A DNA stretch of 38,184 nucleotides from Halomonadaceae bacterium (GTDB lineage: Bacteria; Pseudomonadota; Gammaproteobacteria; Pseudomonadales; Oleiphilaceae), in the NCBI GenBank assembly GCA_007692645.1, contig REBR01000170.1, positions 1-38,184 of the forward strand, in the 5' to 3' direction. The translations under genes and the position numbers were made by a program. Of the stretch, positions 1-38,184 are shown piece after piece (the first letter of the stretch is position 1; every line of letters begins with the position of its first letter). The notes beneath the pieces were generated by a model that did not search any database, was not told the origin of the DNA, and was given only the letters and a program-made list of their open reading frames with translations.

Positions 1-191
1 ACCCGTTCGGACATCAACTGATCGGTAATCTCCAGCATCCCGCTGATCCGCTCAGCAGCCCGTTCGGCCTGCATATTGGCCCTTTCCCGGACCTCTGTGG
101 CGGCCATCTGGCCCATCAATAGACTGCCCACCAGTCCCAGCACCAGTATTAACGCGGTCAATGCCAGTGTGAACTGCTTGCCAAGACTCAT
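1..191 (-). CDS. Methyl-accepting chemotaxis protein, N-terminal fragment (runs off the window)
   Basis: Only the first 63 codons are present; the gene continues beyond base 1. The ATG at 191-189 is preceded by a strong GGGGGAG ribosome site. The translation opens with a short basic stretch and a hydrophobic segment (about residues 7-27), followed by an alanine/arginine-rich amphipathic helix and the motif ITDQLMSER. That arrangement (membrane anchor, then helix leading to 'LMSERV') is typical, from memory, of chemoreceptors with a periplasmic Cache_3/Cache_2 ligand domain. The signalling domain is outside the window, so a Cache-containing histidine kinase or diguanylate cyclase is possible. 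Confidence 0.55.
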   Translation of the reverse strand, partial: MSLGKQFTLALTALILVLGLVGSLLMGQMAATEVRERANMQAERAAERISGMLEITDQLMSER

Positions 192-238
192 GGTTACTCC
201 CCCTTCAGCGTGGCCGTGCAGGGACACAGCACTTGTGA

Positions 239-266
239 AGGATAGTTCATTTCCACGTCATGGCAA
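239..266 (-). promoter_or_regulatory. Possible sigma-70 promoter of the chemoreceptor gene
   Basis: On the minus strand TTGCCA (261-266, 5 of 6 to the -35 consensus) and TATCCT (239-244, 4 of 6) are separated by 16 bases, about 50 bases before the ATG at 191. No sigma-28 motif was found. This is pattern matching only. Confidence 0.35.
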
Positions 267-315
267 TGGAGGATGTTGTTATAAAAGGGATTTGTGGTAA
301 GGGTATCCTTACGGG

Positions 316-337
316 GTGGGGGGCTTCGGCTCCCCAC
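316..337. other. UUCG-tetraloop hairpin
   Basis: GTGGGGGGC (316-324) pairs with GCTCCCCAC (329-337) over nine pairs including one G-T wobble, closed by a C(TTCG)G tetraloop, an unusually stable RNA loop in the plus-strand sense. There is no T-run after it, so it is not a standard intrinsic terminator. It could be part of an untranslated leader or small RNA. Confidence 0.5.
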
Positions 338-492
338 TTCCCACTTGCAGCGACTGAGCTTCAGGGACCCTGGTTAGCGCCCGCTATTGAGGTACCCAGC
401 TTAAAAGGTGTCAGATGGCCTCGGGTGGCTGTAGCAATAGCCTATTTATGTCAGTTCTTTTAACACTAAGGGCTTGGAAAGGGGGGGGGCAC

Positions 493-514
493 GGCGCTTC
501 AGTCGCAAAGCGCC
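493..514. other. GC-rich hairpin upstream of the glycosyltransferase gene
   Basis: GGCGCTT (493-499) and AAGCGCC (508-514) form a perfect 7-bp stem with an 8-base loop, directly after a run of nine G. No T-run follows. Function unknown; it may be leader structure or a remnant terminator. Confidence 0.4.
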
Positions 515-645
515 CCGGGAGAGGCCATTTTAGGAGCATAAATTTTAATGGCATGAGTTATGCTTGATGTTTTGTTTTAGTTAAAAATCAATAACGCTAT
601 AGAGCTGCTCACTTTCACAAGAACCGCTCGTCAGGATGACGAATT

Positions 646-1779
646 ATGCCGGAACAAGCCTTGCCCTCAATCAGTGTTGTGGTGCCAGTTTTAAATGAAG
701 AGCGATTCATTGAAAACACGCTTTCTCAGCTTTTCAGTCAGTCTTATCCCGATGATCGGGTTGAGTTTCTGATTGTTGATGGTGGCTCAACTGACAATAC
801 GGTTGCCCTGATTGAGTCGCAAATGGCTTCAACGAGCCGCCGGGCAAAGCTCATCACTAACCCTAAGGGTCGCTCAAGCGCCGGGCGCAATCTCGGCATA
901 TGCGCTGCACAAGGTGACTTCGTCCTTTTTGTAGACGGTCATGTTTTTATTCCCCATGGACGGGTATTGCAAAGGATGGGTGAGGCAGTTGTTGAGCAGG
1001 GGGCGGAGGTGCTTGGGCGGCCACAGCCACTCACACCACCGGGACTTTCCTGTTTGCAGCAAGCGATTGCAGGGGTCAGGACTTCACCGTTAGGCCATTC
1101 GAAAGAATCCTTCATCTATAGCCGTTTTGAAGGGCACGTCAGCCCCTTGAGTGTGGGTGTGATGTATAAGCGTTCTCTGTTCTCGGCTTTCGGGCTGTTT
1201 AACGAATCATTTGATGCGGCGGAAGATGTTGAATTCAACTACAGGCTTGAGAAAGCCGGTATCACAGCTTACGTCTCCCCTGAGTTTGCCATTGAGTATT
1301 ACCCGCGCTCCGGCCTCAGGCAGTTGTTCAGGCAGATGGAGCGCTACGGTATAGGTCGTACGCGTTTCATACGGCAATATCAGGAGCGGATCAGGGCTGA
1401 AATGTTTGTGCCTCTGGTCTCTTCCGGTTTGCTGGTGATGAGTCCTTTTCTGTATTTCGCAGCAGAGCCCATGAGGCCGCTACTGGTCATTCTTGCAGTG
1501 GTCTGCGTGCTGATGGTGATGCTGCTTGCGGCTTACCCACAGGGTAGACCGCGACCCGGGTGGACCGTTCAATTATTGACGCCGGTCTGTTTTGTGACCA
1601 TCCATTTGGGGTTGGCATCGGGAATTCTCAAAGGGATGCGCCCAGGTGCAAAAGCGACTAGCGGTACAGCTACCGGATGTCCTTCACAGACAGTGGTTTA
1701 TGCTGCCTCCAGTGGCACTTCCAGGCGCCTTATGGGAGATATTGCGGGAGAGTCAGCTGTGGTTAAGAAACCCGGGTGA
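646..1779 (+). CDS. Family 2 glycosyltransferase, ExoA-like, membrane associated
   Basis: A GT-A fold inverting glycosyltransferase that would add a sugar from a nucleotide donor to a lipid- or polysaccharide-linked acceptor at the cytoplasmic membrane. The N-terminus has the family-2 start SISVVVPVLNEERFIENTL and VDGGSTDNT (about 45-52). FVDGH (about 96-100) sits where the metal-binding DxD-type motif lies, and DAAEDVEFNYRL (about 190) matches the acceptor-side acidic motif. Hydrophobic segments lie at about 245-265, 270-290 and 305-330. It resembles succinoglycan ExoA-type enzymes. AGGA lies 10-14 bases before the ATG. The last ~40 residues, after GILKGM, are serine/glycine-rich and unlike the family, so the gene may have gained a tail or suffered a late frameshift. 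It is a lone GT, not part of a visible polysaccharide cluster; acceptor unknown. Confidence 0.8.
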   Translation: MPEQALPSISVVVPVLNEERFIENTLSQLFSQSYPDDRVEFLIVDGGSTDNTVALIESQMASTSRRAKLITNPKGRSSAGRNLGICAAQGDFVLFVDGHVFIPHGRVLQRMGEAVVEQGAEVLGRPQPLTPPGLSCLQQAIAGVRTSPLGHSKESFIYSRFEGHVSPLSVGVMYKRSLFSAFGLFNESFDAAEDVEFNYRLEKAGITAYVSPEFAIEYYPRSGLRQLFRQMERYGIGRTRFIRQYQERIRAEMFVPLVSSGLLVMSPFLYFAAEPMRPLLVILAVVCVLMVMLLAAYPQGRPRPGWTVQLLTPVCFVTIHLGLASGILKGMRPGAKATSGTATGCPSQTVVYAASSGTSRRLMGDIAGESAVVKKPG

Positions 1780-1883
1780 GCGGGCAGGTCCCCGGCTGAA
1801 TGGGCACTCTAGGTGGCAGCGGATAGCCCGGGATACGCTAGGGCTCCATGGGGTTGCAGGGATAACACATCTGGAGCAATGAG

Positions 1884-2600
1884 GTGGACATACAGCGCAT
1901 CAGGTCAAACATAGAGGGTTTCGGGTTTTGCGCAGTCAATGGGCTCTTCACTGAGAGCGACCTCGCGGAATCTGAGAAATTGATTGATGAGCTGATGCAT
2001 AGCTCTGGCCGAGTGGTGAGAAAACTCAGGCGCGAGATGGCAGAGAACCCCCCTGAAGAGGTATGGGTTCAACCTGAGCTTTCACGGCCGGCTATGCTAT
2101 CGACTAAGTTGCGAAAATCCCCAGTGTTCGAGACGTGCCAGACACTGGCAGCCAACCTCTTTGAGGCCAGGGCGCATTATCTGTTTGACCATGCCATCTA
2201 TAAAATGCCGAGAACGACTGCAACGACGCCTTGGCATCAGGACCAGGCCTATCTGGGTGAGCATGTTCACTCCCCAAGCATCCACTTCTGGATCCCTTTT
2301 CAGCAGGTGTCGGAGCACAATGGCGCCATGCGTTTCGCCACTGACCAGCCAGGGCATCTGCTGCCCCATGGGCCGGCGTTTGCCTCTAATCCCCATTTGT
2401 TGGCGGTGTCCGCCCCGCCAACGGATTTCCATAGTGCAAACCTGCAGCGGGGAGGCGCTTCCCTCCACACCAATCTCACTCTCCACGGGACCGGTCCAAA
2501 CCCATCAGATGAAATCAGAAAAGCCTGGGTCATTCATTTTGGCCGGCACCCCGCTTGGCACAAGCGCGTCATGCAGTTGAAGGCGAGATGGAAGAAATAA
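1884..2600 (+). CDS. Phytanoyl-CoA dioxygenase (PhyH) family protein
   Basis: A putative Fe(II)/2-oxoglutarate-dependent oxygenase of 238 residues. The jelly-roll metal site is visible: TPWHQDQAYLG supplies H118 and D120, and THG-like LHGTGPNPS supplies the distal H201. R212, about 11 residues on, is placed to hold 2-oxoglutarate. The start is GTG, chosen because GGAG lies about 8 bases upstream and the next internal ATG would delete the N-terminal helix. It follows the glycosyltransferase on the same strand after about 100 bases, so the two may be co-transcribed. Substrate is unknown; PhyH relatives hydroxylate lipids, ectoine, quorum-sensing molecules or secondary metabolites, and the pairing with a glycosyltransferase only hints at a small-molecule or lipid modification. 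Confidence 0.8.
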   Translation: MDIQRIRSNIEGFGFCAVNGLFTESDLAESEKLIDELMHSSGRVVRKLRREMAENPPEEVWVQPELSRPAMLSTKLRKSPVFETCQTLAANLFEARAHYLFDHAIYKMPRTTATTPWHQDQAYLGEHVHSPSIHFWIPFQQVSEHNGAMRFATDQPGHLLPHGPAFASNPHLLAVSAPPTDFHSANLQRGGASLHTNLTLHGTGPNPSDEIRKAWVIHFGRHPAWHKRVMQLKARWKK

Positions 2601-2646
2601 TGGTTTGTAACCACTGTCCGCCGTGGTCCAGCGCGACTGAAAGGAG

Positions 2647-2723
<77 letters not shown>

Positions 2724-2769
2724 TTTTTAACAGGGTAGGGTGGTGCTGTGTGGCAGCCGACACTGCGGC

Positions 2770-2801
2770 GGGGGCCATTATACCCAGAGGGTACGGCCCC
2801 C
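2770..2801 (-). promoter_or_regulatory. Consensus -10 embedded in a hairpin, possible tRNA promoter
   Basis: A perfect TATAAT reads on the minus strand at 2777-2782, about 54 bases before the tRNA 5' end. It lies inside an inverted repeat: GGGGGCC (2770-2776) pairs with GGCCCCC (2795-2801), with an inner TACCC/GGGTA stem around an AGA loop. No good -35 is seen at the right distance. It could be the tRNA promoter, a read-through barrier after rpoD, or both. Confidence 0.4.
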
Positions 2802-2825
2802 GCCAGCGGTGACAGGGTCTGGCGG
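2800..2825 (-). terminator. Hairpin directly after rpoD
   Basis: CTGGCGG and CCGCCAG form a 7-bp stem (2800-2806 with 2819-2825) starting three bases after the rpoD stop codon. No T-run follows, so it is at best a weak or factor-assisted terminator, or an mRNA 3'-end stabiliser. Confidence 0.4.
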
Positions 2826-2827
2826 GT

Positions 2828-4663
2828 TCAGCCTTCGTCGATAAAGCTGCGCAGGTGATCGGAGCGTGAAGGGTGGCGCAGTTTGCGCAGGGCCTTGGCT
2901 TCGATCTGGCGGATCCGTTCCCGGGTGACGTCGAACTGCTTGCCCACTTCTTCCAGGGTATGGTCGGTATTCATTTCAATGCCGAAGCGCATGCGCAGTA
3001 CCTTGGCTTCCCGTTGGGTCAGGCCCGCCAGCACGGTGCGGGTGGCTTCACCCAGACCTTCGGCGGTGGCTGACTCAATGGGGGAGAGGGCCAGGATGTC
3101 TTCGATGAAATCACCCAAATGGGAGTCTTCATCGTCACCGATGGGGGTTTCCATGGAAATGGGCTCTTTGGCAATCTTGAGCACCTTGCGGATTTTGTCT
3201 TCCGGCATTTCCATGCGGATACCCAGCTCTTCCGGGGTGGGCTCGCGGCCCATTTCCTGGAGCATCTGGCGGGACACGCGGTTGAGCTTGTTGATGGTCT
3301 CAATCATGTGAACCGGAATACGGATGGTGCGGGCCTGATCCGCAATGGAGCGGGTAATGGCCTGACGAATCCACCAGGTAGCATAGGTCGAGAATTTGTA
3401 ACCACGGCGGTACTCAAACTTGTCTACCGCTTTCATCAGGCCGATGTTGCCTTCCTGAATCAGATCCAGGAACTGCAGGCCACGGTTGGTGTACTTTTTG
3501 GCAATGGAGATCACCAGGCGCAGGTTGGCTTCCACCATTTCTTTCTTGGCACGCCGGGCCTTGGCTTCACCAATAGAGACCCGGCGATTGATTTCCTTGA
3601 TCTCGGCAACCTGCAGGCCAACACCCTGTTCTACATTGGCGATGCGCTTTTGCAGTCGCACCACTTCCACCGTACGTTCACCCATGGCATCCGCATACGG
3701 CTTCTTGCTGGCAGCCAATTTGGCGGGCCAGGCGAGGTCGGTCTCGTTGCCCGGGAACTGTTTGATAAAGTCCTTCCGGGGCATGCCGCAGTCACGGACA
3801 TAAATGGCCATGATGGAGCGTTCGTACTGGCGGATGGCATCGTTGGTGGAGCGGATGGCATTGACCAGTTCGTCAAAATGCTTGTTGGCCAGTTTGAAGG
3901 GGGCAAATACCTTACCCACTTCCGCCAGGGCTTTTTTCGCTTCCTTGCTGCTGCGGCCCTTGTCGTTGATCACTTCCATGGCGTTGGCGAGTTTGTCCCG
4001 CAGCAACTCAAAGCGCAGCCGGGTTTCTTCCGGATCCGGGCCGCCTTCGGTTTCTTCTTCTTCGTCATCGTCGTCGTCATCCCCCTGCACTTTCTCTTTC
4101 GGTGGGGGCGTGCGGTAAGCGCTGGCCGGGAACTGGGGCTCTTCCCCTTCCGGGTCCAGGAATCCGCTGATGACGTCGCTGATGCGGCCTTCATTTTCAA
4201 TAATGGTGTCGTAATTGTTGATCACAGCGGCCACGGTGCCCGGGAAATGGGCAATGGCGGCCATCACATCACGAATGCCTTCTTCAATGCGCTTGGCAAT
4301 GACGATCTCACCCTGGCGGGTGAGCAGTTCCACCGTGCCCATTTCCCGCATATACATGCGCACCGGGTCGGTGGTGCGGCCAGCATCACTTTCCACGGCG
4401 GCCAGGGCAGCGGCGGCTTCAGCAGCGGCTGCCTCGTCGGCAGAAGAGTCGCCGTCGGTCATCAGCAGCTCATCGGCATCTGGTGCCACTTCTGTGACCT
4501 GGATACCCATGTCGTTGATCATGCGGATAATGTCTTCCACCTGATCGGGATCAGCGATATCCTCAGGGAGATGGTCGTTGACTTCCGCATAAGTCAGGTA
4601 GCCCTGCTCTTTACCGCGGGCAATAAGGTCTTTCAAACGGGACTTCTGGGAGTTGGCTGACAT
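2828..4663 (-). CDS. rpoD: RNA polymerase primary sigma factor, sigma-70
   Basis: The housekeeping sigma factor, which directs core RNA polymerase to TTGACA/TATAAT promoters. It is 611 residues (E. coli 613). Region 1.1 is at the N-terminus, and a long non-conserved region includes a run of aspartate and glutamate at about 195-205. Region 2 contains [15 protein letters not shown] and [17 protein letters not shown], and region 4.2 ends with [18 protein letters not shown] and SFIDEG. I start it at ATG 4663 ([14 protein letters not shown]), preceded by AAGGGTGA. The longer frame from GTG 4735 has no ribosome site and would start inside the -35 of a consensus promoter (4706-4735). It is the last protein gene of rpsU-dnaG-rpoD. 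Confidence 0.98.
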
Positions 4664-4705
4664 AGTCACCCTTGGACGCGTAATGATGAGGAAAAATAAT
4701 CGACC

Positions 4706-4735
4706 ATTATAGCCGTGTGTCGGTGTTGCTGCCAC
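4706..4735 (-). promoter_or_regulatory. Internal promoter of rpoD
   Basis: The 275-base dnaG-rpoD gap contains TATAAT (minus strand, 4706-4711) with GTGGCA (4730-4735, 4 of 6 to TTGACA) and an 18-base spacer, placing the start about 36 bases before the rpoD ATG. E. coli also has rpoD-proximal promoters; this one looks sigma-70-like, not heat-shock-like. No gene is seen in the rest of the gap. Confidence 0.6.
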
Positions 4736-4938
4736 TTATGCCATTGCGTGATACCGCTATGGACGGGCCAATTTGTCTGTAGTACCCATTTCTTCTGTGG
4801 CCCTGTATAAACTCAATGCACCGGATTTGGGGGCGCTGGTCCGGTTTTTCAAGGGACAAGCGCCTGTTTAGCTGAAATAGTTGTGCTTGCAGGCCTTTGG
4901 CAAGGCTAACAGTCACTTTCATTTCGCTGGGTAGGGCG

Positions 4939-6696
4939 CTAGCTAGTTTTGCTATGACGTTGTTTACCCCGGGTCAGTTCCCGCAAGCGTTCCCGTTCTT
5001 CCTGGGACAGATCGCTGATGCGTCCAGTATAGCCTAGTAATGCCTTTACCTCCGGCGATGTTCGCTGTTGCAGCCGCTCAAGAATTTCCCCCGTATCTTT
5101 AAGCACATACTGACTGGCCGGATAATGTTCAATGCGGTTAAACAGATCCCGGAAACGCTCCCGTGCCTGGGGGTCTGTGGCCAGGGTGCGTAATACCTGA
5201 TCGCTATGACCCAGCTGGCGCTCCAGCAGCCAGCTGGCAAACTCATGACTGCGTTGCAGTGCCGGGGTATCCCTGGCGGCTGCGCTAACTTCTTGCGCCA
5301 GCGCGGGCTTGGCATAAAGGGCTGCGCACAGTGTGACATCCCGGTCCAGGCGGATGCCCGGTTGGTTAACTGAGGTCACCCCACCCTGGGGGCGGCGGTA
5401 ACCCCCTGGCTTCTGATCACCCCGGGCCTGTCTCGGGGTGTATTCCCGGCGGCCGCAGAGTCGCTGCAGCTCATGCCACATGGCTTCCCGCAGGGTAGAG
5501 CGGGGCATTTTACGCAGCAAGGGTTCGCAGCGGGCCTTAAGTTCTCCGCGATGCTCTGGCAACGCCAGATCCAGACCCTCTGCCTGGCGGGCAAACAGCT
5601 GCCGGGACAGGGGTATGGCCTGTTCCATGCGCTGGCGAAATGCTGTTTCCCCTTCCCGGCGAACCAGGGTGTCCGGGTCTTCCCCTTCTGGCAGCATCAG
5701 GAACTGGATATGAATGCCGTCGCTGATCAGTTCAAGGGCATTTTCCAGGGCCTTGTCGGCAGCCCGGTAACCAGCCTGATCCCCGTCAAAGCAGAAAATG
5801 ATGTGCCGCACATGGCGCAGCAGGGCCTGCATGCTGTCCTGGTTGGTGGCAGTGCCGGAGGCCGCAACCGCATCTGTGATGCCGTTCTGGGCCAGGGCAA
5901 TTACGTCCATGTAGCCTTCTACCACCAGCAGCCGGTCCAGGCGGCGGGTGCTTTGCTGGGCTTCAAACAGGCCGTAAACCGTCTGGCTCTTGTGGAAAAC
6001 CTCTGATTCCGGCGAGTTGATGTACTTGGCCTTGTCATCCCCCAGGGTGCGGCCGCCAAAGGCCACGGTGCGGCCCCGGGTATTGCGGATCGGGAACATG
6101 ACCCGGTTACGGAATAAATCCCAGGGTTTGCCGTACTTGTCGGAAATGGCTTTGACCGTAATCAGCGCCTTGCGGGTCTCGCCACTGACCGCCTTGGCCA
6201 GGGCGTCCCCCTGGGGTGGGGCGAAGCCCAGCTGGAAGCGTTCAATGGTGCTGGCATCCAGGCCCCGTTGCGTCAGGTAGTCCCGTGCCAGTGCGGCTGC
6301 CGGGTCCTTCTGCAGGGCTGTACGGTAGTACTGGTTGGCTTCATCCAGTGCTCCGGTAAGGGTCTTGGCCTGGCGCATCTCTTCCTTGACCGCCTGGTCG
6401 TAGGGCACCTCCATGCCCATGCGTCCCGCCAGTTCCTCCACCGCTTCGGTAAAGCCCAGGCCGTCGAACTCCCGCAAAAAGCTGATGGCATCCCCATGGG
6501 CGCCACAGCCGAAGCAGTGGTAAAAGCCTTTATCCGGGCGCAAATGAAAGGAGGGGGTTTTCTCTTCATGAAAGGGGCAGCAGGCTTTATAACTGTTGCC
6601 AGACTTTTTCAGGTCTACCCGGCTGCCAACAATATCCGCCAAATCCGCGCGATCCAGCAATTCTTCAATAAAACGCTGTGGGATCAGTCCGCTCAT
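4939..6696 (-). CDS. dnaG: DNA primase
   Basis: Synthesises RNA primers for replication forks together with the DnaB helicase. 585 residues, close to E. coli (581). The CHC2 zinc-binding domain has C40, H43, C61 and C64 (ACCPFHEEKTPSF and CFGCG). The catalytic TOPRIM core shows LLVVEGYMDV with E260 and FCFDGDQAGY with D304 and D306. The C-terminal ~150 residues would be the DnaB-binding domain. The ATG at 6696 has a GGAG site six bases upstream. It lies between rpsU and rpoD in the macromolecular synthesis operon, with hairpins at 6755-6873 separating it from rpsU that probably lower its expression relative to the ribosomal protein. Confidence 0.98.
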   Translation of the reverse strand: MSGLIPQRFIEELLDRADLADIVGSRVDLKKSGNSYKACCPFHEEKTPSFHLRPDKGFYHCFGCGAHGDAISFLREFDGLGFTEAVEELAGRMGMEVPYDQAVKEEMRQAKTLTGALDEANQYYRTALQKDPAAALARDYLTQRGLDASTIERFQLGFAPPQGDALAKAVSGETRKALITVKAISDKYGKPWDLFRNRVMFPIRNTRGRTVAFGGRTLGDDKAKYINSPESEVFHKSQTVYGLFEAQQSTRRLDRLLVVEGYMDVIALAQNGITDAVAASGTATNQDSMQALLRHVRHIIFCFDGDQAGYRAADKALENALELISDGIHIQFLMLPEGEDPDTLVRREGETAFRQRMEQAIPLSRQLFARQAEGLDLALPEHRGELKARCEPLLRKMPRSTLREAMWHELQRLCGRREYTPRQARGDQKPGGYRRPQGGVTSVNQPGIRLDRDVTLCAALYAKPALAQEVSAAARDTPALQRSHEFASWLLERQLGHSDQVLRTLATDPQARERFRDLFNRIEHYPASQYVLKDTGEILERLQQRTSPEVKALLGYTGRISDLSQEERERLRELTRGKQRHSKTS

Positions 6697-6754
6697 GACG
6701 CACTCCGTTGGCAGTATCAGGCCCGGGCCTCACTATGACCCTGAGGCACAACCA

Positions 6755-6782
6755 GAAACGCCCGCCAGGAGGCGGGCGTTTC
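6755..6782 (-). terminator. Strong hairpin between rpsU and dnaG (attenuator/terminator)
   Basis: GAAACGCCCGCC and GGCGGGCGTTTC form a perfect 12-bp stem with a 4-base loop. In the minus-strand sense the stem ends in GTTTC followed by TGGTTGTG, a weak U-rich tail. Position matches the partial terminator between rpsU and dnaG in E. coli, which lets most transcripts stop after rpsU. Confidence 0.7.
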
Positions 6783-6846
6783 AAGCTGTCAGTATCAACC
6801 TGAAGCTGACACTGCGCAAGACTCAACGCATAGGTAAAAGCACTGC

Positions 6847-6873
6847 TTTGCCACTGTACGAGACAGTGGCAAA
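6847..6873 (-). terminator. Second hairpin immediately after the rpsU stop codon
   Basis: TTTGCCACTGT pairs with ACAGTGGCAAA over 11 perfect pairs with a 5-base loop, seven bases after the rpsU stop. On the minus strand the T-run is on its 5' side and GCAG follows, so it is not a textbook terminator. It may mark an RNA processing or 3'-end protection element for the rpsU message. Confidence 0.5.
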
Positions 6874-6880
6874 AAAGTGT

Positions 6881-7096
6881 TTAGTACATGCGCTCGAATT
6901 TCTTCTGCTCGCGCTGCAGCTTCTTCTGGTGCCGTTTAACGGCGGCAGCAGCTTTGCGCTTGCGCACAGACGTGGGCTTTTCATAATGCTCACGACGGCG
7001 AACTTCAGACAAAACCCCCGCTTTTTCACAGGAACGCTTGAAGCGACGCAGTGCGACGTCAAACGGCTCATTCTCACGTACTTTAACAGCGGGCAT
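6881..7096 (-). CDS. rpsU: 30S ribosomal protein bS21
   Basis: Small basic protein of 71 residues, the same length as in E. coli. The whole sequence is diagnostic: it begins [20 protein letters not shown], has the conserved SCEKAG segment and the lysine/arginine-rich C-terminal helices ([18 protein letters not shown]). bS21 binds late near the 3' end of 16S rRNA and aids base pairing with the mRNA ribosome site. The ATG is preceded by AAGGTAGG. It is the first gene of the operon and has its own near-consensus promoter (7177-7206). Confidence 0.98.
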
Positions 7097-7176
7097 GAAA
7101 AACCACCTACCTTAATCGTTGTCGGCTGAATGGATGCTAATGCCCCAACAGGGCCACTACTGAAATTAGGACGGGG

Positions 7177-7206
7177 ATTGTACTGCCGGGCAGTTGTGCT
7201 TGTAAA
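7177..7206 (-). promoter_or_regulatory. Promoter of the rpsU-dnaG-rpoD operon
   Basis: On the minus strand TTTACA (7201-7206, 5 of 6) and TACAAT (7177-7182, 5 of 6) with an 18-base spacer, about 80 bases before the rpsU start. The rest of the 7097-7417 gap holds the rpsU leader, a weak 7-bp hairpin near 7229-7247 and the tsaD upstream region, where I see no clear promoter. Confidence 0.65.
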
Positions 7207-7417
7207 GCCCTTTGAGGCTTTCCTGAGGAACCCCGCACTGAGTGGGGTCAAAAAGGAGTAAGGATTCTAACCGGAGGAGGGCTGCTACACAACGGGGTAG
7301 GGCCAGTGGGTAAGGGAAAAGAACCTGATGGGATCAGTTGGATACAGGAAGAGTACTGCCGGAGTCTGGTAAACTGGCATCTTCCGACAGGCCAACACAA
7401 GCAGGGGAAAAACAGCA

Positions 7418-8446
7418 ATGCGGGTACTGGGAATTGAAACCTCCTGTGATGAGACGGGAGTGGCCGTCTATTGCTCCGAGGTCGGGCTATTGGCCCATGA
7501 TCTGTACAGCCAGGTGGCACAGCATGCGGATTATGGCGGGGTGGTGCCGGAGCTGGCTTCTCGGGACCATGTGCGCAAGTTGCTGCCACTGTGTGAAAAG
7601 GTGTTGGCGGAAGCGGGGCTGGCAAAGTCCGACCTGGACGCCATTGCCTATACGGCAGGGCCTGGCTTGATAGGTGCGCTGATGGTGGGCAGCACCACCG
7701 CCCATGGGCTGGGTCTGGCCCTGGGTATTCCAGTGCTGGGGGTGCACCATATGGAGGGGCACCTGCTGGCACCGATGCTGGAGCCGGACCCCCCGGCCTT
7801 TCCTTTTATTGCCTTGCTGGTCTCCGGAGGGCATACCCAGCTGGTGCAGGTGCAAGGCATTGGTGAGTATGTGCTGCTGGGTGAGTCTGTGGATGATGCC
7901 GCCGGGGAGGCCTTTGATAAAACGGCCAAAATGCTGGGTCTGGATTACCCCGGTGGTCCCCGTGTCGCGGCCCTGGCCCGGTCGGGGCAGCCCGGGCGCT
8001 TTGTTTTTCCCCGGCCCATGACCCATAAGCCGGGGCTTGATTTCAGCTTTAGCGGCCTGAAGACCTATACCGCCAATACCCTCAGGGATGCCCGTGCCGC
8101 CGGGGACGACAGCCAGCAGACCCGGGCGGATGTGGCCCTGGCCTTTGAGACGGCAGTGGCGGAGACCCTGGCAATCAAATGCAGGCGGGCCATGGCGGCT
8201 ACCGGTATTCGCCGCCTGATTGTCGCCGGCGGGGTCAGTGCCAATGTGGCTTTGCGGGAGCACCTGGAAAGTCTGATGGAGAAAGAGCAGGGGCGGGTTT
8301 ACTATGCCCGTCATGAATTCTGTACCGACAACGGGGCCATGATCGCCTATGCCGGTTGCCAGCGGTTATTAGCGGGCCAGCAGGACGGGGATGCCATGTT
8401 GGCGGTGCCCCGCTGGCCCATGGCGGAGTTGCCGCCAATTGCCTAG
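7418..8446 (+). CDS. tsaD: tRNA N6-adenosine threonylcarbamoyltransferase TsaD
   Basis: Transfers threonylcarbamoyl to A37 of ANN-decoding tRNAs (t6A), working in the cytoplasm with TsaB, TsaE and TsaC-made threonylcarbamoyl-AMP. 342 residues, near the usual 337-345. The Kae1/YgjD signature is intact: [18 protein letters not shown] at the start, HHMEGH with metal-binding H111 and H115, FSFSGLKT in the middle, and the late nucleotide-site segment [12 protein letters not shown], followed by [15 protein letters not shown] lies just upstream of the ATG. It is divergent from rpsU, a very old conserved pairing in gammaproteobacteria. Confidence 0.98.
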
Positions 8447-8462
8447 GGTTTGCTCCCGGACA

Positions 8463-9044
8463 CTAGATGCCGTGTTCACGGCCCTGGGCCAGGCGGATCA
8501 GGTTTTCCCGGTGGCTGATCAGTATCAGGGCTGCAATGATCATAAACACAAAGGTCTGTTGCGGGTTAAGCCACCAGGCCACCAGGGGTGAGGCGATCAC
8601 TGTGGCAATGGAAGCCACTGAGCCAATGCGGGTATGGCGGGCCACCAGCAGCCAGATTAACGCCATTACCAGAATGGTGGCCGGTGCCAGTGCCAGGCCA
8701 GCCCCCAGGGTGGTGGCCACTCCCTTGCCGCCACGAAAGCCGCTGAACAGGGGCAACATATGGCCCAGTATGGCGAACAGGGCTACCAGGGCCTGGACCA
8801 GGGGTGGCGCTCCCAGCCATTGTGCCAGCAGTACCGGCAGGTAGCCTTTCAGGGCATCACCGGTTAGGGTCAGCAGTGCCGGACCGGGGCCGCTGATGCG
8901 GTACACATTGGTGGTGCCTGGGTTGCGGGAGCCATACAGGTGCGGCGGCGGGGCATTCAGCAGCAGGCAGACCCAGTTGGCAAACATGACCGAGCCTGCC
9001 AGGTAGCCACCGAGGCAGAGCAGGGCGAACAGCAAAAACTCCAT
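8463..9044 (-). CDS. plsY: Acyl-phosphate:glycerol-3-phosphate acyltransferase PlsY
   Basis: Integral membrane enzyme that acylates glycerol-3-phosphate from acyl-phosphate (made by PlsX), the first step of phospholipid synthesis. 193 residues with about five membrane segments. Conserved cytoplasmic motifs are present: GSRNPGTTNVYR, the loop GDALKGYLPV, and HMLPLFSGFRGGKGVATTLG. The start is set at ATG 9044 (MEFLLFALLCLGGYLAGS); the longer upstream frame adds 60 residues of non-membrane sequence that run into folB on the other strand. The ribosome site is weak (AGG). Convergent with tsaD and divergent from folB. Confidence 0.96.
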   Translation of the reverse strand: MEFLLFALLCLGGYLAGSVMFANWVCLLLNAPPPHLYGSRNPGTTNVYRISGPGPALLTLTGDALKGYLPVLLAQWLGAPPLVQALVALFAILGHMLPLFSGFRGGKGVATTLGAGLALAPATILVMALIWLLVARHTRIGSVASIATVIASPLVAWWLNPQQTFVFMIIAALILISHRENLIRLAQGREHGI

Positions 9045-9078
9045 GGGTAAGACCTGATCGTGTAAGTGAGATGACAGT

Positions 9079-9459
9079 ATGGACAGCGTATTGGTAGAAG
9101 GCCTAATTGTGAATGCCATTATTGGCGTTTTTGCCTGGGAGCGTGAGGTAGAGCAGGTCTTGCTGGCAGATCTGGCATTGAGCTGGGACAATCGCGTACC
9201 CGGTGCCTCGGATGATGTGACCAACGCCCTGGATTATTCCGTAGTGGCAGAACGGGTCACACAGGTGATCCGCAGTGGGCGATTCAAGCTGTTGGAGGCT
9301 GCTGCGGAAGCGGTAGCGGCTGACCTGCAGTCCACCCTGGGGGTCAAGTCCCTGACCCTGACCCTGCGCAAGCCGGGAGCGGTGGCAACCGCCCGGTCGG
9401 TGGGGGTACGCATCCAGCGTGGCCTGCCAGGGCTGTCAGCAAACCATGGGGAGGCCTGA
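9079..9459 (+). CDS. folB: Dihydroneopterin aldolase
   Basis: Cleaves 7,8-dihydroneopterin to 6-hydroxymethyl-7,8-dihydropterin and glycolaldehyde in folate synthesis; forms octamers. 126 residues. Family marks are IVNAIIGVFAWEREVEQ at the N-terminus (the catalytic region around the conserved Glu), ALDYSVVAERV, LLEAAAEAVAADL, and the C-terminal TLRKPGAVATARSVGVRI with the catalytic lysine. Its stop codon overlaps the folK ATG (TGATG), so the two are translationally coupled. FolB makes the substrate of FolK. Confidence 0.96.
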   Translation: MDSVLVEGLIVNAIIGVFAWEREVEQVLLADLALSWDNRVPGASDDVTNALDYSVVAERVTQVIRSGRFKLLEAAAEAVAADLQSTLGVKSLTLTLRKPGAVATARSVGVRIQRGLPGLSANHGEA

Positions 9460-9971
9460 TGGCACGTGTGTATCTTAGTATTGGCAGTAATGTGCAGCGG
9501 GAACAGCATGTGACCGTGGCGCTGGATGCACTGGCGGCGGCGTTTTCCCCCCTGAGCATTTCATCCGTGTATGACAGTGAGGCGGTGGGCTTTAACGGCC
9601 GTTCATTTCTGAATCTGGTGGTAGGGTTGGATACGGACTGGTCGGTGGCGGCCTTGTCAGACTGGCTCAAGGCCCTGGAGAACCGCCATGGCCGCCGTCG
9701 GGATGTACCCCGCTTCAGTCCCCGTACCCTGGATGTGGATATTCTGGCGGTGGATGATCAGGTTGGAACCCCGGCAGGGGTGGAGTTACCCCGGGGTGAA
9801 ATCCTGACCAATGCCTTTGTGTTGCGCCCCCTGGCGGAAATTGCCCCGCAACAGCGCCACCCGGTGGATGGCCGTAACTATGGCGAGCTGTGGCAGGCCT
9901 ATGACCGGCCACAGCAGCTGGAGCCTATAGTTTTCCATTGGCAGGGGCGGCAGATTTCGCCCCGTTCATGA
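9459..9971 (+). CDS. folK: HPPK-family pyrophosphokinase, first copy (coupled to folB)
   Basis: Member of the 6-hydroxymethyl-7,8-dihydropterin pyrophosphokinase family (ATP-dependent pyrophosphorylation of the pterin alcohol). 170 residues. It has the start VYLSIGSN and the metal-binding signature PRTLDVDIL with D92 and D94. It departs from the classical enzyme in using RFSPRTLDVDI where the canonical form has (R/H)WGPRTLDLDI, and it ends in an unusual tail. It overlaps folB by one base, which supports a role in the pterin step. A second, more canonical folK lies at 13445-13936. This copy may be a diverged isozyme or act on a related pterin. Confidence 0.85.
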   Translation: MARVYLSIGSNVQREQHVTVALDALAAAFSPLSISSVYDSEAVGFNGRSFLNLVVGLDTDWSVAALSDWLKALENRHGRRRDVPRFSPRTLDVDILAVDDQVGTPAGVELPRGEILTNAFVLRPLAEIAPQQRHPVDGRNYGELWQAYDRPQQLEPIVFHWQGRQISPRS

Positions 9972-9975
9972 CCGG

Positions 9976-9998
9976 CCCGGCAGCATCTTGCTGTCGGG
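9976..9998. terminator. Hairpin between convergent folK and pgi
   Basis: CCCGGCAGCA (9976-9985) pairs with TGCTGTCGGG (9989-9998), ten pairs with one wobble and a 3-base loop, in the 35-base gap between two converging genes. It lacks a clear T-run on either side. A bidirectional transcription barrier is likely. Confidence 0.5.
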
Positions 9999-10006
9999 TG
10001 TGCTGC

Positions 10007-11695
10007 TCAGTCAGGGTCGTGACAGCCAGAATCCCGCCGCCGGTAAAGCTCGATCAAACCGGCGGTGGAGCTGTCCAGGGCCTTGATGCGGCCGGCCTTG
10101 GGGAGGTCTGGTTGCAGCTGGCTGAGGATGTCCTTGCCCAGTTGCTTGCCCAGCTCCACCCCCCACTGATCAAATGAATCCAGATCCCATAACGCCCCCT
10201 GAACAAACACCTTGTGCTCATAAAGGGCAATCAGAGCCCCCAGGGTCTCCGGGGTGGTCTTATCAAACAGCAGGGTATTGCTGGGTTTGTTACCGGGTAT
10301 TGCCTTATGGGGAGCCAGGGCCTTGGCATCAGCAGGGGGCACGCCGGCATCCAGCATTTCTTTAAGGGCTTCGTCTTCGGTTTTACCGTGCATCAGAGCC
10401 TGGGTCTGGCTCAGGCCGTTGGCAAACAGGATACGGTGGTGATCCCCCACCGGGTTGTGGGTTTTCAGGGGCATGATGAAATCCGCCGGTGCCAGCCGGG
10501 TGCCCTGGTGTAACAACTGATGATAGGCATGTTGGCCGTTAGCCCCGACACCGCCCCAGATAATGGGGCCGGTCTGGTAATCCACTGCCTGGCCATCCAG
10601 GCGTACCCGTTTGCCGTTGCTTTCCATGTCCAGTTGCTGGATATGGGCAGGCAGACCCCGCAGGTAATGGTCATAGGGCAGAACGGCGTGGGTGTCGGCC
10701 CCGAAGAAGTTGCTATACCAGACCCCCAGCAGCCCCAGGATCACCGGCATGTTCTGTTCCAGGGGCGCGGTGCGGAAATGCCGGTCCATGTGCTGGGCCC
10801 CCGCCAGCAGGGCGCGGAAATTGTCCATGCCGATGGTCAGAGCAGTGGGCAGGCCAATGGCGGACCACAGGGAATAGCGACCCCCGACCCAGTCCCACAT
10901 GGGAAAGATGTTGTCCGCCTCAATGCCAAACTCCCGGGCCGCTGCATCGTTGGCGGTGACGGCGACAAAGTGTTTGCCAATGGTCTGCTCGCAGCCGCCA
11001 TTGTGGAGAAACCACTCCCTGGCCACCTTGGTGTTTTCCAGGGTTTCCTGGGTGCCAAAGGACTTTGACTGGATCAGGAACAGGGTGGTTTCCGGGTCGA
11101 TATGGCGCAGCACCTCGGTGATGTCTGAGCCGTCAATGTTGGCCACATAGTGGCAGTTCAGGCGGCCATGCCAATAGGGTTTGAGGGAGGCAGACACCAG
11201 TTTGGGGCCAAGAAAGGAGCCACCGATGCCAATGCTGACTACATCCGTAAAGGGTTTGTTGGAGAAGCCCCGCCACTGGGTGCTGCGAACCCGCCAGACG
11301 AAGGATTCCATCCGGTCCAGGGTCGCCTGCACCTGGGGCATGATGTTCTCCCCATCCACAGTAATGCTGGCATTGGCCGGGGCCCGCAGGGCAAAGTGCA
11401 GCGCCGGGCGCTGCTCCGTGGTGTTCACCTGCTCCCCGAGAAACAGGGACTCAATCCGCTGGGGTAGCTGGCGGCTTCGGGCCAGGGCAAACAGCTGCGC
11501 CAGGCTGTCATCCCTGACCCGGTTCTTGGAGTAATCCAGGGTCAGCCCGGCGGCGGTGAGGCTGAAGCGTGAGAAGCGGCCCGGGTCCTGATGGAACAGT
11601 TCCCGCATATGTACGTTGGCCATGTCCCTGGCGTGGGACGTTAAAGCCTGCCATTCCGTGTTGGCGGTCAGTGGCGGTAAGGATTCATAAGCCAC
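10007..11695 (-). CDS. pgi: Glucose-6-phosphate isomerase
   Basis: Interconverts glucose-6-phosphate and fructose-6-phosphate. 562 residues, slightly longer than E. coli (549). Characteristic segments are all present: [54 protein letters not shown], and the C-terminal signature [17 protein letters not shown]. The start is GTG with AGGGAGAG about five bases upstream; no competing ATG with a better site was found. It lies 17 bases after panC in a minus-strand run from pcnB, as in Pseudomonas except that panD is missing between the two genes. Confidence 0.97.
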
Positions 11696-11712
11696 GGCTG
11701 CTCTCCCTGCGG

Positions 11713-12579
11713 TTAGTGGTTGGAAGCGTCCTTGAGATCGACGCTGATGTTATCAATAAGGCGGGTGTTGCCCAGCCAGGCGGCGGCCAGCAGGGTGACC
11801 TGTAGATCGGTATACTCCGCCGGGGCCAGTGTCTGACTGTTGACGATGTTGAAGTAATCCGGTTTAAAGCCCTGCTCGGCCAGGCTGCGAACTGCCTGGT
11901 CCGTGAGGGCGGTGTAATCCCGCCGGCCCTTGCGGATATGCTCGGCGGTGGCTTCCAGCATCTGGTAGATGAGCACCGCCTTGCTGCGTTCCTGGGGGCT
12001 CAGGTAACGGTTGCGGGAGCTCATGGCTAGGCCGTCGGCTTCCCGGTAGGTGGGCATGCTTTCCACATGCACCGGCAGGCACAGATCCTGGGCCAGCTTG
12101 CGAATCACCGCCAGTTGCTGAAAGTCCTTTTCACCGAACACCGCCACATCCGGCTGTACGATATTGAATAGCAGGGTGACCACGGTGGCGACACCGGTAA
12201 AGTGTCCCGGCCGGTTCGCACCGCAGTGCAGTTCGGTGATCACCGGCACTGTGACCCGGGTATGTTGGTCCAGGCCATTGGGGTACATTTCCCGGGGGCT
12301 GGGAGCAAAAACCAGGTCATTGCCGGTTTCATTGAGCAGGCGCTGGTCTTCCGCCAGGGTGCGGGGGTAGCTGTCCAGATCTTCGTTGGCACCAAACTGC
12401 AGCGGGTTCACAAAAATGCTGGTTACCACAACATCAGCCTGTTGCCGTGCGGCTTTTACCAGGGCTAGGTGACCCTGGTGCAGGTTGCCCATGGTGGGCA
12501 CCAGGGCAATGCGGTGCCCCCGGTTGCGGTGGTGCTGCAGATAGGCTTTCAGTTCATTGATGGTATGTGTGGTTCTCAT
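11713..12579 (-). CDS. panC: Pantothenate synthetase (pantoate-beta-alanine ligase)
   Basis: Joins pantoate and beta-alanine with ATP to make pantothenate, the precursor of coenzyme A. 288 residues. The nucleotidylyl-transferase motif [10 protein letters not shown] gives H34 and H37. FVNPLQFG, the GEKDFQQL motif and SSRNRYLS near the C-terminal lid are the expected active-site segments. Its ATG overlaps the panB stop by four bases (ATGA), so the pair is translationally coupled and PanB feeds PanC directly. Beta-alanine would have to come from a panD or other source elsewhere. Confidence 0.98.
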
Positions 12580-13370
12580 CCCTTGAATCCATGCTCTGGG
12601 GCGGGGAAATGACCGGCTTTCACAGCAGCTACATAGGCGGCGATGGCGCCGGCAATGGACCCTCCTTCCTGGAGGAAGTCCTTGACGAAGCGGGGCCTGC
12701 GCCCCGGTGTGATACCCAGCATATCGTGTAACACCAGCACTTGCCCATCAGTATCTGGGCCGGCACCGATACCAATGACCGGAGCCCTCACCGCTGCGGT
12801 GATTTTTTGCGCCAGGGAGCTTGGAACACACTCCAGCAGAATCACGTCAGCACCGGCCTGATCCAGGGCGCAGGCGGACTGGAGCATTTTTTCTGCAGCG
12901 GCTTCGTCCCGGCCCTGCACCTTGTAACCCCCCAGCTTGTGCACAAACTGAGGGGTCAGCCCCAGGTGGGCACAGGTGGGCACGCCCCGCTCACTCAGTG
13001 CGGCAATGCTGTCAGCCATCCACTCATCCCCTTCCAGCTTGACCATCTGGGCGCCGGCACGCATGAGTGTGGCGGCGCTCTCCAGAGCCTGGGGCAGGGT
13101 GGAGTAACTCATAAAGGGCATATCCACCATCAGCAGCGCCCCCTGGTTGCCAGCAGCAACGCCGCGGGTGTGGTAGACCATGTCCGCAAGGCTGACCGGT
13201 ACCGTGCTGCTTTGGCCCTGTAGCACCATGCCCAGTGAGTCACCTACCAGGATGACGTCAACGCCGCTGCTGCTGACGGTATGGGCAAAGGTGGCGTCGT
13301 AGGCGGTCAGGCAACTGAATTTCTCCTGGCGTTGTTTCATCTCAGCCAGGGTATGCAGGGTGACGGCCAT
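12576..13370 (-). CDS. panB: 3-methyl-2-oxobutanoate hydroxymethyltransferase
   Basis: Makes ketopantoate from alpha-ketoisovalerate and methylene-tetrahydrofolate. 264 residues, same as E. coli. The (beta/alpha)8-barrel motifs are intact: [12 protein letters not shown] with metal ligand D44, [28 protein letters not shown] and [22 protein letters not shown] strong AAGGAG site precedes the ATG. It needs a folate coenzyme, so its proximity to folK is metabolically sensible. Followed by panC with overlap; preceded by folK after 74 bases. Confidence 0.98.
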
Positions 13371-13444
13371 GGTCTCTCCTTAATGTCGGGCTTTAGGCAA
13401 GGTTAAAGGCAGCTGCGGGGGCTGGCAACCATGAGTATCCCCGT

Positions 13445-13936
13445 TCAGAGCTGGGAAAGCACGGTAAGGCCGAAGTCCGGGCAGCGTTGCCGTAAATCCG
13501 CCAGGGCTGTACCGTCTGGCAGGGTTAGTGAGGGGTCCAGATCCAGCAGGGGCTGTAGCACAAAATCCCGCTGTGACAGCTGCGGGTGGGGCACCTGCAG
13601 GCGGGGCAGGTCAATGACTTGCCGGTCAAGCAGGATCAGGTCCAGATCAAGGGTGCGGGGGCCCCAGTGGCGCAGCCGTTGCCGGCCCTGGACCTGCTCA
13701 ATATGCTGCAACTGGTCCAGCAGATCCAGTGGCTCAAGCCCGGTGTCCAGGGCTGCGGCCATATTCAGAAAATCCGGTTGGTCCTGGGGGCCCTGGGGGC
13801 GGGAGCGGTACACCGGGGAGGCAGCAATCAACTGGCTCTGGGGCAGTTGCGCCAGAGCCCTGAGGGCATCCTGCAGTTGTAGCAGGGGGTCCCCTTGGTT
13901 GCTGCCCAGGCCGATGTAGGCCCGCACCGGGTTCAT
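13445..13936 (-). CDS. folK: 6-hydroxymethyl-7,8-dihydropterin pyrophosphokinase (HPPK), second copy
   Basis: Catalyses pyrophosphate transfer from ATP to 6-hydroxymethyl-dihydropterin, the substrate for FolP. 163 residues, near the 159 of E. coli. The canonical fingerprint is present: AYIGLGSNQGDP, SPVYRSRPQGPQDQPDFLN and HWGPRTLDLDLIL with Mg ligands D97 and D99. Its ATG overlaps the pcnB stop (ATGA), as in the E. coli and Pseudomonas pcnB-folK pairs. This is likely the main HPPK; a diverged copy sits beside folB at 9459-9971. Confidence 0.97.
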   Translation of the reverse strand: MNPVRAYIGLGSNQGDPLLQLQDALRALAQLPQSQLIAASPVYRSRPQGPQDQPDFLNMAAALDTGLEPLDLLDQLQHIEQVQGRQRLRHWGPRTLDLDLILLDRQVIDLPRLQVPHPQLSQRDFVLQPLLDLDPSLTLPDGTALADLRQRCPDFGLTVLSQL

Positions 13937-15297
13937 GTGGTGCGCGGGCTGCGACGGCGGCGTTTACGGGGCTTGCTGGCCGGGGCCATAGACTTGATCA
14001 GCTGGCGGCGCTGTTCTTCGTCGGCGTCCTGGTAACGGGTCCACCAGTCCCCCAGATTGTCGCAGTCTTCCCCGGCATTTTCCCGCACCAGCAGGAAGTC
14101 ATAGGCGGCCCGGAAGCGGGGGTGTTCCAGTAACAGGTCGGCGCGGTTGCCCTGGCGCTTGGGCAGGCGCACCTGCAGTTCCCAGAGTTCCTTCATGGGC
14201 ACGGCAAAGCGTTTCGGGATGGCAATGGACTGACTCTGGCGGGCCTGCACTTCACCAGCGGCCAGGTGCAGTGCCTGGTAGTTGGGCTCCCCCCGGTCCA
14301 GGTGGCGGCGCCAGTTAACCCGCAGGGCTGGCCACAGCAGTGCGGCGAACAGGAAATAGGGGGTAATGGGTTTGTTTTCCCGTACCCGGCGGTCGGTGTT
14401 GGCCAGGGCCTGGCGAATCACTTCGTCAGACTCGCCTTCTTCAAGGGCGCTGTCGGTATCCGGGAACAGGGGGGCAAACAGGTCGTATTCCTGCAGCAGC
14501 TGGTAGGTGGCTTCACCCTGGCCGGCGGTAAACAGTTTGAGGATTTCCTCAAACAGCCGGGCGGGGGGGATATCTTTCAGCAGGTGGGCCTGCTCATGGA
14601 TGGGGGCGGCGGTGTCTGGAGCAATCTCAAAGTCCAGTTTTACCGCAAAACGAATGGCCCGCAGCATGCGTACCGGGTCTTCCCGGTAACGGGTGACCGG
14701 GTCGCCGATGAGGCGCAGTTGCCGGTCTTTCAGGTCGGCCACACCCTGGGCGTAATCATGCACGGTAAAGTCGCGGATGTCGTAATACAGCGCGTTGACG
14801 GTGAAGTCCCGGCGCAGAGCGTCTTCTTCCTGGTTGCCATAGACGTTATCCCGCAGCAGCCGGCCCTGATCGTTCACGCTGTGGCTCTGTTTCTGCTTGG
14901 CGTCTTCCGGGTTGCCCCTGAAAGTGGTGACCTCAATCATCTCCCGGCCGAACAACACGTGCACCAGGCGAAAACGACGACCGATCAGGCGTGAGTTACG
15001 AAACAGCTCATGCACCTCTTCCGGTGTCGCATTGGTGGCAATGTCATAGTCTTTGGGTGACAGGCCCAGCAGCAGGTCACGCACGCCGCCACCCACCAGA
15101 TAGGCATCAAAGCCGGCTTTGTTTAAGCGGTGCAAAACCTTTTTGGCCGGCTCGCTGATACCCTGGCGAGAGATACTGTGATGGTCCCTGGGGATCACCT
15201 GGTAACGGGTAGTCTCGGGGGTGTCTTGGGCGCCGCGTACCATCTGGATGACCTGTTGCAGCAGGGCAGAGAGCCCGTGTATGAACTTCGCTAACAT
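13933..15297 (-). CDS. pcnB: Poly(A) polymerase I
   Basis: Adds poly(A) tails to RNA 3' ends, marking them for decay by the degradosome; also influences plasmid copy number through antisense RNAs. 454 residues (E. coli 465). The class II nucleotidyltransferase core is visible: AYLVGGGVRDLLLG followed by KDYDIAT with the catalytic DxD, then RRFRLVHVLFG and the RRDFTVNALYYD signature. The C-terminus is basic (KPRKRRRRSPRTT), as in other poly(A) polymerases, and separates it from CCA-adding enzymes. The ATG at 15297 has no strong ribosome site; E. coli pcnB is also poorly initiated. First gene of pcnB-folK-panB-panC-pgi. Confidence 0.95.
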   Translation of the reverse strand: MLAKFIHGLSALLQQVIQMVRGAQDTPETTRYQVIPRDHHSISRQGISEPAKKVLHRLNKAGFDAYLVGGGVRDLLLGLSPKDYDIATNATPEEVHELFRNSRLIGRRFRLVHVLFGREMIEVTTFRGNPEDAKQKQSHSVNDQGRLLRDNVYGNQEEDALRRDFTVNALYYDIRDFTVHDYAQGVADLKDRQLRLIGDPVTRYREDPVRMLRAIRFAVKLDFEIAPDTAAPIHEQAHLLKDIPPARLFEEILKLFTAGQGEATYQLLQEYDLFAPLFPDTDSALEEGESDEVIRQALANTDRRVRENKPITPYFLFAALLWPALRVNWRRHLDRGEPNYQALHLAAGEVQARQSQSIAIPKRFAVPMKELWELQVRLPKRQGNRADLLLEHPRFRAAYDFLLVRENAGEDCDNLGDWWTRYQDADEEQRRQLIKSMAPASKPRKRRRRSPRTT

Positions 15298-15410
15298 GAG
15301 TTCGTTGGTTGTCCTGAGTCAATAAATCCGGCAAGTTTAACTGTTTCCGCCGGCGATGGCGAACCGGACTACAGTGGCGGGGTTTATGGGGCGATAAAGG
15401 CAGGAAGTCT

Positions 15411-15451
15411 GGAAATGAAAACGGGGCAGACCGTCAGACGATCTGCCCCGT
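15411..15451 (-). terminator. Intrinsic terminator of the CrcZ-like RNA
   Basis: On the minus strand ACGGGGCAGA pairs with TCTGCCCCGT over ten perfect pairs (15442-15451 with 15421-15430), with an inner CGTC/GACG stem in the loop. It is followed by TTTCATTTCC, a U-rich tail. Orientation fits a transcript coming from the cbrB side and stopping before pcnB. Confidence 0.8.
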
Positions 15452-15818
15452 AAAATCACGAGACGCTTTATTGTTTTTGGTGGTTGCTGTCTTGTTCTTA
15501 TTGGCTTAGCCCTCCTCAGGGCGACCCCCTTGCGGGAGATTTGGCGGCCGGAGCGCTTTGAAGACCGGGAGCGGTAGAACGTTGAGCGACTGCTTCATGG
15601 TGTATCTAAGCTGCCTTAGCGGCAGTTCTTGGAAAGATAAACCACAGTTACTCGTTTGGATCCGCTAAAAAGCCCTGTTCTCAAAACACTCAGTTCGCCG
15701 GCATCCTGTTATTGTTTTTATGGCTGGATGCTTAATGCAGCTTATTGTTGTTATTTTAGTACTGCTGACGTTGCTGCCGTTATTGTTTTTATCTGGCAGA
15801 CAATCTTCTTCTTGTTAC
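15411..15818 (-). ncRNA. crcZ: CrcZ-like regulatory RNA (Hfq/Crc-sequestering)
   Basis: An RNA of about 400 nt, between cbrB and pcnB as in Pseudomonas (CrcZ of P. aeruginosa is about 407 nt). It starts about 12 bases after a -24/-12 promoter and ends at an intrinsic terminator. The minus strand carries at least six A-rich motifs of the AAN-repeat type bound by Hfq/Crc: AACAAGAAGAAG (15805-15816), ATAAAAACAATAA (15780-15792, repeated exactly at 15709-15721), CTAAAATAACAACAATAA (15742-15759), CCAATAAGAACAAG (15491-15504) and CCAAAAACAATAA (15468-15480). They lie in single-stranded-looking stretches between small hairpins (15509-15522, 15611-15625). In Pseudomonas this RNA titrates Hfq/Crc off catabolic mRNAs when preferred carbon runs out. 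The homology call rests on synteny, motifs and promoter, not on an alignment. Confidence 0.85.
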
Positions 15819-15828
15819 TGCTTAAGAT

Positions 15829-15844
15829 TGCAGAAGCCGTGCCA
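15829..15844 (-). promoter_or_regulatory. Sigma-54 (-24/-12) promoter of the CrcZ-like RNA
   Basis: The minus strand reads TGGCACGGCTTCTGCA, with GG and GC separated by exactly ten bases and the full TGGCACG upper element. Start is predicted near 15818. The neighbouring cbrB encodes a sigma-54 activator, which fits. Confidence 0.85.
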
Positions 15845-15871
15845 GAAAAAATGTAGCGAGGAAAAACAGAA

Positions 15872-15981
15872 GGTTACGGAAATGAAATCTGTGACTGGTC
15901 CTTGGGGGCCACTGAGAACTGTTACCTAAACTGGTCAGATTGGGCCTCTTTGTTCCTTGGGGTAACACTAGGTAACGTTAC
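15872..15981. promoter_or_regulatory. Probable CbrB upstream activating sequences
   Basis: GTTAC/GTAAC elements cluster 30-140 bases upstream of the sigma-54 promoter: GTTAC at 15873-15877, TGTTAC at 15920-15925, GGTAAC at 15961-15966 and again at 15971-15976 (ten bases apart, one helical turn), the latter inside the perfect palindrome GTAACGTTAC (15972-15981). Half-sites of this kind are, as I recall, described for CbrB in Pseudomonas; the exact spacing reported there is not reproduced here. Confidence 0.6.
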
Positions 15982-16001
15982 TTGCCCAAGGCACTACACT
16001 G

Positions 16002-17405
16002 TCAGCTTTGGCTGATTTTCTTTCTCGGAATGCCCAGGCGCTGTCGCCGCTCCCACAGTGACTTGCGGCTGATGCCGAGCTTCTGGGCAAGTTCGGTTTC
16101 ACTCATACGGTCTTGATTTTCTAACACAAAGTGCTGGAAATAATCTTCCAGGGACAAGTCGTTAGGGAGTTCTTCCTCGCTTTCAGCAACCTCGGGTTCA
16201 TCACTGTTTATCAGTCCTGCCGGAATATGGACGCCGTCTTCCTGGTCAAGATCCAGTAATTCCGGGGTAATCAGGTCGCCATCGCACATGATCACGGCAC
16301 GCTCTATGGCGTTCTCCAGCTCCCGCACATTGCCCGGCCAGCGATAGGTCTCGATCAGACGCATGGCCTCTGGTGACAGAGAGAAGTCGCTCTTGCCCAG
16401 TTTGTTCCCCATGGTATGCAAAAAGCGTTTAGCCAGTTCCAGAATATCTTCACTGCGGTCACGCAGGGGAGGTAATCGCACCTGCATAACATTGAGCCGG
16501 TAATACAGATCTTCCCGGAACTCACCGGTGCGGGTCATGGCGCGCAGGTTACGGTGGGTCGCTGCCACCATGCGCACATCCACTTTGCGGCTTTGGGTGG
16601 AGCCGACCCGGCGAATCTCCCCTTCCTGTAATACCCGTAGCAGTCGCGCCTGGGCTTCCGGTGGCAACTCGCCGATTTCATCCAGAAACAGGGTGCCGCC
16701 GTCTGCCGCTTCTATCAGACCGGTACGGGCAGAGGCGGCGCCGGTAAAGGCGCCTTTTTCATGGCCAAACAGTTCCGATTCAATCAGGGTTTCCGGAATG
16801 GCGGCACAGTTGACGGAAATAATCGGATAGCTGGCCCTGGCATTAAGCAGGTGCAGGGCCTGAGCTGCCAGTTCCTTACCGGTGCCGGATTCTCCCATGA
16901 TCAGGACCGTGGTGTCCGTAGGGGCCACTTTACGGATCAGGCGGAAGACTTTCTGCATCGCTTCACACTGACCCACCATAATGCGGCTGGGGTCGCCTTC
17001 GGCAATGCCATCTTGTTCTTCACCAGCGCCGGTGTCCGCGCTCTGGGCGGGCATGGGGTGGCGGGCCAGGATCTGGCGGATGGTGGCCAGCATTTCATCG
17101 TGGTCAAAGGGTTTGGCAATATAGTCCACGGCCCCCAGTTTCATGGAGTCCACCGCGGAGCGCAGACTGGCGTAACTGGTCATGATCAATACCGGCACTG
17201 AACCGGCACGGTGAATCAGCTCCGTGCCAGGGGCGCCAGGCAGACGTAAATCGGTGATCACCAGGTCAAACTCGTTGAGGTCAAACCGGTCGCAGGCGTC
17301 ACCTACGGATTCCCCGGTGTCTACCTGGTATTGATTGTGTTCAAGCAGCTTTTTCAGGGCTGTGCGAATCACGACTTCGTCTTCCACCACAAGAATACGA
17401 CTCAT
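16002..17405 (-). CDS. cbrB: Sigma-54-dependent response regulator CbrB (NtrC family)
   Basis: Transcription activator of carbon/nitrogen balance, phosphorylated by CbrA. 467 residues: a receiver domain with the phospho-acceptor D52 (VITDLRLPG); a central AAA+ domain with Walker A GESGTGKE, the sigma-54 contact loop GAFTGA and LFLDEIGELP; and a C-terminal Fis-type helix-turn-helix (ETELAQKLGISRKSLWERR). The start overlaps the cbrA stop by four bases (ATGA). Identification as CbrB rather than another NtrC-type regulator rests on the partner kinase with a transporter domain, the CbrX gene, and the CrcZ-like RNA and pcnB downstream. Its most likely direct target is the promoter at 15829-15844. 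Confidence 0.93.
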   Translation of the reverse strand: MSRILVVEDEVVIRTALKKLLEHNQYQVDTGESVGDACDRFDLNEFDLVITDLRLPGAPGTELIHRAGSVPVLIMTSYASLRSAVDSMKLGAVDYIAKPFDHDEMLATIRQILARHPMPAQSADTGAGEEQDGIAEGDPSRIMVGQCEAMQKVFRLIRKVAPTDTTVLIMGESGTGKELAAQALHLLNARASYPIISVNCAAIPETLIESELFGHEKGAFTGAASARTGLIEAADGGTLFLDEIGELPPEAQARLLRVLQEGEIRRVGSTQSRKVDVRMVAATHRNLRAMTRTGEFREDLYYRLNVMQVRLPPLRDRSEDILELAKRFLHTMGNKLGKSDFSLSPEAMRLIETYRWPGNVRELENAIERAVIMCDGDLITPELLDLDQEDGVHIPAGLINSDEPEVAESEEELPNDLSLEDYFQHFVLENQDRMSETELAQKLGISRKSLWERRQRLGIPRKKISQS

Positions 17406-20377
17406 ACCGACTGATCCTGATTGGCTGGCTGTGGTCCCTGTAGCGGGTCTGTTGGTGCTGCTGGCAGCTTCAGGCGAATACAGGTGCCCCGCTGCAGGGT
17501 TTTATCCGTGGGGCTGTCCACTTGCACATTGCCATAGTGTTCTTCAATGATGCTGTAAACCAGGGACAGGCCCAGGCCGGTGCCCTGATCCGGGCCTTTG
17601 GTTGTGTAAAACGGCTCAAAGATATGATCCTGCTGATCGGCAGGAATACCATGGCCCTGATCACAGACCGCAATAATAGCTGAGTGGCCATCACGGTGGC
17701 CACTGATGTCGATGTGGCTGCCATCCGGTGAGGCGTCACGGGCGTTGGCCAGCAGGTTAATAAACACCTGTACCAGCCGTTGTTCATCCCCCAGTACCCA
17801 GAGGTCTTGCGGGCACTGGTTGAGGTAGCGGATTTCCCGCTCACGGTCACCCAGTGATAGCAGATTAATGGCCTCCTGCACACAGCGAAACACCGGTACC
17901 GGTTCATGGGGGTTGTGGGTGCTGTGGTTGCCGGCCCGGGCGAAGTTCATCAGTGATTGCTGAATGCTGGAAATGCGTTTTGTCTGAATCAGTATCTGTT
18001 CGGCGGTTTCCAGCACGTTAACGTCATCGGTTTCCAGTTTCAGATTCTGGGCCAGGCAGGCTATGCCGGTGACCGGGTTACCCACTTCATGGGCCACGCC
18101 GGCGGCGAGCCGGCCAACAGAGGCCAGACGTTCACTGTGAATCAGTTCGTCTTCCAGTAGCCGGGCTTCGGTTTGGTCTTCCACCAGAATCACCGTGCCC
18201 CCCTCCGGGTGTTCCGGACCGCCGATGGCGGACTGGTGCAGGTTAAACCAATGGGGGAAACCATCCACCTCCACCCGGTGTTTCGGCAGGTGGTCAGTGT
18301 CGCTGGCATTGAACTCCCACAGCAGGGGGCCCCAGGGGGCAGGCAGGCTGTGGAGGTTGGCGCCGATAATCTCCCGGGCTTCAATGCCGGTGAGGGTTTC
18401 CATGGCCTGGTTCCACATCAGTAGTTCGTTGTCATTGCCAACGGAGCAGGCGGCTACCGGCAGGTCCTGGAGGATCTGCCGGTAATGCCGCCGCAGGCTG
18501 TCCAATTCCGCTGCCAGGCCAGTCAGCCGTGAGCGGTAGTCTTCCAGGGCGGTTTCGACAAAATGAATATCATGCCCGGGGCGGGCTCCTCCCAGGGGTT
18601 TAAAGCCCAGGTTGCGGCGAATAATATCGCTGGCCATGGCCGGGCCCAGCAGGCCAGACAGGTTGGCCTCCAGCTGATCACGCAGCCGGCGCAGTGGGTA
18701 AGGGCGGTATTCCACCGGCGGCAGATCCAACTGGACCAGGGCCTGGTTAACTTCCCGCTGAGCCACAATATCCCCTAAAGGCACGGCCAGCTGGGTCTTG
18801 AAATCTTCTGATGAGCTGGCCAGCAATTCCCGCCGGTGTGGCCGGGACAGGGCGCCCATGGAGCAGGACTGTGCAGCACTCACCTCATCAGCGCTGGTGG
18901 AGGTGAGCAGGGTAACCGCCGCAAACACCATCACGTTCAGGGTCAGCGAAAAGAAAGTATAAATATGCCAGTTATCCGGATCCTGGGGCGGTGGTACGGT
19001 CATGCCCATCAGGCTCATCAGGTCAATGGCAAAGGTCATGGGTAGCACCATGGTCAGTAACCACAGGCCAATACCGGTTAGCAGGCCGGCGATCACCCCT
19101 TTACTGTTGCCCTCTGGCCAATAAATAACCCCCAGAACCCCCGGTAACAGCTGCAGCACCCCTGCCAGGGCGACAAAACCCAACACCGATAGTGCCAGGC
19201 CCTGGCCAATAAAATAATGGAAGGCCAGAGCCGCCAGAATGATGGCGGCAATCAGCAGCCGTTTGGTCCACTGCAGCCAGGTGTAAATGTTGTGTTTTTC
19301 CCGGGGCGGGTAAAGGGGCAGCACCAGGTGGTTAAGCAGCATGCCCGACAATGCCAGGGTCAGTACAATCATCAGGGCGCTGGCAGCAGACATTCCGGCC
19401 AGATAAGCCAGCAGGGTCATGGTGGGGGATTCCAGCACCAGACCCAGGCCAACGGCAAAATAATCCGGGGTCAGGGGGATCTCAAGGTAAATGCCCGCCC
19501 ACAGAATGACCGGCACCGGCAAGGCGAGCAGCAGCAGATAAAGGGGCAGGCCCCAGCTGGCCCGGGCCAGGGCGGTGGGGCTGGGGTTTTCGGTAAAGGT
19601 CATGTGAAACATGTGTGGCATAACCAATACCGCGGCAAAGGAAACCAGCAGCAGGGCGCGCCAGTTGCCATCCCCCATGTGCCGTTCAAGGCCACTGATA
19701 TGGGGTTCCTGTGCTTGCAGCCAGGCGTCCAGACCACCCAGGCCATTAAACACGGTAAACAGCAGCATGGCGCCCAGGGCCAGCATGGCAACCAGTTTCA
19801 CCAGGGCTTCGAAGGCGATAGCCATGACCAGGCCCTCATGGCTTTCGACGCCATGGTGATGGCGAGCCCCGAACAGTACGGAAAAAATCATCACCATGGC
19901 GCTGAAGACCAGGGCCAGATGAACAATATTGGCTTCCGGAGCCAGAATGGACAGGGCGGTGGAGACTGCCTGAATCTGCAGCCCCAGTAACGACATGATG
20001 GCTGCAGTGGAGCACAGGGTCACCAGGGTACCGGCCCACTGGCTGCGGTAACGGAAAGTGAACAGGTCTGCCAGTGAGGTAAGCTGGTAGGAGCGGGCAA
20101 TACGCAATATGGGGTGGAGCAGAACCGGAGCCAGCAAAAAGGCACCACAGATGCCCAGATAATAGGCCAGATAACCATAGCCAAAGTCGTTGGCCATGGA
20201 CACGGCACCAAACACCGCCCATGCGCCGGCATAGACACCGAGGCTTAAGATATAAATCAGCGGGTGGCGGGCCCAGTGACGGGGGATCAGGCCCCGCTCG
20301 GTAGCCTGGGCAATGGCAAACAATAACGACAGGTAAGCGGCGCTCAATAGCAGCAGCTGGGTCAGGCTAAAATTCAT
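17402..20377 (-). CDS. cbrA: Sensor histidine kinase CbrA with sodium/solute symporter domain
   Basis: Membrane histidine kinase of 991 residues that pairs with CbrB. The first ~500 residues are a multi-spanning SSS-family (SLC5-like) transporter domain, beginning MNFSLTQLLLLSAAYLSLLF and with more than ten hydrophobic segments; family members have been linked to histidine uptake. A linker and PAS domain follow (LLMWNQAMETLTGIEARE, about 650). The kinase core has the H-box GVAHEVGNP with H763, N-box LLANARDAS, G1 DQGHGIPA, F-box FEPFYTTK and G2 GTGLGLSL. The signal it senses is not settled in the family. The ATG lies inside the 3' end of cbrX (11-base overlap), implying translational coupling; its stop overlaps cbrB. 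Confidence 0.95.
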   Translation of the reverse strand: MNFSLTQLLLLSAAYLSLLFAIAQATERGLIPRHWARHPLIYILSLGVYAGAWAVFGAVSMANDFGYGYLAYYLGICGAFLLAPVLLHPILRIARSYQLTSLADLFTFRYRSQWAGTLVTLCSTAAIMSLLGLQIQAVSTALSILAPEANIVHLALVFSAMVMIFSVLFGARHHHGVESHEGLVMAIAFEALVKLVAMLALGAMLLFTVFNGLGGLDAWLQAQEPHISGLERHMGDGNWRALLLVSFAAVLVMPHMFHMTFTENPSPTALARASWGLPLYLLLLALPVPVILWAGIYLEIPLTPDYFAVGLGLVLESPTMTLLAYLAGMSAASALMIVLTLALSGMLLNHLVLPLYPPREKHNIYTWLQWTKRLLIAAIILAALAFHYFIGQGLALSVLGFVALAGVLQLLPGVLGVIYWPEGNSKGVIAGLLTGIGLWLLTMVLPMTFAIDLMSLMGMTVPPPQDPDNWHIYTFFSLTLNVMVFAAVTLLTSTSADEVSAAQSCSMGALSRPHRRELLASSSEDFKTQLAVPLGDIVAQREVNQALVQLDLPPVEYRPYPLRRLRDQLEANLSGLLGPAMASDIIRRNLGFKPLGGARPGHDIHFVETALEDYRSRLTGLAAELDSLRRHYRQILQDLPVAACSVGNDNELLMWNQAMETLTGIEAREIIGANLHSLPAPWGPLLWEFNASDTDHLPKHRVEVDGFPHWFNLHQSAIGGPEHPEGGTVILVEDQTEARLLEDELIHSERLASVGRLAAGVAHEVGNPVTGIACLAQNLKLETDDVNVLETAEQILIQTKRISSIQQSLMNFARAGNHSTHNPHEPVPVFRCVQEAINLLSLGDREREIRYLNQCPQDLWVLGDEQRLVQVFINLLANARDASPDGSHIDISGHRDGHSAIIAVCDQGHGIPADQQDHIFEPFYTTKGPDQGTGLGLSLVYSIIEEHYGNVQVDSPTDKTLQRGTCIRLKLPAAPTDPLQGPQPANQDQSV

Positions 20378-20543
20378 TGGGGTCTCTGCGTATATCCAGC
20401 CAGAATGCCAGGCCGATCAGTACCAGCCAGATGATAAATGGGCGATACCAGGCGCTGTCGGTTTCAATCCACCAATCCATAATGGTGGGTGAGAAAATAT
20501 ACACGGCCAATACCAGCAAAAAGACCAGACGATAGATATACAT
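20367..20543 (-). CDS. cbrX: Small membrane protein CbrX
   Basis: A 58-residue reading frame (MYIYRLVFLLVLAVYIFSP... to ...LDIRRDPNEF) whose last 11 bases overlap the start of cbrA. Two hydrophobic segments (about 5-20 and 36-49) flank a tryptophan-rich stretch containing IMDWWIE, and the C-terminus is charged (RRD). Position, size and the 'YIFSP-MDWW' pattern match the cbrX gene of Pseudomonas, which sits in front of cbrA and whose translation is coupled to it. Its biochemical role is unknown. The ribosome site is poor (AAAGAG some distance upstream), so low expression is plausible. Confidence 0.85.
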   Translation of the reverse strand: MYIYRLVFLLVLAVYIFSPTIMDWWIETDSAWYRPFIIWLVLIGLAFWLDIRRDPNEF

Positions 20544-20569
20544 GGGTGACTAAAGCTCTTTTTAGGCAA

Positions 20570-21460
20570 TTAGCTGGGTACCGCTAAGCTACCCCCGGCA
20601 GCTACGGGGCCGGGCAGGGCAGTTGCGCGCCAGTGTTGTTGGGCCCAGGCCAGTATCTCGGTCACCGGGGCTGGCTGCAAGTCTGCCGGGGGAGACTGGT
20701 GCAGGCTGCGCAGGGCGCACCACAGGTTATTACCCGCCTGCCGGTCATCCAGTGCCGGAGCATGGGTCTGCTTGCTCAGTTTCTGCCCCTGGGCGTTACA
20801 CAGCAGGGGGATGTGCAGATACCCAGGGGCAGGCTGTGCCAGGGCCTGGTACAAGGCCAGATGGATCGGGGTGGATTCCAGCAGGTCCTGGCCCCTGACG
20901 ATCTGGTTGACCCCCTGGTCAATGTCGTCACAGACCACCCCCAGGTGATAGGCATAGTAGCCTTCTTTGCGTTTGAGCACCGGATCGTCCTGCTCTGCCA
21001 CCAGATGGTAAGAGAGCGCACCCAGCAGGCGGTCCTGCCACTGGCCCTCGGTGTCACTTAAGGCAAAGCGCAAAGCCCGGGGAGCCGGGCTTTGCCAGTC
21101 CGGCTGCTGCCGGCAGTGGCGGGGGTGGTAGCCGTCTGCTGCCTGCAGCTCTTTGCGGCTGCAGGGGCAGGGGTATATACGCCCCTGTTGCTGCCACTGG
21201 TGCAGCAGTTGTTCATAAGCCTGATGGCGCTGGGACTGATAGTGAACGGGTCCGTCCCAGTGCAGGCCATGGGCTTCAAGACTGTTAAGAATGGCATCCC
21301 GGGCACTGATCGACTCCCGCAAGGGGTCCAGATCCTCAATACGCAGCAGCCAGCGACCCTGATGCTGGCGGGCATCCAGGTAACTGGCCAGTGCAGCAAC
21401 CAGGGAGCCCTGGTGCAAAGGTCCGGTGGGGGAGGGAGCAAAGCGGCCGCAATAGGTCAT
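20570..21460 (-). CDS. gluQ: Glutamyl-Q tRNA(Asp) synthetase
   Basis: A truncated glutamyl-tRNA synthetase paralogue that attaches glutamate to queuosine at position 34 of tRNA-Asp. 296 residues, as expected for a protein lacking the anticodon-binding half. GRFAPSPTGPLHQGSL carries the HIGH-type signature, CPCSRKEL with C98, C100 and later C116 forms the zinc site, and GQKLSKQTHA (about 228) is the KMSKS-type motif. It begins 10 bases after dksA and is probably co-transcribed with it, a conserved arrangement in gammaproteobacteria (dksA-yadB). Followed by cbrX after 26 bases, so read-through into the cbr genes is possible. Confidence 0.97.
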   Translation of the reverse strand: MTYCGRFAPSPTGPLHQGSLVAALASYLDARQHQGRWLLRIEDLDPLRESISARDAILNSLEAHGLHWDGPVHYQSQRHQAYEQLLHQWQQQGRIYPCPCSRKELQAADGYHPRHCRQQPDWQSPAPRALRFALSDTEGQWQDRLLGALSYHLVAEQDDPVLKRKEGYYAYHLGVVCDDIDQGVNQIVRGQDLLESTPIHLALYQALAQPAPGYLHIPLLCNAQGQKLSKQTHAPALDDRQAGNNLWCALRSLHQSPPADLQPAPVTEILAWAQQHWRATALPGPVAAGGSLAVPS

Positions 21461-21470
21461 CGGCCGCTAC

Positions 21471-21911
21471 TCAGACGCCGGTCTGTTTCTCGCGAATTTC
21501 AGACAGGGTCTTACAGTCGATACACAGGGTAGCTGTGGGGCGTGCTTCCAGGCGGCGGATACCGATCTCGACGCCACACTGATCACAGAAGCCATAATCG
21601 TCTTTGTCGATGGCATCGATGGTCTTGTCGATTTTGCGAATCAGTTTGCGCTCCCGGTCCCGGGTGCGCAATTCCAGGCTGAATTCTTCTTCCTGGGTTG
21701 CCCGGTCGCTGGGGTCAGCATAGTTTGCAGCATCTTCCTGCAGGTGGTGCATGGTGCGATCCACCTCTTCCATCAGTTCCTGTTTCCAGGAGAGCAGGAT
21801 TTGCCGGAAGTGTTCACGCTGATCTTCATTCATGTACTCCTCGCCCTTGACGGGCTGGTACGGGGTGAATTCAGCGAGCTCTTCGTTTGCTTTAGTATGC
21901 GTATTCGGCAT
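21471..21911 (-). CDS. dksA: RNA polymerase-binding transcription factor DksA
   Basis: Binds in the secondary channel of RNA polymerase and, with ppGpp, represses rRNA promoters and activates amino-acid operons. 146 residues. The coiled-coil tip DPSDRA carries the functional aspartates (D66, D69), followed by QEEEFSLELRTRDRERKL. The zinc finger has C109, C112, C130 and C133 (FCDQCG and LCIDC), i.e. the classic four-cysteine DksA, not the cysteine-poor DksA2. A possible promoter lies at 21999-22028. Divergent from sfsA; gluQ follows after ten bases. Confidence 0.98.
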   Translation of the reverse strand: MPNTHTKANEELAEFTPYQPVKGEEYMNEDQREHFRQILLSWKQELMEEVDRTMHHLQEDAANYADPSDRATQEEEFSLELRTRDRERKLIRKIDKTIDAIDKDDYGFCDQCGVEIGIRRLEARPTATLCIDCKTLSEIREKQTGV

Positions 21912-21998
21912 CGGTCCTGCCTCTTGATAATGCTGCTACCGGTGCCTGTTGGCCACGCCGGCAATCTGGATTCTGTTCAGTGACTGCTCAATAGTATC

Positions 21999-22028
21999 TT
22001 TATAGAACAAGGATACCCCTATGGGCAA
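21999..22028 (-). promoter_or_regulatory. Possible dksA promoter
   Basis: Minus strand TTGCCC (22023-22028, 4 of 6) and TATAAA (21999-22004, 5 of 6) with an 18-base spacer, about 90 bases before the dksA ATG. No other strong match in the dksA-sfsA gap. Confidence 0.45.
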
Positions 22029-22069
22029 GATTGCGAAACGTAGCAGATTCCGCGGGGGGTAGCTAGTGT

Positions 22070-22096
22070 CCTGTGCACAGGCAGGATATTATCCTG
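22070..22096. repeat. Two adjacent palindromes upstream of sfsA
   Basis: CCTGTGCACAGG (22070-22081) is a perfect 12-base palindrome and is immediately followed by CAGGATATTATCCTG (22082-22096), with 7-base arms around one central T. They lie 35-60 bases before the sfsA ATG; the second contains a -10-like TATTAT. An operator pair is plausible; no known factor is recognised. Confidence 0.5.
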
Positions 22097-22130
22097 ACCC
22101 CGGTCAACTTCTGATGGTAGGGAATTCCCC

Positions 22131-22841
22131 ATGCAATTCAGCCCCCCGCTGGTTCCAGGCACGCTAATTCGACGTTACAAGCGCTTTCTGGCAGATGTGA
22201 CCCTGGATGACGGCAGCACAGTGATCGCTCACTGCCCCAATACCGGCTCCATGATGGCCTGTTGTGACCCCGGCAGCAGGGTATGGCTCAGTCCGGCCAA
22301 CAATCCCAAGCGCAAGCTGGCATTCACCTGGGAGCTGGTACAGGTGGCCGACGATGCGTTGGCCTGTATTCATACCGGGCGCCCAAATGCCGTAATGGGG
22401 GACCTGTTGCGGGCAGGGCTGGAGCCTACCCTGGCGGGGTATAGGGTTCAGCAGGCGGAAGTGCGTTATGGCAGTGAGAAAAGCCGCATCGACTGGTTGC
22501 TGAGCGGTCATGACAGTGCCCCCCAGGCTTGGGTGGAGGTGAAAAATGTCACTTTGGGGGAGGCGGGGATCGCTTATTTTCCCGATGCGGTTACCCTGCG
22601 TGGGCAAAAGCACCTGCGGGAGCTGATGGCCTGCGTAGCCCAGGGGGACCGGGGGGTGCTGTTATTTTGTGTCAGCCATACCGGGGTCAGTGAAGTCAGG
22701 CCCGCTGACGGCATTGACCCGGTGTATGGTCAATTGCTGCGCCAGGCGGTGGCAGCAGGGGTGGAATGCTACGCCTGGCAGCTGGCTATTACTCCAGAGG
22801 GAATGGGACCCGCCCGATCGTTGCCGGTGGTGCTGAGTTAA
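22131..22841 (+). CDS. sfsA: SfsA family nuclease/regulatory protein
   Basis: Named for sugar fermentation stimulation in E. coli; the family has an OB-like N-terminal domain and a nuclease-like C-terminal domain, and a nucleic-acid role is suspected. 236 residues (E. coli 234). Family segments are [23 protein letters not shown], and the nuclease-fold residues in [19 protein letters not shown] and [26 protein letters not shown] lies before the ATG. The order sfsA-dksA-gluQ-pcnB-folK is conserved in gammaproteobacteria, here with sfsA inverted relative to dksA and the cbr system inserted before pcnB. Confidence 0.95.
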
Positions 22842-22856
22842 GAGGGTTAAATTCCC

Positions 22857-23213
22857 TTAACTGTGTTGGTAGCGCATGCGGGTGCCGTGGTTGAGGGACA
22901 TGACGATTTCATCCGCCTGCAGTGAGGCGGGGAAATAGCAGCCGGAGATCTGGGCGCCGGCAATGCTGGCCCCTTCCAGGTTGGTGTCCCGGAAATCAAT
23001 GCCCCGCAGGTCAGAGCCGCGAAAGTAAGCCTGTTGCAGATCCAGCCCCTGGGCATCCAGGCCCCGCAGATCGAGCCCCCGTAAATCACAGTAGGCAAAG
23101 CTTGGCAGTTCCCCCGCGTTCCCCCGTGCTTCATTAAAAGCGCGAATATTTTCGTTGCGCAAAGCCTGGTACAGGGGGTGATCGATGACCCGGACATCTT
23201 CGGAATGATTCAT
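22857..23213 (-). CDS. Pentapeptide-repeat protein
   Basis: 118 residues. The N-terminal ~45 residues look globular, then about eight five-residue turns follow the A(D/N)Lxx pattern (CDLRG LDLRG LDAQG LDLQQ, then SDLRG IDFRD TNLEG), which would form a short right-handed beta-helix. Start set at ATG 23213 (MNHSEDVRV) because GAGGGT lies just upstream; a possible start at 23225 has none. A perfect TATAAT reads on the minus strand at 23244-23249 but without a good -35. Function unknown: such short pentapeptide proteins are not necessarily gyrase-protection factors. Convergent with sfsA. Confidence 0.8.
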   Translation of the reverse strand: MNHSEDVRVIDHPLYQALRNENIRAFNEARGNAGELPSFAYCDLRGLDLRGLDAQGLDLQQAYFRGSDLRGIDFRDTNLEGASIAGAQISGCYFPASLQADEIVMSLNHGTRMRYQHS

Positions 23214-23296
23214 TGGTACCCTCATTAATGGCAGTCTGATTGAATTATAGTCAATATCCTGCCATGGGTTAGCCTGGGGTTCGCAGACCCCACAGA

Positions 23297-24865
23297 TTAA
23301 TGATGACCGAAGTGGGCCTTGATCCGCTTTGCCAGGTCCGTCAGCAGCGAAGACTGTTCCGAGCCGATGCGCAAGGTCAGGCGGCGCTCGTCGTCGGTTA
23401 GGGGCTCTGACACCTGTAACTGCTTGTCCAGAACCGCTTCATCCGCCTCTGACACCTCATTGCCACTGGCCGCCCGGCGTTGCAGCCGTTCCCGCAGTAA
23501 CGCTTCCGGGGCATCACATACCAGGATCATGGCAGGTACGCCCTGTTCTTCAGCCACCGCGATCAGTAGGCTGCGCTCCGCCTCTCGCAGGGCGGCGGAG
23601 TCCACAATGACCCCCAGCCCTGCCTGCAGTATCTGCCGGGACAGGTCGGCCAGGCGCTGGTAGGTGCGCTTGGTGGCCTCGGGGGTATAAATGCCCTGAT
23701 CCAGGGCGCCGCGGCTGCTCTCATTGGGTGCCAGGCCAAACAGGCGTTTGCGTTCCACATCACTGCGGATGCGCACGGCCCCCAGGGTTTCACTCAGGTG
23801 AAGTGACGCATGGGACTTACCGCTGCCGGAGTAACCAGTGGTCAGGATCAGGTAGCGGTCGGGAATGCCTGCATAACTTTCAGCCAGGTCTGCATACTGG
23901 CAGTAACGCTGGTACAGGGCTTCTTTGTCTTCCCCAGACAGGCCGTCGTTACCCATGGTGAACAGGGCAATTTTAGCCCGCACCATGGCCCGGTAGGCTT
24001 TATAGAAACTCAGCAGTGGCAGGGCGTCAAAGTCCCCGGTGTGCTCCAGGTAACGATCCAGCAAACGGCTGGCGTAGTGGGTCAGCCCCCGGTCTTCCAG
24101 GTCCATCAGCAGGAAAGCCAGGTCATTGAAGACATCAATAAAGCGGAATTCATCATTGAATTCAATACAGTCAAATACCGTGACCTCACCGTTATGCAGA
24201 GTGATGTTGGCCAGGTGAAGGTCGCCGTGGCACTCCCGCACAAAACCCTTTTCGTGGCGGGCAGCAATGACCGGTTTGAGCCGCTCCAGGGTGGATTCGG
24301 ACCAGGCTTCAATCATATCCAGCTGCAGCAAACGCTGGGGCTCGCTGATCATGGGGCGAATCTGCTCGAAATTCTGCACCATGGGGGCTTCCACCCCGCT
24401 GACGGAACCTAGCATGCTGTCCTTGCTGACCCGGGGAACCGACTGGTGAAAGGCCGCCACCTGGGTGGCCAGCTGGTCGATATGCTCCGGTGCCAGGGCA
24501 TCCTGTTCCACCAGGGAGACGAACATGCCGGCCTGGTCGAACTGGCGCATGCGAATGGCGTATTCAAAGGCCTCACCGCTGCCCCCCAGTTCCGGTGCCT
24601 CTGGGCTACCGGTGATGGGGATCACGTCCAGGTAAAGTTCCGGTGCCAGGCGCTGGTTCAGGCGCACTTCCGCCCCACAGAAATTTTTGCGCCGCTCCAG
24701 GGTGGAGAAATCGAGAAAGCCAAAATCCATGGGCTTCTTGATCTTGTAGGCATAGCTGCCGGTGAGCAGCACCCAGGAAATATGGGTTTCCAGCAGTTGA
24801 ATGTCACTGACCTCATGGTCATGGCGGGCGGGGTCCTGCAGGGCCTGGATCAGTTCGCGACTCAC
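23297..24865 (-). CDS. Bifunctional aminoglycoside-phosphotransferase-like/P-loop kinase protein
   Basis: A conserved two-domain protein of 522 residues. The N-terminal part (about 1-330) resembles aminoglycoside/choline kinases: SYAYKIKKPMDFGFLDFST with the ATP-site lysines, the catalytic loop VRECHGDLHLANITL and metal site VFDCIEFND. The C-terminal part (about 335-522) is a small P-loop kinase/ATPase with Walker A GYSGSGKSHAS and a SDVERKRLFGL segment like zeta-toxin or nucleotide kinases. The GTG start is supported by AAGGAG six bases upstream. The fusion is widespread in proteobacteria, usually annotated as an AAA ATPase; substrates are not known and drug resistance should not be assumed. 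Divergent from mrcB. Confidence 0.88.
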   Translation of the reverse strand: MSRELIQALQDPARHDHEVSDIQLLETHISWVLLTGSYAYKIKKPMDFGFLDFSTLERRKNFCGAEVRLNQRLAPELYLDVIPITGSPEAPELGGSGEAFEYAIRMRQFDQAGMFVSLVEQDALAPEHIDQLATQVAAFHQSVPRVSKDSMLGSVSGVEAPMVQNFEQIRPMISEPQRLLQLDMIEAWSESTLERLKPVIAARHEKGFVRECHGDLHLANITLHNGEVTVFDCIEFNDEFRFIDVFNDLAFLLMDLEDRGLTHYASRLLDRYLEHTGDFDALPLLSFYKAYRAMVRAKIALFTMGNDGLSGEDKEALYQRYCQYADLAESYAGIPDRYLILTTGYSGSGKSHASLHLSETLGAVRIRSDVERKRLFGLAPNESSRGALDQGIYTPEATKRTYQRLADLSRQILQAGLGVIVDSAALREAERSLLIAVAEEQGVPAMILVCDAPEALLRERLQRRAASGNEVSEADEAVLDKQLQVSEPLTDDERRLTLRIGSEQSSLLTDLAKRIKAHFGHH

Positions 24866-25046
24866 GCTGAGCTCCTTAACGGGTAATCAAAGGTGTTGTT
24901 CTGAGTGCCATCTGGGCACTGCACCGTGACAACGGTAATAATTGGTAATCATCATACCGGCTGCGACCTTGTTAAGGTAAGTGCCTTCGCACAACCGGCA
25001 AAAAAGTCTGTCGGCGATTACCTGTCACCCCCTATACTATGGCGCC

Positions 25047-27344
25047 ATGACTAATAACCGAAAAAAAAGCCCGCCGGTAAAGCGCCGCTCCTGGTCTGGC
25101 CTGTTTCTGCGCCTGCTGCTGGTAGCTGCCCTGTTGCTCACTGTCTGGGTGGTGTATCTGGATCACCAGGTCACCAGCCGTTTTGAAGGTAACCGCTGGG
25201 AAGTCCCCTCACGGGTATTCGCCCGCGCCCTTGAGCTCTATGAAGGGGCCAGCCTGAGCCCTGATGCACTGGAGTCGGAACTCGCCGCCCTGGGTTATCG
25301 CCGTGATGGCGCCCTGAGCCAGCCCGGCACCTGGCACCGCCAGGGCAACCAGTTGCGCTTGCGCAGCCGGGGTTTTCAGTTCCCCGGTGGGCCGGAATCC
25401 GGGCGTACCCTGTCATTGCGTTTCGATAACAGCACTATCAGCCAGATGCGGGTGGAGCAGGGGCAGCCAGAGCCGGTGGTGCGTCTGGAGCCGCAAGCCA
25501 TTGGCGGGATTTATCCGGCTCACAATGAAGACCGCATCCTGATCCGGCTGGAACAGTTGCCACCACTGTTTCGTGAGGCGCTGATTGTGACGGAAGACCG
25601 TGATTTTGCGGATCACTGGGGCCTGGCACCGGTGTCTATTGCCCGGGCTATGCTGGCCAATATGCGGGCCGGCCGGGTGGTGCAGGGTGGCAGTACCCTG
25701 ACCCAGCAGTTGGTAAAAAACTTCTACCTCACTGCTGACCGCACCTACAGCCGTAAGCTGAATGAGGCAATGATGGCGGTGTTGCTGGAGCTGCGTTATC
25801 CCAAAGAGGAGATTTTTGCGGCTTACCTCAATGAGGTGTACCTGGGGCAGGCAGGGCAGCGCTCCATTCACGGTATTGGTCTGGCCAGTCAGTTCTATTT
25901 TGGTAAACCCCTGTCAGAGCTGGAGGTGCAGGAGTCTGCCCTGCTGGTGGCCATGGTACGGGGACCCACCTATTACAATCCCCGTCGCCACCCCCAGCGT
26001 GCCACTGAAAGGCGCAATCTGGTGCTGGGGCTGCTGGAAGAGCAGGGTAATCTGTCAGCGGGTGCCGCCAGAGATGCCCGCCGGGCTCCCCTGGGGGTCA
26101 TTGAGCAGCCCCGCTTTCAGGCCAACCCGTACCCGGCGTTTATGGATCTGGTGCGCCAGCACCTGAAGCGGGATTATGACGATAAGGATTTGCAGTCATC
26201 AGGGCTGCGTATTTTTACCACCCTTGACCCTCAGGTTCAGACCACCGCCGCCCGGCGTTTAAGCGAGACCCTGGATGAGCTGTCCGCCGGGCCGGGTAAC
26301 GACACCCTGGAAGGGGCCATGGTGATTACCCGCCCACATAGCGGTGAAGTGCAGGCCGTAGTAGGCAGCCGCGCGTCCGGGGCCATGGGTTTTAACCGGG
26401 CAGTGGCAGCCCGGCGGCCTATTGGCTCACTGATCAAACCGGCCATTTATCTCAGTGCCCTGGAGCAGCCATCACGCTATACCCTGATCAGCCCGCTGAA
26501 GGATGAGCCATTCCGCATCGAATTCAGAAACGGGGATGAGTGGTCGCCAAAGAATTTTGACGGCAAGTCCCACGGTGAGGTGCCACTGCACCAGGCCCTG
26601 TCGAAATCCTATAACCAGGCAACGGTCCGGCTGGGGCTGGATGTGGGTCTCGACCCGGTGCGGGATATGCTCCAGCGCCTCGGGCTTGAGCGACGGCCTG
26701 GCTCCTACCCCGCATTGCTGCTGGGAAGTCTGGACCTGTCGCCCCTGCAGGTGACCGAGCTTTACCAGACCCTGGCCGCCTCCGGATACCAGGTCCCCCT
26801 GCGCAGTATTACCGCGGTGACTACCTCAGACGGGGAAATCCTGTCCCGCTATGATCTGGAAATTCGCCAGGTGGTGGAACCCGGACCCATGCACCTGCTG
26901 CACTATGCCATGCAGGAAACGGTGCGTGACGGGACGGGTCGTGGGGTCTATCGCTTCCTGCCGGATGCCATTCATGTGGCGGGCAAAACCGGTACTACCG
27001 ATGGCGGCCGGGACACCTGGTTTGCCGGTTTTACCGGCAACACACTGGGGGTCACCTGGGTCGGCACAGACGACAATGTCCCCACCCTGCTGTCCGGGGG
27101 TACCGGGGCCCTGCGGGTGTGGGGCCGGGTTATGGCAGATCTGCCACAACAGTCCCTGGCGCCGGTGGTGCCGGGTAACGTGGATTACCACTGGATTGAT
27201 ACGGAAAGCGGCCTGCTGACGGCGGAAAATTGCCGGGATGCCCGTCGAATTCCCTTTATTGCCGGCTCTGCACCCACCCAGACCAGGCCCTGTGGCGATA
27301 CCATGGGTGGCCGGGTACAACGGTGGTTTGAGCGCTTATTCTGA
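25047..27344 (+). CDS. mrcB: Penicillin-binding protein 1B (bifunctional transglycosylase/transpeptidase)
   Basis: Polymerises and cross-links peptidoglycan at the outer face of the inner membrane. 765 residues from ATG 25047. Order: short basic cytoplasmic tail, membrane anchor (about 17-37), UB2H-type domain (about 50-145), GT51 transglycosylase with catalytic E183 in TEDRDF and GGSTLTQQLVKNF, then the transpeptidase with S461-LIK (nucleophile and lysine), SYN at 521-523 and KTG at 647-649. The UB2H segment argues for PBP1b (activated by LpoB-type lipoproteins) rather than PBP1a. Start is uncertain: no ribosome site precedes 25047, and an upstream in-frame GTG at 24981 has AAGG too close to it. 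A lipoprotein gene follows immediately. Confidence 0.95.
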   Translation: MTNNRKKSPPVKRRSWSGLFLRLLLVAALLLTVWVVYLDHQVTSRFEGNRWEVPSRVFARALELYEGASLSPDALESELAALGYRRDGALSQPGTWHRQGNQLRLRSRGFQFPGGPESGRTLSLRFDNSTISQMRVEQGQPEPVVRLEPQAIGGIYPAHNEDRILIRLEQLPPLFREALIVTEDRDFADHWGLAPVSIARAMLANMRAGRVVQGGSTLTQQLVKNFYLTADRTYSRKLNEAMMAVLLELRYPKEEIFAAYLNEVYLGQAGQRSIHGIGLASQFYFGKPLSELEVQESALLVAMVRGPTYYNPRRHPQRATERRNLVLGLLEEQGNLSAGAARDARRAPLGVIEQPRFQANPYPAFMDLVRQHLKRDYDDKDLQSSGLRIFTTLDPQVQTTAARRLSETLDELSAGPGNDTLEGAMVITRPHSGEVQAVVGSRASGAMGFNRAVAARRPIGSLIKPAIYLSALEQPSRYTLISPLKDEPFRIEFRNGDEWSPKNFDGKSHGEVPLHQALSKSYNQATVRLGLDVGLDPVRDMLQRLGLERRPGSYPALLLGSLDLSPLQVTELYQTLAASGYQVPLRSITAVTTSDGEILSRYDLEIRQVVEPGPMHLLHYAMQETVRDGTGRGVYRFLPDAIHVAGKTGTTDGGRDTWFAGFTGNTLGVTWVGTDDNVPTLLSGGTGALRVWGRVMADLPQQSLAPVVPGNVDYHWIDTESGLLTAENCRDARRIPFIAGSAPTQTRPCGDTMGGRVQRWFERLF

Positions 27345-27364
27345 TGACAAAAGGATGCTGGGAA

Positions 27365-27814
27365 ATGGGTAAAGGGTTAGTAGGGTTGCTGGCATTGGTG
27401 TTGCTGGCGGGTTGCGCCATTGAGCTGGCAGAAACCCCAGAGCAGCGAGAGGCGCCCAGGGAGCAGGAAGCGCCAGTAGTAACAGTCCCGGATGAGCCTG
27501 CACCCCATGAGCGGCGCAGTGGCGATGCCTTGTCCCCGGCAGCTGCCAGCCTGCTGGCATCCGCCAGGGGGTTCTTGCAGGGGGGGCAGCCAGACCGGGC
27601 ACTGAGCCTGATTCAGCGTGCCCATGGGATTTCCCCGAATGCGGCGGAAGTCTATTACCATTTTGCCCAGGCCCATCAGGCCCGCCAGGAGTACGACCGG
27701 GCGGAACAGTTCGCCCGCCGGGGTCTGGCCCTGGCAGGTAACCGGGAAAAGCTGGAGCGCCAGGGTGCAGAATTACTGGCGGGCATTCGACATGCCGCCA
27801 CTAATTCCCAGTGA
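27365..27814 (+). CDS. TPR-containing lipoprotein downstream of mrcB
   Basis: 149 residues. The start at 27365 gives a compact lipoprotein signal MGKGLVGLLALVLLAGC, with the lipobox LLAGC and cysteine at about residue 17; AAAGGATG lies 10-15 bases upstream. An alternative ATG at 27344 overlaps the mrcB stop (TGATGA). After a proline/glutamate-rich linker the C-terminal half (about 65-145) looks like two TPR-type helix pairs (SLIQRAHGISPNAAEVYYHF, then EQFARRGLAL). The coupling to mrcB suggests an envelope role near PBP1b, perhaps like an LpoB activator in function, but there is no resemblance to LpoB to prove it. The same gene follows ponB in Pseudomonas, as I recall. Confidence 0.82.
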   Translation: MGKGLVGLLALVLLAGCAIELAETPEQREAPREQEAPVVTVPDEPAPHERRSGDALSPAAASLLASARGFLQGGQPDRALSLIQRAHGISPNAAEVYYHFAQAHQARQEYDRAEQFARRGLALAGNREKLERQGAELLAGIRHAATNSQ

Positions 27815-27850
27815 CAGCCAGCCCTGCCGCCAGCACTTAGAGCGGCGGTC

Positions 27851-29134
27851 TCAGGTGAGCTGGGCGAAGACCTTTTCCGCGGCTGTCAGGGTGGCCTCAA
27901 TATCTTCTTCCCTGTGGGCTGAGGAAATAAACCCCGCCTCGAAAGCGGAAGGTGCCAGATAAATTCCTTGAGCCAGCATGGCGTGGAAGAAGCGGCTGAA
28001 GCGCTCAGTGTCACAGGCCATCACATGGTCGAAGCGGGTGACTTCCGGTTGATCGGTAAAAAAGAAGCCAAACATGCCCCCGGCGCCCTGGGCCAGGAAA
28101 GGAATGCCAGCTGCTTCTGCCCGGGTTTGCATGCCCTCGATCAGCTGCTGCATGCGCGCCTCCAGCTGCTCGTGGAAGCCCGGAGCAGACAGCCCGTTCA
28201 GGGTGGCCAGGCCGGCGCGCATGGCCAGTGGGTTGCCGGAGAGAGTGCCTGCCTGGTACACCGGGCCCATGGGGGACAGGTACTCCATGATATCCTGCCT
28301 GCCACCCAGGGCACCCACAGGCAGGCCGCCGCCAATGATTTTGCCCAGGCAGGTGAGGTCCGGTGTTACTCCGTAACGGGCCTGAGCACCCCCCAGGGCG
28401 ACCCGGAAACCGCACATCACCTCATCAAAAATCAGCAGGCTGCCGTGTTCATCGCAGATTTCCCGCAGGGTTTGCAGAAAACCCTCAGCAGGCAGTACGC
28501 AGTTCATATTGCCGCACACCGGCTCCATGATAATGCAGGCAATCTGGTCGCCATACTGTTCAAAGATCTGGCGTACCTGTTGCGGGTCGTTGTAATCCGC
28601 CGTCAGGGTCAGCTCAGCCAGGGCTGCGGGAATGCCCGGGGAGTTGGGCTGCCCCAGGGTCAGGGCGCCAGAGCCGGCCTTTACCAGCAGGGAGTCCACA
28701 TGGCCGTGGTAGTTGCCGGCAAATTTGAGGATTTTGTCCCGGCCGGTAAAGCCCCTGGCCAGCCGAATAGCGGTCATGGTGGCTTCGGTGCCAGAGCTGG
28801 TCATGCGGACCCGCTCAATGGAGGGCATTAGTTCGCAGACTTTTTTTGCCATGGCGGTTTCAATGGCGGTGGGTGCCCCGTAACCGGTCCCTTCCTGCAG
28901 TTGTGTAGCGATGGCCTCCAGCACCGGTGGGTAGGCATGGCCCAGAATCATCGGCCCCCAGGAACCCACGTAATCGATATAGCGCCGGTCATCCTCGTCA
29001 TACAGATAGGGGCCCTGAGCCTTTTTGAAAAACAGCGGCGTCCCTCCGACCCCCTTAAAGGCCCTCACCGGGGAGTTCACACCACCGGGAATATAGCGCT
29101 GTGCATTTTCAAACAGGATTTCGGACTGGCTCAT
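27851..29134 (-). CDS. hemL: Glutamate-1-semialdehyde 2,1-aminomutase
   Basis: PLP enzyme converting glutamate-1-semialdehyde to 5-aminolevulinate in the C5 heme pathway. 427 residues (E. coli 426). Expected segments: [58 protein letters not shown] and the PLP lysine K265 in [13 protein letters not shown]. Last gene of the apparent hemJ-thiD-thiE-hemL run, 24 bases after thiE. Convergent with the mrcB lipoprotein gene. Confidence 0.98.
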
Positions 29135-29158
29135 AGGGGGCTCCGTGAAGCAGTGGGA

Positions 29159-29797
29159 TTATTCATTAACAAATGGTTCAAACAGTTGGCTGAAGGCCCT
29201 GGCGCGGGCTTCAATGTCTTCGGCGCCAAACAGACCCTGCACTACCGCCAGCAGGTCAGCGCCGGCGGCAATCACCGGAGGCGCATTATCCAGTGTGATG
29301 CCGCCAATGGCTACCCGGGGAACCCCGAGGCTGCGTGCCTGTTCCAGCACATGTAAGGGTGCTCGACCCGCACCGCTTTTGGTGTTGGAGGTAAAAAACC
29401 GGCCAAACGCCACGTAATCCGCCGGATTGCCAGCCACCAATGCGGCATGTTCAACATCCCCCTGACAGCTGGCACCGATAATGGCGTTGCTGCCAAGGCG
29501 CTGGCGGCTGCCCGCCAGATCCGGGTCACTGCGGCCCAGGTGCACCCCGTCTGCCCCCAGTTCATGGGCCAGGTCAGGGTTGTCGTTAATAATCAGCGGC
29601 ACACCATACTCACGGCATAGCTCAAGCAGTTGCGCGCCCCGTTGGCGGGCTTCCCGTCCACTGCAGTGTTTGTCCCGGTACTGCACCATCACGGCCCCCC
29701 CTTTCAGGGCAGCGGCAACCCCTGACAGCAGACGCTCACCCGGCAACAAGAAAGGGTCGGTAATGGCGTAAAGTCCGCGGCGGGGCAGAGGGTTCAT
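29159..29797 (-). CDS. thiE: Thiamine-phosphate synthase
   Basis: Couples hydroxymethylpyrimidine diphosphate to thiazole phosphate to give thiamine phosphate. 212 residues, a TIM barrel of normal length. Recognisable pieces are the GLYAITDP start, VMVQYRDKHCSGRE (pyrophosphate and pyrimidine site), LIINDNPDLAHELGADGVHLGRSD, GASCQGDVEHA, DYVAFGRFFTSNTKSGA and AIGGITLDNAPPVIAAGADLLAV. Its ATG overlaps the thiD stop by four bases, and ThiD makes its substrate. I see no TPP riboswitch in front of this run of genes. Confidence 0.97.
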   Translation of the reverse strand: MNPLPRRGLYAITDPFLLPGERLLSGVAAALKGGAVMVQYRDKHCSGREARQRGAQLLELCREYGVPLIINDNPDLAHELGADGVHLGRSDPDLAGSRQRLGSNAIIGASCQGDVEHAALVAGNPADYVAFGRFFTSNTKSGAGRAPLHVLEQARSLGVPRVAIGGITLDNAPPVIAAGADLLAVVQGLFGAEDIEARARAFSQLFEPFVNE

Positions 29798-30570
29798 CGG
29801 GCCACCCGGTCCGGGACCGGCTGGCCCCGACCCACCTGCAGTGCATGTTCAATGCTCCCGGCCACAAAGGTCTGGGCGGCTTCGATGGCAGCGGGCAAAG
29901 ACTGGCCCTTGGCCATCCCCGCGCTGATGGCGGCGGCGAGGGTGCAGCCGCTGCCATGGTACTCACCTCCCACACGGGGCAGCTGCCAGGTCTGCACCGG
30001 TTGGCCCGGCTGATAGAGACGGTTGCTGATCAAGGCTTCTTTACCATGGCCACCGGTGGCCAGAATGGCGCCACAGCCGGTTTGCATCAGTCGGGCCACA
30101 GCCCCTTCGGTGTTGTCGCTGTCACCCAGCTGACATAACTCCGGGCCATTGGGGGTCAGCAGATCTGCAAGGGGAAACAGGTGGTCACGCATGGTGCACC
30201 AGAGGGATTCATCTGCCAGTTCACCGCCCCCTGCGGCTTTGATAACCGGGTCCAGCACCAGTGGCACGCCGGGCATTTGCGCCAGAAATTCTGCCAGCAC
30301 CTGGACGACGGCGGCATTACCCAGGGCGCCGGTCTTGATGGCATGGATCGGGCAGTCGGCCTTCAGGGCCTGTAATTGCCGGCGAATCAGCTGGGCATCT
30401 ACCGCCTCACTGCCGAGAACGTTGACGGTGTCCTGAACAGTCAGGCAACTGATTACTGGCAGCGGGTGGCATCCCATTGCAGTAATGGCCTGAATGTCTG
30501 CCTGGATGCCGGCGCCACCGGAGGGGTCGAGACCGGCAATGACCAGGACTTGGGGGCGTTCATGTAACAT
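29794..30570 (-). CDS. thiD: Hydroxymethylpyrimidine/phosphomethylpyrimidine kinase
   Basis: Ribokinase-fold kinase that phosphorylates HMP twice to HMP-PP. 258 residues. Motifs: VIAGLDPSGGAGIQADIQAI at the N-terminus, VLDPVIKAAGGGEL, LLTPNGPELCQLGD, the GG-containing segment ATGGHGKEA, and the C-terminal anion-hole motif YHGSGCTLAAAISAGMA. The start is ATG 30570, two bases after the hemJ stop, with GAGG further upstream, so it is in one transcript with hemJ and thiE. Confidence 0.96.
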   Translation of the reverse strand: MLHERPQVLVIAGLDPSGGAGIQADIQAITAMGCHPLPVISCLTVQDTVNVLGSEAVDAQLIRRQLQALKADCPIHAIKTGALGNAAVVQVLAEFLAQMPGVPLVLDPVIKAAGGGELADESLWCTMRDHLFPLADLLTPNGPELCQLGDSDNTEGAVARLMQTGCGAILATGGHGKEALISNRLYQPGQPVQTWQLPRVGGEYHGSGCTLAAAISAGMAKGQSLPAAIEAAQTFVAGSIEHALQVGRGQPVPDRVAR

Positions 30571-30572
30571 GG

Positions 30573-30995
30573 TTAAAAGGGCCTCACAACCGCGAGAATA
30601 ATAATGCCGATTAATAGCAGCACCGGAAACTCATTGAAAAAGCGATAAAACACATGGCCGCGCTGATTGCGATCATCCCTGAACTGGCGCAGCAGATGCC
30701 CGCAATACAAGTGATAGGCAACCAGTATGGCAATCAGCACCAGTTTGGCCTGCATCCATCCCTGACTGAGATAGAAGCCAGGATTAAGCAGGATCAACCA
30801 GATACCAAAAATCATTGTTACCACCATGGCCGGGTTGGTGATCCCCCGGTACAGTTTGCGCTCCATTACTTTGAAACGCTCACGGCCGGTAGTGTCTTCC
30901 GCCATGGCATGGTAAACAAACAGCCTTGGCAGATAAAACAGGCCGGCAAACCAGGCGACCATGGCCATCAGGTGTATTGCTTTAATCCAGAGCAC
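30573..30995 (-). CDS. hemJ: Protoporphyrinogen IX oxidase HemJ (UPF0093 family)
   Basis: Small membrane protein, 140 residues with four hydrophobic helices, which in bacteria lacking HemY/HemG oxidises protoporphyrinogen IX to protoporphyrin IX. The start LWIKAIHLMAMVAWFAGLFY holds the conserved histidine H8; LYRGITNPAMVVTMIFG and AYHLYCGHLL carry further conserved residues. The start is GTG with AAAGAGG seven bases upstream. First gene of hemJ-thiD-thiE-hemL, so both an early and a late heme gene flank the thiamine pair. Divergent from argC. Confidence 0.9.
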   Translation of the reverse strand: MLWIKAIHLMAMVAWFAGLFYLPRLFVYHAMAEDTTGRERFKVMERKLYRGITNPAMVVTMIFGIWLILLNPGFYLSQGWMQAKLVLIAILVAYHLYCGHLLRQFRDDRNQRGHVFYRFFNEFPVLLLIGIIILAVVRPF

Positions 30996-31218
30996 AGGAC
31001 TACCTCTTTTTTAAAAAAAGTTAATATAAGGCTCGGGATAACACCCGGACCCGTTATGACCAGCTCCGCAGACCAGGGGCACCCCACTAGCGTTGACCAA
31101 CAGTGGGTTTACATGGGGTTATGGCCAGCCTACCCATTATCACATGCTATGATGGGGGTTTATTCTTTTCAGTGCCAGACGGCAGGTCGGCACCCATAGC
31201 ACTTAGGAGACAGGCGCA

Positions 31219-32250
31219 GTGATCAAAGTAGGTATTGTCGGGGGTACCGGTTACACCGGAGTCGAGTTGTTGCGCCTGTTAGCGGATCATGATCAGGTCG
31301 AGGTGGTGGCCATCACCTCCCGCTCTGAAGCCGGTACCCGGGTGGATGAAATGTTCCCCAGTTTACGCGGTTACTATGACTTGGCGTTTACCGATGCCTC
31401 CGATGAAAGTCTGGCCGCCTGTGATGTGGTGTTTTTCGCCACTCCCAATGGCGTTGCCATGCGTCGTATTCCGGCATTAATGGCAAAAGGTGCACGGATT
31501 ATTGACCTGTCTGCGGATTTCCGCCTGCAGGACCTGGGAGTCTGGGAAAAATGGTACGGTGAACAGCATCTGGCCCCTGAGCTGGTGCCAGCGGCGGTCT
31601 ACGGGCTGCCGGAAATGTTCCGTGAAAAGATTGCCGGTGCCCGGCTGGTAGCGAATCCGGGCTGTTATGCCACCGCCATTCAGTTGGGCTTCCTGCCTCT
31701 GGTTGAGCAGGGCCTGGTGGATACCAGCTGGCTGATCGCCGATGGTAAATCCGGCGCCAGCGGCGCTGGCCGCGCCGCCAAGGTGGGCACCCTGATGGGG
31801 GAAGTTGGGGAGAGCTTCAAAGCCTATGGGGCTTCCGGCCACCGCCACGGGCCTGAGATTGAGCAGGGGCTGGCCGCCATGCAGGGCAAACCTGCCACTG
31901 TTACGTTTGTGCCCCATCTGGTGCCCATGGTGCGGGGCATTGAAGCGACCCTGTATGCCCGTTTGACCGACGACAGTCAGGATCTGCAGGCGTTGTTTGA
32001 ATCCCGTTTTGCTGATGAGCCCTTTGTGGATGTCATGCCCTGGGGTTCACACCCGGAAACCCGCAGCGTAAGGGGCGGTAATACCTGCCGGATGGCGCTG
32101 CACCGCCAGCCAGGCCAGTCCCAGATCATAGTGACATCGGTGATCGACAATCTGGTCAAGGGTGCTGCAGGTCAGGCCATTCAGAACCTGAATATCATGT
32201 GCGGGCTGCCTGAAACCCAGGGCCTTAAGAGCCCGGCTTTGCTGCCTTGA
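31219..32250 (+). CDS. argC: N-acetyl-gamma-glutamyl-phosphate reductase
   Basis: NADPH-dependent reduction of N-acetylglutamyl phosphate in arginine synthesis. 343 residues. The N-terminal Rossmann motif is [18 protein letters not shown]. The catalytic cysteine is C149 in [33 protein letters not shown] and [10 protein letters not shown] are further family segments. The start is GTG with AGGAGA about nine bases before it. No convincing ARG box was found in the 220-base gap to hemJ; a -10-like TATGAT lies at 31148-31153 without a matching -35. Confidence 0.98.
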
Positions 32251-32304
32251 GGCAGTGGGGCCGGTAAGTCACGGATACCCTTTTATCTAACAAGAGCATT
32301 GCTG

Positions 32305-33033
32305 GTGGCAAAGAAAACACAACAACAAGACACCATGGAAATCGTTTACCGTCGGCCCGGCTACCGCTTGCGCATACTGGGGATTTTTCTGCTGCTGATT
32401 GCGCTATTTAGTGCCGGGTTCTATCAGTTGGGGGCCTGGCAGCAGACCCAGGGGCTTGGAGTCGGTTTGAACAAGGATTTGACCCTGTCTCAGCAACTGC
32501 AGTTGTTGGGACAGGAAAATGAACAGCTTAAGCAGCAGCTGGCTGTAGCGGAACGTGGGCAGGCCATCGATCAGCAGGCCCTGCAGGAGGCTCAGCGGGA
32601 AATCAGCGGCCTACAAGAGCAGTTGCAGTCAGAGCGTAATGAGTTGGCCCTGTTTCGGACCATTGTGGCTCCGGAAGAATCAGAGACCGGGCTGCAGATA
32701 CAGCGGTTTCAGCTGACACCCACCCGCATCGAAGATCGTTGGCGTTTTAATCTGGTATTGACCCAGATCGGTGACAATACCCGTTTCCAAAGCGGCAATG
32801 TGACCGTTATGCTGCTGGGGGAGCAGGAGGGTGAACGCAAGTCCTTGCCGCTGGAGACCTTGTCGCAAGACGTTGATGCTAACGAGATACGGTTTCGTTT
32901 CCGCTACTTCCAGCGTGTTCAGGGGGTGCTAAAGCTGCCCCCAGGTTTTACGCCCCTGGAGATTGTGGTCTCTGCAAATCCGGAAGGAGCCCGTGCAGAA
33001 AAGGTTGAGCGGGTATTCGACTGGCAGGAATAG
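32305..33033 (+). CDS. Membrane-anchored coiled-coil protein of unknown function
   Basis: About 242 residues. A basic N-terminus precedes one membrane segment (about 23-43 from this start), then a long heptad-type coiled coil rich in Gln/Glu/Leu (about 60-125), then a likely beta-rich periplasmic domain (about 130-240). Starts: GTG 32305 has AAGAG eight bases upstream and is preferred; ATG 32335 (MEIVYRRPGYRLRIL) also gives a complete protein. The same type of gene lies between argC and a bactofilin gene in Pseudomonas. The bactofilin next door polymerises on the membrane, so a joint cell-envelope or scaffolding role is a reasonable guess, no more. An AACAACAA motif overlaps the first codons. 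Confidence 0.75.
   Translation: MAKKTQQQDTMEIVYRRPGYRLRILGIFLLLIALFSAGFYQLGAWQQTQGLGVGLNKDLTLSQQLQLLGQENEQLKQQLAVAERGQAIDQQALQEAQREISGLQEQLQSERNELALFRTIVAPEESETGLQIQRFQLTPTRIEDRWRFNLVLTQIGDNTRFQSGNVTVMLLGEQEGERKSLPLETLSQDVDANEIRFRFRYFQRVQGVLKLPPGFTPLEIVVSANPEGARAEKVERVFDWQE
32321..32328 (+). promoter_or_regulatory. Possible Hfq/Crc (CA) motif at a translation start
   Basis: AACAACAA lies in a purine/adenine-rich stretch (from about 32310 to 32330) between the two candidate start codons of the coiled-coil gene. It matches the AAnAAnAA pattern of Hfq/Crc targets and the repeats of the CrcZ-like RNA in this window. Confidence 0.35.
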
Positions 33034-33071
33034 GGTTATCCACTGACAGGGAATGGTCATCAAATCAAAAG

Positions 33072-33102
33072 TTGAGTGTAGTTAAGTCTCAGGACTTATA
33101 AA
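33072..33102 (+). promoter_or_regulatory. Possible bactofilin promoter
   Basis: TTGAGT (33072-33077) and TATAAA (33097-33102) with a 19-base spacer, about 20 bases before the ATG at 33122 and its GGGAGA ribosome site. Spacer is long; moderate support. Confidence 0.4.
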
Positions 33103-33121
33103 TAACCGGGAGAATAACAGC

Positions 33122-33610
33122 ATGTTTGGCAGCAATAAGACAAAAGTGAAAGCGTCCTCGGGGCATTTCGATACACTGATTTCCAGCAAGACCTCCCTTC
33201 AGGGGGATGTGAGCTTCTCCGGCGGTTTGCACATTGATGGCCGTATTGAGGGTTCCGTTCGCGCGGAAGAGGGCAGTGATGCCGTTCTGCGCATCAGTGA
33301 GGTGGGTGAAGTGGAAGGGGATGTTCATGCCCCGCGCATTGTTATCAATGGCACTGTTCACGGCAACGTCTATGCCACCGAGCATCTGGAGCTGGCTTCC
33401 AAGGCAGCCATTAATGGCAATGTGTATTACAACCTGATTGAAATGGCCATGGGTGCCGCCGTTAACGGCAGCCTGTTGCATCGCAAGGGTAACCAGGAAG
33501 TCCCCAAGCCCCAGGCTCGTCTAACAGGGCATTATGATCAGGGTGCGGAGCAGACCAGCGCTGATGCCGACCAGTCCGATGAAGAGGTACCACCGGCAGA
33601 GCGGATTTAG
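33122..33610 (+). CDS. Bactofilin family cytoskeletal protein
   Basis: Bactofilins polymerise without nucleotide into membrane-linked filaments that organise cell-wall enzymes, stalks or chromosome segregation. 162 residues. The core (about 18-120) is the DUF583 beta-helix, with repeated short glycine/valine turns (DTLISSKTSLQGDVSFSG, LHIDGRIEGSV, GEVEGDVHAPRIVINGTVHG, AAINGNVYYNLIEMAMGAAV). The flanking tails are disordered and the C-terminus is acidic. Neighbours point to envelope work: a membrane coiled-coil protein before it and, further on, an M23 peptidase, a type of enzyme other bactofilins are known to localise. Confidence 0.93.
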   Translation: MFGSNKTKVKASSGHFDTLISSKTSLQGDVSFSGGLHIDGRIEGSVRAEEGSDAVLRISEVGEVEGDVHAPRIVINGTVHGNVYATEHLELASKAAINGNVYYNLIEMAMGAAVNGSLLHRKGNQEVPKPQARLTGHYDQGAEQTSADADQSDEEVPPAERI

Positions 33611-33652
33611 AAACAGAACCGGGTAATACTTGATTGTTTTGCTCGGGTAAAG

Positions 33653-33666
33653 CCACAATAGTGTGG
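33653..33666. repeat. Palindrome upstream of erpA
   Basis: CCACA-ATAG-TGTGG, five-base arms with a 4-base centre, 27 bases before the erpA ATG. It overlaps a weak promoter match (TTGATT 33630-33635, CACAAT 33654-33659, spacer 18), so it could be an operator. erpA is often controlled by IscR; the match to IscR sites is not convincing by eye. Confidence 0.35.
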
Positions 33667-33692
33667 TGATACACCGCGAAACGAGGTTCTCA

Positions 33693-34046
33693 ATGAGTGT
33701 AGTGCAGGCGCAGGCCGCCACACCGGTCTTTTTTACTGACTCCGCCGTCAACAAGGTGCGGTCCCTGGTAGAGGAAGAGGGTAATCCAGAACTCAAGCTG
33801 CGGGTTTTTGTCACCGGCGGCGGTTGCTCAGGTTTTCAGTATGGCTTCACCTTCGATGAAGACCAGGCAGAGGACGATACTGCCGTGGAAAAAGATGGGG
33901 TTACCTTGCTGGTAGATCCCATGAGTTATCAGTATCTGGTAGGCGCCACAGTAGATTATCAGGAGGGGCTGCAAGGGGCTCAGTTTCTGATTCAGAACCC
34001 TAATGCCAGCACCACCTGCGGCTGTGGTTCCTCCTTTTCCATCTGA
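33693..34046 (+). CDS. erpA: Iron-sulfur cluster insertion protein ErpA
   Basis: A-type carrier that delivers iron-sulfur clusters to apoproteins, including IspG/IspH in isoprenoid synthesis. 117 residues from ATG 33693, chosen for the GAGG site upstream; the longer frame adds ten residues unlike the family. The three ligand cysteines are C45 ([12 protein letters not shown]) and C109/C111 (TTCGCGSSF). Ends 11 bases before the convergent anmK stop, with no clear terminator between. Confidence 0.97.
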
Positions 34047-34057
34047 TTGATTATCTT

Positions 34058-35185
34058 TCAGGTGTCTGTGGTCTTTCCGGGATAAAGCCCACCCAGTACC
34101 CGATAGCCCCGGGCCCCAGTCACCGCCGGTAGGTTGCCGGGCAGCTGCTGCAGATGGCGCATAGCCAGCCAGGCAAAAGCAGCCCCTTCAACCGCTTGCG
34201 GGCCCAGCCCCAGACTTTCCGTGGAAAGCACAACGCAGGGTGATACCAGGGTTTCCAGTTCACGCATTAGCGCCAGGTTATAAGCCCCGCCACCGCAGAT
34301 ATACAGGGCTTGCGGTTTGCCAGCCTGGGACAGACTTTGGGCAATGGTCGTAGCGGTTAAAGCCAGCAAAGTGCGCTGAACATCCTCCACAGCCAGAGAG
34401 GGTAGCTGCCGCAGATGTGCCGTCAGCCACTGTTCATTGAAATATTCCCTGCCGGTACTGCGGGGCCCGCAGCGCTGAAAGAAGTTATCTGCCAGCATGG
34501 CCTGTAACAGCTCGGGAATCACCTGTCCGCTGGCGGCCCAGTCGCCATTCCCGTCATAGGGCTGACCCTGATGCAGTTGGCACCAGAGATCCATCAGACG
34601 GTTACCCGGTCCGGTATCACACCCGAGAACATCCCCCTCGGCAGGCAGCCAGGTCAGATTGGCCATGCCGCCGATATTGACAATGGCCCGGTCCTCACCC
34701 GAATGGTTAAAGCACCAGTGGTGAAAGGCTGGGGCCAGTGGCGCCCCCTGTCCTCCCGCTGCCATATCCCGGCGGCGAAAGTCCGCAATCACATCGATGC
34801 TGGTCTTTTCCGCAATCACGTTCGGGTCACCCAACTGCAGGGTAAAGCTGGTGTGGGATTCAGGTTCGTGGCGAATAGTCTGGCCGTGGCTGCCGATGGC
34901 TCTGACTGCTGTGGCCGGGAGCTGGTGCTGCGCCAGTAATGCCAGCACACAGTTTGCGAAGTGCTCCCCGACCCGGGTATCGGTTTCACCAATATCATGG
35001 GGAGTGCCGCAGTTGTTCACTAACTGTTCCAGAAGTGCCAGGGTAGCTGGGGGGTAGGGGGCGTGAAAGTGGGACAGTGTCTGGGGTGGCTGAGTGTTCA
35101 GGTCCACCAGAACGGCATCAGTGCCGTCCATGCTGGTGCCTGACATAAGGCCAATATAAAGAGTTGAGGGCGGCTGGGATGGCAT
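34058..35185 (-). CDS. anmK: Anhydro-N-acetylmuramic acid kinase
   Basis: Phosphorylates 1,6-anhydro-MurNAc with ring opening to MurNAc-6-phosphate, part of peptidoglycan recycling. 375 residues. The ASKHA-fold ATPase motifs are YIGLMSGTSMDGTDAVLVDL (phosphate loop), IGSHGQTIRH, NIGGMANLTWLP, GCDTGPGNRLMD and ICGGGAYNLALM. Thirteen bases downstream of the M23 peptidase gene on the same strand, so a wall-turnover operon: peptidase, then recycling kinase. The same pairing with tyrS across the divergent promoter occurs in Pseudomonas. Confidence 0.97.
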   Translation of the reverse strand: MPSQPPSTLYIGLMSGTSMDGTDAVLVDLNTQPPQTLSHFHAPYPPATLALLEQLVNNCGTPHDIGETDTRVGEHFANCVLALLAQHQLPATAVRAIGSHGQTIRHEPESHTSFTLQLGDPNVIAEKTSIDVIADFRRRDMAAGGQGAPLAPAFHHWCFNHSGEDRAIVNIGGMANLTWLPAEGDVLGCDTGPGNRLMDLWCQLHQGQPYDGNGDWAASGQVIPELLQAMLADNFFQRCGPRSTGREYFNEQWLTAHLRQLPSLAVEDVQRTLLALTATTIAQSLSQAGKPQALYICGGGAYNLALMRELETLVSPCVVLSTESLGLGPQAVEGAAFAWLAMRHLQQLPGNLPAVTGARGYRVLGGLYPGKTTDT

Positions 35186-35198
35186 TATCGTTCAGCCC

Positions 35199-36662
35199 TC
35201 ATTCTTCTGCCATTGCCACCTGGAAAGACTCATCACGGGTCGCCAGCTGGGCCATCAACGGCTGGGACTGGGTCTGGAAAGCGGTCATCTGCTCTTTGGG
35301 TACCGGGTCAGCATCGGGCAGTGCTACCCGCATAGGGTCCCGGGGCTGGCCATGCTGACGGTATTCGTAATGCAGGTGAGGACCGGTAGCCATGCCAGAC
35401 ATGCCCACATAGCCAATAACCTGGCCTTGCCGTACCCGGCCCCCTTCCTGAATACCGCTGGCGTAACCGTTCAGGTGGGCATAGACAGTTTCTACCCCGT
35501 TACCGTGCTGGATACGGATAGTTCTGCCATAACCTCCATCACGCCGGGCATGGCGTACCCGGCCATCACCGGCGGCGCGCACTGGTGTGCCCGTGGGAGC
35601 GGCAAAGTCAGTGCCCTGGTGAGGGCGTACACGGTTGAGGATGGGGTGGCGCCGTTGCGGGTCAAAACGGGAGGATATGCGACTGTACTCCAGGGGCGTT
35701 CGGATAAAGGCTTTGCGCAGGCTGGTGCCGTCAGGGGCGAAATACTCGCTGTGGCCTTCACTGTTGGTAAACAGAATCGCAGTAAGGTTCTTGCCGCGGT
35801 TGTGAAAGTTTGCCGACAGAATGCGGCCATAACCCACTTTCTCACCATCAACATGAAGCTCTTCATACAAGACTGAGAAGCGGTCACCACGTCGCAGGTC
35901 GCGACCAAAGTCAATCTGCCAGCCGAATATGCTGGCCAGGTTAGAGCTTAAGCGATTGTTAAGGCCGGCACGGCGGGCTGACAGGGCAAAGGATGACTCG
36001 ATTTCACCACCGGCAAAAGCCAGAATAATATCAGGCTCACGGCTGACTTCCGTGGTTTTGAAGCCCTCTTCACCGAGATTGGCCTGCAACTTTTTTGTGC
36101 GGTTCTGGTGCAGGGTCAGCTGTTGTAGCTGCCCCTCTTCATTTAAGACAAAATCGATCTGCTGCCCCTGGCGCAGGCGGCCCAGTTGGTCTGACAGACC
36201 TTCGCCCCGCAGCACCTGGTACATGGCACTGTCGTTGAGTCCTGCCCGGGAAAACAGCCGTGACAGGGTATCCCCGGCCTTAACTTCAAAGGTTTTCTCG
36301 GTTAACTGGGGTTCCGGGGGAGCGGTGACCTCTTCAACGGGAGGCTTCTGCTGCTGGTTATCTGTAACCAGTTGCTGGTCAGCAATATTCGCTCTGGAAG
36401 GCGCTGCAGCGGCAATGCGTGCTGCACGCTGCTGTTCTTCCACAGTAAACAGGGGGGTTGCCTGCTCCTGCTCTTCAGCGGCCATGGCTTCTACGGCCAG
36501 AGCAGACAGGGCGGGCCGGAGTTCGCCACTATCAAGATCCAGCTGCGAAGAGATACGCTGCGCTTCGACATCGCTACCCGGGCTTAGCGTCAGAACCAGC
36601 CCGAAGACTGTGGTAACGCCGGCGATGACCGCCATGTGAAGTTTGGGAAAATGTGTGACCAC
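35199..36662 (-). CDS. M23 family peptidoglycan endopeptidase (MepM/OapA-like)
   Basis: 487 residues. An N-terminal signal anchor (about 8-28) is followed by an alanine/glutamine-rich linker, an OapA/LysM-like domain with FEVKAGDTLSRLFSRAGL (about 125), a second N-terminal LytM-like module, and the catalytic LytM domain (about 340-440). The metal site is complete: RPHQGTDFAAP supplies H and D, YAHLNG and the GPHLHYE motif supply the other histidines. It would cut peptide cross-links in the periplasm to allow wall growth. The GTG start at 36662 has no good ribosome site; an internal ATG nine codons on is an alternative. anmK follows. Confidence 0.93.
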   Translation of the reverse strand: MVTHFPKLHMAVIAGVTTVFGLVLTLSPGSDVEAQRISSQLDLDSGELRPALSALAVEAMAAEEQEQATPLFTVEEQQRAARIAAAAPSRANIADQQLVTDNQQQKPPVEEVTAPPEPQLTEKTFEVKAGDTLSRLFSRAGLNDSAMYQVLRGEGLSDQLGRLRQGQQIDFVLNEEGQLQQLTLHQNRTKKLQANLGEEGFKTTEVSREPDIILAFAGGEIESSFALSARRAGLNNRLSSNLASIFGWQIDFGRDLRRGDRFSVLYEELHVDGEKVGYGRILSANFHNRGKNLTAILFTNSEGHSEYFAPDGTSLRKAFIRTPLEYSRISSRFDPQRRHPILNRVRPHQGTDFAAPTGTPVRAAGDGRVRHARRDGGYGRTIRIQHGNGVETVYAHLNGYASGIQEGGRVRQGQVIGYVGMSGMATGPHLHYEYRQHGQPRDPMRVALPDADPVPKEQMTAFQTQSQPLMAQLATRDESFQVAMAEE

Positions 36663-36802
36663 AGGGGGAGCCCGTTTTTGTAGTTGAATTGGCAGGTTGC
36701 AAGACTAATTCATAAAGTAGGTGAAGTATAATCCAAGGTGTGGTTATGGCAAAAACGAAATGCAGGCCAAAATCCCGGAAATGTTCACCTGTTCGCTATC
36801 CC

Positions 36803-36811
36803 TGCTATAAT
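36803..36811 (+). promoter_or_regulatory. Extended -10 promoter for tyrS
   Basis: TGC-TATAAT, a full extended -10, lies 110 bases before the tyrS ATG. A second perfect TATAAT sits at 36727-36732 without a good -35. The rest of the 260-base peptidase-tyrS gap shows no T-box or other recognised leader. Confidence 0.6.
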
Positions 36812-36922
36812 CCGCGGTCCTGCAAGGCCAGTGCTGGTGCGGTGTTTACCCCAGAGCCTGAGCTCCTGTAAGGCGAATTAGGATTTTGTCATCATCTGTA
36901 TCTTGGTACCGGGAACCCCTTA

Positions 36923-38122
36923 ATGACTTCAATCGACGATGCTCTGGCCCTGATTAAACGTGGCATAGACGAGCTAATTTCAGAAGACGAGCTGATCCAG
37001 AAGCTGAAATCAGGCCGTCGGCTGAAGATAAAGGCGGGCTTCGACCCCACAGCGCCAGATCTGCATTTTGGTCACACCGTGCTGATCAACAAGCTGCGAC
37101 AGTTTCAGGATCTCGGTCATGAGGTGATTTTTCTGATCGGCGATTTTACCGGAATGATTGGTGACCCCAGTGGTAAAAACGTGACCCGGCCGCCCCTGAG
37201 TGCTGAGGACGTTGCCCGTAATGCTGAGACCTATAAAGAACAGGTGTTCCGCATTCTGGACCCGGAAAAGACCACAGTGGTGTTTAACTCCCAGTGGATG
37301 GGGCAGATGTCTGCTGCGGACATGATCAAGCTGGCTGGGCAATCTACCGTGGCGCGGATGCTGGAGCGGGATGATTTCCACAAGCGTTATACCGGTAACC
37401 GCGCCATTGCCATTCATGAATTCCTCTATCCGCTGATACAGGGGTACGATTCCGTAGCGCTGGAAGCAGATGTGGAGCTGGGCGGTACGGATCAGAAGTT
37501 CAACCTGCTCATGGGGCGCACTCTGCAGGGCCGTTATCAGCAGTCTGCCCAGGTGGTGTTGACCATGCCACTGCTTGAAGGGTTGGATGGTGTGCAGAAA
37601 ATGTCCAAATCCCTGGGCAACTATATCGGTGTGACAGACTCCCCGGGTGAGATGTATACCAAGATACTGTCGGTACCGGATGATCTCACATGGCGTTACT
37701 ACGAATTGCTGAGCTTTTTGCCTATGGCTGAGGTGAATGCCATGCGAGAGCAGGTGGCTTCCGGTGGTAACCCCCAGGAGCCAAAGCAGCGGCTTGCCCG
37801 GGAGTTGATTGCCCGCTTCCATAATGAAGAAGCGGCTGCCAATGCCCATAAGTCAGCGGGTAACCGCATGGCCCCCGGTGAAATTCCCGATGATGTGCCA
37901 GAGGTGACCCTGGATGCCGGCGGCGAGAGTAGTCTGTTCATCTTTACCATCCTTAAGGAGGCTGGGTTGGCGCAGTCCGGTAAGGCGGCCAAGGATATGG
38001 TGAAGCAGGGTGCGGTGTTTATCGACGGGGAGCCCCTGGGGGATCGGGTTGAGCTGCCGGTGGGGGGCTCCCATATTATTCAGGCGGGCAAAAAGAAGAT
38101 TGCCCGGGTGCATTTGCAGTAA
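36923..38122 (+). CDS. tyrS: Tyrosyl-tRNA synthetase, TyrZ type
   Basis: Charges tRNA-Tyr with tyrosine. 399 residues. The Rossmann catalytic core has [14 protein letters not shown], with the HIGH-type HFGH at 48-51, [14 protein letters not shown], and [18 protein letters not shown] is at 226-230. The C-terminal S4 RNA-binding domain contains [23 protein letters not shown] plus KMSKS marks the TyrZ lineage, distinct from E. coli TyrRS with KFGKT. In Pseudomonas tyrZ also sits between the M23/anmK genes and an rRNA operon, as the sequence after its stop suggests here. Confidence 0.97.
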
Positions 38123-38136
38123 GTGTTACAAAACCG

Positions 38137-38164
38137 TTGACCCTTGGAGGGAAAGCTGTAGAAT
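38137..38164 (+). promoter_or_regulatory. Strong promoter at the window edge, probably rRNA operon P1
   Basis: TTGACC (38137-38142, 5 of 6) and TAGAAT (38159-38164, 5 of 6) with a 16-base spacer and a GCGC discriminator, the profile of stringently controlled rRNA promoters. It lies 15 bases after the tyrS stop, with nothing else left in the window to transcribe. Confidence 0.6.
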
Positions 38165-38184
38165 GCGCTCTCTCTTGAGGCACA

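Follow-up and report, generated by a model that had tools for sequence, protein, structure and literature searches.

The region between cbrB and pcnB in the window (the whole 38,184-nt stretch of DNA that was analyzed) very probably encodes a CrcZ-type RNA (positions 15818 to 15415, minus strand), which would be activated by CbrB and would lift catabolite repression by titrating Hfq/Crc. On the basis of position, anatomy, and profile match, this RNA is a predicted orthologue of CrcZ, with a score that does not reach the formal Rfam cutoff. Several lines of evidence favor the CrcZ-type identity put forward in a preliminary description of this DNA: synteny, the promoter, CbrB sites, the number of A-rich motifs, length, a covarying structure, and a full-length match to the Rfam model. 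The DNA elements, their conservation, the covarying structure, and the presence of cbrA, cbrB, hfq, crc, and rpoN were observed directly.

The genes follow the order cbrA, cbrB, RNA region, pcnB, all on the minus strand, so that, read along that strand, the RNA region follows cbrB and precedes pcnB. cbrA (17402 to 20377) encodes a sensor kinase of 991 amino acids, with a long N-terminal region followed by PAS, HisKA, and HATPase domains (Pfam PAS, HisKA, and HATPase_c). The Pfam SSF domain model gave no match in the cbrA product, and we infer the SLC5 part of CbrA from its length and position. cbrB (16002 to 17405) encodes an NtrC-family response regulator of 467 amino acids with a sigma-54 activation domain (Pfam Response_reg and Sigma54_activat, and synteny), which shares 59 to 64% identity with orthologues in named genomes (Pseudomonas and other genera) and at the f20 loci whose CrcZ matches exceed the Rfam cutoff. 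pcnB (13933 to 15297) encodes a poly(A) polymerase of 454 amino acids (NCBIfam TIGR01942, 565 bits versus a cutoff of 306). The earlier placement of the RNA region between cbrB and pcnB is therefore borne out by the orthology of CbrB, by cbrA upstream, and by the pcnB match downstream.

A putative sigma-54 promoter, TGGCACGGCTTCTGCA (15829 to 15844, minus strand), has exact GG-N10-GC spacing and is conserved across the window's own family. It scores 20.4 of a maximum of 21.4, a value equaled by none of 2,000 dinucleotide shuffles, and its predicted transcription start is at 15818 on the minus strand; the spacing, score, and shuffles uphold both the promoter and the start originally proposed. 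In Pseudomonas putida F1, CbrB recognizes three subsites, including TGTTAC (forward) and GTAACA (reverse) (PMC6296734). Identical forward (15962 to 15967) and reverse (15920 to 15925) subsites are located on the minus strand of the window, 123 and 81 nt upstream of the promoter element, respectively, as in relatives, and a degenerate forward subsite, CGTTAC (15972 to 15977, minus strand), fits the position of the tandem TGTTAC found at approximately −134 from the promoter in relatives. No counterpart of the middle of the three published subsites was recognizable in the window. Across loci of the order, the distances from the promoter element group around −124 and −134 for TGTTAC sites and around −80 and −103 for GTAACA sites. 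The window thus carries a sigma-54 promoter together with upstream TGTTAC and GTAACA subsites.

From promoter to terminator, the predicted transcript is ∼404 nt long (15415 to 15818, minus strand) and has six A-rich stretches, which may serve as Hfq distal-face motifs; the CrcZ of Pseudomonas aeruginosa is 407 nt long, has six A-rich stretches, and binds the distal face of Hfq (PMC4063720). The six stretches, all on the minus strand, comprise five AANAAYAA clusters and a weaker 5′ element, AACAAGAAGAA (15806 to 15816), which sits where relatives have their 5′ CACAACAACAAAAACAA, 2 to 8 nt past the predicted start. The second, fourth, and sixth stretches are all AAAAACAATAA: the second (15780 to 15790) lies in the loop of a predicted CTGCC/GGCAG hairpin (15799 to 15795 and 15778 to 15774), the fourth (15709 to 15719) lies in the loop of a GCATCC/GGATGC hairpin (15731 to 15726 and 15706 to 15701; helix 2, whose pairs show as many as 9 double changes each), and the sixth (15468 to 15478) is the best-conserved 3′ motif in the family alignment. 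The third, AATAACAACAATAA (15742 to 15755), lies in the loop of a covarying hairpin (helix 1), and the fifth is AAGAACAA (15492 to 15499). Ten AANAAYAA motifs were observed, versus a shuffle mean of 0.29, and they form five clusters in 403 nt, versus a shuffle mean of 0.27; neither count was attained in any of 5,000 shuffles, and the motif density is the highest of any 403-nt stretch on either strand of the window. A coding repeat is unlikely because, read directly, the A-rich motifs contain UAA codons. The RNA region ends at a predicted intrinsic terminator (15412 to 15451, minus strand) consisting of a 13-bp covarying stem (15451 to 15421), a 5-nt loop, and TTTTCATTT. At least six A-rich motifs on one strand, a U-tailed terminator, and a span of about 400 nt, as claimed in the preliminary description, are all confirmed; the exact repeat that it reported, ATAAAAACAATAAC (15792 to 15779 and 15721 to 15708, minus strand), is real and is 14 rather than 13 bases long.

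The predicted fold of the window RNA is stable (−134.9 kcal/mol; z score, −6.3), and an alignment of 21 sequences from the window's own family supports a conserved structure. Across the 40 pairs of this structure, 91.8% of cells remain paired, and 19 pairs are altered on both sides, while sliding the partners by 1 to 3 columns reduces pairing to 33 to 41%. Cells changed on both sides number 78, versus 23 in shuffles, and this value was matched in none of 500 shuffles; all five structure measures surpass 500 of 500 shuffles, a control that ignores the relatedness of the sequences. Helices 2, 4, and 6 show many pair types. A long-range helix (alignment columns 144 to 165 with 291 to 312) hardly varies and is the counterpart of the UUUGG/CAAA pairing in the Rfam consensus. 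Stems at columns 57 to 61/82 to 86 and 113 to 116/136 to 139 enclose loops with A-rich motifs, and the folded RNA is therefore predicted to display these putative Hfq sites in hairpin loops.

Since the region immediately precedes pcnB, with the same orientation, and read-through is possible, it could alternatively be a long untranslated 5′ leader whose A-rich Hfq sites regulate pcnB, with no separate RNA. Three observations make this very unlikely. First, the strong terminator with its covarying stem sits between the RNA region and pcnB. Second, family members differ in how far the predicted start lies from pcnB (373 to 607 nt), yet their RNA elements keep the same register. Third, the CrcZ of Pseudomonas, which occupies the equivalent position, is transcribed separately (the crcZ unit is separate from cbrAB; PMC8871633).

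The default Rfam scan of the window returned no CrcZ match and only a tRNA gene (2650 to 2723, minus strand). At a relaxed threshold, the search with the Rfam CrcZ model (RF01675) suggested in the preliminary description aligned the model over its full length (1 to 398) to positions 15792 to 15387 with 41.8 bits and an E value of 1.6e-9, yet below the curated gathering cutoff of 95 bits, which explains the silence of the default scan. The expectation that such RNAs diverge too fast for sequence search is therefore not upheld, as the profile finds this one. The relaxed search gave no match in 14 control genomes. A CRISPR-DR4 match (15626 to 15603) was weak (E value, 0.56) and was rejected as chance. 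Within the window's own family, a single match was obtained in each of 92 of the 101 genomes, at 28 to 62 bits and always below the cutoff. pcnB was located in five of the nine unmatched family genomes, and four of these five carry a sigma-54-like element (one of them weaker, at 17.5 of 21.4) followed by A-rich clusters; in the fifth, pcnB lies near a contig end. The missing matches therefore appear mostly to reflect limits of the model. In a class-wide search, only four short matches of ≤30 bits were found outside the order; they are too faint to be of use and do not mark a true boundary, since the model also misses most of the order itself. The f20 loci score 213 to 368 bits, above the cutoff, and are taken to be Pseudomonadaceae, by which the order would be Pseudomonadales in the broad sense. 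Second CrcZ copies were also observed: one (L032, on contig C122 of genome G243) is found apart from both cbrB and pcnB, which would be expected of CrcY/CrcX-type paralogues, and genomes G304 and G323 have second matches.

Of the 245 genomes of the order, 243 yielded a pcnB gene, and the regions upstream of it were compared in ∼60 genomes, with approximately 1 to 4 per family outside the window's own and some picked for a weak CrcZ match. In the resulting 78 loci, A-rich clusters average 4.5 on the sense strand versus 0.5 on the antisense strand and 0.52 in shuffled sequence, and the sense strand is the richer one in 76 loci. Intergenic DNA is often A-rich in general, and the region might on that ground be a chance spacer without function; this is refuted by conservation, and the shuffles, the strand bias, covariation, and positional conservation together leave it a negligible probability. 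A sigma-54 score of ≥18.9 was found in 64 of the 78 loci, versus 1.7% of shuffles, and in all 63 loci with a qualifying promoter and a downstream motif, the first A-rich motif lies 0 to 45 nt (median, 6) past the predicted start. Promoter and A-rich motifs are retained in 20 of 25 sampled families, including that of Gilvimarinus. The arrangement is absent from neighborhoods without cbrB (L181, L182, and L189) and from L200, where the gap between cbrB and pcnB is only 55 nt. Exceptions are three f8 loci (L049, L054, and L055) and some f6, f37, and f39 loci, which have the RNA with no cbrB detected in the stretch examined; the f8 loci carry a CrcZ-like RNA with a sigma-54 promoter upstream of pcnB.

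The preliminary description had named Crc and Hfq as partners to look for, with the absence of both as contrary evidence; both were found in the window's own genome, as was RpoN. Hfq is intact (83 amino acids; L060:1453-1704) and near-identical to that of P. aeruginosa over residues 1 to 68. Position 25 is Phe rather than Tyr, a probably conservative change at a residue whose Y25D substitution abolishes CrcZ binding in P. aeruginosa. Crc is split between two contig ends, with the N-terminal 177 amino acids on C100 (L064:1447-1977) and the C-terminal 117 on C224 (L066:1462-1815). The best solved-structure match of both fragments is P. aeruginosa Crc (4jg3), and their neighbors, named from reading the sequences, are a pyrE-like gene on C100 and an rph-like gene on C224. 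The crc ends of the two contigs of this draft assembly overlap with a few differences, which suggests mixed strains. XthA (L061) was considered as Crc and rejected, the true Crc being the split protein. The signal for Hfq/Crc targets in this genome is weak: AACAAYAA occurs shortly before ATG 58 times genome-wide and the reversed pattern 31 times, a 1.9-fold excess. Of 30 matches inspected, few were convincing as gene starts. An open frame of at least 501 amino acids (L239:1-1503, minus strand) with an apparent signal peptide and no Pfam match has an A-rich motif just before its start.

With the Crc fragment from the window's own genome as query, 179 of the order's 245 genomes had relatives at an E value of 1e-30. 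At an E value of 1e-6, none was detected in the f28 g70, f44, and f47 genomes tested, in which Crc may have diverged, and f17 g32 has only remote relatives (28 to 29% identity) in two of three genomes. The f28 (L210), f44 (L201 and L202), and f17 (L179 and L180) lineages keep a cbrB-linked A-rich RNA region; the two f44 loci gave no sigma-54 match. Retention of a motif-rich region in lineages without detectable Crc would fit an RNA that sequesters Hfq, possibly without Crc, for purposes other than carbon catabolite control. For the window RNA we regard this as unlikely, given that Crc is present in its own genome and in the nine further genomes of its family that the order-wide search included and that intact CbrB promoter sites tie the RNA to a carbon regulator. 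For the order as a whole, we consider it possible, with considerable doubt, that the CbrAB-CrcZ module is ancestral to the Pseudomonadales and able to act as an Hfq sponge without Crc.

For the CrcZ-type RNA of the window, we infer transcription, binding of Hfq/Crc, and a physiological effect as follows. (i) When the preferred carbon source is short, CbrA/CbrB would become active. (ii) CbrB, at the TGTTAC/GTAACA sites, would cause sigma-54 RNA polymerase to fire from 15844-15829, yielding an untranslated RNA of ∼404 nt. (iii) Each of the six A-rich stretches, several of them in hairpin loops, could be accommodated on the distal face of an Hfq hexamer. (iv) The RNA would titrate Hfq, together with Crc, away from ribosome-binding sites on catabolic mRNAs and relieve catabolite repression.

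CbrAB has been described as exclusive to the Pseudomonadaceae (Pseudomonas and Azotobacter), and CbrAB with CrcZ is stated to occur in these two genera only (PMC6296734 and PMC8871633). Our literature search, which covered open-access titles and abstracts, found no CrcZ outside the Pseudomonadaceae, no paper on CrcZ with Marinobacter, and no relevant paper for the other genera searched. The published range is contradicted by the order-wide sequence data, and the occurrence of the complete arrangement in 20 of the 25 families sampled suggests that carbon control of the Hfq/Crc type, exerted by a decoy RNA, probably has an old origin and a wide distribution among these bacteria. This kind of RNA is already known; its breadth is undescribed in the literature covered. 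Such RNAs are at present invisible to default Rfam annotation because the model cutoff admits little beyond Pseudomonas. Genomes that have Crc and genomes that lack it form a natural series, which offers a chance to ask what Crc adds.

The window RNA resembles the CrcZ of Pseudomonas (RF01675; paralogues CrcY and CrcX) in its cbrA-cbrB-RNA-pcnB neighborhood, predicted sigma-54 promoter, and forward and reverse CbrB subsites and in having ∼400 nt, six A-rich stretches, a terminator, and a sequence alignable over the full model. It differs in its score (41.8 bits, versus >300 for the best f20, Pseudomonas-type, members), in the sequence of its internal region and most stems, and in its host, which lies outside the Pseudomonadaceae. 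In RNAs of the RsmY/RsmZ type, the motifs are GGA and serve RsmA/CsrA, and the driver is GacA. The window RNA would share with them a design in which a two-component system drives an RNA whose repeated, hairpin-borne protein-binding motifs titrate a translational repressor; unlike RsmY and RsmZ, it has A-rich motifs predicted to bind Hfq and is predicted to be driven by CbrB.
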